Of a stretch of DNA of 64,000 nucleotides, positions 1 to 64,000 are shown piece after piece. A program made the position numbers and the translations under genes. The stretch is from Haloarcula hispanica ATCC 33960. Lineage in GTDB: Archaea; Halobacteriota; Halobacteria; Halobacteriales; Haloarculaceae. Each line of letters opens with the position of its first letter. Positions within the stretch are counted from its first letter, which is position 1. The notes beneath the pieces were generated by a model that was given only the letters and a program-made list of their open reading frames with translations, was not told the DNA's origin and did no database searches. The stretch spans positions 2,170,001 through 2,234,000 of the forward strand of contig NC_015948.1 in the NCBI RefSeq assembly GCF_000223905.1. The letters are read 5' to 3'.

Positions 1-572
1 ACTGCGACGGCGTTTTTGATGCCGTATTTGAGCAGTTGCATCACGTCCGAGCGACCCTCGACGACGACAATCGCGTCGGAGTCGGCCACCCGCGGGCCGG
101 CCGGGAGTCCCTCGTAGTCGGTCACGTCGGCGACCCGGACCTGCTGTCTGACCGTCTCGACGATGTCCGCGGTCTGGATCGACTTCTCCTCGAAGTCGTT
201 CAGGAGTTCCGTCGCGCGCTCGACGACTTCGCGCCGCTTGGCGCTGCGTACGTCCTCTATCTCTGAGACCTCGATTTCGGCGCGACACGGCCCCACCTGT
301 TCGATGGTCTCCAGTGCTGCGGCGAGGATCGCTGTCTCGACTCTGTCGAGACCGCTCGCGACGGTGATCTCGCCGAAGGACTGTCCGCCTTCGGAGCGTA
401 TCTCCACGTCGATGCGGCCGACCTTCTTCGAGTCCTGCAGGTCCCGCAGGTCCAGTTCGTCGCCGAGTAGCCCTTCCGTCTGGCCGAACACCGCGCCGAC
501 GACGTCGCTCCGCTCGACGACTCCCGCCGCCGTGATGTCGGCATGTATCAGATATTTCGCCGTGTCTTGCAT
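1..572 (-). CDS. dnaG: DnaG-type primase, N-terminal part (cut by window edge)
   Basis: Reading leftward from the ATG at 570-572 gives about 190 residues without a stop, running off the window. The product begins MQDTAKYLIHADI and has the archaeal DnaG N-terminal region with the segment VFGQTEGLLGDELDLRDLQ, followed near residue 170 by a TOPRIM start (VVVEGRSDVMQLLKYG) whose glutamate is the expected metal-binding or catalytic residue. Archaeal DnaG proteins are bacterial-type primase homologues with RNA-primer activity in vitro and are also found bound to the exosome as an RNA-binding cap. The C-terminal two thirds lie outside the window. Confidence in the family is high; which role dominates in this organism cannot be told from sequence. 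Confidence 0.93.
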   Translation of the reverse strand, partial: MQDTAKYLIHADITAAGVVERSDVVGAVFGQTEGLLGDELDLRDLQDSKKVGRIDVEIRSEGGQSFGEITVASGLDRVETAILAAALETIEQVGPCRAEIEVSEIEDVRSAKRREVVERATELLNDFEEKSIQTADIVETVRQQVRVADVTDYEGLPAGPRVADSDAIVVVEGRSDVMQLLKYGIKNAVA

Positions 573-754
573 GATTGTCCTGTTTTCCAGCCCGTCGAAC
601 GCTGTTCCGACGGACTGCTGTCACTATACTGATGTTGGGAAGTACAGCGGAATAACCTTGCGCACGCGAGTCGGTGGAGGAAAAACCCTCACTCAGTTGA
701 CTTTCGAGCCGACACTGCCTCGATGGATCGCTGTGCACCAGACGGGTCAGCCAC

Positions 755-1465
755 TCACTCCAGCAACGGGCGCATACCGCCGATACCCGCCTGGATGGCG
801 TCGACCGGGTCCTCGGGGTCGTCGTGTTCGAAAACGAGCCATTCAGTCCCGGCCTCGCGGGCCGCCTCCACCACCGCCTGGAGCGGTACAACGCCGTCAC
901 CGAGGGCGGTCGGCTCCCCCTCCTCGGTCATGTCTTTGAGGTGGACGACGGGAACGCGCCCGTCGAGTCGCCGAATCAGGGCGGCAGGGTCTTGACCCGC
1001 CGCGTGCGCCCAGCCGGCGTCGAACTCGAAGTCGATCGTCGTCCGGTCGACGAGCGCGTCGAAGGCGGTGCCATCGCCGAGCGGGACGAACTCGTGGTCG
1101 TGGTTGTGATACAGCAGGGGTCGGTCGAACTCCGTGTCGAGCATCCCGAGCAGCGTCGCGGTCGACTCGACGGCGCGCTCGCTCGCGAAGTGGTCGTCAT
1201 CGAGATACGGAAGGACGATGTACGGCGCGTCGAGTGTTCGAGTCTGATTGCCAACAGTGCGCGGGTCGGACTGCAGGTCCTCCAGTTGGACGTGGACGCC
1301 GGCGATACCGAGCCCCGCCTCGTCGAGCGCACGTCGGGATGCGCCCGGGTCGCCGATGCCGGCGAACTCCACGCCGTCGTAGCCGGCGGCGCTGATGCGG
1401 TCGAGCACGTCCGATAGCGGCTCCCGGAGTTCCCGGAGCGTCCAGAGCTGGATCGCTGTCTGCAT
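755..1465 (-). CDS. Sugar phosphate isomerase/epimerase-like TIM-barrel protein
   Basis: A 236-residue protein of the xylose-isomerase-like TIM-barrel superfamily. It opens MQTAIQLWTLRE and has the typical alternation of beta strands and helices: GYDGVEFAG near residue 30, VHVQLEDL near 60, LLYHNHDHEF near 120 (histidines and glutamate that usually hold a divalent metal), FEFDAGWAHAAG near 150, VVHLKDM near 175 and WLVFEHDDP near 220. Members include inositol catabolism enzymes, endonuclease IV relatives and ketose epimerases, so the substrate cannot be assigned. It stands alone, convergent with nothing and divergent from the tRNA-binding protein gene at 1517. Confidence 0.85.
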   Translation of the reverse strand: MQTAIQLWTLRELREPLSDVLDRISAAGYDGVEFAGIGDPGASRRALDEAGLGIAGVHVQLEDLQSDPRTVGNQTRTLDAPYIVLPYLDDDHFASERAVESTATLLGMLDTEFDRPLLYHNHDHEFVPLGDGTAFDALVDRTTIDFEFDAGWAHAAGQDPAALIRRLDGRVPVVHLKDMTEEGEPTALGDGVVPLQAVVEAAREAGTEWLVFEHDDPEDPVDAIQAGIGGMRPLLE

Positions 1466-1516
1466 ACCGTTGCTGCGAACGCTGTCGTAAAATAACTGGA
1501 CGGACTACCGGGGGGC

Positions 1517-1861
1517 ATGGGATTCACTGAAACGGAGATCGACCCCGCGCGGTTCCTCGAAGACGTAGAGATGCGTATCGGCGAAATCGTCGACGTCGAA
1601 CCGTTCCCCGAAGCCCGCAAGGACGTGTACAAACTCGACGTGGATTTCGGCGACGAGACGCGCCAGTCCGCCGCGGGACTGACCGACGTGTACGACCCGG
1701 AGGACCTGCTCGGCTCGCAGGTCGTCGCTGTCGTCAACCTCGGAACGGTCTCCATCGCCGGCTTCGAGAGCGAGTGCCTGGTCACCGGCGTCGACAGCAC
1801 GGACGGTGTCGTCCACCTGACGCCCGAGCGGGAGGTCGAACCCGGGACGCGCGTGTATTGA
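1517..1861 (+). CDS. tRNA-binding (CsaA/EMAP-II-like) OB-fold protein
   Basis: A 114-residue protein made almost entirely of one tRNA-binding OB-fold, as in CsaA and the C-terminal domains of methionyl- and phenylalanyl-tRNA synthetases. Family marks include DVEMRIGEIVDVEPFPEARKD at the start, VYKLDVDFGDETRQSAAGL in the middle and the signature region LLGSQVVAVVNLG, then GFESECLVTGVD. Free-standing members bind tRNA or act as small secretion-related chaperones in bacteria; the role in archaea is not settled. It is monocistronic, with the ATG at 1517 the only sensible start because the domain begins within ten residues. Confidence 0.85.
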   Translation: MGFTETEIDPARFLEDVEMRIGEIVDVEPFPEARKDVYKLDVDFGDETRQSAAGLTDVYDPEDLLGSQVVAVVNLGTVSIAGFESECLVTGVDSTDGVVHLTPEREVEPGTRVY

Positions 1862-1964
1862 AGGCGATTCTGTGACGCGGACGTATTGAAGACGATTGTT
1901 CTTCAACGAGAGCTGGTGAAGATTCGTTACCCATTAGTACCGCCAGCGGCTAGCCTGTCGTAAT

Positions 1965-2174
1965 ATGAGTACGGTCAGGGCCGCTGGGTGGACAGTCGTC
2001 GCGCTCGTGTTGATGGCGCTGGCAGTGCCGTGGTTCCTCTGGGACACCAGCACGGTCGCGGCCGGGCTGCCCGTATGGCTGTGGTGGCACGTTGGATGGA
2101 TGGCGCTTGCGAGCGTCGTCTTTGCTGTCTTTGCGCGCACCGACTGGGGCCTCGGCGTCGAAGAGGTGAACTGA
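1965..2174 (+). CDS. DUF3311 small membrane protein, symporter partner
   Basis: A 69-residue protein with two hydrophobic segments (about residues 7-26 and 38-60) separated by DTSTVAAGLPVWLWWHVGW. This length and arrangement match the DUF3311 family, whose members typically sit directly before a sodium:solute symporter gene. Here the stop codon (2172-2174) is one base from the GTG start of the symporter at 2176, so the two are almost certainly translated from one message. A role as an accessory subunit or assembly factor of the symporter is inferred from context only. Confidence 0.82.
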   Translation: MSTVRAAGWTVVALVLMALAVPWFLWDTSTVAAGLPVWLWWHVGWMALASVVFAVFARTDWGLGVEEVN

Positions 2175-2175
2175 C

Positions 2176-3702
2176 GTGGCCGATACTGCGCTCCAGTTGG
2201 GTATCGTCGGCGCGTACATGGTCGTCGCGCTCGCGGTGGGCGCAGTCGCCTACCGGCTCACCGAGCGCACCGCCGAGGACTACTACCTCGCAAGCCGGAC
2301 GCTCGGCACGGTCGTGCTGTTGTTTACCACCTTCGCGACGCTACTGTCGGCGTTTACCTTCTTCGGCGGCCCGAACCTCGCGTTCAGCGCCGGCCCCGAG
2401 TGGATTCTCGTGATGGGGCTGATGGACGGCATCATCTTCGCCGTCCTCTGGTACGTGCTGGGATACAAGCAGTGGCTGGTCGGCAAGCGCCACGGCTACG
2501 TGACGCTCGGCGAGATGCTGGGCGACCGGTTCGGGTCGACGGCGCTCCGCGTTGTCGTCGCCGCTGTGAGCCTCGTCTGGCTGTTCCCGTACGTGATGCT
2601 CCAGCAGAAGGGGGCCGGCCAGGCCATCGTCGGCCTCACGAACGGCGCGGTTCCGTTCTGGGTCGGAGCCGGCGGCATCACGCTGTTCATGATCGCCTAC
2701 GTCGCGCTCTCGGGCATGCGCGGCGTCGCCTGGACAGACACGCTTCAGGGGCTGTTCATGCTCTCGCTGATCTGGGTCGCCGTCGCCTGGGTCCTGTCGG
2801 CCGTCGGCGGCGCGGGTGAGGCGACGGCCCTGCTGGCGTCCGAAAAGCCGGCGTTTGTCGGTCTCGGCGGCGGCCTCTACACGCCGCAGTACATCATCTC
2901 GACCGCAGTCAGTATCGCCTTCGGCGTGACGATGTTCCCGCAGATCAATCAGCGCTTCTTCGCCGCCGGCTCGAAGAAGGTGCTCAAGCGCACGTTCGCG
3001 CTCTGGCCGGTACTGGTCCTGCTCCTGTTCGTCCCGGCGTTCATGCTGGGGGCGTGGGCGGCCGGGCTTGGTATCACCGTCCCAGAGGGCGGCAACGTCA
3101 TCCCGGCGCTGCTGGGCGAGTACACGCCGACGTGGTTCACCGCGCTGGTCATCGCCGGCGCGATGGCCGCGATGATGTCCTCCAGCGACTCGATGTTGCT
3201 TTCGGGGTCGTCGTACCTCACCCGTGACCTCTACCGGCCGCTGACCGGCCGCGACGATGCCAGCGACGAGGCGACCGACCGTCGCGAGGCGCTCGTCGCC
3301 CGCCTCGGTGTGGTCGCTTTCGCCACCCTCTCGTTCATTGCGAGCCTCTACACGCCGGGGACACTGGTCCAGATTGGTGACACCGCCTTCAGCGGCTTCG
3401 CCCAGCTAACTGTCCCAGTCGCGCTGGCGCTGTACTGGCAGGGAACCACACGCACCGGGATGTACGCCGGCGTGGTGGGTAGTCAGGTGTTCTACGGCCT
3501 GCATGTCTTCCCGGTCATTGCGACGGTTGGGGGACTGGTCGGCCTCGACGTCGCCCTGCCGACAGCGTACCTGGGCTGGACGCCCGGCATCGTCGGCATT
3601 CTGGTCGGTCTCGTGTTGACAGTCGCCGTCTCGCTGGTGACTGCCCCCGCCGCGACCGAGAATCGCACTGCCTACGCCGTCACCGGTATCGAAAGCGACT
3701 GA
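2176..3702 (+). CDS. Sodium:solute symporter (SSS family)
   Basis: A 508-residue integral membrane protein with about 13 hydrophobic segments. SSS-family marks include YMVVALAVGAVAYR followed by TAEDYYLASRTLG at the N-terminus, the second-helix region TTFATLLSAFTFFGGPNLAF, and AGAMAAMMSSSDSMLLSGSSYLTRDLY near residue 335, the conserved sodium-site helix. It imports a small organic solute with sodium; the substrate is not readable from sequence. The start is a GTG one base after the DUF3311 stop. The final residues (TAPAATENRTAYAVTGIESD) form a short cytoplasmic tail. Confidence 0.92.
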   Translation: MADTALQLGIVGAYMVVALAVGAVAYRLTERTAEDYYLASRTLGTVVLLFTTFATLLSAFTFFGGPNLAFSAGPEWILVMGLMDGIIFAVLWYVLGYKQWLVGKRHGYVTLGEMLGDRFGSTALRVVVAAVSLVWLFPYVMLQQKGAGQAIVGLTNGAVPFWVGAGGITLFMIAYVALSGMRGVAWTDTLQGLFMLSLIWVAVAWVLSAVGGAGEATALLASEKPAFVGLGGGLYTPQYIISTAVSIAFGVTMFPQINQRFFAAGSKKVLKRTFALWPVLVLLLFVPAFMLGAWAAGLGITVPEGGNVIPALLGEYTPTWFTALVIAGAMAAMMSSSDSMLLSGSSYLTRDLYRPLTGRDDASDEATDRREALVARLGVVAFATLSFIASLYTPGTLVQIGDTAFSGFAQLTVPVALALYWQGTTRTGMYAGVVGSQVFYGLHVFPVIATVGGLVGLDVALPTAYLGWTPGIVGILVGLVLTVAVSLVTAPAATENRTAYAVTGIESD

Positions 3703-3804
3703 GACACGGTCGGTCTGCGTGCCGCCCTCCGGCACGGCAACCACTGGACGGCGGCCGCCGGCAGACATGTAAACCTACAAAAGCGTCCAGACCAATGTGC
3801 CGGT

Positions 3805-4230
3805 ATGGACTCCGACCAAAACGTCGGCGGTCGCGACCGCCTGATCCGAGCGGTGCTGGCAGTCGTTCTGACAATCGTCTCCCTGCGCTGGCTTCGCAGC
3901 GGGAAGCGCAAGCGCGGCCTGCTCGCCGGAATCGGCGCGCTCGGCCTGGGATTCAACGCCTCGACAGGCTACTGTGGGTTCAACGATACGCTCGACATCG
4001 ACACGTCGGCCGATGACGACGACGTGTTTGCCCCGGATGCGGACGACGAGCCGGCAGCCGACGAGTCGACGGACGTGAGCGTGGACTTCACCTCCTCCGG
4101 CGATACCGAGGCCTCGAACGGCCACGCCAGCGGTAAGCTGACCTGCGCCGTCTGCGAGGACCCTATTGTTCCCGGGGAGCGCCGTGGGCCGAACGATGAC
4201 GGCGCTATCGTGCACGAAAGCTGCGAGTAA
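3805..4230 (+). CDS. DUF2892 (YgaP-like) membrane protein with C-terminal zinc-binding motif
   Basis: A 141-residue protein in two parts. Residues 1-60 resemble DUF2892, the short paired-helix membrane domain found at the C-terminus of YgaP rhodanese, here with RLIRAVLAVVLTIVSLRW, then GLLAGIGALGLGFNASTGYC. After a very acidic linker (residues 70-110) the C-terminus holds LTCAVCEDPIVPGERRGP and HESCE, a CxxC-n-HxxC arrangement likely to bind one zinc ion. The fusion is unusual, since DUF2892 domains are often free-standing. Function unknown. It stands between the symporter and the CARF-like regulator with its own spacer. Confidence 0.8.
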   Translation: MDSDQNVGGRDRLIRAVLAVVLTIVSLRWLRSGKRKRGLLAGIGALGLGFNASTGYCGFNDTLDIDTSADDDDVFAPDADDEPAADESTDVSVDFTSSGDTEASNGHASGKLTCAVCEDPIVPGERRGPNDDGAIVHESCE

Positions 4231-4302
4231 CGCGCCGCCCCGATACGCGCTCGGCAGCCCGAGTCTGGTTCTTTTTATAATCACCGTCCCAGTCTTTCAC
4301 GT

Positions 4303-5220
4303 ATGCAGACCCACATCGTCCCGGTCGGATTCGACTACGACCGGCTCATCGCGCCGCTCGTGCGCGAGCAACTCGACGTTGACCGCGTCATCCTGCTCGA
4401 GGGCGCGGTCGGCAGCGAGGCCAACGTCGAGTACTCGCGAAACCTCGCCGAGAAGTTAGAGAAGGACTACCAGAACCTGCTCGGAGCGGAAACCGAGCGG
4501 TTCGTCGTCGCCGACGTGTACGACTACGACGAGGCCTTCGAGCAGGCCTTCGAGCTCATCAACGCCGAACTCGACGCGGGCAGCGAGGTGTGGGTCAACG
4601 TCTCCGCGATGCCTCGGACTGTCTCGTTTGCCTTTGCGACCGCAGCCCACTCGATCATGGTCGAGCGCGAGGGCGACCGGGACCGCATCCACACCTACTA
4701 CACGGTCCCCGAGAAGTATCTGGAGACGGAACTCGCCGAGGAACTGCGCAAGCAGATCGACATGCTAGAGGACATGCGCACGGGCGAAGAAGTCGACGAG
4801 CGAATTGACGACCGACTCGAAACCGCGCGGGACCTGCTATCGGAGTTCGACGAGCGGGGGACAACCATCGGCGCGAAGGAGATCGACGGCTCCCACATCG
4901 TCGAACTGCCGGTCGCCTCCTTCTCGAACGTCAAGCCCTTCGAGGAGGTCATCCTCTTCACGCTGGGCGAACACGGCGAGTTCGAGTCCGTCTCCGAACT
5001 GGCCCAGCAGTTGGCCCGGGATCTGGGTGAGGAGTACACCGACTCCTTCCGCTCGAAGGTCATCTACAACGTCGACCGGCTCGGCCCCGGCGGAAAGGGG
5101 TACATCGAGCAGGAGGAACACGGGAAATCCTACCGGACGACGCTCTCCCGCATCGGGCAACTGTGGGTCCGGGCCCACTCCGCCGAGGACCGCAAGCACC
5201 GCGAGTCCGACCTGCCGTGA
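4303..5220 (+). CDS. CARF-like N-terminal plus winged-helix regulator (HFX_2341 type)
   Basis: A 305-residue protein known in haloarchaea as the HFX_2341-type transcriptional regulator. Residues 1-140 form a Rossmann-like domain, starting HIVPVGFDYDRLIAPL, with the element NVSAMPRTVSFAF at about residues 99-111; this resembles the NxTGG(T/S)K strand-loop of CARF ligand-binding domains. A helical linker (about 145-185) leads to a C-terminal winged helix (ILFTLGEHGEFESVSELAQQ through VIYNVDRLGPGGKGYIE). The layout recalls Csa3, but no cas gene or CRISPR array is present in the window. A TATA-like element (tttttataa) lies about 30 bases before the ATG, suggesting a leaderless message. Confidence 0.8.
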   Translation: MQTHIVPVGFDYDRLIAPLVREQLDVDRVILLEGAVGSEANVEYSRNLAEKLEKDYQNLLGAETERFVVADVYDYDEAFEQAFELINAELDAGSEVWVNVSAMPRTVSFAFATAAHSIMVEREGDRDRIHTYYTVPEKYLETELAEELRKQIDMLEDMRTGEEVDERIDDRLETARDLLSEFDERGTTIGAKEIDGSHIVELPVASFSNVKPFEEVILFTLGEHGEFESVSELAQQLARDLGEEYTDSFRSKVIYNVDRLGPGGKGYIEQEEHGKSYRTTLSRIGQLWVRAHSAEDRKHRESDLP

Positions 5221-5303
5221 GCTGGTCGCTGGTATGAGCCCGTCGGGACGCTGGCGAAAACCGAAGTCATTAATCCTGCCGTAGGTCGAGTATTGTACAG
5301 ATG

Positions 5304-5389
5304 GTGCGTCGACTCTCCCGAACGCTGGTTCTCGCGCCCGTCGGTGTAGGGGCCCCCACGCCCCACACCACCCCCACCTATCGACGCAC
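5304..5389 (+). ncRNA. Nested-hairpin RNA leader or small RNA upstream of valS
   Basis: The 230-base spacer before valS contains two nested inverted repeats: an outer 9-bp stem (GTGCGTCGA at 5304-5312 with TCGACGCAC at 5381-5389) and an inner stem-loop (GGTGT-A-GGGG at 5343-5352 with CCCCACACC at 5361-5369, one bulged A). A TATA-like stretch (cattaatc, about 5265) lies 35-40 bases before the outer stem, so a transcript could start near 5295. No known RNA family was recognised. It could be a valS 5' leader, a small stand-alone RNA, or a DNA-level site. Confidence 0.45.
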
Positions 5390-5450
5390 GCACCGCTGAT
5401 AACCACGCCGCAGTCCGATGCGACCCGGGTGTTACACCCACAGTTTGAAT

Positions 5451-8174
5451 ATGAGTGACACACAGGACCCACCGCAGGACGAATCGACCGCAGACGAATC
5501 AGAAAACGCCCTCGACGGGGAGTACGACCCCCGCGAGGTAGAGCCGGAGTGGCAGGACCAGTGGGTCGCCGACAAGACCTACGCCTACGACGAGGACGCC
5601 GACACCCGCTTTACTATCGATACGCCGCCGCCGACGGTGTCGGGGAACCTCCACATGGGCCACCTCTACCAGTTCACGCTGCAGGACTTCGTCGCCCGCT
5701 TCCACCGGATGCGCGACGACACCGTCTACTTCCCCTTCGGCTACGACGACAACGGCATCGCCTCGGAGCGGCTCACCGAGCGCGAACTCGGCATCCGCCA
5801 CCAAGATTACCCGCGCCGAGAATTCCAGGAGAAGTGCCGAACGGTGTGTACGGAGTTCGAGGACGAGTTCACCGAGGACGTGCAGTCGCTGGCGATTTCT
5901 ATCGACTGGGACAACACCTACAAGACCATCGCGCCGGACGTGCAGCGAGTCTCCCAGTTGTCCTTCCTCGACCTCTACGAGCAGGGTCGGGAGTACCGCC
6001 AGCGCGCGCCGACCATCTGGTGTCCGGACTGTGAGACGGCTATTTCACAGGTCGAGCAGGAGGACAAGGACAAGCACACGAAGTTCAACGACATCGCCTT
6101 CGATCTGGTCGAAACCGGCGAGGGACCAGCCGACGAGGGCGCGACGTTCACGATTTCGACGACCCGGCCCGAGCTACTGCCGGCGTGTGTCGCCGTCTTC
6201 GTCCACCCCGACGACGACGAAAACCAGCACCTCGTCGGTGGCTCCGCGCGGGTCCCGATCTTCGAGCAGGAGGTGCCCATCATCGCCGACGAGCGCGTCG
6301 ACATGGAGACCGGCAGCGGCATCGTGATGTGCTGTACCTTTGGCGACCAGAACGACATCGAGTGGTATCAGGCCCACGACCTGCCGCTACGGCTCGCCAT
6401 CGACGAGTCCGCGACGATGACCGACCTCGCCGGTGAGTACGAGGGGATGCATACCACCGAAGCTCGCGAGGCCATCATCGAGGACCTCGGCGAAGAAGGG
6501 TCGCTGCTGGAGAGCCGCGACCACGACCACACCGTGCAGGTCCACGAGCGCTGTGAGGAGGAAGTCGAGTACCTCGTCACCGAGCAGTGGTACATCGAGC
6601 TACTCGACAAGAAAGAGGAGTACATCGAGGCCGGCCGCCAGATGGAGTGGTTCCCCGAGAAGATGGCCACCCGCTACGAGCACTGGATCGAGGGGCTCGA
6701 ATGGGACTGGTGCATCTCCCGCCAGCGCGACTCCGGCATCCCGATTCCGGTGTGGTACTGTGACGACTGCGGCGAGCCCGTGATGGCCGAGCGCGAGCAG
6801 CTGCCGGTCGATCCGTTGTCTGACGACCCGCCGGTCGATGCCTGTCCCCACTGCGGCCACGACTCGCTGACGCCCGAGGAGGACGTGTTCGACACATGGG
6901 CGACGTCGTCGCTGACCCCGCTCGTGAACGCTGGCTGGGACTGGGACAGTGAGAGCGAGGGGTTCACCTGGGACAACCCCGAGCTGTACCCATTCGACCT
7001 GCGCCCGCAGGGCCACGACATCATCTCGTTCTGGCTGTTTCACACCGTCGTCAAGTGCTACGAGCACACCGGCGAGGTGCCCTTCGAGAACGTGATGATA
7101 AACGGGATGGTGCTGGACGAGAACCGCGAGGCGATGTCCAAGTCCAAGGGCAACGTCATCCCGCCGAGCGAAGTCCTAGAGGAGTTCCCGGTCGACGCCA
7201 CGCGCTACTGGGCCGCTGGCACTTCCATTGGCGACGACTTCCCGTACAAGGAGGGCGATCTTGAAGCCGGCGAGCGGCTCCTCCAGAAGCTCTGGAACGC
7301 CTCGCGGCTGGTCGACCAGCTCACGCCGGCCGCCCAGCCCGACGAGCCCGAGAAGTTGGCCGCAGTCGACGAGTGGCTGCTGGCCGAACTCGATGCGACC
7401 GTGGAGTCGGTCACGACGAAGTTCGAGGACTACGAGTTCTCGAAGGCCCGGAACGAACTCCGGTCCTTTTTCTGGAACACGTTCTGTGACGACTACCTCG
7501 AAATCGCCAAGCAGCGGCTGTCTGGCGAGGCGCGGAGCGCCTCGGAACAGTCGAGCGGGCAGGGCCCGCGAGACGACGGGGAAGACGCGTCGACCGAGTT
7601 CACGCTGCTGCAGGCCCACCGGACCTTCCTGCAGTTGTTCGCGCCGTTCCTCCCACACATCACGGAGGAACTGTGGGAGCGGTGCTACGAGGAAGATAGC
7701 TCGATCCACACGACGGACTGGCCGACAGCGGGTGGCTATGACGCCGACCTCGAAGCGGGCGAGACGGCGATGGAAGTCGTCTCCGCGCTCCGGCGGTACA
7801 AGACCGAGAACGGGCTGCCGCTGAACGCCGACCTCGACCACGTCGAGGTGTTCGGCCACATCGCCGGCTTCGAGGACGCCGTCGCCGAGGCGATGCACGT
7901 CACCCAGCTGGACACCTACGATGAGGCCCCGGACATCACGACCGAAGTCAGCGGCATCGACCTCGACTACTCCATCGTCGGCCCCGAGTTCGGCAGCGAA
8001 GTCGGCTCGATTGACGACGCTATCGAGAGCGGCGACTACGAGATCGACGGCGACACGCTGCGGGTCGCCGGCGTCGAACTCGACGACGAGATGTTCGCCG
8101 TCGAGGAGTCCCGGACCTACTCCGGCGAGGGCGAGATGACCGAAACCGAGAGCGCAGTCGTCGTCGTTCGGTAA
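5451..8174 (+). CDS. valS: Valyl-tRNA synthetase
   Basis: A 907-residue class Ia synthetase that charges tRNA-Val in the cytoplasm. The HIGH motif is HMGH at residues 68-71 in PTVSGNLHMGHLYQ; the KMSKS motif is MSKSK at about 562-566. Between them is the editing (CP1) domain, including the TTRPELLPACVAV segment; the anticodon-binding domain follows. The ATG at 5451 is preferred over one at 5418 because the protein then starts MSDTQDPPQDES, the usual acidic haloarchaeal N-terminus. Residues about 692-717 (GEARSASEQSSGQGPRDDGE and following) are a low-complexity insertion encoded by two palindromes. Confidence 0.97.
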   Translation: MSDTQDPPQDESTADESENALDGEYDPREVEPEWQDQWVADKTYAYDEDADTRFTIDTPPPTVSGNLHMGHLYQFTLQDFVARFHRMRDDTVYFPFGYDDNGIASERLTERELGIRHQDYPRREFQEKCRTVCTEFEDEFTEDVQSLAISIDWDNTYKTIAPDVQRVSQLSFLDLYEQGREYRQRAPTIWCPDCETAISQVEQEDKDKHTKFNDIAFDLVETGEGPADEGATFTISTTRPELLPACVAVFVHPDDDENQHLVGGSARVPIFEQEVPIIADERVDMETGSGIVMCCTFGDQNDIEWYQAHDLPLRLAIDESATMTDLAGEYEGMHTTEAREAIIEDLGEEGSLLESRDHDHTVQVHERCEEEVEYLVTEQWYIELLDKKEEYIEAGRQMEWFPEKMATRYEHWIEGLEWDWCISRQRDSGIPIPVWYCDDCGEPVMAEREQLPVDPLSDDPPVDACPHCGHDSLTPEEDVFDTWATSSLTPLVNAGWDWDSESEGFTWDNPELYPFDLRPQGHDIISFWLFHTVVKCYEHTGEVPFENVMINGMVLDENREAMSKSKGNVIPPSEVLEEFPVDATRYWAAGTSIGDDFPYKEGDLEAGERLLQKLWNASRLVDQLTPAAQPDEPEKLAAVDEWLLAELDATVESVTTKFEDYEFSKARNELRSFFWNTFCDDYLEIAKQRLSGEARSASEQSSGQGPRDDGEDASTEFTLLQAHRTFLQLFAPFLPHITEELWERCYEEDSSIHTTDWPTAGGYDADLEAGETAMEVVSALRRYKTENGLPLNADLDHVEVFGHIAGFEDAVAEAMHVTQLDTYDEAPDITTEVSGIDLDYSIVGPEFGSEVGSIDDAIESGDYEIDGDTLRVAGVELDDEMFAVEESRTYSGEGEMTETESAVVVVR
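7526..7569 (+). repeat. Palindromic element inserted in frame inside valS
   Basis: Two adjacent perfect hairpins lie inside the valS reading frame: an 8-bp stem CGAGGCGC/GCGCCTCG (7526-7533 and 7537-7544, 3-base loop) and a 6-bp stem GCGGGC/GCCCGC (7555-7560 and 7564-7569). The joining bases (aacagtcgagcgg) closely match the intergenic unit at 17983-17995 (tacagacgagcgg), so this appears to be a copy of the same palindromic repeat family. It is translated as a disordered stretch between the catalytic core and the anticodon-binding domain. Confidence 0.6.
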
Positions 8175-8180
8175 GCTCGC

Positions 8181-8190
8181 CGCGTTTTTC
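8181..8190 (+). terminator. T-run terminator after valS
   Basis: A five-T run (8185-8189) in a GC-rich context begins 11 bases after the valS stop codon. Short T runs just after the stop are the common intrinsic termination signal in haloarchaea. No hairpin is required and none is obvious. Confidence 0.4.
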
Positions 8191-8270
8191 CGACATCCGG
8201 CACTCCTATCCGGTCGCACCCATCGCCGCGACCAGTAGCATCAAGACCTGTGGGTCCGGTCATTGGAACC

Positions 8271-8447
8271 ATGCGAACAGAGGAGACGATCCGGGACCGC
8301 ATCGAGGCGCTGCAGGACGAGTACGACAGGCACGACCCGCCGTCGACCGAGCTAGAAGACGAGGCCGAGGTCGCCATCCTGCGCGCTATCGAGGAACTAG
8401 AGTGGGTCCTCGACGAGCGCGAGGCCGAGGACGGGTTCACGACCTGA
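8271..8447 (+). CDS. Small conserved-type haloarchaeal protein, 58 residues
   Basis: A 58-residue acidic, helical protein starting MRTEETIRDRIEALQDEYD and ending EWVLDEREAEDGFTT. The ATG at 8271 is favoured over an in-frame ATG 21 bases upstream because the helical region starts there. Strong GC third-position bias and heptad-like spacing of leucine and isoleucine suggest a genuine short coiled-coil protein. No function is recognisable. Confidence 0.65.
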   Translation: MRTEETIRDRIEALQDEYDRHDPPSTELEDEAEVAILRAIEELEWVLDEREAEDGFTT

Positions 8448-8482
8448 GACCCGAGGAAACCACTAGCTGAGGACAGCGCCGG

Positions 8483-9253
8483 TCAGGCTTGCCGCTTCAC
8501 TTTCTCTACGCGCGTCGCCAGTGCGAGAAACGTCGCCATGAGCGTCAGCACGACCGCCCAGCCGGCCGCGAGGTCGTGGGCCAGCACCGTGTGGTCGAAC
8601 CCGCCAGCTGCGGCCAGCGGCTCGGCCCGCAGCCAGGTGTGGTGTGGCCCGTCGAGAACCGGGACGAAGTAGTCCACGATGTCGTTGAAGCCGTACCAGA
8701 ACACCGCAACGGCGACGGATACGACGGAAAAGCTCGCGTAGCGGTGGATGAGGAAGGCCTCGGCGGCCATCGCCAGGTGGCTCAGAATCAGGAACCAGTA
8801 GAGCCACAGCGGAATCCCGCCGGGGCCGTTGAGAACGAGTTGGACGTACGGCGTCCACAGACCGAGCTTGATACAGCCGAAGAAGCCGAGCATGTGGAGC
8901 CATTGCGTATCCCAGTCGAGCCGCCAGGCCACAAGCGAGAGCCCGATGAACATCGTCGCGACGGGCGAGTCCGGAATCAGGGGGTAGGCGGCCAACGGAG
9001 CCGCGCCGAGTTGGCCCTCCACGAGCGGCGGCGCTGTGTTCAGCGGGCGGCCGGCGTAGTACCAGAAGCCGAACAGCGTCCCGACCAGATTGACGAGCGC
9101 GATTGGCCAGGCGAGTCGAAGCCCGACGTTCTCCAGCCACGCCGGCAGCGGCGCGACGTACCGCGGGAGCCCTTCGGCGTCTGGGAGCCGGCGGCTGAAC
9201 ACCCGTGCGACAGCCGCGTCGATGCGCGCGCCGACACCCTCGTCCGTAGCCAT
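8483..9253 (-). CDS. DUF1405 membrane protein
   Basis: A 256-residue protein with about six or seven transmembrane segments. The family core is LVNLVGTLFGFWYYAGRPLN, then PDSPVATMFIGLSLVAWRL and LGFFGCIKLGLWTPYVQLVLNG, ending with FWYGFNDIVDYFVPVLDGPHH. These are characteristic of DUF1405 (YpjA-like) proteins of Bacillus and haloarchaea, whose role is unknown. The soluble N-terminus (about 50 residues) is arginine-rich. It is convergent with the small gene ending at 8447 and divergent from pdxS. Confidence 0.85.
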   Translation of the reverse strand: MATDEGVGARIDAAVARVFSRRLPDAEGLPRYVAPLPAWLENVGLRLAWPIALVNLVGTLFGFWYYAGRPLNTAPPLVEGQLGAAPLAAYPLIPDSPVATMFIGLSLVAWRLDWDTQWLHMLGFFGCIKLGLWTPYVQLVLNGPGGIPLWLYWFLILSHLAMAAEAFLIHRYASFSVVSVAVAVFWYGFNDIVDYFVPVLDGPHHTWLRAEPLAAAGGFDHTVLAHDLAAGWAVVLTLMATFLALATRVEKVKRQA

Positions 9254-9419
9254 GTCGATGCAGTGGGGAGACGCGATGAAAACGGTAGTGGTCTCAGCCC
9301 CGTCCCCTGGAGAATATTGTGGTCGCTGGCGCGATATCGGGGCCTCTGCGCGTGGGTCAAACGCCGTTCTGTCCCTCGAAAGGACACGCGTTAAGTAAAT
9401 CCAGTCCTAAGTCTGGGTA

Positions 9420-10328
9420 ATGACTGAAGAGACCGACCTCGAGGACCTCCGTCGCGGGACTGACCTCGTCAAGCGCGGCTTCGCGAAGATGCAGAAGGGC
9501 GGCGTCATCATGGACGTCGTCAACCGCGAGCAAGCCCGAATCGCCGAAGACGCTGGCGCAGTCGCCGTGATGCACCTGGAGTCGGTGCCGGCCGACATCC
9601 GCAAGCGGGGCGGTGTCGCCCGGATGGCGGACCCCGGCAAGCTCGAAGAGATCATCGAGGAAGTGTCGATTCCGGTGATGGGCAAGGCCCGTATCGGCCA
9701 CACCGCCGAGGCCCAGATCCTGGAAGCGGCTGGCGCGGACATGGTCGACGAGTCGGAAGTGCTGACACAGGCCGACGACCGCTACCACATCGACAAGCGG
9801 GAGTTCACCGCGCCGTTCGTCTGCGGGGCGCGGAACCTCGCCGAGGCGCTGCGCCGCATCGACGAGGGCGCGGCGATGATTCGCACCAAGGGCGAGGCGG
9901 GCACCGGCGACGTGAACCAGGCCGTGACTCACCAGCGCAACATCCAGCGCTCCATCGGGATGCTTGAGGGGATGGCCCACGAGGAGCGCGACGAGTGGGC
10001 CCGCGAACACGGCGCACCGCGGCGACTCGTCCACGAGACAGCGGACCGCGGCCGGCTGCCGGTCGTCAACTTCGCGGCCGGCGGCATCGCGACGCCCGCC
10101 GACGCCGCCCTGATGATGCAACACGGCTGTGACGGCATCTTCGTCGGCTCGGGCATCTTCGGCGCGGAGAACCCACAGGCCATGGGCGAGTCCGTCGTCG
10201 CGGCGGTCAACAACTACGACGACCCCGAACAGCTCAAGGAGATCGCGAAGAACCCCGGCAAGGGGATGAAAGGCCAGGCGAACGCGGACTTGGACGAAGA
10301 AGAGCAGCTGCAGGGTCGCGGCGTCTAA
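9420..10328 (+). CDS. pdxS: Pyridoxal 5'-phosphate synthase lyase subunit PdxS
   Basis: A 302-residue (beta/alpha)8 barrel that makes PLP from ribose 5-phosphate, glyceraldehyde 3-phosphate and ammonia supplied by the glutaminase PdxT. The opening [18 protein letters not shown], the catalytic lysine in MGKARIGH (Lys89) and the second lysine region [11 protein letters not shown] are all present, and the C-terminal phosphate-site segment [19 protein letters not shown] is intact. pdxT is not adjacent. A TATA-like element (gttaagtaaat) about 30 bases before the ATG suggests a leaderless message. Confidence 0.97.
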
Positions 10329-10421
10329 CGGGAACCGCGACCAGCCGTATTTTCTCCGGTGTCAGGTTCATTACAGACGGCCGCTCAAAGACGAAGACAC
10401 AAGTTCCTACGGCGGCGATAG

Positions 10422-11645
10422 GTGGCTGTGCAGGGGACGGCCACGCCGACGCCAGCGGCCAACGACACCGGTGAAGGCCTTTTGGAACTCTTTACCGTGT
10501 TACAGCGGTCGCTGGACCAGTTGGTCGCGACGCAGGGGCGACTCGTCGCGACGCTCATCCTCCTGGTCGTCCTGCTTGTCAGTGTCGTCGTCGTTCCCGC
10601 AGCCCTCTCCCGGCTTCGGTCTGTCACGTCGGACCGAACTGGCGACTGGCTGCAGGTCATGGCCGACTACACGCCGACGACCATCCGGGGTGTGTTTCTC
10701 CGGATCGCCCAGTTCTCGATGGTCGTCCTCGTCGTCGTCTCGTTTCTCATCGTCTGGGGAGTCCTCGATGTAGTCCAGACAGTAGGTCCGTACCTCGACG
10801 GGAGCGACCAGTCGGTGCTGGCGACGATACAGACGGTCGTCCTCGTCATGCTGGCCTTTGTCCTGTCCGACCAGATGCAGCGGTGGATCGGCCGGTTCAG
10901 CCAGGCCGTCACTGGCTTCACCGAACACCAGGAAGAGATCCTTCTCCGACTGGGGCAGGTCACTGTGTTCGTCACCATCGGCGCGACGATCTTCGCCGTC
11001 TGGGGCATCGATCTCAGCGGCCTGCTCGTCGGGGCCGGCTTCCTCGGTATCGTGGTCGGTCTGGCCGCCAGACAGACGCTCGGGTCGCTCATCGCCGGCT
11101 TCGTCCTGATGTTCTCCCGCCCGTTCACTATCGGCGACTGGGTGCTCGTCGGCGACCAAGAAGGGATCGTGACCGATATCACCATCTTCAACACGCGGCT
11201 GGAGAACTTCGACGGCGAGTTCGTCATCATTCCGAACGACCGCGTGAGTGACCGCGCGGTGACGAACCGTAGCCGCAAGGGGCTGTTGCGTCTCACGGTC
11301 GACATCGGTGTGGACTACGACACCGACGTTGACCGGGCGATGGACCTCGCTCGCGAGGCGATGGCCGACATCGAACACGTCGTCGATTCGCCGACGCCGG
11401 ACGTCGTCCCGAAAGATTTCGGGGACTCCGCTGTGGTGATGGAACTCCGGTTCTGGATCGATCATCCGACGCCACCACGGAAGTGGCGCGCCATCTCGGC
11501 GGTCGTCCGGGGTGTGAAAGCCACCTTCGACGACGAGGACATCACGATCCCGTTCCCCCAGCGGACCCTCTCGAATCGCGTGGACGCGGCGGACGAGGAG
11601 TCGCTGGAAGGCGGCGTGGAGATGCGTCCGGACGGCGACGGTTGA
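10422..11645 (+). CDS. Small-conductance mechanosensitive channel (MscS family)
   Basis: A 407-residue membrane protein. Three to five N-terminal transmembrane segments precede the pore helix and beta domain typical of MscS: GLLVGAGFLGIVVGLAARQTLGSLIAGF, then FSRPFTIGDWVLVGDQEGIVTDITIFNTRL. The channel opens under membrane tension and releases solutes on hypo-osmotic shock, a plausible need for a halophile. The start is a GTG at 10422; residues 1-22 are polar and start periplasmic. The C-terminal tail (after residue 375) is acidic. Confidence 0.93.
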   Translation: MAVQGTATPTPAANDTGEGLLELFTVLQRSLDQLVATQGRLVATLILLVVLLVSVVVVPAALSRLRSVTSDRTGDWLQVMADYTPTTIRGVFLRIAQFSMVVLVVVSFLIVWGVLDVVQTVGPYLDGSDQSVLATIQTVVLVMLAFVLSDQMQRWIGRFSQAVTGFTEHQEEILLRLGQVTVFVTIGATIFAVWGIDLSGLLVGAGFLGIVVGLAARQTLGSLIAGFVLMFSRPFTIGDWVLVGDQEGIVTDITIFNTRLENFDGEFVIIPNDRVSDRAVTNRSRKGLLRLTVDIGVDYDTDVDRAMDLAREAMADIEHVVDSPTPDVVPKDFGDSAVVMELRFWIDHPTPPRKWRAISAVVRGVKATFDDEDITIPFPQRTLSNRVDAADEESLEGGVEMRPDGDG

Positions 11646-11646
11646 C

Positions 11647-11955
11647 CTACAGGTCGAGGCCGTCGAGAAGGAGTCCCAGTCCGAGAACCCAGCATCCCAG
11701 TGCGGTCCCGAGCGTGCTGACATAGAACAGCAAAGACAGCCCATGCTCTGTTGTCAGCGGCCCACTCATCGCGGCAGTCGCGGCATCGCTCGCGGCCAAG
11801 AGCGACCCAGAGGTCAGAACCATACCGGCGAATGTGCCGACGGTGACCGGTAGCGCCACGGCGATCAGCACCAGACCGACACGTTCGGCCAGCGCGGCGA
11901 CTACAGCCGGGTCGAGGGATCGGCCACAAGTCGGGACCGGCTGCCGCTGTGCCAT
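11647..11955 (-). CDS. Small hypothetical membrane protein
   Basis: A 102-residue protein with two clear hydrophobic helices (VGLVLIAVALPVTVGTFAGM and the C-terminal LLFYVSTLGTALGCWVLGLG) and a weaker central one. It ends two bases from the stop of the convergent MscS gene. Hydropathy and codon use support a real gene; no family was recognised. The region 11956-12168 between its start and the next gene holds only AT-richer promoter sequence. Confidence 0.62.
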   Translation of the reverse strand: MAQRQPVPTCGRSLDPAVVAALAERVGLVLIAVALPVTVGTFAGMVLTSGSLLAASDAATAAMSGPLTTEHGLSLLFYVSTLGTALGCWVLGLGLLLDGLDL

Positions 11956-12168
11956 GCTACTTCATAACGTGTTCGAATGACATAAAAGTGCGTTCCTCGA
12001 CGGAGACTGTGACACATATTCGGAGTGCACAGCCGATCCGGTAATCACACAGAACAGCTGTCTTAGGTGCTAAAAATGGTGTTTGCTGTTCTCTCTGGAC
12101 GGTAGACACGCCGCGGCGGAACGGCCGCCGGTCGAAACTACTATCCCCAACGGGACGAACGGAGTGAT

Positions 12169-12750
12169 ATGAGCACTCCGCCGGGGGAGTATTACACCGA
12201 AGAACGCTGGCAGAACTGGCTAGACCGTATCGAGGAAGAAGAAGTCGACCCTGAAGACGAGGATTCGGCGCGGCTCCTGTTGAACCTCCAGGACGACGCC
12301 GCGATTGCGGTCGCGAAGATCCTCACGGACTACGAGGACGGACCGCTCGACGAAGAGGCGACCATCGACGAGCTTACCGGTGTCCGGGAGATCGTCCTTG
12401 ACGACATCGACATCGACGACGAGGAGACCGTGATGCTGATCGACGGCGTCCAGACCTCGCTTTTGTGCGTGTTCTACGCAGCCGAGGAGTTCGTCGCGGA
12501 AGGTCCCGCGGACGACGCAACCATCACGGACTACATCGAAGCCGCCGCGGACGCGGAAGCCGAAGAGGACCTCGATGCGGCACTGGGCTACTGTGTGCAG
12601 GCCGGCACGCAGATCATTGGCGGGTCGGAGCTCCCGATGGAGGTCGCTGAGGACCTCGAATACGGACTCGTCTCCGAGTGGGTCAACGGACTCGACAGTC
12701 TCCAGACCGCGATGAGCGACCCGGAAGTCGTCGAAGAAGACGAGAGTTGA
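12169..12750 (+). CDS. DUF2150 family protein
   Basis: A 193-residue, strongly acidic soluble protein starting MSTPPGEYYTEERWQNWLDR. The organisation (YTEERWQNWL, then DDAAIAVAKIL and TVMLIDGVQTSLLCVFYAAEEFV) matches the archaeal DUF2150 family, conserved in euryarchaea without known function. It is predicted mostly helical and has no signal peptide. It precedes the pilin-like gene at 12797 by 46 bases and may share its message. Confidence 0.8.
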   Translation: MSTPPGEYYTEERWQNWLDRIEEEEVDPEDEDSARLLLNLQDDAAIAVAKILTDYEDGPLDEEATIDELTGVREIVLDDIDIDDEETVMLIDGVQTSLLCVFYAAEEFVAEGPADDATITDYIEAAADAEAEEDLDAALGYCVQAGTQIIGGSELPMEVAEDLEYGLVSEWVNGLDSLQTAMSDPEVVEEDES

Positions 12751-12796
12751 TAATTCGGCAGTCAGGTTTTTACCGCCGTCTCCGCAACTCATCGGC

Positions 12797-14812
12797 ATGA
12801 CTTTCACGGGCGATGAGCGCGCGCAGTCAGTACAGGTCGGGGCTGTACTGCTGTTCGGCGTGCTTATCATCGCCTTCTCCTCGTACCAGGCGTTTGCCGT
12901 GCCGGAGCAAAACCGGGAGGTGGAGTTCAACCACAATCAGCAGGTACAGACGCATTTACAGGACCTGCGGAACGCTATCGTCTCCGTTCCGGGACAGCCG
13001 AGTCAGCAAGCCGTCTCAGTGCAGTTGGGGACGCGATACCCGAGTCGGCTGGTGGCGACGAATCCCGGGCCGCCGTCGGGGCTGCTGTACACGGACGGAA
13101 CGACCAACGAGTCGCAGAACCTCACGGTTCGTAATGCCGAGGCGATTAACCCCGAGACGGCAGATTACTGGGACGGAACCGCACCGCGGCACTACAACAC
13201 GGGGGCCATCGCCTACAAGCCGGAGTACAACGTCTACGGGGAGGCCCCGGAGACCGTGTACGAGCACTCGGTCGTCTACAACCAGTTCCGCGAGGGGAAC
13301 ATCACGCTCTCGGAACAGGCGATGGTCGATGGGCGCGACATCACGCTCGTCGCACTCAACGGGTCGATGAGCCGCTCGGCGAGCGATTCGGTTACGGTCG
13401 ACGTGCGGCCGACATCGCAGTCGTCCCGAACGGTTCGCGTCACGAACGCGACAGAGACGTCGAACGTGTCGGTCTCGTTTCTCTCCCGGCTCCCGGCGGA
13501 GGAGTGGAGAGTGCTTCTCGAAGACGAAATCGACCCAAGTCCGGGTAACAAAAGCAACGACCGGTACATCGCAAACGTCATCGAGGCCGAGGGGCCAGGC
13601 TCGCTCTACAACGTCACAGTCGTCTTCGAGCGGGGAGCCACATATCGCCTGAAGATGGCGAAAGCGGGCGTCGGCACTCGTGTTGCCTCTGAAAGTGACG
13701 CGTACCTCACCACTGTCGGCAGTGAGAACGTTACTGTCGCAAAGGGCGACGACGAAGAGATTGTGCTGGAGGTTCGGGACGCGTACAACAACCCCGTAAG
13801 CGATGTCGAAGTGAACGGCTCAGTCGATGGGAGTAACGCGGGGTCGCTTACCACGGACACAGAGTCATCCGACAGCGACGGTCGCGTCAGGTTCGTCTAC
13901 GAGACAAGCCAGTCGACGACAACTGGAACAGCCACCGTCCAGTTCAGCCTCGACGAGATCAATGGTTCGTTCGACGGCGAATCTCCTGAAGACGTCTCAG
14001 TGCCGGTGACAGTGACGGAAGCGAATCCCGGATCTGGGGGCGGGTCCGGCAACACAGGTCTCATCTACAACGAGGACGCTATTGCCCTCAACAGCAATGG
14101 GAACACTGATGGGGGCGTTGATGGGGGCGTCCAGTTTAGTGTCACCAATGAATTAGGCGAGGAGATCACAATAACGACGGTGGCAATCGACCCGGTTAAC
14201 GACGATATAATCCGACTCAGTGACACCTTTAGCAACGACCGTGACCCAGCACCACAAGAGAACGAAGTATATATTCAGGCAGACACTAACGGATATACCG
14301 ACTTCGGTGGCGGAACAGATGTCCCACGGACTGTTGATGTCGACAGTGATGGCAGCCTGAACGGTCCAAACCCAGTGCTGTCCGATACGTCAACGGCGAC
14401 ATTCCACCTGTTCGAGTTTATTCAGGATACCTTGTTTGGCTCTTCCGAGATAGATATGACTGGAGAGAGCGTCACGATAACCGTCACCTACGAGCTATCG
14501 AGTGGTGGTACCGATTCGAAGATGTTCACCGTCACTCCCGGAGGTGCGAACACGAACGAGCAACCGAACGCCGACTTCACGATAACCTCTGACGGGTCGG
14601 AATCGAATGGCAAGTGGGACTTCGACGCCAGCCCGTCCAGCGATCCGCAAGGCGACATCGTGACCTACGAATGGGATTTCGACGAAGACGGTATCTTCGA
14701 AACGACCGGCCAGACAGTAGAAAAGAAAAGAGTGGACTCCGGCACAGTGGTCGCACTCCGCGTCGTTGACTCAGAAGGGAATGCCGACACTGTCCGCAAA
14801 GAGGTTCCGTAA
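12797..14812 (+). CDS. Large secreted protein: pilin-like N-terminus, Ig-like and PKD-like domains
   Basis: A 671-residue exported protein. The N-terminus (GDERAQSVQVGAVLLFGVLIIAFSSYQAF) has the charged stretch followed by a long hydrophobic helix typical of archaeal type IV pilin-like proteins. Residues 310-400 form an invasin-type Ig domain (YNNPVSDVEVNGSVDG, then GRVRFVYETSQSTTTG), residues 420-580 another beta domain, and residues 590-671 a PKD-like fold (TYEWDFDEDGIFETTG). Many NxS/T sites suggest glycosylation. The DNA from about 14,090 to 14,520 is clearly more AT-rich than its surroundings, so this part may have a separate origin. Confidence 0.75.
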   Translation: MTFTGDERAQSVQVGAVLLFGVLIIAFSSYQAFAVPEQNREVEFNHNQQVQTHLQDLRNAIVSVPGQPSQQAVSVQLGTRYPSRLVATNPGPPSGLLYTDGTTNESQNLTVRNAEAINPETADYWDGTAPRHYNTGAIAYKPEYNVYGEAPETVYEHSVVYNQFREGNITLSEQAMVDGRDITLVALNGSMSRSASDSVTVDVRPTSQSSRTVRVTNATETSNVSVSFLSRLPAEEWRVLLEDEIDPSPGNKSNDRYIANVIEAEGPGSLYNVTVVFERGATYRLKMAKAGVGTRVASESDAYLTTVGSENVTVAKGDDEEIVLEVRDAYNNPVSDVEVNGSVDGSNAGSLTTDTESSDSDGRVRFVYETSQSTTTGTATVQFSLDEINGSFDGESPEDVSVPVTVTEANPGSGGGSGNTGLIYNEDAIALNSNGNTDGGVDGGVQFSVTNELGEEITITTVAIDPVNDDIIRLSDTFSNDRDPAPQENEVYIQADTNGYTDFGGGTDVPRTVDVDSDGSLNGPNPVLSDTSTATFHLFEFIQDTLFGSSEIDMTGESVTITVTYELSSGGTDSKMFTVTPGGANTNEQPNADFTITSDGSESNGKWDFDASPSSDPQGDIVTYEWDFDEDGIFETTGQTVEKKRVDSGTVVALRVVDSEGNADTVRKEVP

Positions 14813-14831
14813 CGGCCGTTCTCACCGCCCC

Positions 14832-15581
14832 TCAGCAGAGACTCACGGTAATGTAGACGACGCCGTCAGCGGTGGCCGCACCGACGCCGATGTGGTTCGC
14901 GTTCGCCACGTACAACGTGTCACGGGGGCCAGAGAGGTCGAACCAATGGTCGGCGACGGCGTCGGCCGTCCGAGTCGCGTTCGCGCCGTTGGGGTCGACG
15001 CTCGTGACCAGTTCGAGGTCGGTTACCGGGCGGATGTACGCGTTTCCTTCGTGGCGGAGGCGACACTGCTCGGACAGTCCGGCGGCCGCGTACCGGTCCG
15101 CCGTGTCTGACCCGTTCGCGATCGGTGAGGCCGACCCCTGCGCGGCCATTCGCTCGCTGTGGTTGCCGGCCATGGCTGACAGCGTCTGTCCGGTTTTGGT
15201 CTCATCCGAGAGGGAGCCGTCGAAGGCGTCGTTGGCAACCGGGTTGCCGCGTCGGTCGTTGATCGCCGCCACAAGCCGGTCTTCGAGGCGGACCGTATCG
15301 ATAGCCGTCCCCGAATCAGCTGGCGTGGTCTGTGCCGCGTCCGGGGTCGCGGTCGGTTCTGCGGACTGCGTCACTCCGGCCGCAGTCGCCTCGGTACTCG
15401 GCGTCACCGGTGACGCACTTTCTGCACTGGGCGTCGCTGCCAGTGACGGCTCCGTGGATTCCGCCGGCGCTGACTCGGTCGCGTCTGCACCAAGCGTCCC
15501 TTCGACTGCTACTCCTGCGAGTCCCGAGACACTGAGTGCCGCCAGAACAATCAATCCGAATGTGATGACCGATCTGTTCAT
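14832..15581 (-). CDS. Secreted CAP-domain-like (SCP/PR1) protein
   Basis: A 249-residue protein starting MNRSVITFGLIVLAALSVSG, an N-terminal export or anchor segment. Residues 30-105 are a Ser/Thr/Ala/Pro/Glu-rich linker typical of surface-exposed haloarchaeal proteins. The C-terminal 140 residues resemble a CAP domain: LEDRLVAAINDRRG, MAGNHSERMAAQGSASP, HWFDLSGPRDTLYVAN, and the closing HIGVGAATADGVVYITVSLC with the usual G-V-G-x-Y-x-T/V-x-x-F/L strand. CAP proteins are extracellular with varied roles. The ATG at 15579-15581 is chosen over one 93 bases upstream because it starts the hydrophobic signal. Confidence 0.8.
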   Translation of the reverse strand: MNRSVITFGLIVLAALSVSGLAGVAVEGTLGADATESAPAESTEPSLAATPSAESASPVTPSTEATAAGVTQSAEPTATPDAAQTTPADSGTAIDTVRLEDRLVAAINDRRGNPVANDAFDGSLSDETKTGQTLSAMAGNHSERMAAQGSASPIANGSDTADRYAAAGLSEQCRLRHEGNAYIRPVTDLELVTSVDPNGANATRTADAVADHWFDLSGPRDTLYVANANHIGVGAATADGVVYITVSLC

Positions 15582-15602
15582 GTGAAACGTTCCTGTCCTG
15601 TT

Positions 15603-15636
15603 CCGAGAGATGATAGCTGAGATACAGTTCTCTCGG
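15603..15636. promoter_or_regulatory. 8-bp inverted repeat between divergent secreted-protein genes
   Basis: CCGAGAGA (15603-15610) and TCTCTCGG (15629-15636) are perfect reverse complements with an 18-base spacer. The site lies 22-55 bases upstream of the CAP-domain gene start, in the spacer shared with the divergent lipoprotein gene at 15763. It could be an operator for either gene, or an mRNA hairpin. Confidence 0.35.
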
Positions 15637-15762
15637 GACTGGGTCGAACGGCGTAGATTCGGCTCTCTCTCCACAAATATGTTTGGACAGAATCGGCGTT
15701 CTGATTACCAGCGACGAAAACCTGCCCGTAAACATCTTTACTGTGGCTGCGTGTGCTGAGGT

Positions 15763-16449
15763 ATGGGTGACCTGTCGCGGCGCGGCTTCGGGGCCTCGGT
15801 GCTCGCCGCGCTCTCCGCCGGCTGTCTCGGGAATCGACCGACACAGGAGTCCGAGACGACGCCAGTTCCGGAACCGACAGCGTCACAGCGTGCTGCTACA
15901 ACTGACCACGCCGGGGCTGCCTCGACGCCAGCGGCGGACAGTGCTGCGGCTTCAGCGGACCCCCCGACAGCACAGCGCGCCGAGGCGTCGCAGACGAATA
16001 GCTCGACGGAAACGTCGGCACGGCTGCAGGTCGAAACCGAGACACCGACGCCGACACCCGAGCCGAACCACCGGTCGGTCGATACGACGTTCCGGCTGGA
16101 GGAAGACGAGTACCAGGATTTCACGGTCGAGGCGACCGGCCAGACGACGCTCACCTACGACCTCATCGTTCGGCGTGGCCCGGCCGTCGATGTCATGCTG
16201 TTCACCGAGGAAGAGTACCGGGCGTTCCAGAGCCGCTACCGGGCCAGATACGCCGGTGAGGTGTCGCGGTTTCACGAGACGAACATCCGCGACAAGCGGA
16301 TCACCATCTCGCCGGGGACGTATCGGCTCGTAGTCAACAACACCGACTGGTCGCGTGCCGTTCCGTCACCGGATGAGCCGTACGACGTTCTCGAAGGCGA
16401 ATGCATGGTCGATTTCTCTTTTAGTACGGAACCGGCGACCAGCGAGTAA
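15763..16449 (+). CDS. Putative Tat-exported lipoprotein
   Basis: A 228-residue protein. Its N-terminus, MGDLSRRGFGASVLAALSAGCLG, combines a twin-arginine SRRGF with a lipobox LSAGC, so it is predicted to be exported folded and anchored by a lipid on Cys21. A long Thr/Pro/Ser/Glu linker follows (residues 25-105) and then a C-terminal beta-rich domain of about 120 residues with TFRLEEDEYQDFTVEATGQ and ISPGTYRLVVNNTDWS. The latter resembles generic pre-peptidase C-terminal-like folds. No enzyme motif is seen. Confidence 0.75.
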   Translation: MGDLSRRGFGASVLAALSAGCLGNRPTQESETTPVPEPTASQRAATTDHAGAASTPAADSAAASADPPTAQRAEASQTNSSTETSARLQVETETPTPTPEPNHRSVDTTFRLEEDEYQDFTVEATGQTTLTYDLIVRRGPAVDVMLFTEEEYRAFQSRYRARYAGEVSRFHETNIRDKRITISPGTYRLVVNNTDWSRAVPSPDEPYDVLEGECMVDFSFSTEPATSE

Positions 16450-16547
16450 CTGTCCCACAGAGAGTTCGCGGCCCATCGGCGCAATACTAGTCAACCGTCG
16501 AAAAGCCAGTCGACAAGCCCATATACATCCACGCTGACGCTAGACTC

Positions 16548-17885
16548 ATGACTGCAGTCGGTATCGACGCCATGGAGATCTGGACCGGGAAGCTCAAACT
16601 TGACCTCGCGGAGACGTTCGCGCCGGCTCAAGGAGACGACCCGGGGAAGTACACGAAGGGGCTCGGCCTGCGCGCGTCGTCGTTCCCGGACGTGTACGAG
16701 GATATCGTCACGATGGGGGCGAACGCGGCCCATCGCCTGATGGAGCGCAAGGGGCTGACGCCCGAGGACATCGGCCGGATCGACGTGGCGACCGAGAGCG
16801 CCTTCGACAACTCGAAGCCTGTCTCGACGTACATCGCGGGCTGTCTCGAACAGGTGTACGACGAGAACTTCCACCACGCCAACAAGGGCGAGCGGAAGTT
16901 CGCCTGTATCTCGGGGACACAGAGCCTTGACGACGCCTACAACTGGATCCGCGCCGGACGGAACCGCGGCCGAGCCGCACTCGTCATCGCAACTGACACC
17001 GCACTGTACGCCCGCGACGACCCCGGCGAGGCCACGCAGGGGGCCGGCGCGGTGGCGATGCTCGTCGATGAAGACCCGAATCTGGTCGAACTCTCGACCG
17101 AACAGGGGTACGGCAGCGCCGACGAGACTGACTTCCTCAAGCCCAATCAGCAGTTCCCGTCCGTCGACGGCAAGCGCTCGGTGAACGTCTACCTCGCCCG
17201 TATGCGCGAGGCGCTGGAGGACTTCGCGGAGGTGGCCGGCGACATCCACCCGGGCGACTACGAGATGATTCCGTTCCACACGCCGTTCCCGGGGATGGTC
17301 CGGAAGGCCGCGGCACTCGGCTACCGACACATCATCCGCGGCACCGACGTGGGCGACCTGATGGCCGAGGAAATCGGTCACCAGCCCATGCGCGCGGACT
17401 TCGAGACCGACGACGAGTTCCACGCCGCTATCAAGGAGTACACCGACGCACTCACGGAAACCGAGCGCTATCAGGACTGGTACGCTAACACCATCGAACC
17501 GACGCTTGCGATCTCCCGCGAGGTCGGCAACTGGTACACCGGCTCCGTTCACATCGCCCGCGCCGCCGGCCTGAAACACGCCCGCGAGAGCGGACTGGAT
17601 CTGGACGAGGCCCGTTTGTTAGTTGCCTCCTACGGGTCCGGCGCACAGGCGGAAGTCCACGCTGAGACCATCGTCCCCGGGTGGGAGGAGGAAATCGGCG
17701 CGCTCAACATCGACGAGCAGATACGGAACCGCTACGACCTCTCCTTCGCCGAGTACGAACAGGTCCACGACGTCCATAATCACGAGACCGAGACCGATGT
17801 CGAGGAGTTCACCGCGCCCGAAGACGAGTTCGCCTTCGACGGCTGGGGCCGGATGGGTGAGCGGAAATATCGGTACGTGGAGTAG
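16548..17885 (+). CDS. hmgB: Hydroxymethylglutaryl-CoA synthase
   Basis: A 445-residue thiolase-fold enzyme that condenses acetyl-CoA with acetoacetyl-CoA to HMG-CoA, the entry to the mevalonate pathway that feeds archaeal lipid and carotenoid synthesis. The catalytic cysteine is Cys120 in KFACISGTQSL; the segment PVSTYIAGCL (residues 91-100), the acid/base glutamate in ATESAFDNSK and the late histidine in IPFHTPFPGM are in place. The length fits the haloarchaeal single-gene enzyme (mvaS equivalent). It is followed directly by an array of hairpins rather than by another pathway gene. Confidence 0.95.
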   Translation: MTAVGIDAMEIWTGKLKLDLAETFAPAQGDDPGKYTKGLGLRASSFPDVYEDIVTMGANAAHRLMERKGLTPEDIGRIDVATESAFDNSKPVSTYIAGCLEQVYDENFHHANKGERKFACISGTQSLDDAYNWIRAGRNRGRAALVIATDTALYARDDPGEATQGAGAVAMLVDEDPNLVELSTEQGYGSADETDFLKPNQQFPSVDGKRSVNVYLARMREALEDFAEVAGDIHPGDYEMIPFHTPFPGMVRKAAALGYRHIIRGTDVGDLMAEEIGHQPMRADFETDDEFHAAIKEYTDALTETERYQDWYANTIEPTLAISREVGNWYTGSVHIARAAGLKHARESGLDLDEARLLVASYGSGAQAEVHAETIVPGWEEEIGALNIDEQIRNRYDLSFAEYEQVHDVHNHETETDVEEFTAPEDEFAFDGWGRMGERKYRYVE

Positions 17886-18048
17886 CGAGAGGCACGACCG
17901 AAGGGAGTGGCTCTCGAGTCGGAACGGCGACCGCAGGGAGCCGTGGAGAATAGCGAGAGCCCGAGCGAAGCGAGGGGTCTCGTACAGACGAGCGGCGCAG
18001 CCGCGAGAATAGCGAGGTTCGGAGCGAGCAGCGCGAGCGAGAACCTCG
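17885..18048 (+). repeat. Array of five palindromic hairpins downstream of HMG-CoA synthase
   Basis: Three head-to-tail units each start with AGCGAG and carry one or two hairpins: CGAGAG/CTCTCG (17886-17891, 17911-17916), ACGGC/GCCGT (17924-17928, 17940-17944), CGAGA/TCTCG with inner CCC/GGG (17954-17982), GCGGC/GCCGC (17992-17996, 18000-18004) and CGAGGTTC/GAACCTCG (18013-18020, 18041-18048). Loops share the GAGCGAAGCGAG theme. Units 1 and 2 end in GAGAAT before the next AGCGAG. No coding frame explains it. The same type of sequence recurs at 31319-31415 and inside valS. Confidence 0.6.
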
Positions 18049-18177
18049 AATTGAGAGGGATATGTTATGGGCTGCTGCAAATATCCCAGCACTATTTGTG
18101 TCGGCAGTGAACAGTACGGAACAACCACCTGTCAGCTCGTCAACCAGATGCGTGCTTGAAACGTAACCAAGGAACCA

Positions 18178-18699
18178 ATGATCGGATTGGAACGAGGGAC
18201 AGTCGACCTCGTACCGTATCAAGAGGGGTGGAAAACCTCCTACGAGGAAGAGGTTGAGCGCCTGAAAACCATTGCCGGTGAGCGACTGCTCGATTTCGAA
18301 CACATCGGTAGTACCGCAATTGAAGGCTTGCCAGCGAAACCGATAATTGATATCCTCGCAGTTGTCGAGAGCCTGGAAGAAGCGAGAGACTTGGTTCCAG
18401 TTCTTGAACAGAACGGGTATGAGCACCGGCCCGATGAAGACGTATACGGTCGGCTATTCTTCGCCAAAGGCCCACGTACGAACCGGACGCACTACCTCTC
18501 ACTCGTTGAATGTGACAGTGATTTCTATCACGAAAAAATCGCCTTCAGGGAGCACCTCAGAGAACATCCAGAGGTTGCTGAACAATACGCGTCGCTAAAG
18601 AGGGCACTAGCAGAGAAGTACCCGAAAAGGCGAGAGAGATACACTGCTGAAAAAGGTGATTTCATTCGAGATGTACTTGGCAGTGCAATGAATGAGTAG
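18178..18699 (+). CDS. GrpB/UPF0157 family nucleotidyltransferase-like protein
   Basis: A 173-residue protein of the GrpB (UPF0157) family, a minimal nucleotidyltransferase-fold group. It has the family opening VPYQEGWKTSYEEE, the core FEHIGSTAIEGLPAKPIIDI (the H-x-G-S-T and D-x-D/I-type metal-binding region) near residue 40, and NRTHYLSLV near 100. Substrate unknown. The DNA is noticeably more AT-rich and uses more A/T-ending codons than its neighbours, and the protein is less acidic, with many lysines. This suggests recent acquisition, perhaps from a non-halophile. Confidence 0.88.
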   Translation: MIGLERGTVDLVPYQEGWKTSYEEEVERLKTIAGERLLDFEHIGSTAIEGLPAKPIIDILAVVESLEEARDLVPVLEQNGYEHRPDEDVYGRLFFAKGPRTNRTHYLSLVECDSDFYHEKIAFREHLREHPEVAEQYASLKRALAEKYPKRRERYTAEKGDFIRDVLGSAMNE

Positions 18700-18819
18700 C
18701 AGTCCGACAGACGGTTGTGTCACGCTGTCCGGTGAACAAAGAGATCGCAGTCACGACAACAGTCGTTTTCCAGAGAGTACGTCGACGGGCGCGAAACAGC
18801 ACGGCCGGAACCGGTGCGC

Positions 18820-19527
18820 TCAGGGAAGACGCCGCAGCCCGCCGAGCAGGTCCTCCAGATCGATATCGGTGATCGCAAGGGAGAAGTCGTCGATGCGGGC
18901 GAGGTCCTGTGCGTGCTCCCAGACCGCCTCGTCGTCAAGCCCGTGGAGGATAACCGCGTTCGGCGTCGGTGAGACGACACGGAGCGCGACCAGCGGGGAT
19001 TCGCCGCGGGTCACGTTCGTGAACACGAGGGCGCGGTTCGTCGACTGCCCGTATAGCTGGTAAAACTCGTCCGAGGAGAGGCGCGTGATGGCGGCGATGG
19101 AGTTGATGACGGTGTGGCCCGCGACGGTGTCCTGACTGCCCCGGAACAGTTCTTCGGCGTCGATAGCGTCGTAGACGCGCTCGACGCCGACGTTGGCGGA
19201 GTACTCGCGGAGGTCGTGGACAACGTCGCTGTCGAACCCGGCCGAGAGCACGCGGGCGTGCTGGCGGATGTGGTCGCCGCCGCGGTTCTCGTCGATATCG
19301 AGCAGTGCGACGACGAGTCGCCTGACCACGCCGATACCGGGGTTGTCGCGCCGCCCGCTCTCGTAGTCCGAGACCACGGACGGAGAGACGTCGAGTTCGT
19401 CGGCGAGTTCGGTCTGTGCAACGTCGAAGTCAGTGCGCCACTTCCGCAGGGTCGCCCCTGGGTCGTCGCTCAGTGCCACTTCACCCGCCATTTTCTCCGC
19501 GAGGTCGTCGCGTGCGCCCCCTGCCAT
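18820..19527 (-). CDS. HTH transcriptional regulator (archaeal XRE-like with C-terminal sensor region)
   Basis: A 235-residue protein. Residues 24-75 form an XRE-type helix-turn-helix (LRKWRTDFDVAQTELADELD, then VSPSVVSDYESGRRDNPGI), close to the multiprotein-bridging and COG1709-like archaeal regulators. The C-terminal 140 residues (TVINSIAAITRLSSDEFYQL and NVTRGESPLVALRVVSPTPN) form an uncharacterised alpha/beta domain that probably binds a ligand or partner. It is monocistronic and convergent with the GrpB gene. Targets are unknown. Confidence 0.85.
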   Translation of the reverse strand: MAGGARDDLAEKMAGEVALSDDPGATLRKWRTDFDVAQTELADELDVSPSVVSDYESGRRDNPGIGVVRRLVVALLDIDENRGGDHIRQHARVLSAGFDSDVVHDLREYSANVGVERVYDAIDAEELFRGSQDTVAGHTVINSIAAITRLSSDEFYQLYGQSTNRALVFTNVTRGESPLVALRVVSPTPNAVILHGLDDEAVWEHAQDLARIDDFSLAITDIDLEDLLGGLRRLP

Positions 19528-19579
19528 TAGTTCACACGCTGGAGGGTCGCGAATAAAAGGGTATCGGAACCACGGGCGC

Positions 19580-20128
19580 TTACCGGCGGGCGGTCAGTTC
19601 GACCGCAGCGAGGACGCCGTTTGTGGGAGCGTGAACGACGCGCACTTCGATGCTATCGCCCGGGTCGACAGTGCCGCCGCCGGCGTTCAACTGGAAAGTG
19701 ATGGCCCGGCCCGCTGACCACCGCTTGCCGCCATTGGCGATGACACCGCCGACACAGTAGTCGTAGACGATGTTGTCGGAGTCGTCGGTGTTGCTCGCTG
19801 ACAGCGCCGTTCCGGAAACCGGTAAGTCGACGATGCGGGCGTCGGTGTCTGGCAGTGCAACAGCGATTGCCAGTTCGTCGGCCGGGACCGGGTCGCCGCC
19901 GGCGTGTCGAATCGCTACTGTGTTCCCGCCGCATCCCCCCGACGGGTCAGTCACGAAGTTTCCGGTCGAGCGGGCGACGGTGGGCGTCCGCTGGTCCAGG
20001 TCGGTAGTCGCAGTGAGTGCGAACCCACCGACTGTCGCGGCTAAGAGGACGGTGACCGAGAGCATGAGCACCACGCCAATGACGGGGCTGACGCCGCGAC
20101 GGTCTCGGCTGAGGCTGGAGGAATACAC
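19580..20128 (-). CDS. Archaeal type IV pilin-like protein
   Basis: A 182-residue protein with a textbook archaeal class III signal: MYSSSLSRDRRGVSPVIGVV followed by LMLSVTVLLAATVGGFALTA. The prepilin peptidase should cut near RRG/VSPVIG, leaving the hydrophobic assembly helix. The exterior domain is beta-rich with several cysteines (GGCGGNTVAIRHAGGD, VYDYCVGG). It belongs to the haloarchaeal Pilin_N group that builds adhesion pili or minor pilins. It stands alone, away from any pilus assembly ATPase. Confidence 0.88.
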   Translation of the reverse strand: MYSSSLSRDRRGVSPVIGVVLMLSVTVLLAATVGGFALTATTDLDQRTPTVARSTGNFVTDPSGGCGGNTVAIRHAGGDPVPADELAIAVALPDTDARIVDLPVSGTALSASNTDDSDNIVYDYCVGGVIANGGKRWSAGRAITFQLNAGGGTVDPGDSIEVRVVHAPTNGVLAAVELTARR

Positions 20129-20182
20129 GACTGGGACGTACTGTCCTCCTTTTCGGTCAAAAGTCTCAGGAGTGGGGGCCCG

Positions 20183-20752
20183 CTATGAGTCCCCGAACGC
20201 GGTCGCGATTGCGGCCCCGACAGTCCCGAAGACGGCCGGGTAGACGATGCCGGCGAGGACAACTGCCGTCAGCAGCGTCGGCGCGCCCTGTCCGGAATCG
20301 CCGGCGCTGACAGTAAACAGCACCACCCCGAGCGCCGCAAGCGGGAGGTAGCCTAGGACGACAGCGGGACCGACACGGACCGCACGGCTGAGGTCAGTTG
20401 TCCCGTCGATACGAGCCGTCGCGATCCCTGCGGCCGTCAGCACTGCCGGCGGGAGCAGGTACAGGATCGGCGACAGCGACTCGTTCTCGGCGATGAAGTT
20501 GACCGCCGACGTCCCGCCGAGGAAGGGGATGTTGACCGTAACTGTCGTTGTCACGAACTGGGCGTTGAAAAACACCCAGCCGACGATTTTCCAGGCCGCC
20601 CGGTCGTCGCCGAACGACTCGGCGATGTTCGTCAGCAGCGCGTCCTGAACGGTGGAGATGCTCAGGGCGTAGACGAGGACGTACGCCAGAACGAACGCCG
20701 CGGCACCGGCGAGGGCACCGACCGCGTAGCGCTGACGGGCTGTGTCACTCAT
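20183..20752 (-). CDS. Uncharacterised haloarchaeal integral membrane protein
   Basis: A 189-residue protein with about five transmembrane segments (for example YAVGALAGAAAFVLAYVLVYAL near the N-terminus and TLLTAVVLAGIVYPAVFGTVGAAI at the end). A soluble loop around residues 35-70 contains NIAESFGDDRAAWKIVGWVFFNAQF. The ATG at 20750-20752 (MSDTARQRYAV) is preferred; upstream codons look non-coding. Similar membrane proteins are common in haloarchaea but have no known role. It is divergent from the AbrB-PIN pair. Confidence 0.7.
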   Translation of the reverse strand: MSDTARQRYAVGALAGAAAFVLAYVLVYALSISTVQDALLTNIAESFGDDRAAWKIVGWVFFNAQFVTTTVTVNIPFLGGTSAVNFIAENESLSPILYLLPPAVLTAAGIATARIDGTTDLSRAVRVGPAVVLGYLPLAALGVVLFTVSAGDSGQGAPTLLTAVVLAGIVYPAVFGTVGAAIATAFGDS

Positions 20753-20876
20753 GACGGTTAGCCCGCGGCCAGTAACGGGGATATGTCTTCTGGCTGCGAT
20801 GGAGAGAGAACCAGTTTTGATGGGTTCTGCCCTACTTCGGGGAACTTTCTTGAGTATTCCCATCGTTTACCCGAAT

Positions 20877-21107
20877 ATGTCCGAGGCGACGCTCGATGAC
20901 CGTGGCCGCCTGACGCTCCCCAAAGAGCTGCGCGAGCGCTACGGCGACCGCTACCACATCGTCGAACTCCACGACGGAATCAAACTGGTTCCGGTTGCAG
21001 AGACCCCCCTCGATGCGCTCCGAGACGAGTTCGCAGATGTCGAAAAGACAGCGGAGGAACTCCGTCAAGGGGCGCGTGACGCGGCAGTAGATGAGGCTGG
21101 ACGCTGA
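20877..21107 (+). CDS. AbrB/MazE-type antitoxin
   Basis: A 76-residue swapped-hairpin DNA-binding protein: MSEATLDDRGRLTLPKELRERYGD is the AbrB/SpoVT fold, followed by a helical acidic tail (LDALRDEFADVEKTAEELRQ) suited to cover the PIN toxin. It is expected to bind its own promoter and neutralise the downstream RNase. The ATG at 20877 is chosen because the AbrB fold begins immediately. Its TGA (21105-21107) abuts the next ATG, so the two proteins are translationally coupled. Some AbrB-PIN pairs are regulatory rather than toxic. Confidence 0.88.
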   Translation: MSEATLDDRGRLTLPKELRERYGDRYHIVELHDGIKLVPVAETPLDALRDEFADVEKTAEELRQGARDAAVDEAGR

Positions 21108-21482
21108 ATGTACGTCGAGACTGACTTTTTGCTCGCCCTCATCAAGGACGAGGACTGGCTTGGCGATGCCGCCGAATCGGTGTACCGGGACCACCGAGAC
21201 GAACTGTGGACGTCACAGTTCACGCTCATCGAACTCCTCATGGTCGCCTATCGTGAGGAGCGCAACACCGAGCGGGTCGTCACGAACGCCGCCGCGCTGG
21301 TGGAAGTGCGCGGCGACGTGGACACAGTGGTAGCAGCCGCGACGTACGTCGAGGACCACGGTTTCACGCCCTTCGACGCGCTCCATCTCGTTGAGTCCGA
21401 CGGCGACACGATCGTCTCCAGCGACGAGACGTACGAGTCGGTCGCGCCACATCTCGACCTGAAGACGGCGGACGAAGAATAG
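21108..21482 (+). CDS. PIN-domain ribonuclease toxin (VapC-like)
   Basis: A 124-residue PIN domain. The four acidic positions are recognisable: Asp5 in YVETDFLLALIKDED, Glu in QFTLIELLMVAYREE, Asp in TPFDALHLVESDGD and Asp in TIVSSDETYESV. VapC-type PIN proteins cleave RNA, often tRNA or rRNA, when released from their antitoxin. The start codon follows the antitoxin stop with no gap. Forty-three bases later the essential gene rfcL begins. Confidence 0.9.
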   Translation: MYVETDFLLALIKDEDWLGDAAESVYRDHRDELWTSQFTLIELLMVAYREERNTERVVTNAAALVEVRGDVDTVVAAATYVEDHGFTPFDALHLVESDGDTIVSSDETYESVAPHLDLKTADEE

Positions 21483-21525
21483 CGCTCCGCAATCCCTAAA
21501 CGCCGGTCGCGCCAATCACGACCCA

Positions 21526-23052
21526 ATGGATTGGACGGAGAAGTACCGCCCGACGACGCTGTCGGAGGTGCGGGGCAACGACAAGGCCCGCGACGCACTC
21601 AAGAAGTGGGCGGACACGTGGGACGACCACCGCGAGGCGGTCATCATCCACGGGTCCCCGGGCATCGGGAAGACCTCGGCCGCCCACGCGCTGGCAAACG
21701 ATATGGGGTGGCCGACCATCGAACTCAACGCCAGCGACTCCCGGACCAAGGACGTTATCAATCGGGTGGCCGGCGAAGCCGCCAAGTCCGGCACGCTGAC
21801 CGCCGGCGGTGGCGGCCGTCGACTGGTCATCATGGACGAGGCGGACAACATCCACGGCAACGCCGACCGCGGCGGCGCGCGGGCCATCACCGCGCTGGTG
21901 AAGGAGGCCAGCCAGCCGATGATTCTCATCGCCAACGAGTACTACGAGATGTCAAACGGCCTGCGGAACAACTGCCAGGACATCGAGTTCCGGGACGTCT
22001 CGCCCCGGTCTATCGTTCCCGTCCTCCGTGACCTCTGTCGCCAGGAGGGCGTCGAGTACGAGTCCGACGCGCTGCAGGAACTCGCCGAGCAAAACAGCGG
22101 CGACCTGCGGGGCGCGGTCAAGGACCTCCAGGCCATCGCCGAGACGACGGAGCGCCTGACCGCCGACGACGTGGTGACCGGCGAGCGCGACACGACCGAG
22201 GGTATCTTCGAGTACCTCGACGTGGTACTCAAAGAAGCCGGCGCGCAGGAGGCGCTGGAGGCCAGTTACGACGTGGACGAGACGCCCGATGACCTCATCA
22301 ACTGGATCGAGGACAACATGCCCAAAGACTACGAGGGGGCCGAACTGACCCGGGCCTACGAGTTCCTCTCGAACGCCGACCAGTGGCTCGGCCGCGTCCG
22401 CGAGACACAGAACTACTCGTTCTGGCGCTACGCCGGCGACAACATGACCGCGGGCGTCGCCGCGGCGCGGGACGGGACCAAGGGCGGCTGGACCCGCTAC
22501 GGCCCGCCGAGCTACTGGTCGAAACTCGGTCGGTCGAAAGGAACCCGGAACACACGGGACTACGTCGCCCAGCAGATAGCCGCCATCGACGGCGTCTCGA
22601 TGCGGACCGCCCGCCGGGAGATCATGCCCTTCCTCTCGACGATGACCCACCACTGTCGGAACCGCGAGCTAACGGTGGCGATGGCGGCGACCTACGATAT
22701 GGAGGCCGAACACGTTTCCTTCGTCACCGGATCGGGCAAGGACACGAACAAGGTGCAAGACATCGTCGCTGACGCCGAGGCGCTCAAGGAGGAAGCCGCC
22801 GTCGAACACTCCGGCGGAGTTTTCGAGGGGGCGAGTGCGGACGGCGGTGACGGAGCGGGTGTGGCGGATGGCGACGAAACCGCCGACGCTGACGAGGAGA
22901 ACGGCGACCAGCAAGTAACGCTTGCGGCCGACGACGAAGCAGGGTCCGATGACACCGGAGCAAGCGATGCGGCTGACAGCGACGATACCGAATCCGCGAG
23001 CGAGGCGGCCGAAGACGACGACCAGCAGTCCGGCCTCTCTGACTTTATGTAG
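21526..23052 (+). CDS. rfcL: Replication factor C large subunit
   Basis: A 508-residue AAA+ clamp-loader subunit that, with RFC small subunits, opens PCNA and loads it at primer junctions. It begins MDWTEKYRPTTLSEVRGNDK; Walker A is GSPGIGKT (residues 43-50), Walker B is VIMDEADNI (DEAD at 104-107). The C-terminal 90 residues are an acidic low-complexity tail typical of halophiles, ending in QQSGLSDFM, a PCNA-interacting (PIP-like) motif at the very end. It meets the convergent ABC permease gene with no spacer. Confidence 0.97.
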   Translation: MDWTEKYRPTTLSEVRGNDKARDALKKWADTWDDHREAVIIHGSPGIGKTSAAHALANDMGWPTIELNASDSRTKDVINRVAGEAAKSGTLTAGGGGRRLVIMDEADNIHGNADRGGARAITALVKEASQPMILIANEYYEMSNGLRNNCQDIEFRDVSPRSIVPVLRDLCRQEGVEYESDALQELAEQNSGDLRGAVKDLQAIAETTERLTADDVVTGERDTTEGIFEYLDVVLKEAGAQEALEASYDVDETPDDLINWIEDNMPKDYEGAELTRAYEFLSNADQWLGRVRETQNYSFWRYAGDNMTAGVAAARDGTKGGWTRYGPPSYWSKLGRSKGTRNTRDYVAQQIAAIDGVSMRTARREIMPFLSTMTHHCRNRELTVAMAATYDMEAEHVSFVTGSGKDTNKVQDIVADAEALKEEAAVEHSGGVFEGASADGGDGAGVADGDETADADEENGDQQVTLAADDEAGSDDTGASDAADSDDTESASEAAEDDDQQSGLSDFM

Positions 23053-24033
23053 TCACCGCCCGGTCGTGCCGAGACCGGGAATCGCGACACGGTCTTCGAC
23101 GTACTCCATCAGGAGCGACGCCGAGATGACCAGCGCCAGGTACAGCAGGCCGGCGAGGACGAACAGCTCCGTATAGCGGTAGGTCTCACTGGCGATAGAG
23201 TCGGTTCGCTGGAACAGTTCGCGGACGGTAATGAAACTCGCGAGCGAGGAGTACTTGATGAGGTACACCAGTTCGTTCGACCAGCCCGGAATCGCGTAGC
23301 GCAGGCCCTGGGGCAGGACGACGTGCCGGATTCCATCGACCTTCGAGAGGCCGATAGCGCGCGCGGCGGTGAGTTGCCCCTCCGGGACGGAGTTCAGCGC
23401 TGACCGAATGTACTCCGACTGGTAGGCGGCGCTGTTAAGCGTGAACGCGATGACGGCCACCCAGAACGCCTGTGCGGGAATGAATCCAGCCCCGACCGTG
23501 GGCAGTTCACGGATAATCGTCGTCAGCGGCGTCGCGAAGTAGAGGACGAACAGCTGAGCGAGCAACGGCGTCCCGCGGAACAGTTCGGTGTACCCCAGCG
23601 CGACCGAGCGGGTGGCGCTCCCGCCGTACACTCGGGCGACGCTGAGCGGGACGGCGATGACGAACCCGAGGGCGATACCCAGCAGCGTCAGCAGTATCGT
23701 CGCCCACACGCCGGTCGCCAGCGGTGGCAGGTAGGGGATCGACGCCGCCAGGAACTCGAAGAAGCCGGCGACCCAGCCGACGGGGAACCCGACCGGACCG
23801 AGACTCGCCGCGAGACCGCCGAGCGTCGACGCGGCCGACTCGAACGGTGCCGTCGGGAAAAACGACGTGTTGCGCTCGATGAGCGCGCCGTCCAGCAGGA
23901 AGTCGTTCGTCCAGCGCACGACGAGCCACGTCCAGAAAGCCCCGACAGTCAGCAGCGTCAGCGGCTGGTCGGTCAGTCCAGCGGCACGGGCGCGGATCGT
24001 TCGGCCGGTCGTCGTGGACTCCGGCGTCCCCAT
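23053..24033 (-). CDS. Amino acid ABC transporter permease
   Basis: A 326-residue permease of the His/Glu/Gln/Arg family, longer than usual because of an N-terminal extension of about 110 residues with an extra membrane segment and an external loop. The family core covers TGVWATILLTLLGIALGFVI and the EAA-type loop RSALNSVPEGQLTAARAIGL near residue 215. It is the last gene of the importer operon, three bases after the ATP-binding gene. It probably pairs with the second permease at 24786 as a heterodimer. Confidence 0.93.
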   Translation of the reverse strand: MGTPESTTTGRTIRARAAGLTDQPLTLLTVGAFWTWLVVRWTNDFLLDGALIERNTSFFPTAPFESAASTLGGLAASLGPVGFPVGWVAGFFEFLAASIPYLPPLATGVWATILLTLLGIALGFVIAVPLSVARVYGGSATRSVALGYTELFRGTPLLAQLFVLYFATPLTTIIRELPTVGAGFIPAQAFWVAVIAFTLNSAAYQSEYIRSALNSVPEGQLTAARAIGLSKVDGIRHVVLPQGLRYAIPGWSNELVYLIKYSSLASFITVRELFQRTDSIASETYRYTELFVLAGLLYLALVISASLLMEYVEDRVAIPGLGTTGR

Positions 24034-24036
24034 CGG

Positions 24037-24789
24037 TCACTCCCCCTCGTGGGTCGTCTCCAGGCGACTGAGGAACTCGCCGGTTCGGGCCGCCTGCGGG
24101 TTCTCGAACAGCTGTTCCGGCGGGCCGTGTTCGACGATTTCACCGTCGTCGAGGAAGATGATGTCCGACGCCGCCGACCGCGCGAACCCCATCTCGTGGC
24201 TGACGACGAGCATCGTGATGCCCTCGGCGGCGAGGTCGCGCATCACCTCGACGACTTCCCCGACGAGTTCCGGGTCGAGCGCGCTGGTCGGCTCGTCGAA
24301 CAGCAGGAGCTTCGGGTCCATGGCGAGCGCGCGGGCGATGCCGACCCGCTGTTTCTGGCCGCCTGAGAGTTCGGCGGGGTAGGAGTCAGCCTGATCCAGT
24401 AGCCCGACCTGTTCGAGGTGTTCGTAGCCTTGTTCCTGAGCCGCCGCCTTGTCCATGCCGCGGACTTTCCGCAGGCCGAGCGTGACGTTCCCCAGCGCGG
24501 TGAGATGGGCGAAGAGGTTGAAGTCCTGGAACACCATGCCGACCTGTTTCCGGAGTTCGTTCACGTCGGTGTCGGCATCGGTGACGCACTCACCATTGAG
24601 GTAGATGGCACCGCCGTTAATCTCGGTGAGACGGTTCACACAGCGCAGCATCGTGGATTTGCCGCTGCCGCTGGGACCGATGACCACGTCGACGTCGCCG
24701 GCGTCCATCTCGAAGCTGACCCCGGAGAGCACCTGTTCCTCGCCGTAGGACTTGTACACGTCGTCGAGTTCCAGCAGCGGATCGCTCAT
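24037..24789 (-). CDS. Amino acid ABC transporter ATP-binding protein
   Basis: A 250-residue GlnQ/HisP-type ATPase. Walker A is GPSGSGKST (residues 38-46), the signature is LSGGQKQRVGIARALAMDP, Walker B is LLLFDEPTSALDPELVG, and the switch histidine is in MLVVSHEMGFA. It powers uptake through the two permeases. It overlaps the upstream permease gene by four bases (stop and start interleaved). Confidence 0.95.
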   Translation of the reverse strand: MSDPLLELDDVYKSYGEEQVLSGVSFEMDAGDVDVVIGPSGSGKSTMLRCVNRLTEINGGAIYLNGECVTDADTDVNELRKQVGMVFQDFNLFAHLTALGNVTLGLRKVRGMDKAAAQEQGYEHLEQVGLLDQADSYPAELSGGQKQRVGIARALAMDPKLLLFDEPTSALDPELVGEVVEVMRDLAAEGITMLVVSHEMGFARSAASDIIFLDDGEIVEHGPPEQLFENPQAARTGEFLSRLETTHEGE

Positions 24790-25466
24790 GCACGCTCACC
24801 GCCGGGGATGCTGAAGTGATCGTCGACGTAGTCGAGCGAACGGTTCGTCACGAACGTGAGAACGAAGTAGATGAGGCTCACAGTCAGGAAAATCTCAAGC
24901 GCGGCCGTGCTCTGACCGCCCTGATAGAGGTTCTGGCCGACGGTCAGCAGTTCGCCGAGGCCGATGACGATGGCGATACTCGTGTCTTTCAGGACGATCG
25001 TGAACTCGTTTTGGAAGCCGGGCACGCTCCGGCGCAGCGCCTGCGGGACGACTACGCTGCGGATCGCCTGCAGTCGGCCCATGCCGACGGCGCGAGCGGC
25101 TTCCAGTTGCCCCTCGTCGACGCTCTGGAGCGCGCCACGGAATATCTGTGATTGATACGCGGCGCTCCGGAGTCCGAGCGCGATAGTCGCCGTCACGAAG
25201 GCGCTGCTCGACACCGAGAGACCGAAGAACAGCAGGATAATGATGACGAGCAGTGGCGTCCCGCGGAGGACGACACCGGCCGTCTCGACGGCGCGTTTGA
25301 GTGGGCCGCGGCCGTACACCTCGACGGCGCCCGCCGGGAACCCGAGCAGAAAGCCAAGCAGGATGCTCGCCGCTGTCAGGGCGACCGTGACACCCGTACC
25401 GACGAGTAGCAGGTCGAGGTTCCCGACAACGAACGCCCAGTCACTCTGCAACGGGAGGGGTGGCAT
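24786..25466 (-). CDS. Amino acid ABC transporter permease
   Basis: A 226-residue polar amino-acid permease with about five transmembrane segments. GVTVALTAASILLGFLLGF starts the family domain and GALQSVDEGQLEAARAVGM is the EAA loop contacting the ATPase. Its stop overlaps the start of the ATP-binding gene, and it begins three bases after the stop of the binding-protein gene, so all four genes form one operon read leftward. Confidence 0.94.
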   Translation of the reverse strand: MPPLPLQSDWAFVVGNLDLLLVGTGVTVALTAASILLGFLLGFPAGAVEVYGRGPLKRAVETAGVVLRGTPLLVIIILLFFGLSVSSSAFVTATIALGLRSAAYQSQIFRGALQSVDEGQLEAARAVGMGRLQAIRSVVVPQALRRSVPGFQNEFTIVLKDTSIAIVIGLGELLTVGQNLYQGGQSTAALEIFLTVSLIYFVLTFVTNRSLDYVDDHFSIPGGERA

Positions 25467-25469
25467 CGG

Positions 25470-26267
25470 TTACTGCTGGCCGAACCACTTGTTCGTCAGG
25501 TCCTGGTAGGTGCTTCCATCCCTGACGGTGGACAGGCCGTCGTTGAGTGCCTGCGTGAACTCGTCGTCGCCATCGCGGACGCCGAAGCCGAAGTTCTCGC
25601 CCGTCTCGTAGGTGAAGGCGATGGTGACCGGGCGCTGGGCGGCGAATGTCTGTGCGACCGGCTCGTCGATGACGACGGCGTCGATGTTGCCGTTTTGGAG
25701 GTCCTCGACAGCCAGCACGTAGTTGCCGTAGGAGTTGTAGTTCGACTCGTCGAGGTTCCCCGGTTCGATGAGCTCCGACTGAACCGTACTCTCGCCGGTA
25801 GTCCCCTTCTGTGCGCCGATGGGGCGTCCGGAGAGGTCCGACAGCGAGGACGGGGAAAAGTCACCGTCTTCGCGGACGACGATTGCCTGATTGGAACTGT
25901 AGTACGGGTCGGTGAAGTCGATGGTCTCGTCACGCTCGTCGTTGATAGTCATCCCTGCGGCGACCACGTCGATGTTCTCGTTCGTCAGCGCCGGAATCAG
26001 GGACTTGAACTCGAACTCTTCCCAGCCGGCCAGGGTGTAGTCGGTCTCGTCGACGACCGCTTCAAGCAGGTCGATGTCGAACCCGACGAGTTCGCCGTCC
26101 TGCTTCATCTCGAACGGGGGGAAGCCCGGTGCAGTTCCGGCAGTGATTTCGGTAGTGCCGTCATCACCGCCACCGCCGCCGCCGAAACAGCCGGCGAGCG
26201 ATACGGTCACTGCAGTTCCACCGACCGTGGAGAGATACTGGCGTCGTGAAAGGCCGTCGTCTGACAT
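25470..26267 (-). CDS. Amino acid ABC transporter substrate-binding lipoprotein
   Basis: A 265-residue periplasmic-binding-fold protein exported by the Tat route: SRRQYLSTVGGTAVTVSLAGC has the twin arginine and a lipobox cysteine, then a glycine-rich anchor linker. The binding domain shows the SBP family 3 marks GFPPFEMKQDGELVGFDIDL and GMTINDERDETIDFTDPYY. The spectrum (basic or neutral polar amino acids) cannot be fixed. It is first in the four-gene operon. The start MSDDGLS is preferred to an ATG 12 bases upstream. Confidence 0.93.
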   Translation of the reverse strand: MSDDGLSRRQYLSTVGGTAVTVSLAGCFGGGGGGDDGTTEITAGTAPGFPPFEMKQDGELVGFDIDLLEAVVDETDYTLAGWEEFEFKSLIPALTNENIDVVAAGMTINDERDETIDFTDPYYSSNQAIVVREDGDFSPSSLSDLSGRPIGAQKGTTGESTVQSELIEPGNLDESNYNSYGNYVLAVEDLQNGNIDAVVIDEPVAQTFAAQRPVTIAFTYETGENFGFGVRDGDDEFTQALNDGLSTVRDGSTYQDLTNKWFGQQ

Positions 26268-26331
26268 AATCCCCACCACACGACAGACCGGAATATATCT
26301 TACGTGTTAACCACGGGGGTGGTACTCGTGT

Positions 26332-26820
26332 TCAATCGTCTGCGCGTGCCGTGTGCTGGCTGTCGGCTGATTGCACCGACGGCGACTCCGCCGTATCGGT
26401 GTAGGCCCACGCCGTCGCCGCGACCATCGCGCCGAAGATGAGTTGTGCAGCCCCGTGGTGGAGGACCTGCGCCGTGGCACCGAAGTTGAAGATGGTGTTT
26501 GCGCCGAGGAGGACCTGCACCGGGAGCACGACCGTGGCGACGCCTGTTGCGAGCTTGATCCGCCGGCTGTACTCACCGCGCCACGCGGCGATTGTCGAAC
26601 CGAGAATACCGAAGCCGGTGATCATCGCGACTAAACGGTGGAACCACTCGACGAAACTCGCCCAGTTTGCGGGGAACAGACCCATCCAGCCGTCACAGAA
26701 CGGCCAGCGTGCCTCACAGGTCAGCCCGGCGCCGATAGCCCCGGTGTACACGCCAAGCAGGATGAGTGCGAACGTCAGCACCGTCGTCGTCGCCACCAGT
26801 CGGCGGAAACGGGTGGTCAT
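26332..26820 (-). CDS. ctaA: Half-size heme A synthase (COX15/CtaA family)
   Basis: A 162-residue protein with four transmembrane segments, half the bacterial CtaA length. It contains CtaA marks: GVYTGAIGAGLTCEARWPFCDGW (paired cysteines after the first helix), the ASFVEWFHRLVAMITG segment with a heme-ligand histidine, LPVQVLLGANTIFN, and LHHGAAQLIFG with the second heme histidine. Half-size archaeal forms are thought to dimerise, matching the internal duplication of the bacterial protein. It converts heme O to heme A for terminal oxidases. No ctaB or oxidase gene is adjacent. Confidence 0.88.
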   Translation of the reverse strand: MTTRFRRLVATTTVLTFALILLGVYTGAIGAGLTCEARWPFCDGWMGLFPANWASFVEWFHRLVAMITGFGILGSTIAAWRGEYSRRIKLATGVATVVLPVQVLLGANTIFNFGATAQVLHHGAAQLIFGAMVAATAWAYTDTAESPSVQSADSQHTARADD

Positions 26821-26948
26821 ACCTATATCTTCGGTTGCACGTACTTATGCTCTCTTTTCGCGCCTTGCCAGCGAGTACCATTATCTTTACTGATATTCTC
26901 GGAGTCATCTTTATCTACAGGTGTTCTGGAATGTAACATAGCTACCTT

Positions 26949-28862
26949 ATGTTCGAACAGATCCGCACCTACATCTACGGCCAGGGGTCCCGTTCTTCGG
27001 ACGCTGCGGCCCGACGGGCGGACGGAGGCCTCGTCGCGAGTGACGGGCAGACCCGCTTTCTGGCCGACGCCATCGACCCGGACTCGCCACGCCTCAACGA
27101 CCGCTTCGACGACTCCGAGAAGGCCGCTATCGGGACCCAACACGTCGAGCGGCAGTTCGAACTCGAACCCGACGAACTCCGAGAGCTGATCGACGAATAC
27201 GAAACCGCCGGAATCAGCCAGAGTGAGTTCATTGCGGCCCAGGGCTTCGTCACCGAATCGCTCGTCGAAGGCGCGTTCGAGCAGCTTCGGGACGAACTCG
27301 GCCCGGATGCACAGGCCGCTATCGACTCCGTCGAGGTGGAGCTCCAAGAAGGGCTGGAAACGACACAGTCAGTCTCCCGGGCCGGTGTCGATGCGTTCAC
27401 CGACTCTGCGGCGGACAGTGGCTCCGGCACGGGACTCGACTACCACAGCGTGTTGCATCACATCGGGACACCGCTCTTTATTCTGGATACGAACGGCGAT
27501 ATCCTCAGCTGGAACCGTTCGATCGAAAACCTCACCGGCGTCTCCGAGGCCGAAGCAAAGGAGATGGAGATGGCGAGCATGGCGTTCTATCCAGACGGTC
27601 GGCGCGGGAAGACCCTCGCCGACAAGGTTCTCGACGCCCCGGAGACCACCCATACGGAGTACGACGTGCCGAAGGTCGAGGACGAGGAGTTCACGCTGTA
27701 CCGCGACACAAGCGTGATGGCCGACCAGCACGGGAACGAACGCCACATCTCCTTTAGCGCTGCCCCGATTTACGACGACGACGGCGAACTCATCGCAGTC
27801 GTCGAAATGGTCCAGGACCGGACTGACGAGGCCAACCGCCACGAGGCCGTGACGAGTCTGGTCGATGAGATCAAATCGACCATGGCCGCGCTCAAGAACG
27901 GCCGCCTCGACGCCCGGGCGTCGTTCGACCGGACCGACGGCGGCGAGTACGTCGACGACCAGTTGTACGAAGTCGTCGGCTCGCTCAACGATATGGCCGA
28001 ACAGGTCGAGCAGTTGGCGGACCAGGTGGACGCACAGGCGCAACAACTTGCGACCACTATCGAGCAGGCGAATTCGTCCGCAGAGGCTGTTGAAAGCCGG
28101 GTTACCGAACAGACCGACTCCCTTACCCAGGCGGCCGACAACATCCAGGATATCGGGGCTGGGATGGAAGAGGTCGCCGCGACGTCTAGCGAAGTGGCGT
28201 CGGCAGCACAGCGTGCGAAGGCGGCCGCGGAAGACGGGTCAGACGCCGGCGAAGCTGTCATGGACGTTACCGACGGGCTCGCCGAGACGAGCGAAGACCT
28301 CGTGGACACCGTCACAGACCTCGACGACCAGATGGACGAAGTGAGTGAGATCGTCGAGATAATCGCCGACGTGGCGGAGCAGACGAATATGCTCGCCCTG
28401 AACGCCAACATCGAGGCGGCCAGAGCCGGCGAAAGCGGGAGCGGGTTCGCTGTCGTGGCTGACGAGGTGAAGACGCTCGCTAACGAGACGAGCGAGTACG
28501 CGTCCGAGATATCGACGAGTATCACCACGATTCAGGACCAGGCGTCCGAGACAGCCGAAATGGTCGAGACGTCACACGAGCAGGTCGAGCACGCGGAATC
28601 CGAGATCGCGGACGCCCTGGATGCGCTGGACGAGATTTCCGACGCCGTCGAGGAAGCGACGCGAGGCATCCAGGAGGTCGCCGACGCCAACGACGATCAG
28701 GCGAGCGCTATCGAGAACGTGACTTCGATGGTCGAAGACGCACAGAACCACGCCCAAGAGGCAGAAACGGCGACGAAAGAGATCGTCAAAGCGACCGACC
28801 GACAGGAAGAGGCGGTCACCGAACTGACCGACCGGGTCGGCGAACTCACCAACACGAACTGA
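26949..28862 (+). CDS. Soluble PAS-domain methyl-accepting chemotaxis transducer
   Basis: A 637-residue protein with no transmembrane segment, so a cytoplasmic transducer. Residues 1-145 are a helical N-terminal module of unknown fold. A PAS domain spans about 155-280 (VLHHIGTPLFILDTNGDILS). The C-terminal half is a long coiled coil with the signalling tip around residues 470-515 (VAEQTNMLALNANIEAARAG and GFAVVADEVKTLANET), the binding site for CheA and CheW. Glutamine/glutamate pairs flanking the tip are plausible methylation sites. The PAS ligand (redox, heme or metabolite) is not evident. Confidence 0.9.
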   Translation: MFEQIRTYIYGQGSRSSDAAARRADGGLVASDGQTRFLADAIDPDSPRLNDRFDDSEKAAIGTQHVERQFELEPDELRELIDEYETAGISQSEFIAAQGFVTESLVEGAFEQLRDELGPDAQAAIDSVEVELQEGLETTQSVSRAGVDAFTDSAADSGSGTGLDYHSVLHHIGTPLFILDTNGDILSWNRSIENLTGVSEAEAKEMEMASMAFYPDGRRGKTLADKVLDAPETTHTEYDVPKVEDEEFTLYRDTSVMADQHGNERHISFSAAPIYDDDGELIAVVEMVQDRTDEANRHEAVTSLVDEIKSTMAALKNGRLDARASFDRTDGGEYVDDQLYEVVGSLNDMAEQVEQLADQVDAQAQQLATTIEQANSSAEAVESRVTEQTDSLTQAADNIQDIGAGMEEVAATSSEVASAAQRAKAAAEDGSDAGEAVMDVTDGLAETSEDLVDTVTDLDDQMDEVSEIVEIIADVAEQTNMLALNANIEAARAGESGSGFAVVADEVKTLANETSEYASEISTSITTIQDQASETAEMVETSHEQVEHAESEIADALDALDEISDAVEEATRGIQEVADANDDQASAIENVTSMVEDAQNHAQEAETATKEIVKATDRQEEAVTELTDRVGELTNTN

Positions 28863-29033
28863 GGTCCGCGGCCGGTCCATCGGGCGGGTCCCCGGCGGCG
28901 GCTGTTTTCCAATTGATGGGACACGACCGGGGCAAAAACCGCTGCAACAAGCCGATATTCGACAACCGTCGTTGTACCGCTCGTCCGTTGACAGTAAACT
29001 TGTCTTTTTTACAGTAGGGTTCGACATCCGGAT

Positions 29034-31286
29034 ATGGGACTTGACGAGGATGCACTGGAGTACCACCGGAGCAAGCCGCCGGGGAAGATAGAGATTGCGA
29101 CGACGAAGCCGACGAACACACAGCGAGACCTCTCGCTGGCGTACTCGCCCGGCGTGGCCGCACCGTGTGAGGAGATCGACAAAGATCCCGAGAAGGCCTT
29201 CGAGTACACCGCGAAGGGGAACCTCGTGGGCGTCGTCTCCGACGGGTCCGCCGTGCTCGGCCTCGGCGACATCGGTCCGGAAGCCGGGAAGCCGGTCATG
29301 GAGGGGAAGGGCGTGCTGTTCAAGCGGTTCGCTGACATCGACGTGTTCGACGTGGAGCTGGACACGGACAACGCCGAGGCGATGATACAGACGGTGGAGG
29401 CGATGGAGCCGACCTTCGGCGGCATCAACCTCGAAGATATCGCCGCCCCGGAGTGTTTCGAGGTCGAGCGCCGACTCAGCGAGAAACTCGACATCCCGGT
29501 GTTCCACGATGACCAACACGGGACCGCGATCATCTCCGGCGCGGCGCTGGTCAACGCGGCCGACATCGCCGACAAGGACCTGGAGGAGCTGGAGGTCGTC
29601 TTCTCCGGGGCCGGAGCCTCCGCTATCGCCTCGGCGAAGTTCTACGTCTCGCTTGGCGTCTCGAAGGACAACATCACGATGTGTGACTCCTCGGGCATCA
29701 TCACCGAGGAACGAGCGACCCACGAGGAACTCAACCGATTCAAACAGGAGTTCGCCCGCGACATCCCCGAGGGCGACCTCGCCGACGCGATGGACGGGGC
29801 CGACGTGTTCGTCGGGCTCTCCGTCGGCGGCATCGTCGACCAAGAGATGGTGCGGTCGATGGCCAGCGACCCCATCATCTTCGCGATGGCGAACCCGGAC
29901 CCGGAGATCGGCTACGAGTCGGCCAAGGCCGCCCGCGACGACACGGTCATTATGGCGACCGGCCGTTCGGACTACCCGAATCAAGTCAACAACGTCCTCG
30001 GGTTCCCGTTCATCTTCCGCGGCGCGCTCGACGTGCGGGCGACCGAAATCAACGAGGAGATGAAAGTCGCAGCGGCCCGCGCACTGGCCGACCTCGCCAA
30101 GCAGGACGTGCCCGACGAGGTCGTCAAGGCCTACGGCGACCAACCCCTGCAGTTCGGCCCGGACTACATCATCCCGAAACCGCTGGACCCGCGGGTCCTG
30201 TTCGAGGTGACCCCCGCCGTCGCCGAGGCCGCCATCGAGAGCGGCGCGGCACGGACGAATATCGATACGGAGGCCTACGTCGAAGAGCTCGAAGCGCGGC
30301 TGGGCAAGTCCCGCGAGATGATGCGCGTCGTGCTCAACAAGGCCAAGAGCGACCCCCAGCGGGTCGTGCTCGCCGAGGGCCACGACGAGAAGATGATCCG
30401 CGCGGCCTACCAGCTGGTCGAACAAGGAATCGCCGAGCCGGTCCTCATCGGTGACGCCGACCGCATCGAGTCCACGCGCCGGAAGTTCGGCCTGGAGTTC
30501 GACCCCGTCGTCGTCGACCCCGAGACAGCCGACGTGGCAGACTACGCCGACCGACTGTACGAACTCCGCCGGCGGAAAGGCATCACCCGCCGCGAAGCCG
30601 ACGAACTCATTCGGGACGGGAACTACCTCGGCAGCGTGATGGTCGAGATGGGTGACGCCGACGCGATGCTGACCGGGCTTACCCACCACTACCCCTCGGC
30701 CCTGCGCCCGCCGCTGCAGGTCATCGGGACGGCCGACGACGCCGACTACGCGGCCGGTGTGTACATGCTGACGTTCAAGAACCGCGTCATCTTCTGTGCG
30801 GACACCACGGTCAATCAGGACCCCGACACGGACGTGCTGGAGGAGGTCACCCGTCACACCGGGGAACTGGCCCGTCGGTTCAACGTCGAACCGCGAGCGG
30901 CGATGCTGTCGTACTCGAACTTCGGGAGCGTCGACAACCCCGGGACGAAGAAGATCCGCCGGGCGGTCTCGCGCCTGCAGGACGACGACCGCGTGGACTT
31001 CCCGGTCGACGGAGAGATGCAGGCCGATACCGCCGTCGTCGAGGACATCCTGCAAGACACCTACGAGTTCTCCGAACTCGACGACCCCGCGAACGTCCTC
31101 GTGTTCCCCAACCTCGAAGCCGGGAACATCGGCTACAAGCTCCTCCAGCGGCTGGGCGGCGCTGAGGCCATCGGGCCGATGCTCGTCGGCATGGACAAGC
31201 CGGTCCACGTCCTCCAGCGCGGCGACGAGGTCAAGGATATCGTGAACCTCGCGGGCGTCGCCGTCGTCGACGCTCAACAGGAGTAA
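29034..31286 (+). CDS. maeB: NADP-type malic enzyme with C-terminal phosphotransacetylase-like domain
   Basis: A 750-residue two-domain enzyme. Residues 1-400 are malic enzyme ([36 protein letters not shown] and the nucleotide-binding [17 protein letters not shown]), oxidatively decarboxylating malate to pyruvate. Residues 425-750 resemble phosphate acetyltransferase ([39 protein letters not shown]); in MaeB proteins this part binds acetyl-CoA and regulates activity. A TATA-like run lies about 30 bases before the ATG. A synonymous copy of its last 17 codons lies downstream at 31437-31487. Confidence 0.95.
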
Positions 31287-31318
31287 CAGACGCGAGCGTG
31301 GCGAGCGTTTTTCGCCGC

Positions 31319-31415
31319 CGAAAGACTCGCTGCCCTCGTCTTTCGAGCCCTCGTTCGCTCCGCTCACGAGAACCACGTTTTTCGAGGAGTGGTGTGCGAG
31401 TGCTGCGAGCACACC
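31319..31415 (+). repeat. Hairpin-rich spacer between two maeB 3' ends
   Basis: Three hairpins: CGAAAGAC/GTCTTTCG (31319-31326, 31338-31345), CTCGT/ACGAG (31350-31354, 31366-31370) and GGTGTGC/GCACACC (31391-31397, 31409-31415). The loops are of the tcgctgccctc and tcgctccgctc type, the reverse complement of the GAGCGAAGCGAG theme in the array at 17885-18048. No coding sequence is evident. A T5 run at 31308-31312 may end maeB transcripts. Confidence 0.5.
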
Positions 31416-31436
31416 CGAGCTGAAAAAGGTGGTAGC

Positions 31437-31487
31437 GACATCGTGAACCTCGCGGGCGTCGCTGTCGTCGACGCACAGCAGGAGTAG
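31437..31487 (+). pseudogene. Duplicated 3' end of maeB (17 codons including stop)
   Basis: These 51 bases repeat 31236-31286, the last 16 codons and stop of maeB, with 46 of 51 bases identical. All five differences are synonymous third-position changes (GAT/GAC, GCC/GCT, GCT/GCA, CAA/CAG, TAA/TAG), so both copies encode [16 protein letters not shown]. Homology stops at the aspartate; upstream is non-coding. The pattern implies that both copies diverged while under protein-level selection. A T7 run follows 14 bases after this second stop. Confidence 0.75.
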
Positions 31488-31501
31488 CGACTAGCGACTG
31501 C

Positions 31502-31508
31502 TTTTTTT
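31502..31508 (+). terminator. T7 run after the duplicated maeB end
   Basis: Seven consecutive Ts in a GC-rich setting, 14 bases after the second maeB-type stop codon. It is a stronger terminator signal than the T5 run after the functional maeB stop. It may have been the original maeB terminator. Confidence 0.45.
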
Positions 31509-31570
31509 GAGCTAGGTCGGAATCATCCGTCAAAAAACGTAGCGTTCAGGCCTGTCGCCGGAACGCGATG

Positions 31571-31831
31571 TCACGTATCGCCTCGCCGTCGGCCGCGGGT
31601 CGGTGGGTGGACGAAGAGTGCGTCAATGACCGCCACAGCACCGACAACTGATGCGCCAGCGATCGCTACCTGCATCGAGAGGCCCAGAACGACCGCGGCG
31701 ACGAGTGTGAGGACGAACACCGCGGGGATGACGGCGAGAACGAGGTCGTGCCGCGTCGGCGACTGACGCGGCAACAGCTGCTCGACGTACTGTCCGCTGA
31801 AACCGTCCGGTCCGTCAGTTCTGGTACTCAA
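31571..31831 (-). CDS. Small haloarchaeal membrane protein, TTG start
   Basis: An 86-residue protein with two hydrophobic segments (DLVLAVIPAVFVLTLVAAVVLG and VAIAGASVVGAVAVIDALFV) and an arginine-rich end (HPPTRGRRRGD). The start is an unusual TTG at 31829-31831: a strong Shine-Dalgarno GGAGGTGA (31838-31845 on this strand) sits six bases upstream, and no ATG in frame precedes it. No function is known. Confidence 0.65.
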   Translation of the reverse strand: MSTRTDGPDGFSGQYVEQLLPRQSPTRHDLVLAVIPAVFVLTLVAAVVLGLSMQVAIAGASVVGAVAVIDALFVHPPTRGRRRGDT

Positions 31832-31837
31832 CGTTGC

Positions 31838-31845
31838 TCACCTCC
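31838..31845 (-). promoter_or_regulatory. Ribosome binding site deciding a TTG start
   Basis: Read on the minus strand the bases are GGAGGTGA, a near-perfect complement to the 3' end of archaeal 16S rRNA, six bases before TTG. Most nearby genes appear leaderless, so this leadered signal is notable. An AT-rich TATA candidate lies at about 31869-31880. Confidence 0.6.
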
Positions 31846-32164
31846 CACTGCATACTATCTCATTTCTAATATATAAAATTTGGTCTGTGTGACGTTCCCC
31901 AAACGTACGCTAGAATGGTTCCAACTATCTACATAACTTATAGCGATTATCTTCTGTGAAACGTGACTGACAGAGAGCCTCGGAACCACCAGTTACGATG
32001 ATTTCTGGCTGTGGCCAGATTTATCCACAGAATCGCGGTCGTATGTGATATTTCAGGTACGACAGCTGTGTGCCGGTCGAAGGGCTGGTACGGCTACGTG
32101 CTACTGTCGGCAGCGGCGTGAGAGAATGGGATACCGTGGCCGGCAGGGGTGCCGGTGCGCTCCG
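31846..32164. other. Intergenic region without a recognised gene
   Basis: This 319-base stretch has an AT-rich left part (taatatataaaattt around 31869-31883, the promoter of the TTG-start gene). It also has a perfect 6-bp hairpin TCTGGC-TGTG-GCCAGA at 32004-32019, followed by TTTATCC. A second AT-rich patch at 31925-31955 could start a rightward transcript through the hairpin. No ORF with plausible codon use is seen. A small RNA is possible but unsupported. Confidence 0.3.
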
Positions 32165-32827
32165 TCAGTCAGATGCGCCGCCACGCTCCGCGCGTGATGG
32201 CGGCGGGACGCGTTCGTTTACCGTCGGCGCGTCAGGGAGGACACATCGGTCCGGCTCGCCGTTGACGTGAGCGTACTGGTCGGGTGCGTTCGCCAGCGGA
32301 TGAGCGGGGTTACGGTCGCCGGAGATCCGTGCGGCACGGACCTCGCCGAACCCGTTGATACGTGCCTGGATTCCGCGCCAGTGCAGTCCCGTTGCCGGCG
32401 GGACCGACACGGAGTGTGGCGGGTCGTAAGCGGAGCCATGGGAGGCCAGCACCTCCGCGTTCACGTTCTCGGCGAGCTGGTCGTGGTCGATGAGCAGGCC
32501 GACGCGGGCGTTGGGCGGGGCCCGTCTCGCAAGCACGTCGAGCCCCAGATGGAGCGCCCGGTACTCCGCGACGTTGTTGTCGGGGCAGGTGTCTGGGACA
32601 GACAGCCTGACGACGCGCTCACCGTCGAGCGTTTCGACGACGACACCCAGCCCGCCTGTCGGGCTGTCCGAATCGCTGTCGGGCGATGTCGTGCCGCCGT
32701 GGGGCCTGAACGACCCGTCTGTGGCAACGTAGAAGTCTCGATGGTGACTCCGCGGCGGATGCGCGATATGCGGCGTCGGTGATTCATCGAACAGGTCTCG
32801 AAGTGACGGCCGGCCGTAAGCGGCCAT
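32165..32827 (-). CDS. RNase HI-like protein
   Basis: A 220-residue protein with an RNase H fold. Acidic catalytic positions appear in order: Asp in FYVATDGSFRP, Glu in NNVAEYRALHLGLDVLA, Asp in VGLLIDHDQLAENV and a final Asp in ARISGDRNPAHPLANAPDQY. It resembles archaeal and haloarchaeal RNase HI homologues that cleave RNA in RNA-DNA hybrids. An insertion (GGTTSPDSDSDSPTGG) follows the first strand, and the last 30 residues are a charged tail. The message is predicted leaderless from the TATA element at 32851-32862. Confidence 0.83.
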   Translation of the reverse strand: MAAYGRPSLRDLFDESPTPHIAHPPRSHHRDFYVATDGSFRPHGGTTSPDSDSDSPTGGLGVVVETLDGERVVRLSVPDTCPDNNVAEYRALHLGLDVLARRAPPNARVGLLIDHDQLAENVNAEVLASHGSAYDPPHSVSVPPATGLHWRGIQARINGFGEVRAARISGDRNPAHPLANAPDQYAHVNGEPDRCVLPDAPTVNERVPPPSRAERGGASD

Positions 32828-32850
32828 AGTTTCCGTTGGGTAAGCAGGGT

Positions 32851-32862
32851 ATTAAATATATT
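32851..32862 (-). promoter_or_regulatory. TATA box of the RNase H-like gene
   Basis: The bases attaaatatatt centre 29 bases upstream of the ATG at 32825-32827, the spacing for a leaderless haloarchaeal message. Confidence 0.55.
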
Positions 32863-32968
32863 CCCTCGACAGGCTTCTCGTCTCAGTACAGCGGTTTGAC
32901 GGCTTACTGGACGGGCTACTCTCTACTTCAGACCCGCACCCCGTGTCGAATCTGTTAGCTGGTGAGAA

Positions 32969-32979
32969 AGAGTTATATC
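32969..32979 (+). promoter_or_regulatory. Promoter of the 37-codon microgene
   Basis: The run gagaaagagttatatcc has a purine-rich BRE-like element followed by a TATA box centred 31 bases before the ATG at 33006, the layout of leaderless haloarchaeal promoters. Confidence 0.5.
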
Positions 32980-33005
32980 CACGTAGGCCCATGTTACCAA
33001 CACAC

Positions 33006-33119
33006 ATGACTCCGACGAAAATTCGTGAACGACTCGAAGAGGCAGAAGGCCGGGTCGACACAGAGCAGTTCGTCAGCGCGTTAGAGTACGTCCGGGACGA
33101 CGGTCGTACGCGTCGCTAA
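33006..33119 (+). CDS. 37-residue microprotein
   Basis: ATG at 33006 to TAA at 33117-33119 encodes MTPTKIRERLEEAEGRVDTE and 17 more residues ending in DDGRTRR. The peptide is charged and helical. Support comes from the correctly spaced TATA box (31 bases upstream), coding-like codon use and a T5 run (33125-33129) five bases after the stop, together an independent one-gene transcription unit. It is not recognised as a known family. Confidence 0.62.
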   Translation: MTPTKIRERLEEAEGRVDTEQFVSALEYVRDDGRTRR

Positions 33120-33124
33120 CCGTA

Positions 33125-33129
33125 TTTTT
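33125..33129 (+). terminator. T5 run after the microgene
   Basis: Five Ts begin five bases after the stop codon of the 37-residue gene, flanked by AT bases (cgtatttttatcc). Confidence 0.4.
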
Positions 33130-33205
33130 ATCCTGGCTAGCGGAGGCGCGTACTGGGCCTAGCGATGGTGAGCGACGAGACTAGCGGATCTGAGCGATAC
33201 CTGTT

Positions 33206-33222
33206 GGGCCACTTCGTGGCCC
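33206..33222 (-). terminator. Hairpin directly after the phosphoribosyltransferase gene
   Basis: GGGCCAC (33206-33212) and GTGGCCC (33216-33222) form a perfect 7-bp stem with a TTC loop, three bases beyond the stop of the leftward gene at 33226. It may act as an mRNA 3' end or terminator. Confidence 0.4.
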
Positions 33223-33225
33223 GGT

Positions 33226-33921
33226 TCAGTCGTCGGTGAGTTGCCAGCCGTCGCCGACCGATTCGACGACGCCGCGCCGCTCCATCTCGGTCGTGACCTC
33301 GCCCAGTCGATTCGGCTGTGCGATCTCTAAATTCGTGCGGCTGACGCCGTGGTACTCCCGCAGTAGCTGACGGATGTCGTCTTCGTTATGGGTCTGCTGG
33401 TCGCTCTTTTCCATCACGCCTGCGACGAGTTCGACCATGTCCTCGACGAAGTTCCAGGGGTAGACGACCCAGGTCCACTCCTCAAGGCGCTCGCCGACGA
33501 ACTCCGGCTCGTGGTCGCTGGTCTGGAGCAACTGGAGCGTCGCTGTCCGGACGCTGCTCGGGTTTCGGTCGCGCACGCACTCGGCGGCCGTTTCGATGGA
33601 CTGGCCAGTGTCGGCGATGTCGTCGACGACCAGCACGTCCTTCCCCTCGACCGCGCCGTCAGCCAGCGGGTATTTCACCTGCGCCTCCTCGCCTTTCGCC
33701 GCGGTCCCGACGTAGTGTTCGACTTTCAGGCTCGCCAGGTCGTCCAGCCCGAGGAAGTCACAGAGACAGCGCCCGCCGAACCAGCCGCCCCGTGCCAGCG
33801 CGACGACCACATCGGGTTCGAACTCGGCGGCCTTCACGTCGTCAGCCACGTCTCGACAGAGGCCGTAGATGTACTCCCAGTCGGTGATGGTACACGAGAA
33901 CTCATCCGGTAGCTCGCCCAT
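33226..33921 (-). CDS. Phosphoribosyltransferase with C-terminal helical domain
   Basis: A 231-residue protein. Residues 1-150 are a type I phosphoribosyltransferase: VVVALARGGWFGGRCLCDFL is the first loop, and DVLVVDDIADTGQSIETA the PRPP-binding motif with two aspartates. This resembles haloarchaeal purine phosphoribosyltransferases for hypoxanthine, xanthine or guanine salvage. The C-terminal 75 residues (DIRQLLREYHGVSRTNLEIA, then LGEVTTEMERRGVVESVGDG) look like a winged helix, so a regulatory role is possible. The exact base is unknown. Confidence 0.87.
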   Translation of the reverse strand: MGELPDEFSCTITDWEYIYGLCRDVADDVKAAEFEPDVVVALARGGWFGGRCLCDFLGLDDLASLKVEHYVGTAAKGEEAQVKYPLADGAVEGKDVLVVDDIADTGQSIETAAECVRDRNPSSVRTATLQLLQTSDHEPEFVGERLEEWTWVVYPWNFVEDMVELVAGVMEKSDQQTHNEDDIRQLLREYHGVSRTNLEIAQPNRLGEVTTEMERRGVVESVGDGWQLTDD

Positions 33922-33991
33922 ACGAGATGGCGTGTGTGGCCGGACTTAACCGTTGCATATTCCGCATCAGTTGCCGAGCACGGTTGAACCG

Positions 33992-35374
33992 CTACGCGTT
34001 CGGGTCGCCTTTCCGGAACTCCCGGAGGAGGACCGTCGCGTAGCTCCCCTTTGGCAGCGAGAACGAGAACGTCAGGTCGGCGTCGTCGCGCTCGACACCG
34101 AGGTCCGTTCGGAGCAGGATGGCCCGCCGCGTCCCGTCGCTGTCGAACGCGCCGGGGAGGTCGAAGTCGCCCTGTTCGAGGCCGACGTCGTCGAGGACTT
34201 CACGGGCGATGTCGCCCGGTTCGCCACTGCCCAGCTCAGTATCGGTCCCGACCAGCGGCGCGGTGACAAACGCTCTCCCGCGCTCGCAGTGGCGCTCAAC
34301 GGTCGACAGCCGCTTGGCAGTGACTTCCTGGGTGCGGTCGGCGTCCGGAATCGGGAAGGCCTCGGGCGCGTCGCTGTCACGGAAACAGACTATGTCGCCT
34401 TCCACGGGCCGGTCGAAGGGGAGGCCCCGTTCCAGCCGCTCGGAAAGGATGCGGTTGAAGACGTACGACTGGGCGGCGTTGACGAACAGCGACTGGAGGT
34501 TCGACGGCAGCGCCTCCAGTGCCTCGCGGAAATCCGCCGGCTCGCTGGCTCCGTTCTCGACCAGCCGGTGACAGATGGAGCGCTCGTAGCCCAGCGCGCC
34601 GGGCAGCCTGTCCAGCGCGCCGGCCCAGTCGTGGGTTTCGTCGACGTATGCTCGCGCCTCCTGCGTCGACTCCGGTTCGCGCTCATCCGGGTTTCCGACG
34701 TAGGCGAGGACTGCGTTCTTCCACTCGCCGCGGGCGATGGCCAGCCCGACCTCGTGGGTGACCGGCCGGCGAGACCCGAACCGCTGCTGGCCGAAGTAGT
34801 TGGGGACGCCGACCGTCGTGTCGCCGTCTGGCAGCGTGGCGTCGCTGGACCGGGCCCTGTCCCCCGTCGGGTCCTCTCCGCTGGCGAACGCCTGCAGGTC
34901 GGCCACCACGCTGGCGGCGTTGTCGGTGTTCTCGGTGTCCCGGACGACAATCTCGAAGGCATTGCCCGCCAGATCGCCGAAGAGGATGGGGCGGCCGGCG
35001 CGGCCGATAACCTCGATGTCCGTGCCGCCGATCTCCGGCAGGTCCTCGGCTGCGACTCCCTTTACCGAGAACAACTGGGTCGTGACCGCGCGCTTGTCTT
35101 TCGTTCCCGCCCACGACACCCGCTCGCGGGAGATACCCAGCCTGTCGGAGAGTTTGCTGGCAAAGTCGTTGGTCTCCCAGTTACGAAGCTCCGCCCGGAA
35201 AACGAGATGCGGATACGCCCCGGTGTCGGCGTCGACCGGTTCGGTGCCGAACGCCTCCAGTTCCCGAACCCGGAAGTCCGCAGGGGAAGCGCGGAGGTGG
35301 CCGCCCACCCCGTCGGCGTCGCTGACGTAGTACTCCATACCGACCGCTCGCTCGATTGGGTGGGCCGCTTGCAT
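33992..35374 (-). CDS. truD: tRNA pseudouridine synthase D
   Basis: A 460-residue TruD-family enzyme that isomerises U13 (and in archaea probably other sites) of tRNA. The catalytic aspartate is Asp93 in [14 protein letters not shown]. Other family landmarks are [13 protein letters not shown], the NYFGQQRFG motif with its phenylalanine and glutamine, and [16 protein letters not shown] in the insertion domain. The N-terminus [19 protein letters not shown] is typical of haloarchaeal TruD, which supports the ATG at 35372-35374. Confidence 0.95.
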
Positions 35375-35520
35375 TGTGTGGCTGTTTGCGGGTCAGCGCT
35401 TAGGGCTGGCGTTTGCGGACGCACCCTCGTTTTACGCCGTTCCTCGCACCTAGTGTTATCACGACACACAATCTAGCTGTTTACAGGTCGTGGCTATGCG
35501 GGCGACCGGAGAGCACCACG

Positions 35521-35649
35521 ATGCCAAAGCTAGCATGCGAGAGTTGCGGACGAGAGATAACGTTCGACAGGGACGGTCAGGAGTCCCGCGCGCCGATGCG
35601 GTACTGTCCACGCTGTGGCGAGGAGTTCCCGCCGCGCGACGAGTGGTAG
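35521..35649 (+). CDS. 42-residue zinc-ribbon microprotein
   Basis: ATG at 35521 encodes MPKLACESCGREITFDRDGQ and continues to CPRCGEEFPPRDEW. Two CxxC knuckles 22 residues apart form a complete zinc ribbon. Strong coding bias and an acidic tail support expression. Such tiny zinc proteins are common in haloarchaea and may act in RNA or protein contacts; this one has no assigned function. It ends 13 bases before the convergent MFS gene. Confidence 0.75.
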   Translation: MPKLACESCGREITFDRDGQESRAPMRYCPRCGEEFPPRDEW

Positions 35650-35662
35650 GCCGGCACGGCGA

Positions 35663-37012
35663 TTATCTGTAGGCCTCGAACTCCCGGCCGAAGATAGCGA
35701 AGTAGACGACGCCGACGAGGCCGACGACCGTAGCGACGCCGAAGGCCAGTTCCGGACCGGCCTGTATGACGACATCGCCAACGGGCACTGCCCACTCGCT
35801 CCCGTAGAGCCAGCCGCCGAGCGCGGCGCTCGGGATGACCAGCGTGTTCCGAAGCAGGTAGTACGTCCCGGTGACGCGGCCGCCAGCGTCCTGTTCTGCC
35901 GGGCCGACGATGAGCGCCTTGTGGGCGGGCAGGCCGGCAAAGCGCAGGCCGGAGAACGCGAACAGGAGCACCAGCACCCACTGGTTGCCCGGCGCGAAGA
36001 TGAGCAAGAGCGGGAACACGGCGTAGACGAGAAAGCCCAGCGCGACGGCGGGCTTGAGGCCGGCCCACTCGGTGAGCTTTGCGACGGGAGCCATCGAGAT
36101 GATGGCGACGACCATCTCGACGCCGAGCAGGACGCCGAAGAAGGCGTCGGGCCGTAGCTCCACGCCAAAGCCGGTGAACCCCACCGAGAGAAATTCCGTG
36201 ACCACGATGACGAAAAACACGTACACCATACCGTTGGCGAAGCGGACGAACGTATCGGCGACCAGAAGGGGGCGGAGTGTCGCCGGCATCGTCCGCAGGT
36301 CGGCGAGTATCTGGTCGATGCCCTCGAAGGACTTTCCGAGCGTGTCCTCGCTGGCGTCGTAGAGGAAGTGCTGTGCAACGGTGGCGACGAGACCACAGGC
36401 CAGCGCGACCAGTAGCACGCGCTGGAACCCATCGACGAAGGTCGCCGTCGTCGCGAGCAGCGCCGCGGCAGCGAGGGGCCCGAGCAAGAAGCCGATGCGG
36501 CGGAACATCTCCGTACTGGCAAACCCCATCGCAAGGCGCTGTGACGGGACGCTCTGTTTGACGATGGCGAAGGTCGCACCCAGCCCGAAGGACTTCCAGG
36601 CCTGTGCGAGAAAGAGCCCGACGAACACGAGCGTCCACGCCGGCAGCGTCGTCGCGCCGAGCGTGATGTCGCCGACGACCGAAGCGAGATACCAGATACC
36701 GAAGCCGACCGTCGCCAGCGTCGCGAAGGCAGTCAGTGCCAGCCGCGAGCCGATGCGGTCCGACACCGCGCCGCCCGGATAGGGATACACCGCGCTGATG
36801 AGGTTCCCGACGCTCCCGTACAGGCCGATGACGCCGGCGCTGGCCCCCAACAGCCGCATGTACTCGGGGATGTAACGGCTGGTCATCTGGAACGCGAGGC
36901 TGAACGCCAGCATGGACAGCGACAGCACGAGCACGTCCCGCTCCAGCGCGAAGAACTGCCGGAAGGAGTCGAGCAGGTCCACGTCCTCCTCGGCTCCCGT
37001 CTCGGTTGCCAT
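35663..37012 (-). CDS. Major facilitator superfamily transporter
   Basis: A 449-residue protein with about 12 transmembrane helices. The MFS loop-2 signature appears as GGAVSDRIGSRLALTAFATL near residue 78 and its second-half counterpart as AKLTEWAGLKPAVALGFLVY near 315. The family cannot be narrowed to a substrate; the fold is compatible with drug/sugar-type exporters or importers. The acidic N-terminus (MATETGAEEDVDLLDSFRQF) is cytoplasmic. It is followed upstream, 78 bases away on the same strand, by the AtoE-type gene. Confidence 0.9.
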   Translation of the reverse strand: MATETGAEEDVDLLDSFRQFFALERDVLVLSLSMLAFSLAFQMTSRYIPEYMRLLGASAGVIGLYGSVGNLISAVYPYPGGAVSDRIGSRLALTAFATLATVGFGIWYLASVVGDITLGATTLPAWTLVFVGLFLAQAWKSFGLGATFAIVKQSVPSQRLAMGFASTEMFRRIGFLLGPLAAAALLATTATFVDGFQRVLLVALACGLVATVAQHFLYDASEDTLGKSFEGIDQILADLRTMPATLRPLLVADTFVRFANGMVYVFFVIVVTEFLSVGFTGFGVELRPDAFFGVLLGVEMVVAIISMAPVAKLTEWAGLKPAVALGFLVYAVFPLLLIFAPGNQWVLVLLFAFSGLRFAGLPAHKALIVGPAEQDAGGRVTGTYYLLRNTLVIPSAALGGWLYGSEWAVPVGDVVIQAGPELAFGVATVVGLVGVVYFAIFGREFEAYR

Positions 37013-37090
37013 TATCGGAGTGCAGTTTCTCTAACAACTTAACGCTCGAAGAAGAGGCAATCAGCCTCGGCTGTCCCGCCGGGTCCCTGC

Positions 37091-38494
37091 TCAGTACGGC
37101 AAGACGAACAGCACGACCGCCAGGAACGGCGTGAGCGCGAGCATCATCGCGATAGCGTAGCCGAACATCTCCCGGGCCTTGATGCGGGTGATGGCGAGCA
37201 GCGGCAGCGCCCAGAAGGGGTTCAGGAGGTTCGTGTGGGCGTCGCCGACGGCGTAGGCCATCGTCGCCTGCCCGGCCGGGACGCCGAGGTTCTGCGCGGC
37301 TTCGAGAATCGGCGGCCCGAGAATGATCCACTCACCGCCGCCGGAGGGAGCGAAGATGTTGACCGTCGCGCCGGTGAGCCAGGCGATGACCGGGAACGTC
37401 TGTGGCGACGAGACCGAGATGAGCGCGTTGGCCATCAACTGCGCCAGCCCGGAGGTGGCCATCATCCCCTGGATGCCGGCGAAGAACGGAAAGAGCAAGA
37501 CGATGCCCGACGCGGCGGTCGCCGCCTCGCCGAACTTCTCCCGATAGGTCTGTGGGTCCATGTAGATGAAGATCCCAATCGTCAGGAAGCCGAAATTGAC
37601 GATGTTCAGTCCGAGCGCGTCGATGCCGGACTGAACGAACTGCGAGGCGACCAGCGCGATGCCGGTCAGGCCGATAATCCCACCGAGAACGCGGCTGTGG
37701 TTGATGCGCTCGGCCGGGACCTGCTTGGATGTCGCAGTCGCTTCCACGCCGCCGTCGCTTGCGGACTCGAACAGGTCGTCTTCGGGGATGTAGTGCGTGA
37801 TGCCCCGTGCCTGGTCGCCGGTCGGCGTGATGACGTAGAGGACGACGAGGGCGTAGGCTATCGAGAGCCCGGTCAGAATGAGGCCGTAGGGGTGGAAGAT
37901 GGTCTCCGAGGCGGAGACGACAACGTCGATGACGCCCTGCTGGATGAACTCGTTGCCCTCGGTTGCGAGGAGGAGCGGTGCGGACCCGGACAGCCCCCAG
38001 TGCCAGGTGAGGCCGAGGCCGAGATAGCCGGCCACGCAGAGGACCGGATAGTGAGCGTCGATGTCGTTCTCGTGGGCGGTCTTGCCCATCTCCCGGGCGA
38101 AGATCGCACCGAGGATGAGGCTCAGTCCCCAGTGAACCCAGCCAAGCAGCATCGTCAGCAGGCCGACGAGAACGACCGCCTGTTTCCCGGTGTTGGGAAT
38201 CTCCGTCAGCCGGCGGATGCCGGCGTTGATACGCGGGTGGTACGCCACGACGAAGCCCGTCATCAGGATGAGGACCATCTGCATCGAGAACGTCAGGAAG
38301 GCCCAGAAGCCATCGTACCAGAACCCGACCATCTCGACAGGGCCGGACCCGGTGAGGCCGACGCCGGCCAGAAACACGACGTAGCTGAGGATGAGCGCGA
38401 ACAGGAACGGACTGGGCATCCACCGTTCCACCCACGCGGAGAGTCGATAGCCGATACGTTCGAGGGAAGTTTCATCTGTGTTACCAGCCGACAT
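37091..38494 (-). CDS. Short-chain fatty acid transporter (AtoE family)
   Basis: A 467-residue protein with about 12 transmembrane segments. It matches AtoE/TIGR00366-type carriers: RLSAWVERWMPSPFLFALIL at the start, GFWAFLTFSMQMVLILMTGF, HWGLSLILGAIFAREMG and the C-terminal TGATVNIFAPSGGGEWIILGP plus AVGDAHTNLLNPFWALPLL. The family moves short-chain fatty acids such as acetoacetate and butyrate. The ATG at 38492-38494 is preferred over one 30 bases upstream. Possible message sharing with the MFS gene is unproven. Confidence 0.9.
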   Translation of the reverse strand: MSAGNTDETSLERIGYRLSAWVERWMPSPFLFALILSYVVFLAGVGLTGSGPVEMVGFWYDGFWAFLTFSMQMVLILMTGFVVAYHPRINAGIRRLTEIPNTGKQAVVLVGLLTMLLGWVHWGLSLILGAIFAREMGKTAHENDIDAHYPVLCVAGYLGLGLTWHWGLSGSAPLLLATEGNEFIQQGVIDVVVSASETIFHPYGLILTGLSIAYALVVLYVITPTGDQARGITHYIPEDDLFESASDGGVEATATSKQVPAERINHSRVLGGIIGLTGIALVASQFVQSGIDALGLNIVNFGFLTIGIFIYMDPQTYREKFGEAATAASGIVLLFPFFAGIQGMMATSGLAQLMANALISVSSPQTFPVIAWLTGATVNIFAPSGGGEWIILGPPILEAAQNLGVPAGQATMAYAVGDAHTNLLNPFWALPLLAITRIKAREMFGYAIAMMLALTPFLAVVLFVLPY

Positions 38495-38653
38495 ACTGTT
38501 GCCACCTCCTCGCGAATATGTCATAAAAGTTTGCTGCTATTTTGTCAGTTCTCCGCTAGTCACCGCTGTGCAGCCACAGTCCTGTGACGCGATTCCGACG
38601 ACCGGACCGATCCTGACAGATGATTTTATCTCGGGTCCGAAGCAAGTCAGAGT

Positions 38654-39625
38654 ATGTCATACAAAGTCGTCGTCTCTGACACCAAAGTGATGGACGGGGA
38701 GACACGGGCGGCGGTGCTGAACGCGGTCGACGCGACTGTCGAAACGATAACGGCGAAAGAGCCGGCGGCAGTCGCACGCGCAGTGAAAGACGCCGACGCG
38801 TTAATCGTCGACGCCGGCACGCAGGTCACGGCCGAGGTCATCGACGCCGCCGACTCGCTCAAAGTGGTGGGCCGGGCCGGCATCGGCGTGGACAACATCG
38901 ATGTCCAGGCGGCAGTCGAGGCCGGCGTGGCGGTCGTCAACGTCCCAGAGTACTCTGTCGAAGAGGTGTCGACCCACACGTTCGCGCTCGTACTCGCCTG
39001 CCTGCGGAAGATACCCACGTTCGACCGCTCGGTCAAGCGCGGCGAGTGGGAGTGGTCGGTCGGGCAGCCGGTCCGTCGCCTCGCCGGCAGCACCGTTGGC
39101 CTCGTTGCCTTCGGCAAGCTCGCCAGCCGGTTCGCCGCGAAGCTCCGGGGGTTCGACGTGGACGTCGTCGCCTACGACCCGTACGTTCCCGAGTACCGGA
39201 TGGGCGACCTCGGCGTCGAGTCGGTCACGTTCGGGACGCTGCTGGCCGATTCCGACATCGTCTCGCTGCACGCGCCGCTGACCGACGAGACTCGGGGGAT
39301 GATCGACGCGGACGCGCTCGACCAGATGCGCGACGACGCGCTGCTCGTAAACACGGCCAGGGGCGGGCTCGTCGACGAGACGGCGCTGTACGACGCGCTC
39401 GCCGGCGGCGACCTCGGCGGGGCCGGACTGGACGTTCGCGAGGCGGAACCGCCCGGTGACTCGCCGCTGCACGACCTCGACAGCGTCGTCTGTAGCCCCC
39501 ACGTCGCGTGGTACTCCGAAGCGTCCCGGGTCGAACTGACACAGACCGTGGCCGAAGACGTCATCCGGGTACTGCGGGGCGAGGAGCCGGAGAACCCCGT
39601 CGACCCCGAGACCGGCTGGTTCTGA
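38654..39625 (+). CDS. D-2-hydroxyacid dehydrogenase (CtBP/phosphoglycerate dehydrogenase-like)
   Basis: A 323-residue NAD(P)-dependent dehydrogenase. The catalytic triad is present: Arg in LVNTARGGLVDE, Glu in LDVREAEPPGDSPL and His in VCSPHVAWYS. The nucleotide-binding loop reads VGLVAFGKLASRF, where the usual GxGxxG glycines are replaced (AFGKLA), as in CtBP-type proteins. It lacks the C-terminal ACT and insertion domains of full SerA. The substrate may be phosphoglycerate, glyoxylate or another 2-hydroxyacid. Confidence 0.88.
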   Translation: MSYKVVVSDTKVMDGETRAAVLNAVDATVETITAKEPAAVARAVKDADALIVDAGTQVTAEVIDAADSLKVVGRAGIGVDNIDVQAAVEAGVAVVNVPEYSVEEVSTHTFALVLACLRKIPTFDRSVKRGEWEWSVGQPVRRLAGSTVGLVAFGKLASRFAAKLRGFDVDVVAYDPYVPEYRMGDLGVESVTFGTLLADSDIVSLHAPLTDETRGMIDADALDQMRDDALLVNTARGGLVDETALYDALAGGDLGGAGLDVREAEPPGDSPLHDLDSVVCSPHVAWYSEASRVELTQTVAEDVIRVLRGEEPENPVDPETGWF

Positions 39626-39646
39626 CGGTCTCGGCGGCCGAGACGG

Positions 39647-40570
39647 TTATGTGTCGGCTTCGGCGAGGAGTTCGACCGCAAGTTCGGCCGCCTCGACCGC
39701 CGACTCGCCGAAGACGTAGGTTATCGGTTCGATGCCGAACGCGCCGCTGTGGTAGATGACACGGGGGACGCCGCCGCGTTCGCGGAAGGCCGCTTCGAGC
39801 CGTTCGTCCCGGTCCTCGTAGCCGGCGTCGAACTCCAGCAGCTCGATGCCCTGCTCGTGGGCGGCGTCGAGGACCGCCTCGTCAGTGCTCAGATTGAGCG
39901 CCGCCCGGCGCGAGGGGTCGACGGCCATCGCCGCCAGTATCGTCCCCGCGACGTGTTCCGACGCGCCGAACTCGGGGTTCGACGGGACGTTGACCCGCCC
40001 CCGCAGATCGTGAATCCGGCCGGGGACCGCCGCCACGTCGAGGGCGTCCCCGGCGTCCGGCAGCGCCATGCCGACGTTCATCCCCACGTTCGGGATGGCG
40101 TCGACGACGACGGCGCTGTCCGCCAGCAGTCGCGTGGCTCGCCGGACCGACGACAGCACGGCCCGTTCCGCTTTCACGGCGGTATCTGTTCCCCGAACAC
40201 AGAGGTCACAGCCCATCCCCTGTAGCGCCGGCATCTCCTCCTCGTGGACTGCACAGATGGGCCCCCTATCCTCGAACTCCCGTACCAGGGCGAGCAGTTC
40301 GCCAAGCACCGCGAACTCGTCCATCTCGCCCGCGGCCAGTCCGTCGGCGATCCGCTCGATAGTCTGTTGCATCCGGGCGTCCTCTCGAAACCGCTCTTCT
40401 ACGGTGACCGAGCCGCTGCCGTACTTGCTTACTGCGGCCTGTGTCACTCCGAGCTGGTCGGCGATCTCCTGCTGCGTCCACCCCTTCTCGTCGAGTCTCG
40501 TGGCGAGCATCGCCCGGGCCGTCGGGAGGAATCGCTCGACCACGATTTCGCTCGGCAACTGCAGTGTCAT
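39647..40570 (-). CDS. HTH-ThiN regulator of thiamine metabolism (ThiR-like)
   Basis: A 307-residue protein. Residues 20-60 are an XRE-type HTH (EKGWTQQEIADQLGVTQAAV); residues 125-300 form a ThiN domain (thiamine-phosphate synthase fold) with VDAIPNVGMNVGMALPDAGD, VAAVPGRIHDLRGRV and a closing GIEPITYVFGESAVEA. HTH-ThiN fusions are known as archaeal ThiR repressors that sense thiamine phosphates. It diverges from the tenA operon, and the 196-base spacer carries a palindrome beside the tenA TATA box. A cysteine cluster (GMGCDLCVRG) near residue 115 may bind a metal. Confidence 0.9.
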   Translation of the reverse strand: MTLQLPSEIVVERFLPTARAMLATRLDEKGWTQQEIADQLGVTQAAVSKYGSGSVTVEERFREDARMQQTIERIADGLAAGEMDEFAVLGELLALVREFEDRGPICAVHEEEMPALQGMGCDLCVRGTDTAVKAERAVLSSVRRATRLLADSAVVVDAIPNVGMNVGMALPDAGDALDVAAVPGRIHDLRGRVNVPSNPEFGASEHVAGTILAAMAVDPSRRAALNLSTDEAVLDAAHEQGIELLEFDAGYEDRDERLEAAFRERGGVPRVIYHSGAFGIEPITYVFGESAVEAAELAVELLAEADT

Positions 40571-40709
40571 TGCCAGAAGTGAGGGCCGTAGTTCGTTTAG
40601 CAGTTTGGACTACGAAAGCTGCTGGTCGACTGCGGCGTTCTGGAAGCAGACAGCCGGAGGGGCCCGCTCGTACTCGGAGTTCGCCGTGTGCGTCACGGAT
40701 CACCTTGTT

Positions 40710-40724
40710 ACAACTTGGTTGTAT
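40710..40724. promoter_or_regulatory. Palindromic operator candidate upstream of tenA
   Basis: TACAAC-TTG-GTTGTA is a perfect 6-bp palindrome with a 3-base centre. It lies six bases before the BRE/TATA run at 40731 and between the divergent thiR-like and tenA genes, so it is the best candidate for the ThiR-like regulator's binding site. Confidence 0.5.
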
Positions 40725-40730
40725 TAGCAG

Positions 40731-40740
40731 GATATAATAC
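40731..40740 (+). promoter_or_regulatory. TATA box of the tenA operon
   Basis: ggatataata centres about 30 bases upstream of the tenA ATG (40767), indicating a leaderless message. Confidence 0.55.
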
Positions 40741-40766
40741 GTCGGAGGTTGTTGTGTTGGCCACCA

Positions 40767-41426
40767 ATGGCGTTCAGCGACCACCTGCTCGACATCGGCG
40801 AAGACATCTGGGACGCACAGAAGGACCACCCGTTCGTCCGCGAACTGGCCGACGGGACACTCGACGAAGCGGCGTTCGAGCACTGGGTGAAACAGGACTA
40901 CCGGTACCTGCAGGACTACGCGCGGCTGTTCGCGCTCGCCGGCGCGACGGCAAACGACGAATCGACGATGACGCACCTGCTCGGGGTCGCCCATCAGGTG
41001 CTCGACACCGAGATGGACCTCCACCGGGAGTTCGCGTCGGACTACGGCATCTCGCGTCGTGAGTTGGAGTCTACCGAGAAAGCTCCGACCTGTCTGGCGT
41101 ACACGAACTTCCTCGTCCGAACGGCCTATGAGGGCCACGAGGCGGAGATCGCCGCCGCGCTATACCCTTGCATGCAGGGTTACCTCGACGTGGCCGAACA
41201 CATGGCCGACCTGGCCGACGGCGAGCACCGGTACACGCCGTTCATCGATATGTACACCAGCGACGACTTCCGCGAGGCGACGGGCTGGTGTCGGGCGTAC
41301 GTCGACCGCTGTGGCGAGCGCTATCCCGGCCAACACGACGCCATGGAAGACGCGTTCCGCACGAGCGCGAAACTCGAACACCGGTTCTGGGAGATGGCCT
41401 ACACGCAGGAGGGGTGGGAGCTATGA
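40767..41426 (+). CDS. tenA: TenA family thiaminase II / aminopyrimidine aminohydrolase
   Basis: A 219-residue heme-oxygenase-fold enzyme that hydrolyses degraded thiamine or aminopyrimidines to recover HMP for thiamine synthesis. The active-site cysteine is Cys135 in AAALYPCMQGYLDVAEHM, the same position number as in the Bacillus enzyme. The C-terminal glutamate is in KLEHRFWEMAYTQ, and the early Asp/Tyr region is VKQDYRYLQDYARLFALA. The ATG at 40767 lies 30 bases after a TATA box. Its stop overlaps the next start as ATGA. Confidence 0.94.
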   Translation: MAFSDHLLDIGEDIWDAQKDHPFVRELADGTLDEAAFEHWVKQDYRYLQDYARLFALAGATANDESTMTHLLGVAHQVLDTEMDLHREFASDYGISRRELESTEKAPTCLAYTNFLVRTAYEGHEAEIAAALYPCMQGYLDVAEHMADLADGEHRYTPFIDMYTSDDFREATGWCRAYVDRCGERYPGQHDAMEDAFRTSAKLEHRFWEMAYTQEGWEL

Positions 41427-42187
41427 CTGGCGAGACGTACTCGGCGTACGCCGACCGCGTCACAGACCCCCGATTCACCGACTGGCTCCGGGAGCAGAGT
41501 CAACCGGACTGGGACGCCGCCGTCGAACACCGGTTTGTCGAGGAACTCGGGGCCGGCACGCTCGACGAAGACGCGTTCGCCGAGTATCTGGTACAGGACT
41601 ACGCGTTCGTCGACGAACTCGTCGGGACGTTCGGCCACGCGGTCGGGCAGGCCCCCGATATGGCCGCCAAACGCCAGTTTGTGGAGTTCCTCGATACCGT
41701 GACCGACGAGGAAGACGACTACTTCGAGCGCTCCTTTGCCGCACTCGGCGTCGAAGATTCGCGCTGGCAGGACCCCGAGCAGACGCCGGCGACGAGGGCG
41801 TTCATCGACCTGCTCGCTCGTGCCGCCCGAGAGGGGGGCTACGCCGAGACGCTGGCCGTCCTCGTCCCGGCAGAGTGGATATACGAGTCGTGGGCGACGG
41901 CCGCCGCGGCGGCCCACGGCGACCCGGACAGCGACGGCCTCCCCAGCTCCGGGATGGGACTGCCGTTCTACTTCGCCGAGTGGGTCGATCTCCACGCCGT
42001 CGACTCCTTCGTCGCGTTCGTCGACTGGCTCCGGGGCGAACTCGACGCCGTCGGGCCGACGCTTTCGCCCCGCCGGGAGGCCCGCGTCGCGTCGCTGTTC
42101 GACCGCACGGTCACGCTCGAACAGCAGTTCTTCGAGACGGCCTACGAGGAAACCGCTGAGACGCCCGACCACGAGGTGAGCCCGTAG
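41423..42187 (+). CDS. TenA-like paralogue lacking cysteine
   Basis: A 254-residue TenA-fold protein, longer than TenA by an insert around residues 155-185. It keeps the fold marks YLVQDYAFVDELVGTFGHAV and LEQQFFETAYEE but, where TenA has LYPC, it reads VLVPAEWIYESWA. The whole protein contains no cysteine, so it cannot use the classical Cys nucleophile and may be of the TenA_E type or act on another thiamine fragment. The start ATG overlaps the tenA stop by four bases. Confidence 0.88.
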   Translation: MTGETYSAYADRVTDPRFTDWLREQSQPDWDAAVEHRFVEELGAGTLDEDAFAEYLVQDYAFVDELVGTFGHAVGQAPDMAAKRQFVEFLDTVTDEEDDYFERSFAALGVEDSRWQDPEQTPATRAFIDLLARAAREGGYAETLAVLVPAEWIYESWATAAAAAHGDPDSDGLPSSGMGLPFYFAEWVDLHAVDSFVAFVDWLRGELDAVGPTLSPRREARVASLFDRTVTLEQQFFETAYEETAETPDHEVSP

Positions 42188-43696
42188 ATGGTATCCTCAG
42201 CTATCGTTCTCGGTCTGACCGCGGCGACCGTTCTCGTGTTCACCGGCATCGGCCTCTTCGCCGCCCGCGGCCGAATCGACTCGGTGGAGACGTACATCTC
42301 GGCCCGTGACTCGGCCGGTAGTGGGACCCTCGCTGCGACGGTCATCGCGTCGATGATGGGCGTCTGGATTCTGCTGAGCCCCGCCGAGGCCGGGGCCGCC
42401 TTCGGTGGGCTGCCCGCCGTGCTGGGCTACGCCATCGGCAGCGCGATTCCACTTCTCCTCTTTATTCCAGTCGGCGCTCGCATCCGCGAGGTGATGCCCG
42501 CAGGCCACTCGCTGACGGAGTTCGCCTACGCTCGCTTTGGCTCCGGGATGTACCTGCTCGTCCTGCTAGTCTCAGTGTTTTACATGTTCATCTTCCTCGC
42601 CGCGGAGATGACCGGCATCGCCGGCGCGCTCGCGCTCGTCGCAGACGTGCCGCTCTGGCAGACCTCGCTGCTCATCGGCGGCTTCGTCCTCGTCTACACG
42701 GCCTACGGCGGCCTGCTTGCGAGCATCGTCACCGACACCGTCCAGACGCTGGTCATCCTCCCACTGCTAGCCGTCGGCTTCGGCGGCGCGCTCCTCTCGC
42801 TGGGCGGGACGAGCGAGTTCCACGCGACGGTGGTGTCGGCCGACCCGACGCTGCTGGACCCCGGATTCGGCCCCGGCCTGGAGTTCGGGCTGTACGTCGC
42901 CTTCGCTCTCCTGGGCGCGAACATGCTGAACCAGGGGGTCTGGCAGCGGGTGTACGCCGCCGACGGGGAGCGCGCCCTCCGTCGCGGACTGGGCATCGCC
43001 GCCGTCGTCGTCGTGCCGATGCTCCTGCTCGCCGGCCTGTTCGGCATCGCCGCCGCGGGGCTGGGCCTCACGGAATCCGGTTCCGCCAGTATCGCCTTCT
43101 TCCTCGTGGTGGCGGAGGCGTTCCCGACGTGGGTGACCCTCGCCATCGTTGTCCTCGCCGTATTGCTGGTGATGAGTTCCGCCGATACGATGTTCAACGC
43201 TATCGCCAGCGTCGTTACGGCCGACCTCGCCCGGTTGCTCGACGATCCCGACCAGCGGACCCTGTGGCTGGGCGGGCGCGGGCTGACGGTCGCCGTCGCG
43301 CTCGCCGCGATGTTCATCGGTGCGCAGGGGTACAGCGTCCTCCAGTTGTTCCTGACTGCCGACCTGCTGGCCGCTGGCGTCTTCGTGCCCTTCCTCGCCG
43401 GTCTCTACACTGAGCGGCTCGCCGGGCCGGGCGCGCTGGTCTCTGGCATCGCAGGATTACTCGTCGGCTTCACGTACTTCCCGTCGCTCCGCGGCCTCGT
43501 CGCCGCCGTGCCAGGCGTCGGGAGTATGCTGCCAGCGCCGTCGTTCCTCATTGCCTTCGCTGGCGCGACGCTCGTCTCGGCCGCCCTCACCGTGGTTGCG
43601 ACGCTTCTCGGCGGGGCCGACGCCGACCTCGACAGCCTCGGCCGGGAGGTCCGTGCGCTTGACGATCCGGTGGCCGACGGGGGGTCCGAGCAATGA
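42188..43696 (+). CDS. Sodium:solute symporter in the thiamine operon
   Basis: A 502-residue SSS-family transporter with about 13 membrane segments: DSVETYISARDSAGSGTLAA, the sodium-site helix VVLAVLLVMSSADTMFNAIA near residue 335, and a C-terminal cytosolic tail. The ATG follows the stop of the TenA-like gene with no gap, so import of a thiamine precursor or degradation product (for example HMP) is a reasonable inference. Substrate specificity cannot be read from sequence. It is distinct from the DUF3311-linked symporter at 2176. Confidence 0.9.
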   Translation: MVSSAIVLGLTAATVLVFTGIGLFAARGRIDSVETYISARDSAGSGTLAATVIASMMGVWILLSPAEAGAAFGGLPAVLGYAIGSAIPLLLFIPVGARIREVMPAGHSLTEFAYARFGSGMYLLVLLVSVFYMFIFLAAEMTGIAGALALVADVPLWQTSLLIGGFVLVYTAYGGLLASIVTDTVQTLVILPLLAVGFGGALLSLGGTSEFHATVVSADPTLLDPGFGPGLEFGLYVAFALLGANMLNQGVWQRVYAADGERALRRGLGIAAVVVVPMLLLAGLFGIAAAGLGLTESGSASIAFFLVVAEAFPTWVTLAIVVLAVLLVMSSADTMFNAIASVVTADLARLLDDPDQRTLWLGGRGLTVAVALAAMFIGAQGYSVLQLFLTADLLAAGVFVPFLAGLYTERLAGPGALVSGIAGLLVGFTYFPSLRGLVAAVPGVGSMLPAPSFLIAFAGATLVSAALTVVATLLGGADADLDSLGREVRALDDPVADGGSEQ

Positions 43697-43821
43697 CGCT
43701 ACCAGCCGTCCTCCCCCTCGCCGCACTCGGGTCGACGGCGTTCGCGGTGCTGGCCTGGGGGTCGATTCTGCTTGTGCTCGCTGTCTTTCTCGCCGTCGGC
43801 TGGCTGGTCCTGACCGAGTAG
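43693..43821 (+). CDS. 42-residue membrane microprotein of the thiamine operon
   Basis: ATG at 43693 overlaps the symporter stop (ATGA) and encodes MTLPAVLPLAALGSTAFAVL and 22 more residues ending in GWLVLTE. It is almost entirely hydrophobic with a single charged residue, enough for one long or two short membrane helices. The overlap implies coupled translation with the symporter. By analogy with DUF3311 before the other symporter, it may be an accessory subunit. It is too short for most automated annotation. Confidence 0.72.
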   Translation: MTLPAVLPLAALGSTAFAVLAWGSILLVLAVFLAVGWLVLTE

Positions 43822-43904
43822 TCCGGCGACCGTGAGAGTCCGGATATACGGCGTTTCGTGGTAACAAGACACATACTTATCATGATGGGTGAGGAACGTC
43901 GCAT

Positions 43905-44300
43905 ATGCAGACTTTCGTGCTCGCAACCAATTCCGAGACAGTCAGCCAGACACTGTGTTCATACCTCGAAGACGTCCTCGACCCGGACGACAGCGTATAC
44001 GCGGTCAACTCACAACCGGGCGGAGACAGGACGCCACCGGATGCGGTTGCCGACGGGAAGGCCGCACTCGAAGTCGTCTCGGACCGTCTGGGCGACCAGG
44101 TGTCCGTCGAGACCTACCAGATAATCCGGGGGAACAGCCCGGCTGAAGATATCTTCGACATCGCCGAAGAGGTCGATGCCGACGAACTCGTCATCGGCGT
44201 CCGCAAGCGGAGCCAGACCGACCGGCTCATCTTCGGGAGCGTCGCCCAAGATATCATGCGGCAGTCGAACTACCCAATGCGGGTCGTGCCGCGGGAGTAG
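43905..44300 (+). CDS. Universal stress protein (UspA family)
   Basis: A 131-residue single-domain UspA-fold protein. It starts MQTFVLATNSETVSQTLCSY and ends with the family's nucleotide-loop region ADELVIGVRKRSQTDRLIFG followed by VAQDIMRQSNYPMRVVPRE. The GxxG-9-GS(A/V) motif is seen as GVRKRSQTDRLIFGSV, a degenerate ATP site. Usually stress induced, function unspecific. It is a separate unit after the thiamine operon. Confidence 0.9.
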   Translation: MQTFVLATNSETVSQTLCSYLEDVLDPDDSVYAVNSQPGGDRTPPDAVADGKAALEVVSDRLGDQVSVETYQIIRGNSPAEDIFDIAEEVDADELVIGVRKRSQTDRLIFGSVAQDIMRQSNYPMRVVPRE

Positions 44301-44353
44301 CGACTGGCCGCCGGTAACGGACCGCAGAGAAAGCAAAGACCGAGACAGCCGCG

Positions 44354-45046
44354 CTATTCGGCCGACTCGTAGTCGTCGAAGGCGTCGATCTCGACGCCCT
44401 CGTCGGTGATTTCAGCCAGCACGACACCGTTGCCGGACCCGGTGTCACGCTCGGCCGCGGCGTTGACCGCGCGAATCGCCAGATTGCGAGCCTCGGAGAG
44501 ACTCATCTCGGGGTCGTACTGCCCTTCGATGGTCCCCGTCGCGACCATCGTCCCGGAGCCGGTGACGGTGTAGTCGTCTTCGAGCACGCCGCCAGCTGGG
44601 TCGACGCTGTAGACGTGGCTGCCTTCTTCGTCGACGCCGCCGACGATCGGGTTGATGGCGAAGTACGGGCCACCGCGGGCGAAGTTACCCGCGAGCGTCG
44701 CCAGCGCGTGAATCGAGAGCGGTTCGTCGCGGCGGACCTCGTAGAGGTCGGCCTCGGCGCGCAGCGAGCGGATGAACGACTGGGCCCCGCCGACGCTGCC
44801 GACCAGCGTCATCGCGGCCGTCGGGTGGATCTGCTCGACCTTCTGGACCTGCTTGTTCGAGACGAAACGGCCGCCCAGCGAGGCGCGGCGGTCCGTCGCG
44901 ATGATGACGCCGTTCTCCGTCGAGATGCCGACGGTCGTCGTCCCGGTCTTGACGACGTTCTCCTCGTCGCGGCCGCCGTCCTCGTTCGGCAGGTTGCCGA
45001 CCTCGGGTTCGTAGGCGTCGGTCAGTCGGTTCTCGGGGTCGTACAT
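44354..45046 (-). CDS. psmB: 20S proteasome beta subunit
   Basis: A 230-residue Ntn hydrolase. A propeptide of about 35 residues is removed at KTG/TTTVG, exposing Thr36 as nucleophile; the active-site lysine lies in IATDRRASLGGRFVSNK and the later SGSGTMVATGTIE segment carries the conserved serine/glycine. It forms the proteolytic rings inside the alpha rings and degrades proteins delivered by PAN/CDC48-type ATPases. Its ATG overlaps the psmA stop by one base. Confidence 0.97.
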   Translation of the reverse strand: MYDPENRLTDAYEPEVGNLPNEDGGRDEENVVKTGTTTVGISTENGVIIATDRRASLGGRFVSNKQVQKVEQIHPTAAMTLVGSVGGAQSFIRSLRAEADLYEVRRDEPLSIHALATLAGNFARGGPYFAINPIVGGVDEEGSHVYSVDPAGGVLEDDYTVTGSGTMVATGTIEGQYDPEMSLSEARNLAIRAVNAAAERDTGSGNGVVLAEITDEGVEIDAFDDYESAE

Positions 45047-45780
45047 CAGTTCTCACCTCCGAGTTCGAACTCTTCCAGGCGCTCGGCGATGTCGTCCTCG
45101 GCGAGCTTTTCGAACTGCTCGCTTTCCACGTCGATGGTGGCGATGTCGACGCCGGTCGCGTCGAGGCCGTCCTCGTTGACCGAGGCCAGCGCCCGGAGCG
45201 CGAGTTCGATGCCGGCTTCGAGGTCCATCTCCTCGGCGTACTCGTCTTCGAGGAACGTCTGGATGTCCTCGCGGGAGCCGCCGATGGCGACTGCCTGCCA
45301 CTCGTAGGGCGTTCCCGAGGGGTCTGTCTCGAACAGCCGGGGTTCGCCGTCCTCGATACCGGCGACGAGTAGCGCCACACCGAACGGGCGTGCGCCGCCG
45401 GTCTGGGTGTACTGCTGGATGTAGTCCGTAATCTCCTTCGTCAGCGACTCGACGGAGGCGGGCTCGTCGTAGCGCAGACGGTTGACCTGGGCTTGGCGGC
45501 GCGCCACGTCGATGAGCTGGCGCGCGTCGGCCACGTGGCCCGCGCTGGCGACGCCGACGTGAGAATCGATCTCGTGGATCTTCTCGATGCTGTCGCGCTC
45601 GATGAGCGGGGACCGGGCGTGGCGGTCAGCGGCGATGACCACGCCGTCCTCGGTGCGGACCCCGACGCTCGCGGTTCCGCGCTTGACGGCTTCTCGTGCG
45701 TACTCGACCTGATAGAGGCGTCCGTCCGGGGAGAAGATGGTAATCCCGCGGTCGTAGGCCTGTTGTTCGTTTCCTTGCAT
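45046..45780 (-). CDS. psmA: 20S proteasome alpha subunit
   Basis: A 244-residue proteasome alpha protein. The N-terminal signature YDRGITIFSPDGRLYQVEYA and AVKRGTASVGVRTEDGVVIA are diagnostic. Alpha rings gate substrate entry and dock regulatory ATPases. A TATA box (45821-45830) gives this gene its own promoter downstream of pth2. Pairing of psmA and psmB in one operon fits the co-assembly of the core particle; some haloarchaea have extra alpha genes elsewhere. Confidence 0.97.
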   Translation of the reverse strand: MQGNEQQAYDRGITIFSPDGRLYQVEYAREAVKRGTASVGVRTEDGVVIAADRHARSPLIERDSIEKIHEIDSHVGVASAGHVADARQLIDVARRQAQVNRLRYDEPASVESLTKEITDYIQQYTQTGGARPFGVALLVAGIEDGEPRLFETDPSGTPYEWQAVAIGGSREDIQTFLEDEYAEEMDLEAGIELALRALASVNEDGLDATGVDIATIDVESEQFEKLAEDDIAERLEEFELGGEN

Positions 45781-45820
45781 GATGTATCGTGTTGTTGTTC
45801 ACCTGAGGTTAGGGTTGCTC

Positions 45821-45830
45821 TTATATAACC
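45821..45830 (-). promoter_or_regulatory. TATA box of the psmA-psmB operon
   Basis: Read leftward, ggttatataa centres about 45 bases upstream of the psmA ATG, predicting a short 5' leader that contains an AGGTGA element. Confidence 0.5.
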
Positions 45831-45849
45831 GTATCGCGGACCGCTGCCC

Positions 45850-46188
45850 TCAGAACAGCGGCAGGTCGCCGGTGACGCGGTCCACCAGCTCGTCCTCGGC
45901 GGGGCCGACGGCGAGTGCCGTGACAGTCCCCGGGTCGAGCTGTGTGTGGCCGGCGTCTCGGACGACCGCATGCGGCAGGCCTTCGCGCTCGGCCACGTCC
46001 GCGAGTTCGAACAGCTCGGACTCGCTGGTGACCTTCAGGACGACTTTCTTCTGCCCCGCGCCCTTCCAGGCTTTGCGGGGTTTCGGGCCGGCGTCCTCGT
46101 AGGCCGACAGCGAGGCGTGGGCAACCTGGGCGGCGAGCTTGCCCTCGCCCATGCCGATGTCGGCCCGCGCGACGATAGCCTGCTTCAT
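45850..46188 (-). CDS. pth2: Peptidyl-tRNA hydrolase, archaeal type
   Basis: A 112-residue Pth2 enzyme that releases tRNA from stalled peptidyl-tRNA. The start [20 protein letters not shown] is the Pth2 signature, followed by [28 protein letters not shown] and [20 protein letters not shown] near the C-terminus. The ATG at 46186-46188 is used; an upstream ATG 72 bases away adds non-conserved residues. It lies upstream of psmA on the same strand. Confidence 0.95.
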
Positions 46189-46286
46189 ACGATTACATGG
46201 CCACCCGTACTTAAACGCCCGTCGGACTCCCTCCACGGTTGCACATACCACAGAGTACATACGCCGTGGCCGAGCACACCCCGGAG

Positions 46287-47009
46287 ATGCCCTCCATCAT
46301 CCGAACGTTCCTCCTGCGACCGGGCGCGTTCTTCGAACAGCGACGTGACCGGCTGAACGGACTCCGTGGCGGCGGCCTCGCTCTCGGCATCGCTGTCGTC
46401 GTCACAATCGTTCTCGGAGTCGCGCTCCGGCTGTTCGCTGACCAGTTCACCGGCACCGTCGAGCGAGACAACCCCGCACGGCCGCCGGAACAGCTGTGCG
46501 AAGACGGCGGCGTCGGCGGAATAACCGTGTCCGGCTGTGACGAACCGGCGACACAGACCGTCGAAGTCGGGTCGTTCATCTGGGACTACGCGACTAGGGC
46601 CCTTCCAAGACTGTTTTTCGGCTTGATTATCGCCTGGATCGGACTGATGATCGGGCTGTATGTCGGCGCAAAGCTAGCCGGCGGCTCCGGGCGGTTCGGC
46701 GAGACGGCAGAGATCACCGCCTGGGGACTGCTCCCGTCCGTTGTCGGCGTTGCCGCTGGCGGTGCTGCACTCGTCTTCTTCGCTGCCACCACCGACCTCT
46801 CCGCGTCCTCGCCGGAGCTCCTACTCGAACAGGTACGGCGTCTACAGAACGGCCTCTCCGGACTCGTATTTCTCGCAATACAGGTCGGGACAGCGGCCTG
46901 GCAGGCGTACGTCTGGGCTGGCGGCCTCCGGGTCGTCCACGAGATCAGCAGGTACGCGGCAGTCGCCATCGCCGTCATCGCCGCGACGCTCCCCGTGATT
47001 GCCTCCTGA
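46287..47009 (+). CDS. Yip1-family-like membrane protein
   Basis: A 240-residue protein with five hydrophobic segments in the C-terminal 200 residues: [79 protein letters not shown], and a final [18 protein letters not shown]. The layout resembles haloarchaeal Yip1 domain proteins of unknown role. The ATG at 46287 is taken; an in-frame GTG at 46266 is an alternative. It is divergent from pth2. Confidence 0.75.
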
Positions 47010-47050
47010 GAATCGGGGAGTTTAGGCTTCCGGCCGCACACGCCACTGTC

Positions 47051-47638
47051 ATGATACTCTCAGATGCGGATATTCTCCGGCGGCTGGAACAGGGAGACCT
47101 CGTCGTCGAACCGCTCGACGACCCGGACATCCAGATTCAGCCGGCCAGCGTCGACCTCCGTCTCGGTCGTGAGTTCCTGGAGTTCCAGCACGCCAACATC
47201 CCCTGTATCCACCCGAACTCCGAGGACGAAGTCGCCGACTACGTCGAGGAGACTGTCGTCGAGGAAGACGAGGAGTTCATCCTCCACCCCGGCGACTTCG
47301 TGCTGGGGACGACCCACGAGCGCGTCGCCATCCCCGACGACCTCATCGCCCACGTCGAAGGGCGCTCCTCGCTGGGCCGACTTGCGATTGTGGTACACGC
47401 GACGGCCGGCCTGTGTGACCCCGGCTACGAGGGCCAGATTACCCTCGAACTGTCGAACCTCGGCACTGCGCCCGTTGCGCTCACGCCCGGAATGCGAATC
47501 TCGCAGCTCACCTTTACCGAACTCAAGACACCCGCCGACCGCCCGTATGGGGCCGAACGCGGCTCGAAGTACCAGGGCCAGTCCGGACCGCAGGCGAGCA
47601 AGATACAGGGAGATAGAGAATTCGGGGGCGACCAATGA
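47051..47638 (+). CDS. dcd: dCTP deaminase
   Basis: A 195-residue trimeric enzyme that deaminates dCTP to dUTP for dTTP synthesis. It opens [19 protein letters not shown]; the nucleotide-binding loop is [20 protein letters not shown] and the catalytic glutamate is in [14 protein letters not shown]. The C-terminal [20 protein letters not shown] covers the active site. It may be a dCTP deaminase or a dCTP-deaminase/dUTPase; the motif set fits the former. It is 32 bases upstream of the second HTH-ThiN gene. Confidence 0.96.
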
Positions 47639-47670
47639 ACGGGACGGCTCACGGTGGAGGGCGGCGATAG

Positions 47671-48567
47671 ATGCGGTTCATCGAGGAAATCGTCGTCGAC
47701 GACTTCCTGCCGACGTTTCGCTCGCTGCTGGCCGACGCCCTCAGAGAGCGCGGGCTGACACAGTCCGAAGTCGCTGACCTGCTGGGCATCAGCCAGAGTG
47801 CGGTCTCGAAGTACGTCCACGGCGACGTGGCGCGCCACGACGACCTGCTGGCCCACCGCGGGCTGGAGGAACTGGTCGAGCGACTGGCCGACGGGCTGGC
47901 CGACGGCGATATGAGTTCCGTTCAGGCGCTGGTCGAAACGGAAGTGTTCATCCGCGAACTCGAACAGGGCGGCGTCCTCGCGCAGTTACACGAGGACGCG
48001 GTCCCAGAGCTGGGCGACTACGACGACGAGTTCGCTGTCCACGACCCGGACTCGCAGCTCCGGTCGGCCGAGCGGACGCTCGCGTCGGTGCGGCGGGGGC
48101 TCAGCGTGCTGGAAAACACCAGCGGGTTCGCGACGCTCATCCCGGCGGTCGGGTCGAACCTCGTCCAGTGTCTCCCCGAGGCCGACAGCATCGAGGACGT
48201 GGCCGCCGTCCCGGGGCGGATTCTCGACGTGAAAGGACGGGCAACGATTCCGGCGGACCCGGAGTTCGGCGTCAGCGAGCACGTCGCGTCGCTGTTGCTG
48301 GCGGCGCGGGCCGCCGGAAGCGACGCCCGCGCAGTGTTGAACGTCCGCTACGACGACGGTGTCGTGACCGCACTTCGAGATGCCGGTCGGACCGTGGTCG
48401 AGTTCGACGCCGAGGAGAGCGTCGAGCCGGCCGTTGCGGCCGCGCTGGCTGACGACCCGGGGGCCGACGTGCTCTACCACACCGGCGCGATGGGTATCGA
48501 GCCGGTGGTGTACCTGCTCGGGGACGACGCTGTGTCGGTCGCTGAAACGGCGCGCGAAATCCTGTGA
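47671..48567 (+). CDS. Second HTH-ThiN regulator
   Basis: A 298-residue protein with the same architecture as the gene at 39647: an HTH (RGLTQSEVADLLGISQSAVS) at residues 28-50 and a ThiN domain (TLIPAVGSNLVQCLPEADSI, AAVPGRILDVKGRATIPADP, TGAMGIEPVVYLLGDDAV). It lacks the GMGCDLC cluster of the first. Linked to dcd and overlapped four bases by the following methyltransferase gene, it is not next to thiamine genes. It may sense a different phosphorylated ligand or control distant thiamine genes. Confidence 0.85.
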   Translation: MRFIEEIVVDDFLPTFRSLLADALRERGLTQSEVADLLGISQSAVSKYVHGDVARHDDLLAHRGLEELVERLADGLADGDMSSVQALVETEVFIRELEQGGVLAQLHEDAVPELGDYDDEFAVHDPDSQLRSAERTLASVRRGLSVLENTSGFATLIPAVGSNLVQCLPEADSIEDVAAVPGRILDVKGRATIPADPEFGVSEHVASLLLAARAAGSDARAVLNVRYDDGVVTALRDAGRTVVEFDAEESVEPAVAAALADDPGADVLYHTGAMGIEPVVYLLGDDAVSVAETAREIL

Positions 48568-49214
48568 CCGACGCGCAATCATTCTACGGCCGGTGGGCGC
48601 GAGTGTACGACTGGGTAGCGAATGCCCCCGGCGTGGCGTCCTGGCGCGACCGGACGGCGGACGCGCTGGCGCTCTCGCCCGGCGATACCGTCGTCGAAAT
48701 GGGCTGTGGGACCGGGGCGAACGTGCCGGCCCTCCGCGAGCGAGTCGGGCCGTCGGGTCGGGTCGTCGGCATCGATGTGACCCGAGCGATGCTCGACCGC
48801 GCACGCGAACGGCCCGCGAGAACCGGCGAGACCGTTCATTACGTGCAGGCCGACGCCGCCCGCCCGCCAGTTCGAGCGGCGGATGCCGTCCTGGCGACAT
48901 TCGTTGCCGGTATCTTCGAAGACCCCGCTTCGGCCGTCGACGCGTGGTGTGACAGCGTTGGCCCGGGCGGCCGTGTCGCCCTGCTGAACTTCCAGCGAAG
49001 CCCCAGCGCTCTCGCCGCACCGTTGAACCTCGCGTTCGAGGGGTTCGTCCGCCTCTCCGCGCCGGGAACGCGCCTGTCAAGACAGTCACACGCCAGCGCG
49101 TTCGAGCGACGGGTGCGGGCGGCCCGCGAACGGCTCACCGAGCGGACGGTTGCGCGCCGCTACGAGACGATGGCCGGCGGGTTCGTCGGCCTGCTCAGCG
49201 GGACCGTCGCGTAG
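48564..49214 (+). CDS. Class I SAM-dependent methyltransferase
   Basis: A 216-residue Rossmann methyltransferase. Motif I is VVEMGCGTGANVPALRER, motif II is VVGIDVTRAMLDRARER, motif III is HYVQADAARPPVRAADAVL. It resembles UbiE/phospholipid-type methyltransferases of haloarchaea. The GTG start overlaps the regulator's stop by four bases. The substrate is unknown; its coupling to a ThiN regulator is interesting but not informative. Confidence 0.87.
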   Translation: MTDAQSFYGRWARVYDWVANAPGVASWRDRTADALALSPGDTVVEMGCGTGANVPALRERVGPSGRVVGIDVTRAMLDRARERPARTGETVHYVQADAARPPVRAADAVLATFVAGIFEDPASAVDAWCDSVGPGGRVALLNFQRSPSALAAPLNLAFEGFVRLSAPGTRLSRQSHASAFERRVRAARERLTERTVARRYETMAGGFVGLLSGTVA

Positions 49215-49297
49215 CGCACGCGGGTTCCGGCGGGCACCGGGAGGGCCGAAACGCTTCCAGCGGATTCGGCGGGCGGAGAGGGGGCAGGGCGGCCCGG

Positions 49298-50170
49298 TCA
49301 CGCCACCTCGGACCCCGTCGCACGGCCCATGAGCCAGACGGAGACGGCACCGAAGACGACATCGAGCGCACAGAGAACCGCGAGCGCCGGCACGAGGGTG
49401 TCGTAGACGCCGCCGAACGCCGTCACCTCGACGACTGTCAGCACGTCCCGACCGAGGACCAGCGCTCGAATCGCGTCGACGCCATAGGTGACCGGATTGA
49501 CCGTGGCGACCACCTGCACCGACTCTGGCAGCGAGGACGCGGGGAGAAACGCCGAGGAGAGGAACAGTAGCGGGAACAGCAGGAGGTTCCCGACCGCGTC
49601 GAGCGTCTCCTCGTCCCGGGTCGCCACCGCGACGGCGTTCGAGAGCGCCATGTACCAGAGCGCGAAGAGGACACAGACGAGGACGATGCCGAACAGCCCC
49701 ACGAGTCCGGTCTCGACGGTGGCGCCCATCGCCAGCCCGAGGCCGAAGATGACGAACACGTAACAGACGAGGCGGAACAGTTCGGCGGCGGCCTTGCCGG
49801 CGAAGACGGCGGTCCAGCGCATCGGCGAGACGGTCACCTTCTCGAACATCCCCGTCTGGAGGTCCTCGACCAGTCCGAGGCCGGAGGAGAGCGACGACGA
49901 CATCGACACCTGGACGACGGCCGCGGGGAGGACGAAGGGGAGGTAGCCGACGCCCTCGAATCCGGCCCGTTCGAGAGCGAGAGTGCCGACGTCGCCGAAG
50001 ACGGCCGTGAACATCAGCAGGGAGAACACCGCCATGAAGAGTTCGAGAAAGACGACGGTCGGATTCCGAATCGCCTTCCGGGTCCACCGCTTGAAATTGA
50101 CCCAGATGTCTCCGACGAGGGAGTTTCCGGCCGACCGCGACGGACCGGCGTCGACGCCCGCGGAACTCAT
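49298..50170 (-). CDS. ABC-2 type permease
   Basis: A 290-residue membrane protein with six transmembrane segments of the DrrB/NodJ type: NFKRWTRKAIRNPTVVFLEL at the N-terminus and VNPVTYGVDAIRALVLGRDV near residue 230, the family's conserved loop. It overlaps the ATP-binding gene by four bases, so the two form an exporter for drugs, lipids or surface polymers. No signal for substrate is visible. Confidence 0.92.
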   Translation of the reverse strand: MSSAGVDAGPSRSAGNSLVGDIWVNFKRWTRKAIRNPTVVFLELFMAVFSLLMFTAVFGDVGTLALERAGFEGVGYLPFVLPAAVVQVSMSSSLSSGLGLVEDLQTGMFEKVTVSPMRWTAVFAGKAAAELFRLVCYVFVIFGLGLAMGATVETGLVGLFGIVLVCVLFALWYMALSNAVAVATRDEETLDAVGNLLLFPLLFLSSAFLPASSLPESVQVVATVNPVTYGVDAIRALVLGRDVLTVVEVTAFGGVYDTLVPALAVLCALDVVFGAVSVWLMGRATGSEVA

Positions 50171-51234
50171 CGTGTCCCTCCGGACGGCCCCGGCCCGGTT
50201 TCGCCGTCGTCCCCAGCGGTGAAGCCGTCGGTTCGCCCGTCCGCGATGGCGAAGAAAACGTCGTCGAGCGTCGGTTCGTCCACGTCGAACCCGGTCACGG
50301 CAACGCCCGCCTCGCGGAGCGCAAGCAGGTAGTCCGTGCCGCGCTCGGCGGCGTCCGTCGTCGTCACCCGAACCGTGTCGTCGACGGTTTCGACCGTCGC
50401 GTCCGGACCGAAGCGCGTTCCCTCGCGGGCCACGTCGGCCGCCGTTTCGGCGGTCTCACGGCCGCCGTCCACGTCGACTTCGAGGATCTGACCGCCGACG
50501 CGGCGCTTCAGTTCGGCGGGCGACCCCGTCGCGGCGATGCGGCCGTCCCGGAGGACGGCGACGCGGTCACAGAGCGCGTCGGCTTCTTCGAGATACTGGG
50601 TCGTGAGGAATATCGTGGTCCCCGTCTCGTTGAGCCGGCGGAAGTGGTCCCACAGGCGGTTTCGTGCCTTCGGGTCCATCCCTGTCGTCGGTTCGTCGAG
50701 GAAGACGAGGTCCGGGTCGTGGACGAGGGCCGTCACGGCGTCGAGTCGCTTCTTCATCCCGCCGGAGAACCGTTTGGCGGGCGTGTCGGCGACGTCACCG
50801 AGGTCCGCGAGTTCGAGCAGTTCCTCGATTCGCTCTGCTCGCCGACCACGCGGGACGCCGTAGGCCTCGCAGGCGAACGCGACGTTCTCCCGCGCGGTCA
50901 GTTCCGCGTCGACACTCACGTCCTGTGCCATGTATCCGATGGTCTCCCTGACCGCCGTCTGCGCCGCGGTCGCGTCGTGACCGTTGACGACGACTTCGCC
51001 CTCGGTCGGTTCCAGCAGCGTCACCAACACCTTTACCGCGGTCGTCTTGCCAGCACCGTTCGGCCCGAGGAACCCGAAGAACTCACCGCGAGGGACGGTG
51101 AGCGACACGTCCCGGACGGCCGTCGTTCCGTCCGCGTAGGTGACGCGGAGGCCGTCGACGCGTATCGCCGCCGTCGACACGGCGGCCGGCCGGTCGGGAT
51201 CGTTCGCGACACGTCGCTGTTTCGGTTTCGTCAT
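50167..51234 (-). CDS. ABC exporter ATP-binding protein (DrrA-like)
   Basis: A 355-residue ATPase. Walker A is GPNGAGKTTAVKVL, the signature is KRFSGGMKKRLDAVTALVHD, Walker B is LVFLDEPTTGMDPKARNRLW, and the switch is IFLTTQYLEEAD. A C-terminal domain (residues 230-330) matches drug-resistance DrrA. Both ends are extended compared with DrrA by charged tails. It lies divergent from the HTH_10 gene at 51324, which may regulate the pair. Confidence 0.93.
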   Translation of the reverse strand: MTKPKQRRVANDPDRPAAVSTAAIRVDGLRVTYADGTTAVRDVSLTVPRGEFFGFLGPNGAGKTTAVKVLVTLLEPTEGEVVVNGHDATAAQTAVRETIGYMAQDVSVDAELTARENVAFACEAYGVPRGRRAERIEELLELADLGDVADTPAKRFSGGMKKRLDAVTALVHDPDLVFLDEPTTGMDPKARNRLWDHFRRLNETGTTIFLTTQYLEEADALCDRVAVLRDGRIAATGSPAELKRRVGGQILEVDVDGGRETAETAADVAREGTRFGPDATVETVDDTVRVTTTDAAERGTDYLLALREAGVAVTGFDVDEPTLDDVFFAIADGRTDGFTAGDDGETGPGPSGGTR

Positions 51235-51323
51235 CGCCGTCAGAGTGGTCGCTCGCCGGTACCGAGAGCGTTCTGTGACGTATGAGAGGTGGGTTTATGT
51301 GGCGGTTCCGGCACACATCGGAC

Positions 51324-51998
51324 ATGAAACACCTCCGGGTCACCGCTCGCATACCGCCCGACTACGCGCCGGAGTTCTTCGACCTGCTGGCGAACGACCC
51401 CGAAATCGAGGAGTCGCGCATCGTCGACTGGAACCGCACCCCCGAAGGGTGTGATACCGTGCTGTTCGCCATCGACGGCGACGCGACCCGGTTCGTCGAC
51501 CGCGCGCCCTCGACGCCCGGCGTCGAATCGGTGACGCTCTCGGGGGCCAAGCGGCGACGGACGTACGCACTCGTCGAGAATCGGCCGCTGTCGATGCCGA
51601 TGTTCGACGCGATACACGACGCCAGCACTCGGCTCGGTATCGTCGTTCTCAAGCCGCTCATCTATCGCGACGGCACGGTCTCCTGTCGCGTGGTCGGCGA
51701 AGCGGGGCCGCTGCAGGATGCCCTCGACGACGCGCCAGCGCCCATCGACGTCCGGCTGGACAGCATCAGCGCCGTCAGCGACGGCCTAGCGCGACCGTCG
51801 TCCAAACTCAGCGAGCGTCAGCGCGAGGCCGTGAGGACGGCCCTCGCTCTGGGATATTACGACCGGCCTCGCGGTGCGACCCACGAGGACGTGGCCGCCG
51901 AGCTGGGGTGTGCCCCCGCGACGGTCAGCGACCACCTCCAGCGCGCCGAGGCGAAACTCGTCCGCGCCGTCATGGACGACTTCGGTCCGACGGTCTAG
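51324..51998 (+). CDS. HTH_10 (bat-type) transcriptional regulator
   Basis: A 224-residue haloarchaeal regulator. The N-terminal 150 residues are a sensor-like alpha/beta module (HLRVTARIPPDYAPEFFDL); residues 165-215 are the HTH_10 (bat) domain LSERQREAVRTALALGYYDR and ELGCAPATVSDHLQRAEAKL. The ATG at 51324 is chosen because the conserved module starts there. It is probably the regulator of the divergent ABC exporter. Its stop overlaps the convergent next gene by four bases. Confidence 0.9.
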   Translation: MKHLRVTARIPPDYAPEFFDLLANDPEIEESRIVDWNRTPEGCDTVLFAIDGDATRFVDRAPSTPGVESVTLSGAKRRRTYALVENRPLSMPMFDAIHDASTRLGIVVLKPLIYRDGTVSCRVVGEAGPLQDALDDAPAPIDVRLDSISAVSDGLARPSSKLSERQREAVRTALALGYYDRPRGATHEDVAAELGCAPATVSDHLQRAEAKLVRAVMDDFGPTV

Positions 51999-52756
51999 CG
52001 CCGATAGCGCCCGGCGTGGCGGGGACAGAACTCGGGTTCACGTAGCTGCGCGGTGACGACGCCGGGCTGGCGGTGAGGATTGTGGAGCCGGCAGGTCTCC
52101 TCGTCACAGAACGCCTCGCCCGTGTCGAGGTAGTGGTACGCCTGCAGAACGTACCCCTTGATAGCCTCGGTCGTCCGCGGGTCGTCCTCGACGAGGAACT
52201 CGCCCTCGACTTCGTTTTCCAGCACTTCTCGGGGCGGTGCGCCGCCCCCGAACAGGGCGTGTTTCTGCTGTTCCTTGTAGTACTGTTCGGGCTTTGCGGG
52301 GGCCTCGTAGAGTCCCGGCACCGAGACGACAGCGGGCTGACCGAGGACGTTCACGCGCTTGTGCCAGCGGCCGTCGTGGTCGCCCCAGGTGCCAACGACG
52401 CGGTCCAGCAGCGGGACGTGGAGGTGGTCGAGCGAGCGCTCGGCGTCGGGCAGTCGGTCGCCGAGGGCGCGCTGGACCGCCAGGCCGTCGTAGATGACGC
52501 CGCCGGCCCGCTCGGGCGAGTCGAGGGCGCGCTCCTCGTAGCGAACGATACCCAGCATCGTGTTGCCGGTCTCGCGGTCATAGGGCGAGAGCACGCGCGC
52601 CTCGGCGAACGACTCCGCCAGGGCCGAATCGCCGTGGCTGGCGAGAAACCGGTCGCGGACAGAGACAGTCGCATCGACACGGGCGTCCAGCCAGTCGGCG
52701 ATAGCGTCAGCATCGGCGACAGTGGTCGGCGCGCGATACAGTGTGACAGACTCCAT
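51995..52756 (-). CDS. Uncharacterised archaeal protein, possible metallo-hydrolase family
   Basis: A 253-residue soluble protein starting MESVTLYRAPTTVADADAIA. Conserved-looking blocks are TWGDHDGRWHKRVNVLGQPA and the C-terminal metal-like cluster FCDEETCRLHNPHRQPG with EPEFCPRHAGRYR. It resembles a family recorded as putative archaeal metallopeptidases (DUF6775), but no HExxH-type motif is present. The role is unknown. Confidence in a real gene is high from coding bias. Confidence 0.7.
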   Translation of the reverse strand: MESVTLYRAPTTVADADAIADWLDARVDATVSVRDRFLASHGDSALAESFAEARVLSPYDRETGNTMLGIVRYEERALDSPERAGGVIYDGLAVQRALGDRLPDAERSLDHLHVPLLDRVVGTWGDHDGRWHKRVNVLGQPAVVSVPGLYEAPAKPEQYYKEQQKHALFGGGAPPREVLENEVEGEFLVEDDPRTTEAIKGYVLQAYHYLDTGEAFCDEETCRLHNPHRQPGVVTAQLREPEFCPRHAGRYRR

Positions 52757-52905
52757 ATATTGGCCGGTGGTATCGCCGAGTAATACCGTTTACGTCTCGT
52801 GGGCCCGGCGGATTTGATACCGGGTGGTGAGGGCGGCGCCCGATTCGAGTTCACCGGTGTCGGCGTCGCCCACTTCAGCGACAGACTGCCCGTCGCTGGA
52901 GTGAG

Positions 52906-53394
52906 CTACGATCCTGTTTCGTGGGGGAGTTCTGGACTCTCTTCGGTGAGGGCGTCGATGAGGTCCATGACCGACCACGTCGTTCCGTCGTCGGTACATG
53001 GGTACACCCCGACGAGGTCATCGTCAGCGTAGGCGGCGGCGACAAGCATCGGCAGTCGGAGCACCTCTGTACTCCCGCCGACCAGCAACGAAGACGTTCG
53101 CGTTTCGAACGGCGGTCGGAGACTCAGTCCGTGTTCCTCGGCCCACTGTTCGTACCGGTCGACGGTGGCCAGCACGTCACCGTGGCCCTGCTCCTGTGCC
53201 ATCGGAACCTCCTCGGGCCAGGTCTGTACGGTGAACTCGTCGATGACCCCGGCCGCGTTGAGTTCGGTAAATCGGTCAATAGCCGTTGTTCGCGGCCCAC
53301 AGACCGGCCGCCTGCTCCAGAGCTGGACGGTAAACGCCCGGGTGGCTGACTCCTCGGCGCTCTGGTCGGTGGTCCGCTGCATCTTTTCAGACAT
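52906..53394 (-). CDS. Uncharacterised haloarchaeal protein (HTH-domain-like)
   Basis: A 162-residue protein with the recurrent haloarchaeal pattern RAFTVQLWSRRPVCGPRTTA, IDEFTVQTWPEEVPMAQEQG and a middle PFFETR-like segment RPPFETRTSSLLVGGSTEVL. No enzymatic motif. The ATG at 53392-53394 is favoured; longer forms begin in AT-rich promoter DNA. It is divergent from the methyltransferase at 53605 across a spacer with two palindromes. Confidence 0.72.
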   Translation of the reverse strand: MSEKMQRTTDQSAEESATRAFTVQLWSRRPVCGPRTTAIDRFTELNAAGVIDEFTVQTWPEEVPMAQEQGHGDVLATVDRYEQWAEEHGLSLRPPFETRTSSLLVGGSTEVLRLPMLVAAAYADDDLVGVYPCTDDGTTWSVMDLIDALTEESPELPHETGS

Positions 53395-53444
53395 TGGTTG
53401 ATAATTACTAACATGATGTTTCCACGCTACCATAATTGTTGGTA

Positions 53445-53476
53445 TTTGTGCGATATTAGCGCCGCTATAGCACAAA
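53445..53476. promoter_or_regulatory. Inverted repeat operator candidate, divergent spacer
   Basis: TTTGTGC (53445-53451) and GCACAAA (53470-53476) are perfect reverse complements around an 18-base core that has a further TTAGCG/CGCTA match. It lies in the AT-rich spacer shared by the genes at 52906 and 53605. Confidence 0.45.
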
Positions 53477-53576
53477 TAATGCAAATATAACCGCACATTT
53501 GGTCCCTTATTATCTATATAAGTGGACAGATTTCAAACCAGTAGCTATGGGACGGTATCGGTACCATGGGTGTTTT

Positions 53577-53592
53577 TATACATTAGTGTATA
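53577..53592 (+). promoter_or_regulatory. Perfect palindrome overlapping the TATA box of the 53605 gene
   Basis: TATACA-TTAG-TGTATA is a perfect 6-bp palindrome. Its left arm coincides with a TATA element (tttttata, about 28 bases before the ATG at 53605), so a bound dimer would block leaderless transcription. Confidence 0.5.
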
Positions 53593-53604
53593 GAAGTGTC
53601 CATA

Positions 53605-54309
53605 ATGGCAGACGCATTTGAAGTACAAGAGGAGTTCCGGTTCCTCGGCCGAACGTTTGCGGAGTACTGTCGGCTGTTCGGGCTGGACCCGTCGTCGCTC
53701 GGGGGCCACTCGGTGCTGGACTGTCCGGGCGGGCCGGGGTCGTTCACCGCTGTCGCGAGCACGCTGGCCAACAGCGTGGTCGCAGTCGATCCGATGTACG
53801 GCCGGACGGTCACTGACCTACAAACAATCTGTCATGACGCCGTCGAACAGACGGTGGCCCAACTGCAGGCACAACGCGAGGCCTTCGTCTGGAGCGAGTA
53901 CGGCAACCCGGCGACACGGGGCCGGTATCTCAGGGCGGCCGCCGAGCGGTTTCTGGCAGACTACGCGCGACATCCCGGCCGGTACGTCCAGGCTGGCCTG
54001 CCCGAGCTCCCTTTCGAGTCGGACGCGTTCGATATTGTGCTGTCGGCGAATCTCCTCTTTCTCTACGATGACCGTCTGGACGAGCAGTTTCACGCTGACG
54101 CGATGCTGGAACTGGCCCGCGTCGCCCGCACCGAGGTCCGGGTGTTTCCGCTGCACTCCCTAGATGGCAGTCGCTCGGCGTTCGTCGACCCTGTCCGCAA
54201 CCGAGTCGAAGACGCGGGCCTCACGACCCGCTTCGAGTCGGTTCCCTACGAGTTCCAGCCCGGCGCGACCGAGGCGCTGGTGGTGACAGACCCCGCCCAG
54301 TGGGTATGA
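53605..54309 (+). CDS. SAM-dependent methyltransferase-like protein
   Basis: A 234-residue protein with a class I methyltransferase layout: SVLDCPGGPGSFTAVASTLA is motif I, VVAVDPMYGRTV motif II, and FDIVLSANLLFLYDDRLDEQ the later core. It resembles haloarchaeal methyltransferase-like proteins of unknown substrate. The ATG at 53605 is used, 28 bases after a TATA box; a GTG at 53596 adds three residues. It is regulated from a palindrome-rich promoter. Confidence 0.82.
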   Translation: MADAFEVQEEFRFLGRTFAEYCRLFGLDPSSLGGHSVLDCPGGPGSFTAVASTLANSVVAVDPMYGRTVTDLQTICHDAVEQTVAQLQAQREAFVWSEYGNPATRGRYLRAAAERFLADYARHPGRYVQAGLPELPFESDAFDIVLSANLLFLYDDRLDEQFHADAMLELARVARTEVRVFPLHSLDGSRSAFVDPVRNRVEDAGLTTRFESVPYEFQPGATEALVVTDPAQWV

Positions 54310-54441
54310 CCGGTCACAGACAGCGTCGGCTTCGTGCTGGCCTGTCGCTGCCTCCCAGCCCACTCGCTTACAGCGTCAGTCGCAGGAAAACCCTGAGAAC
54401 TGCATCGCGCCACAGGAACGACCTACAGAGAAGGGAGGGCG

Positions 54442-55377
54442 TTAGTCGTCAGCAGGGGAGGCCGCGTCGCGGCTCGTGACATCGACCGGTTCGGCGTCGA
54501 CTTCGAGTTCGTCCAGGGCGACCTGGGCGGCGCGCTTGCCCGAGACGAGCATGGCCCCGAACGTCGGCCCCATACGCGGGAGGCCGTAAGTCGTCGCGGT
54601 GGCCATCCCGGTGACGACGAGGCCGTCGTGGGCGAGGCCGGTGTGTTCGACGACGGCGTCCTCGCTCTCGCCGACCCACATCGAGTCGTGACCGGGCGAG
54701 TCGTGGCCGGGCGCGCCGTAGGTGTCGTCGTCGGTCTGGTCCATGCCGCTGGCTTCGTCTTCGAGGCCCGGCGCGTTCAGGACGCCGCGCTCGTCGAGTT
54801 TCTTGACGGCCATCGCGTCGTGGCCCGTCGCGTCGATGACGAGGTCAGCCTCGACGGCGATGGGGTCGACGCAGGTGATTTCCCGTGGCAGCGCGTGGAC
54901 TGGCGTCCAGTTCATGACGATGCCACCGACGCGGTGGTCCTCGCGGATGACGATGTCGGTGAACTCCGTCATGTTCTGCATCTTCGCGCCGGCATCGCAG
55001 GCGGCCTTGATGAGGCCCGAACACGCTTCCGGTCCGTTAGCGACGTAGAGGCCCTCGCTGTCCTTGGACTGCTTGTGGTCGACGTCGAGTTCATCGAGCA
55101 CCTGCTGGGCCGGGTCCCGAACGGTAACCTTGTTCATCAGGAAGCCGCCGAGCCAGAAGCCGCCGCCGAGGTAGTTGTTCTTCTCGACGACCATCACCTG
55201 GACGCCGCGCTCGGCGAGTTCCTTTGCGGCCATCAGCCCCGATGGGCCGCCGCCGACGATGATGACGTCGGAGTCCGAGAAGTCCATGAACTCCTCGGTC
55301 CACTCCTGCCCGATTGCGCGTGTGACCTCTGCTTCGCCAACGTCGCTGAACTGTTCGAATGAATCTGAATCGCTCAT
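54442..55377 (-). CDS. thi4: Thiazole synthase Thi4, cysteine type
   Basis: A 311-residue flavin-type Rossmann protein that builds the thiamine thiazole from NAD and glycine. The dinucleotide motif is [20 protein letters not shown] (residues 38-57). The sulfur-donor position reads [20 protein letters not shown] with Cys169; archaeal Thi4 proteins with histidine here use free sulfide, whereas the cysteine type donates its own sulfur and works once. It is divergent from the permease gene at 55534. The start [10 protein letters not shown] is chosen over an upstream ATG that lies in promoter sequence. Confidence 0.94.
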
Positions 55378-55404
55378 ACCACCTAGTGATATTCTTTGGT
55401 GGTA
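55377..55404. promoter_or_regulatory. 7-bp inverted repeat at the thi4 start
   Basis: TACCACC (55377-55383) and GGTGGTA (55398-55404) are perfect reverse complements with a 14-base spacer. The site runs from the thi4 start codon to its TATA-like element (tacatagt, 55403-55410), so a bound regulator such as ThiR would block transcription. Confidence 0.45.
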
Positions 55405-55472
55405 CATAGTCGTTCTGATGGCCTCGTCTGTTTGCTGAATCTCGCGCACGGCCGCTGGCGTGGAAGGCAGTA

Positions 55473-55494
55473 ATAAAAATGGTTCCACACGGTG
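55473..55494 (+). promoter_or_regulatory. Shared hut promoter block, permease copy
   Basis: The block ATAAAAA-N2-GTTCC-N2-ACGGTG ends 39 bases before the permease ATG at 55534. The same block occurs before hutU (57617-57638), with 18 of 22 bases identical and no gaps. The AT part is the TATA box; the rest is a probable regulator site. Confidence 0.6.
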
Positions 55495-55533
55495 GTTTCA
55501 GGACTAACTATCAAATGAGAGTATTGTGTGCTA

Positions 55534-56955
55534 ATGTCTACCGAAACAGGCAACACGTACACGGTCGACACTGAACCGGCGGCAAGAGACATCGACGATA
55601 TCGACCTGCACGAATACGAAACGCGGCCGGTGCTGAAGTTCCTGATCGCGTTTCTCATCGGCGGGGTGTTCTTTCTTCTGCCGGTCCCGTACCAGGGCGA
55701 GGTAACAGTCCCGTTCGACATCGTCGTCAGCAACATAACCGGGGCGTTCCCGAACGTCATCGGCGTCTACTCACTGGCGATCATCCTCGCCGGCGGGATA
55801 CTGACGACGCTCGCGATGGCCAGTGACGGCGAGGTCGCGGGGTACGACCTGTCATCCTTCGAAACCTCGGGAGTCTTCTGGGCGCTCCGAGTCGCCGGCG
55901 TGCTCGTCGCGCCAGTGATGTTCTTCAAACTCGGTCCAGAGTGGCTCCACACACCCAGCACCGGCGGGCTGATGTGGGGGACGCTGGTGTACAGCGTCGG
56001 CGTCATCATCCCCATCGGGGCCATTTTCATCACGATATTCGTCGAACTCGGCGGGCTGGAGTTCGTCGGAACGCTTGCGAGGCCGATAATGCGACCGTTG
56101 TTCAAGGTCCCGGGGCGGGCCGCACTGGACAGTCTCGCATCGTGGGTCGGCTCCTACAGCGTCGGCCTGTACGTCACCCGCAATGTCTTCGAAGACGGCG
56201 GCTACCACAAGCGCGACGTGTTTACCATCGCGACGTGCTTTTCGACGGTGTCAATCGGCTTCGTCGGCGTCGTCGCCGCCACGCTCGGGATGCTCCCGAA
56301 GTTCCCGCTCATCTTCGGGGCGTACTTCTTCTGTGTCGTCGTCACCGGCGTTATTCTGGTCCGGGTGCCGCCTATCTCCAGGATTCCCGAGGAGTACATC
56401 GCTGAACCCGACCCGGAACTCGCCTTCTCCGGGACGCCGTCGGATTACGTCCGGCTGGCGGTCAGCGAGGCCGTCGGCAAGGCCAAGGACGGCGAGACGT
56501 TCGCACAGGCAGCCAAACGAGGCTTCGTCGACGGCCTGAAGCTCACCAGTCTCATCCTGGGAACCATCCTCGCTGTTGGACTCGCCGCGACGCTGCTCTC
56601 GGCACACACCCCAGTCTTCGACATTCTGGGTCGCCCGTTGACGCCGGTCATCGCTGCGCTCGGAATCCCGAACGCAGAGGTGGTCGCGCCGGCGACCATC
56701 GTCGGTATCACCGAGATGTACGTCCCCGTCCTGCTCGTGAGCGAGACAGCGACGAAGGCAAAGTTCTTCGTCGGCGTGCTGGCCGTCTCTCAACTCATCT
56801 TCTTCTCCAGCGTCGGCCCGATGATGATGGACATGTTCAGTGACGTCCCCATCCGGTTTCGGGACCTCGTGGCGTTGTTCATCATGCGGACGGTGCTTCT
56901 CGTGCCGCTCATCGCCGGCATTATTCACGCTCTCGCTGCGCTGGGCCTCCTATAG
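55534..56955 (+). CDS. YjiH-family (nucleoside-recognition Gate domain) permease
   Basis: A 473-residue membrane protein with about 11 transmembrane segments. Gate-domain marks are VVSNITGAFPNVIGVYSLAI, LGGLEFVGTLARPIMRPLFK, and PGRAALDSLASWVGSYSVGL plus ATIVGITEMYVPVLLVSETA. It belongs to the YjiH group of uncertain substrate. Its promoter shares a near-identical block with hutU and it ends beside the HTH_10 regulator, so histidine or urocanate uptake is a fair inference. The ATG at 55534 is preferred over a GTG two codons upstream. Confidence 0.85.
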   Translation: MSTETGNTYTVDTEPAARDIDDIDLHEYETRPVLKFLIAFLIGGVFFLLPVPYQGEVTVPFDIVVSNITGAFPNVIGVYSLAIILAGGILTTLAMASDGEVAGYDLSSFETSGVFWALRVAGVLVAPVMFFKLGPEWLHTPSTGGLMWGTLVYSVGVIIPIGAIFITIFVELGGLEFVGTLARPIMRPLFKVPGRAALDSLASWVGSYSVGLYVTRNVFEDGGYHKRDVFTIATCFSTVSIGFVGVVAATLGMLPKFPLIFGAYFFCVVVTGVILVRVPPISRIPEEYIAEPDPELAFSGTPSDYVRLAVSEAVGKAKDGETFAQAAKRGFVDGLKLTSLILGTILAVGLAATLLSAHTPVFDILGRPLTPVIAALGIPNAEVVAPATIVGITEMYVPVLLVSETATKAKFFVGVLAVSQLIFFSSVGPMMMDMFSDVPIRFRDLVALFIMRTVLLVPLIAGIIHALAALGLL

Positions 56956-57594
56956 GTATTCGACCAGCGCTTCAGCCAGTTTCTTTTCCGCCCGCCGCAA
57001 GTGGTCCTCCGCGGTTCGGCGCTCCACGCCCACCTGTTCCGCAATAGCCGCCGTTGTCGTCTCGCGGGGCAGTTCGTAGTACCCCTGCTCGTAGGCCGTC
57101 AGGAACACCTCACGCTGCCGCGGCGACAGATCGGGGAGCATAGCATCGACGGTCAAAAGCGGTGCGTCCGGCGTTACGGAAGTAATCTCACGTTTCGATT
57201 CGACGGTAACGTCGAACTGTCCTGCCAGGGACTGGTACACTCTGGCCAGTGCGTCGGGGCTGAGACCGAGTGCCCGGACGAGCTTGCCGCCACTGGCGTA
57301 TTTCAGCGGCGGGACCAGCAGACAGCCCTCGTTCGCCAGAAAGCGCTCGACGTTGTTGTCGAGCTGTGCTTTCAGACACTCCTCAGTGACCAGCACCTGC
57401 TCGTCGCCGTTTTCCAGCCGCTCACCGATACCGACGGTGGTGCGCACCTGCTCGATAACGTCCCCGACGTCCCCGCCGCTAACGTGCAGAAGGTCGCTGT
57501 GGTCGTTACACCACAGCTCGATGCGGGTGCCGGTCCCGTCGGTTGCCGCCTCGTAGGCCCCGTCGCCGTAGACACGGAACAGTACTTCGTACAT
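56950..57594 (-). CDS. HTH_10 regulator of the hut locus (putative)
   Basis: A 214-residue bat-type regulator. The N-terminal 140 residues (MYEVLFRVYGDGAYEAATDG) are a sensor module; residues 155-205 are the HTH_10 domain LSPRQREVFLTAYEQGYYEL and AEQVGVERRTAEDHLRRAEK. It lies between the permease and hutU, overlaps the permease stop by six bases, and diverges from hutU, so it is the likely controller of both. Whether it activates or represses cannot be told. Its TATA probably overlaps the hutU promoter block. Confidence 0.88.
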   Translation of the reverse strand: MYEVLFRVYGDGAYEAATDGTGTRIELWCNDHSDLLHVSGGDVGDVIEQVRTTVGIGERLENGDEQVLVTEECLKAQLDNNVERFLANEGCLLVPPLKYASGGKLVRALGLSPDALARVYQSLAGQFDVTVESKREITSVTPDAPLLTVDAMLPDLSPRQREVFLTAYEQGYYELPRETTTAAIAEQVGVERRTAEDHLRRAEKKLAEALVEYL

Positions 57595-57616
57595 AGCTAG
57601 CGGTGCACAAGGATAT

Positions 57617-57638
57617 ATAAAAACAGTTCCGAACGGTG
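57617..57638 (+). promoter_or_regulatory. Shared hut promoter block, hutU copy
   Basis: ATAAAAA-N2-GTTCC-N2-ACGGTG, 37 bases before the hutU ATG at 57676. It matches the permease copy at 55473-55494 over 18 of 22 bases at almost the same spacing. The TATA core may also serve the divergent regulator gene starting at 57594. Confidence 0.6.
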
Positions 57639-57675
57639 ACGCTCTGCTAACACGGTTCTCCACTAATGGTGTGGT

Positions 57676-59424
57676 ATGGCACAGCAGTCTTCCCCAGACA
57701 CCGACCACGACGTCGGGACGCCCTCGGAACAGTGGCGCGAGTACCAGGGTTCACCCACCGGCACCGACATCGAGTGTGAAGGGTGGCGACAGGAGGCCGC
57801 GCTCCGAATGTTGAACAACAACCTCGATCCCGAAGTCGCCGAGAAACCGGAGGAGCTAGTCGTGTACGGCGGAACCGGGCGTGCGGCCCGGTCGTGGGAC
57901 GCCTACGATACTATCGTCGACGAACTCCGTGAACTCGGCGACACCGAAACCCTCCTCGTCCAGAGCGGCAAGCCGGTCGGTCGGTTCGAGACCCACGAGA
58001 AGGCCCCGCGCGTCCTCATCGCGAACTCGAACCTCGTCGGCAAGTGGGACACCTGGGAGCATTTTCACGAACTCGAAGCAGAGGGACAGATCATGTACGG
58101 CCAGATGACTGCCGGCTCGTGGGCCTACATCGGCACACAGGGCATCATCCAGGGGACCTACGAGACGCTGGCTGCGCTCGCCCGGGAACACTACCCGGAC
58201 AACGACGGGCTCCGCGGGAAGATTGTCGTCACCGGCGGCCTCGGCGGAATGAGCGGTGCGCAACCGCTCGCGGTGACGATGAACCACGGCGTCTGTCTCG
58301 CGGCCGAAGTCGATGAGGACCGTATCGACCGGCGCATCGAAACGGGGTACTGCCAGGAGAAAACCGACGACCTCGCGACGGCCATCGAACGCGCACAGAC
58401 GGCCGCGGCGAACGGTGAGCCCTACAGCGTCGGCGTCCACATGAACGCCGCGGACATGCTCGCGGAGATGTTGGACATGGGGTTCGTCCCCGATGTAGTG
58501 ACCGACCAGACGAGCGCACACGACGAACTCGAAGGGTACTACCCCGCTGGCTACACTGTCGAGGAAGCCGACCGGCTCCGCGAACGCGACCCCGAGACGT
58601 ACGTCGCGGAGAGTCTCGATACGATGAAGCGCCACGTCGAAGGCATTCTGGAACTGCAGGACAGGGGAGCCATCGCCTTCGAGTACGGCAACAACATCCG
58701 GGGGCAAGTCGAGGACCAGCGCGACCTCGACACAGCATTCGACTTCCCGGGGTTCGTTCCCGCATACATCCGCCCGCTGTTCTGTGAGGGCAAAGGACCG
58801 TTCCGCTGGGCCGCGCTCTCGGGCGACCCCGCGGACATCCACCGGACAGACGACGCGGTCAAGGAGCTGTTCCCGGAGAAAGACGACCTCCATCGCTGGA
58901 TCGACCTCGCCCAGGAGCAGGTATCCTTCCAGGGGCTTCCCTCGCGAGTGTGCTGGCTGGGGTACGCGACAGAAGACGGGCTGACCGAGCGCGCCCGCCT
59001 CGCGCTCCGCATCAACGAACTCGTCGCCGACGGCGAGATTACGGCACCCATCGTCGTCACGCGGGACCACCTAGATGCCGGGAGCGTCGCCTCGCCACAC
59101 CGCGAAACGGAGGCGATGAAAGACGGGACTGACGCCGTCGCCGACTGGCCGATTCTGAACGCCCTGCTGAACTGCGCCGCCGGCGCGGACATCGTCAGCG
59201 TCCATGACGGCGGCGGTGTCGGCATCGGCAACTCCCTGCACACGAACAACCACGTCGTCCTCGACGGGTCTGATCTCGCAGCCGAGAAGGCCCGCCGTGT
59301 GTTCACGACCGACCCCGGGATGGGCGTCATTCGCCACGCCGACGCCGGTTACGAAATCGCACAGGAGATGGCCGACAAGAACAACGTCGCGGTCCCGATG
59401 CGTGACCGCAACCGCGACCAATGA
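57676..59424 (+). CDS. hutU: Urocanate hydratase
   Basis: A 582-residue NAD-dependent enzyme, slightly longer than the bacterial one, that converts urocanate to imidazolone propionate. Landmarks include [22 protein letters not shown] near residue 35, [20 protein letters not shown], the NAD-binding [20 protein letters not shown] and the substrate segment [20 protein letters not shown]. The late [20 protein letters not shown] is also typical. It is the first gene of the hutUGIH run. Confidence 0.97.
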
Positions 59425-60344
59425 CCGACCTGACAGACCCGTCACCGTGGACCGGCTCGTCCGACGACCCGAACGACGAGCAGTTCGGTGACGTCGTCGA
59501 AACGGCCACACTCGCGACCGCTGACGAGTACGACGTCGTGCTGGTGGGCGAGCCGTACGACGGGGCCGTCATCGGACGGCCGGGCGCGCGTGCCGGCCCG
59601 GCGGCTCTCCGACGCGAACTCGGCGGAACGAAGACGCATCACATCGAACGCGGACCGGTCCGCTCAGTCGCCGACCTCGGCGACATCGAGATTCCGGCCG
59701 GCGGCGTCGAACGGGTCCAGAGCGCTGTCCGCTCGATAACGGCCGAGATTCACGCAACGGGCGCAGTGCCGGTGTTTCTCGGTGGCGACAACTCACTGAC
59801 GTTCCCGAACGCCGCGCCGCTGTTGGCTCACGAAACGGTCGGCGCAGTCAGCTTCGACGCCCACCTCGATTGCCGTGCCGTTCGGGACGAACCGACGAGC
59901 GGGACGCCGTACCGTCAGCTCCACGATGCGGGCCTCGACACGCTGGCCGTCGTCGGCGCGCGCCACTTCGAAACCTCGACCGCGTACCACGACTACCTCG
60001 CCGAGCAGGGCGGGACAGTCCTGCCGCCGGCGTCGGTGGCCGGCGACCCTGCCGGCGCGGTGGACGATGCGCTCGCCGCGCTCGGCGACGTGGACGCCGT
60101 CTACGTGAGTCTGGACCTCGACGTGCTCGACGCCGCAGCCGCGCCGGGCGTGAGCGCGCCGACGCCGGGCGGCCTCTCGACGCGAGAACTGTTCCGGATG
60201 CTGGGCCGCGTGGCGTCCGACGACCGTATCGCCGGCTTCGAGATAGTCGAGTGCGCGCCGCCGCTGGACGCCGGGAACCGGACCGCCCGCGCCGGTGCCC
60301 GCGCCGTCGCACACTTCCTCAGTGGCCTGGGAGGTGACCGATGA
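59421..60344 (+). CDS. hutG: Formimidoylglutamase
   Basis: A 307-residue ureohydrolase that converts formiminoglutamate to glutamate and formamide. Two-manganese ligands are in [22 protein letters not shown] (a DAHLD motif) and [20 protein letters not shown]. The specific arginase-family members HutG have this arrangement; agmatinase is less likely given the operon. It overlaps hutU and hutI by four bases at each end. Confidence 0.93.
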
Positions 60345-61603
60345 CAACCCTCGATGCGGTGGTCTACGGCGCGTCCGAACTCGTCGCGGGCCCGGCGGCG
60401 GACGGCCGCGGACTGGAGACCTACGAGGATGGCGCAGTCGCCATCGTGGACGGCACTGTCGCCGCTGTCGGTCCGACCACTGAGGTGACTGCCGAATACC
60501 CGCCGGAGAGCGCCAACCACGCTATCGATGCCAGCGGTCAGGCCGTCATTCCGGGCTTCGTCGACCCCCACACCCACGCGCTGTTCGCCGGCGACCGCTC
60601 GGACGAGTTCGCCGCCAAACTGCGCGGGAAGTCCTATCAGGACATCCTCGCCGAAGGCGGCGGCATCCTCAGAACGGTCCGAGCGGTCAGGGAAGCCGAC
60701 GAGGAAACGCTGCTGTCGAACCTGCTGGCCCATCTCGACACCATGCTCGCTCACGGGACGACGACAGTCGAGGTGAAGTCCGGCTACGGACTCGACACGG
60801 AGACGGAGCTACGGATGCTCCGAGTTATCGACAGGGCCGACGACGTCCATCCCGTCGACGTGGTCCCGACGTTCATGGGCGCACACGCTGTTCCCGAGGG
60901 GTGGGACGCCGACGACTACACCGCGGCGGTCGTCGACGAGCAGCTTCCGGCTGTCGAATCGCAGGGCATCGCCGAGTTCTGCGACGTGTTCTGCGAGGAA
61001 GGGGTGTTCTCGGTCTCGCAGTCCCGACGGGTCCTCGAAGCAGGCGCGGCCGCGGGGCTGACACCGAAGGTCCACGCCGAAGAACTGGCCCACATCGGCG
61101 GGACGCAGTTGGCGGCGGACGTGGGCGCGGCCAGTGCCGACCACCTCCTGCACGCGACCGGCGAGGACATCGACGCGCTTGTCGACGCTGCCGTGACGCC
61201 GGTGTTGCTCCCCGGAACGGCGTTCGGTCTCGGCGCAACGTACGCGGACGCGACGGCGTTCCGCGACCGGGGTGCGCCCGTCGCGGTGGCGACGGATTTC
61301 AATCCGAACTGCCACAGCCACAGCATGGGCTTTGCGCTGTCGCTGGCCTGCGTCGAGATGGGGCTGCCACCGGCTGAAGCGCTGGTCGCTGGAACGAAAC
61401 ACGCCGCGCTCGCGCTGGACAGGACCGATGGGCTGGGGACGCTCCGCGAGGGTACGCCCGGTGACGTCGCCGTCCTTGCCGCGCCGAGTCACGTCCACAT
61501 TCCTTACCAGTACGGGACCAACGTCGTCGACACCGTCCTGAAAGACGGCTCGGTCGTCAGCACCCCAACGCATGAGTCATACGCTCGGGATATGCAACCA
61601 TGA
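60341..61603 (+). CDS. hutI: Imidazolonepropionase
   Basis: A 420-residue amidohydrolase that opens imidazolone propionate to formiminoglutamate. The metal histidines are in [20 protein letters not shown]; the family segment [20 protein letters not shown] follows, then [13 protein letters not shown] and the histidines in [11 protein letters not shown] and [11 protein letters not shown]; the late aspartate is in [14 protein letters not shown]. Start and stop overlap its neighbours by four bases. Confidence 0.96.
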
Positions 61604-63174
61604 CCGCCGAAGTTGTCCTCGACGGCGAGTCGCTCACGCCCGCCGAGGTGGTCGCTGTCGCCCGGAACGGCGCGACCGTCACCGTTGCCGACACCGCCCG
61701 CGAGCGAATCCGCGAGTCCCGCGAGCGCGTCGAGAGCGTGCTGGACAGCGGCGAGGCGGTGTACGGCGTCACCACCGGTTTCGGCGACCTCGTCGACGAG
61801 CGCATCCCACGCGAGGACCTCGATGCCCTCCAGCGGAACCTACTGCGGAGCCACGCCGCCGCGGTCGGACGGGAGTTGACGACCGAGGAAGTCCGGGCGA
61901 TGATGGTCACACGGGCGAACACGCTGGCGAAGGGGTATTCAGGCATCCGTGAGTCCGTCGTCGATCTGCTGGTGGCGATGCTCGACGCTGGTGTCCACCC
62001 GGTCGTCCCGTCGCGGGGCAGCCTCGGCGCGAGCGGCGACCTCGCGCCGCTCGCCCACATGTCGCTGGTCCTCATCGGCGAAGGAGAAGCCGAGGTCGAG
62101 GGGGACCGACTCCCCGGCGACGAGGCGCTCGACGCAGTCGGCCTCGAACCGGTGACGCTCCGGGCCAAGGAGGGGTTGGCGCTCATCAACGGGACACAAC
62201 TGACCGTCGGCGTGGCCGCACTCCTCCTCGCCGACGCGGAACGGCTGGTCGCCGCCGCCGACATCGCCGGTGCGCTCACGACGGAGGTGACCCTCTCCTC
62301 GACAGTACCGTCCCACGAAGCCATCACCGACGTCCGGCCCCACGCCGGCCAGGCCGCGAGCGCGCGAAACATCCGGCGGCTGACGGCCGACTCCGATGTG
62401 GTCGAGTCCCACCGCAACTGCGACCGCGTGCAAGACGCCTATGCGATGCGCTGTCTGCCGCAGGTCCACGGCGCGGTCCGCGACGCCGTCGCCCACCTCC
62501 GGGAGGCCGTCGAGGTGGAACTCAACAGCGCGACCGATAATCCGCTGGTGTTCCCCCGTGAGGCGGTGGGGGACCGGGCCTCCGGCTCCGACAGCGCGGG
62601 CGTGCTGTCCGGCGGGAACTTCCACGGCGCGGTACTCGCCATGCGCCTCGACTATCTGATGAACGCGCTCACCGAACTCGCGGCCATCTCGGAGCGCCGG
62701 ACGGACCGGATGCTCAATCCGAATCTGCAGGAGCCACACCTCCCGCCGTTTCTCACCGAGCGAAGCGGCGTCCGGTCGGGCTACATGATCGCACAGTACA
62801 CCGCTGCCGCACTGTTGAACGAATGTCGGTCCTTCGGCCGGCCCTCGATGGACAACACGCCCGTCAGCGGCAATCAGGAAGACCACGTCAGCATGAGCGC
62901 GCAGTCGGCCTATCTGGCCCGAAACGCAGCCCGAAACGCCGCCGCGATTCTCGGTATCGAGCTGTGCTGTGGGGCACAGGCCGCTGATTTCGTCGACGAC
63001 GCCCTCGAACTGGGCGTCGGGTCGGCCGAGGCCTACGACGCCGTCCGTGCAGTGGTCCCGAAGCTGACGGCGGACCGACCCATTCACGAGGACATCGAGG
63101 CCGCGGGCGCGCTCGTCGAGTCGCCGGCCTTCACCGAGCGGGTTGCTGCGGCGCTCGACGAGGAACTGGAGTGA
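61600..63174 (+). CDS. hutH: Histidine ammonia-lyase
   Basis: A 524-residue enzyme that eliminates ammonia from histidine to give urocanate. The Ala-Ser-Gly that cyclises to the MIO cofactor is at residues 144-146 in SLGASGDLAPLAHMSL. The active-site tyrosine region is VYGVTTGFGDL and the later QDAYAMRCLPQVHG is conserved. Although it catalyses the first step, it is the last gene in the operon. Length is normal for the family. Confidence 0.97.
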   Translation: MTAEVVLDGESLTPAEVVAVARNGATVTVADTARERIRESRERVESVLDSGEAVYGVTTGFGDLVDERIPREDLDALQRNLLRSHAAAVGRELTTEEVRAMMVTRANTLAKGYSGIRESVVDLLVAMLDAGVHPVVPSRGSLGASGDLAPLAHMSLVLIGEGEAEVEGDRLPGDEALDAVGLEPVTLRAKEGLALINGTQLTVGVAALLLADAERLVAAADIAGALTTEVTLSSTVPSHEAITDVRPHAGQAASARNIRRLTADSDVVESHRNCDRVQDAYAMRCLPQVHGAVRDAVAHLREAVEVELNSATDNPLVFPREAVGDRASGSDSAGVLSGGNFHGAVLAMRLDYLMNALTELAAISERRTDRMLNPNLQEPHLPPFLTERSGVRSGYMIAQYTAAALLNECRSFGRPSMDNTPVSGNQEDHVSMSAQSAYLARNAARNAAAILGIELCCGAQAADFVDDALELGVGSAEAYDAVRAVVPKLTADRPIHEDIEAAGALVESPAFTERVAAALDEELE

Positions 63175-63181
63175 CCCGGCC

Positions 63182-64000
63182 TCAGGACCCAAGCCCCAGG
63201 TCCGCGGTCCCCTCTACTCCCTGATAGCGCTCCCGGTCGTCCCAGTCGGCGATGCTCGAATGGGTCTCCCGGACGGCGATTTCGAGATGCTCCTGTGTTA
63301 TCTCCGAGCCGTCTCGCAGGGCGTGCCGCGCCGCGTCCTCGGCGACGAGTTCGAGGTCGCTGGCGGCGTAGCCAGCCGTCGGTTCAATGATGGCGTCCCA
63401 GTCGATGTCACCGGCGACGGGCCGGTCCTGCAGGTGGATCTCCAGAATCTGTTTGCGAGCCTCGGCGTCCGGTGGCGGGACTTCCACGCGCTCGTCGAAG
63501 CGGCCCGAGCGCCGCAGCGCCGCGTCGATGTCCTCGACGAAGTTCGTCGCGGCGACCACGACGATGTCGTCGGCCGCCGCGCCTTCGAGTTCGGTGAGCA
63601 GTTGGTTGACCAGTTGCTGCTCGCTCGTGTTCATCGACCCGCGCCGCGAGCCCGCGATGCCGTCGATTTCGTCGATGAACAGCACGCAGGGCGCGTTCGC
63701 GCGGGCCACCTCGAACACCTCGGCGACGTTGCGGGCCGGCTCGCCCATCCACTTGCTAGTCACGTCTGCGGGGCTGATCTCGACGAAGCTGTGGTCGAGT
63801 TCGCCAGCGAGCGCGCCGGCGAGGTGGGTCTTCCCGCAGCCGGGCGGACCGTACAGCAGCAGGCCGGAAAGCACGTCGATGCCGTACGTTTCGTATTCCT
63901 CGGCGTTCTCAAGCGGATCGAGGACCGTGTCTTCAAGTCGGTCCTTCAGTTCACCCATCCCGCCCACGTCGGCGAAGTCGCGTCCGGCGTCAGTCTCGAC
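63182..64000 (-). CDS. AAA+ ATPase, PAN/CDC48-like, cut by window edge
   Basis: Reading left from the edge gives 272 residues, open at the N-terminus (ADVGGMGELKDRLEDTVLDP). Walker A is LYGPPGCGKTHLAGAL, Walker B is CVLFIDEIDGIAG, the second region of homology is RRSGRFDERVEVPPPDAEAR, and the C-terminal AAA lid holds AGYAASDLELVAEDAARHAL. It is a single-ring AAA domain at its C-terminus; whether a second domain lies outside cannot be told. It lies eight bases convergent from hutH. Confidence 0.88.
   Translation of the reverse strand, partial: VETDAGRDFADVGGMGELKDRLEDTVLDPLENAEEYETYGIDVLSGLLLYGPPGCGKTHLAGALAGELDHSFVEISPADVTSKWMGEPARNVAEVFEVARANAPCVLFIDEIDGIAGSRRGSMNTSEQQLVNQLLTELEGAAADDIVVVAATNFVEDIDAALRRSGRFDERVEVPPPDAEARKQILEIHLQDRPVAGDIDWDAIIEPTAGYAASDLELVAEDAARHALRDGSEITQEHLEIAVRETHSSIADWDDRERYQGVEGTADLGLGS

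Follow-up and report, generated by a model that had tools for sequence, protein, structure and literature searches.

The block shared by the permease and hutU promoters of Haloarcula hispanica probably serves as operator in a small regulon for histidine utilization, in which a regulator would bind a dyad, repress its targets and control its own gene, and the permease would import histidine or urocanate. By computation, the two promoters were found to share an operator at a fixed spacing from the TATA box, the operator depended on the presence of the regulator, and the permease co-occurred with the hut genes. The window analyzed is a stretch of 64,000 nucleotides, in which the gene order is thi4 (− strand), permease (+), regulator (−), and then hutU-hutG-hutI-hutH (+), with the hut genes overlapping by 4 nt. 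The regulator gene lies tail-to-tail with the permease and is divergent from hutU. The features, numbered by window position, are as follows.

55471..55480, + strand: TATA-box region of the permease promoter, TAATAAAAAT (sequence read; TATA column in promoter alignments)
55482..55495, + strand: permease operator GTTCCACACGGTGG, core CC-ACAC-GG at 55485-55492 (hutU-trained matrix, pattern search)
55534..56955, + strand: permease of the YjiH/Gate type, a predicted importer of histidine or urocanate (Pfam Gate 3e-11)
56950..57594, − strand: regulator, HVO_A0563_N + HTH_10 (HVO_A0563_N 5e-53, HTH_10 4e-18)
57614..57623, no strand assigned: A/T box, the hutU TATA box in the forward direction (sequence read; promoter comparison)
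57626..57639, + strand: hutU operator GTTCCGAACGGTGA, core CC-GAAC-GG at 57629-57636 (sequence, promoter comparison, pattern search)
57676..59424, + strand: hutU, urocanate hydratase, opens hutUGIH (NCBIfam hutU equivalog, E 4e-289)
59421..60344, + strand: hutG, arginase-family formimidoylglutamase (Pfam Arginase 3e-59; 4-nt overlap with the hutU end)
60341..61603, + strand: hutI, imidazolonepropionase (Pfam amidohydrolase and HUTI_composite; 4-nt overlap with the hutG end)
61600..63174, + strand: hutH, histidine ammonia-lyase (Pfam Lyase_aromatic 1e-181)

The first-pass annotation had described a common block before the permease and hutU. Read directly, its copies ATAAAAATGGTTCCACACGGTG at 55473-55494 and ATAAAAACAGTTCCGAACGGTG at 57617-57638 are identical at 18 of 22 positions without gaps, and they end, as claimed, 39 and 37 bases 5' of the ATGs at 55534 and 57676. 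The TATA part is unremarkable by itself, and the added similarity lies in the GTTCC/ACGGTG part. The genome search for the motif beside TATA boxes, which the annotation had proposed, was performed with the composite pattern WWTAAAAANNGTTCCNNACGGTG; allowing up to 3 mismatches, it matched only two sites in 3.89 Mb, at the permease and at hutU, and a backwards control pattern gave one reverse-strand match in the same search. Without the TATA part, the genome contains exactly 7 copies of GTTCCNNACGGTG. Within the window, this motif with 2 mismatches gave 37 matches compared with 30 expected, which is uninformative; the analysis therefore turned to the composite pattern and to comparison between genomes. 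In the home genome, a profile search picked up hutU and missed the permease, which has the lower-scoring site; both came up in the pattern search. The block is genuine and lies well outside what chance would produce.

Operator architecture and dependence on the regulator

Across 295 genomes of the order, the regulator, permease and hutU genes were mapped, about 140 loci were retrieved, and the upstream regions of 136 hutU, 38 permease and 134 regulator genes were extracted. The block is conserved in related genomes, being found at hutU and permease promoters across the order. The hutU promoters align without gaps over a TATA box, a spacer of about 7 nt, a dyad with the consensus CTCC-GNAY-GGAG and the invariant core CCN4GG, and then a second element. 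Judged from these alignments, a dyad is the more fitting description of the conserved core: CCN4GG between complementary flanks, 7 nt past the TATA box; the Haloarcula dyad is imperfect (GTTCC-N4-GGTG). The second hutU element, with the consensus TATT (CTATTTGCGTCTCGCGC in one family), lies 19–22 nt past the operator CC at the expected start site and is possibly an initiator.

The spacing was analyzed by locating the TATA box first, without requiring the CCN4GG core. The core lay exactly 7 nt after the TATA box in 92 of 129 hutU promoters; in the 36 permease promoters the distance was 7 nt in 16 and 5 nt in 7, the latter corresponding to a 2-nt register choice, and no other distance exceeded 6 occurrences. 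The flanks covary across the dyad, with positions −3/+10 complementary in 56 cases compared with 36.5 expected from shuffles and positions −2/+9 in 71 compared with 60.8, although the promoters are phylogenetically related, so these counts are inflated and do not represent independent events. Such covariation fits a site read by a symmetric dimer.

A matrix was trained on 61 non-Haloarcula hutU promoters, with no permease sequence in the training set. Its best match was upstream of all 38 permease orthologues at a consistent distance, with every score above 6, and 35 of the 38 reached the 99th percentile of dinucleotide-shuffled promoters (8.3), the exceptions being L144, L173 and L171. The score of the permease operator was 13.0 in the window, and the highest among the other Haloarcula was 19.9. 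The operator is kept by five complete permeases that lie far from the hut genes or on other contigs (L201, L203, L215, L217 and L219, from three genera). Hence the co-regulation of the permease with hutU, as originally proposed, is strongly supported, the operator accompanying the permease even when it is unlinked from hut. The hutU and permease operators of the same genome are more alike than shuffled pairings (9.1 compared with 7.8 of 14 positions), a difference to which lineage contributes. Two permease genes appear to be broken (L225:2378-2968 and L223:4183-5582), and the truncated one in L225 is still preceded by the operator.

The presence of the operator follows that of the regulator. 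It was not found in the promoters of 21 of 21 sister-subfamily permeases (44–54% identity; all matrix scores 3.5 or less), nor at hutU in 10 regulator-less genomes of 8 genera (all scores below 3), three of which are only 78–86% complete. In regulator-bearing genomes, it was present at 17 of 17 hutU genes that do not adjoin the regulator. Among hutU genes divergent from the regulator, 118 of 121 scored at least 8, the exceptions being L224, L251 and L269; part of this set was used in matrix training, and a few loci are duplicate assemblies. As the operator tracks the presence of the regulator in the genome, it is tied to the HVO_A0563-type HTH_10 protein and not to hutU itself. These comparisons, in which hutU lacks the operator where the regulator is absent and sister permeases lack it too, strongly favor the suggested control by the HTH_10 protein encoded between the two genes, and the operator is common to the targets as expected for a regulon.

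The matrix scan found no motif at the extra hutU copies of L222, L310 and L312, and the second copy in L311 scored 6. L310 (67% identical to hutU) and L311 (11001-12701, 69% identical) each hold a divergent second urocanase-like gene that lacks a clear operator, the one in L311 adjoining a hutH homologue of 40% identity; the substrate of these genes' products may differ.

Two other origins of the similarity were considered. The A/T half of the block is an ordinary TATA box, which would suit a generic haloarchaeal core-promoter feature combining TATA with an initiation-region preference. We regard this as very improbable, because the motif is absent from the 21 sister permease promoters and the 10 regulator-less hutU promoters, and because 145 of the 172 matrix matches in 1.5 Mb lie at hutU or permease starts, with only two composite sites in the home genome. 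The two promoters are 2.1 kb apart in Haloarcula, as might be expected if their similarity came from duplication or shared ancestry and was kept passively without a common regulator. The retention of the operator at the five unlinked permeases, and its conservation across the order over divergent sequence in step with the regulator, leave this explanation with almost no probability.

The regulator and its proposed mode of action

The regulator belongs to the HTH_10 family (PF04967; 65.3 bits compared with a cut-off of 23.1, residues 156-207) and to the HVO_A0563 family (HVO_A0563_N, 179 bits compared with a cut-off of 27). Only these two domains were found in it, with overlapping sigma-70 region 4 matches. 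In an alignment of 126 orthologues, the LWCNxHxDLL motif and the HTH residues are conserved, and W28, C29, H32, D34 and C73 are conserved in the N-terminal domain. Orthologues occur in about 140 of the 295 genomes and adjoin hutU in nearly all of them. No relative of the regulator turned up when solved structures were searched by sequence, and the structure predicted from only six sequences was weak (pLDDT 62, pTM 0.49). In the permease-less Haloarcula (L148–L152), the regulator is only about 77% identical, compared with 94–96% for hutU; in the two of these loci inspected, L148 and L150, the gap between thi4 and the regulator holds minus-strand open reading frames of 262 and 152 aa.

The motif had been placed near the transcription start. 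It is indeed common to both promoters, and its position can now be refined: the dyad separates the TATA box from the start site and would span roughly −19 to −6, assuming that transcription starts about 27 nt past the TATA center. We infer that the regulator (56950-57594) physically binds this dyad, probably as a dimer, abutting the TATA boxes of hutUGIH and the permease. It would most likely repress by blocking TFB or RNA polymerase, and the binding of histidine or urocanate to its N-terminal domain would relieve the repression. The regulator would also control its own gene from an operator upstream of TATA, and the permease, once expressed, would import histidine or urocanate. The rule cited for the TrmB family is that a protein bound downstream of TATA hinders recruitment of the polymerase and one bound upstream acts as an activator (PMC10817205); by this analogy, a dyad downstream of TATA makes repression the most likely outcome. 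The known HTH_10 relatives Bat and DmsR are activators (PMC1447603), so it is the position of the dyad that argues for repression.

The main rival, which we consider unlikely, keeps the same regulon and operator but has the HTH_10 protein activate as Bat does, recruiting TBP/TFB when histidine or urocanate is present. The activity of Bat and DmsR and the operators just upstream of TATA at unlinked regulator genes, an activator-type place, are consistent with it. Against it stand the dyad downstream of TATA at a fixed spacing at hutU and the permease, where the TrmB-family rule gives inhibition, and TATA boxes near consensus. If the preferred reading of this placement, repression, is true, the protein would be an HTH_10 repressor, unlike its activator relatives.

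The unlinked regulator genes themselves were analyzed with the reverse matrix. A dyad just upstream of the gene's own TATA box scored at least 13 in L162, L169, L195, L209, L263 and L278, all unlinked to hut, and the same placement was judged by eye in L167 and L185; the arrangement is that of the hutU TATA-operator module reversed. No operator was seen at several other unlinked regulator genes, such as those of L166, L168, L170 and L175. In the divergent arrangement, the hutU A/T box lies on the other strand about 20–28 nt before the regulator ATG, so that it may double as the regulator TATA box, and the hutU operator is then also just upstream of this presumed TATA box. The distance from the A/T box to the regulator ATG would fit a leaderless regulator transcript.

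A broader reading is offered tentatively. An HVO_A0563 regulator sensing histidine or urocanate might have opposite effects at the two kinds of site: a dyad downstream of TATA would let it repress hutUGIH and the importer, and one upstream of TATA would let it control, and perhaps activate, its own gene. One TATA-operator module would serve both directions where the genes are divergent, and the operator would recruit whichever histidine transporter family is present.

Regulon content and predicted permease substrate

The regulon appears small. A blind profile search of genomes gave hutU and the permease as the sole matches in G158, G228, G284, G045 and G180, and many of the 27 matrix matches in 1.5 Mb that lie outside hutU and permease starts are at regulator genes or other transporters. 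The operator was observed before an NhaC-type antiporter gene divergent from hutU (L162:2033, L166:3030, L168:3045 and L175:2858, + strand). The antiporter, of 490 aa, matches the arginine/ornithine antiporter ArcD model with 819 bits in L168 and may be a histidine transporter under an arginine/ornithine name. Between the operator and the antiporter start lies an open frame that is 67 codons long in each case (L168:3093-3296; also L162, L166 and L175), which overlaps the antiporter start and is possibly a small protein or leader. Further operators precede PotA-like ABC ATPase genes (L185:1791, L276:5343) and the ABC binding-protein genes SBP_bac_8 (L314:248) and OpuAC (L169:3254), and no YjiH-type permease was found in these four genomes.

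The permease carries a Gate domain (44.1 bits compared with a cut-off of 29.6), and its orthologues are annotated as YjiH family proteins. An orthologue occurs in 40 genomes, all 40 with hutU; hutU occurs in 105 of the 255 other genomes. In the Gram-positive Oceanobacillus jeddahense, a YjiH protein of 33% identity is encoded between hutG and hutH, and hutU-I-G-YjiH-H forms a single gene string. The co-occurrence with hut, this Oceanobacillus homologue and the operator at other transporters elsewhere suggest that the substrate is most likely histidine or urocanate. The direction is presumed to be import rather than export, for which the uptake-type ABC binding proteins behind the operator (SBP_bac_8 in L314, OpuAC in L169) argue. 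It is less probable, and in our view unlikely, that a co-regulated permease exports a product such as glutamate or formamide or moves another substrate. Uptake-type binding proteins behind the operator speak against this, whereas one other operator-bearing transporter fits the arginine/ornithine antiporter model, and among solved structures searched by sequence there was no relative of the Gate/YjiH permease.

Comparison with known systems

The Haloferax volcanii hut cluster HVO_A0559-A0562 was described as a probable, unverified histidine utilization cluster, and that paper, which covers the same pathway, discusses neither regulator nor operator (PMC8305020). The Pfam domain HVO_A0563_N takes its name from HVO_A0563, whose locus number directly follows those of this cluster. 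Our literature search, thin on subscription papers, found mentions of the cluster only and no description of HVO_A0563 or of a haloarchaeal hut regulator, operator or permease. The haloarchaeal hut cluster was thus already known as probable, and the histidine regulon with an HVO_A0563-type regulator, as predicted here from sequence comparison, appears to be newly described. An archaeal amino-acid catabolic pathway thereby gains a candidate named regulator and a precise operator, the Gate/YjiH permease gains a likely substrate, and a recognizable 26-bp signature becomes available for finding haloarchaeal histidine transporters.

The system resembles the Bat/DmsR regulators of Halobacterium (bop regulon, UAS) in its HTH_10 domain, a short site near TATA and a small regulon of neighboring genes. 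It differs in having HVO_A0563_N where Bat and DmsR have GAF/PAS sensor domains, none of which was found in the regulator, and in targeting histidine catabolism. At the main targets, hutU and the permease, the dyad follows TATA, in contrast to an upstream activating sequence, and an upstream site was seen only at regulator genes. Bacterial HutC and HutP are local regulators of hut genes and a permease, with histidine or urocanate as the presumed effector. The present regulator is like them in these respects but shares no domain homology, being an HTH_10 protein and not a GntR-type or RNA-binding HutP protein. The TrmB family (TrmBL1, Tgr and haloarchaeal TrmB) likewise uses one operator whose effect is set by its position relative to TATA (PMC10817205), although the protein family is unrelated, the motif is different, and the targets are in sugar rather than amino-acid catabolism. 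Comparative genomics of the HisR regulons of Firmicutes showed a single histidine motif in front of transporters whose family (YuiF, HisXYZ) varies with the lineage (PMC9413887). The operator described here is similar in that one motif accompanies differing transporter families in different lineages, whereas HisR, a repressor of the TrpR family, controls biosynthesis and the regulon here serves catabolism.
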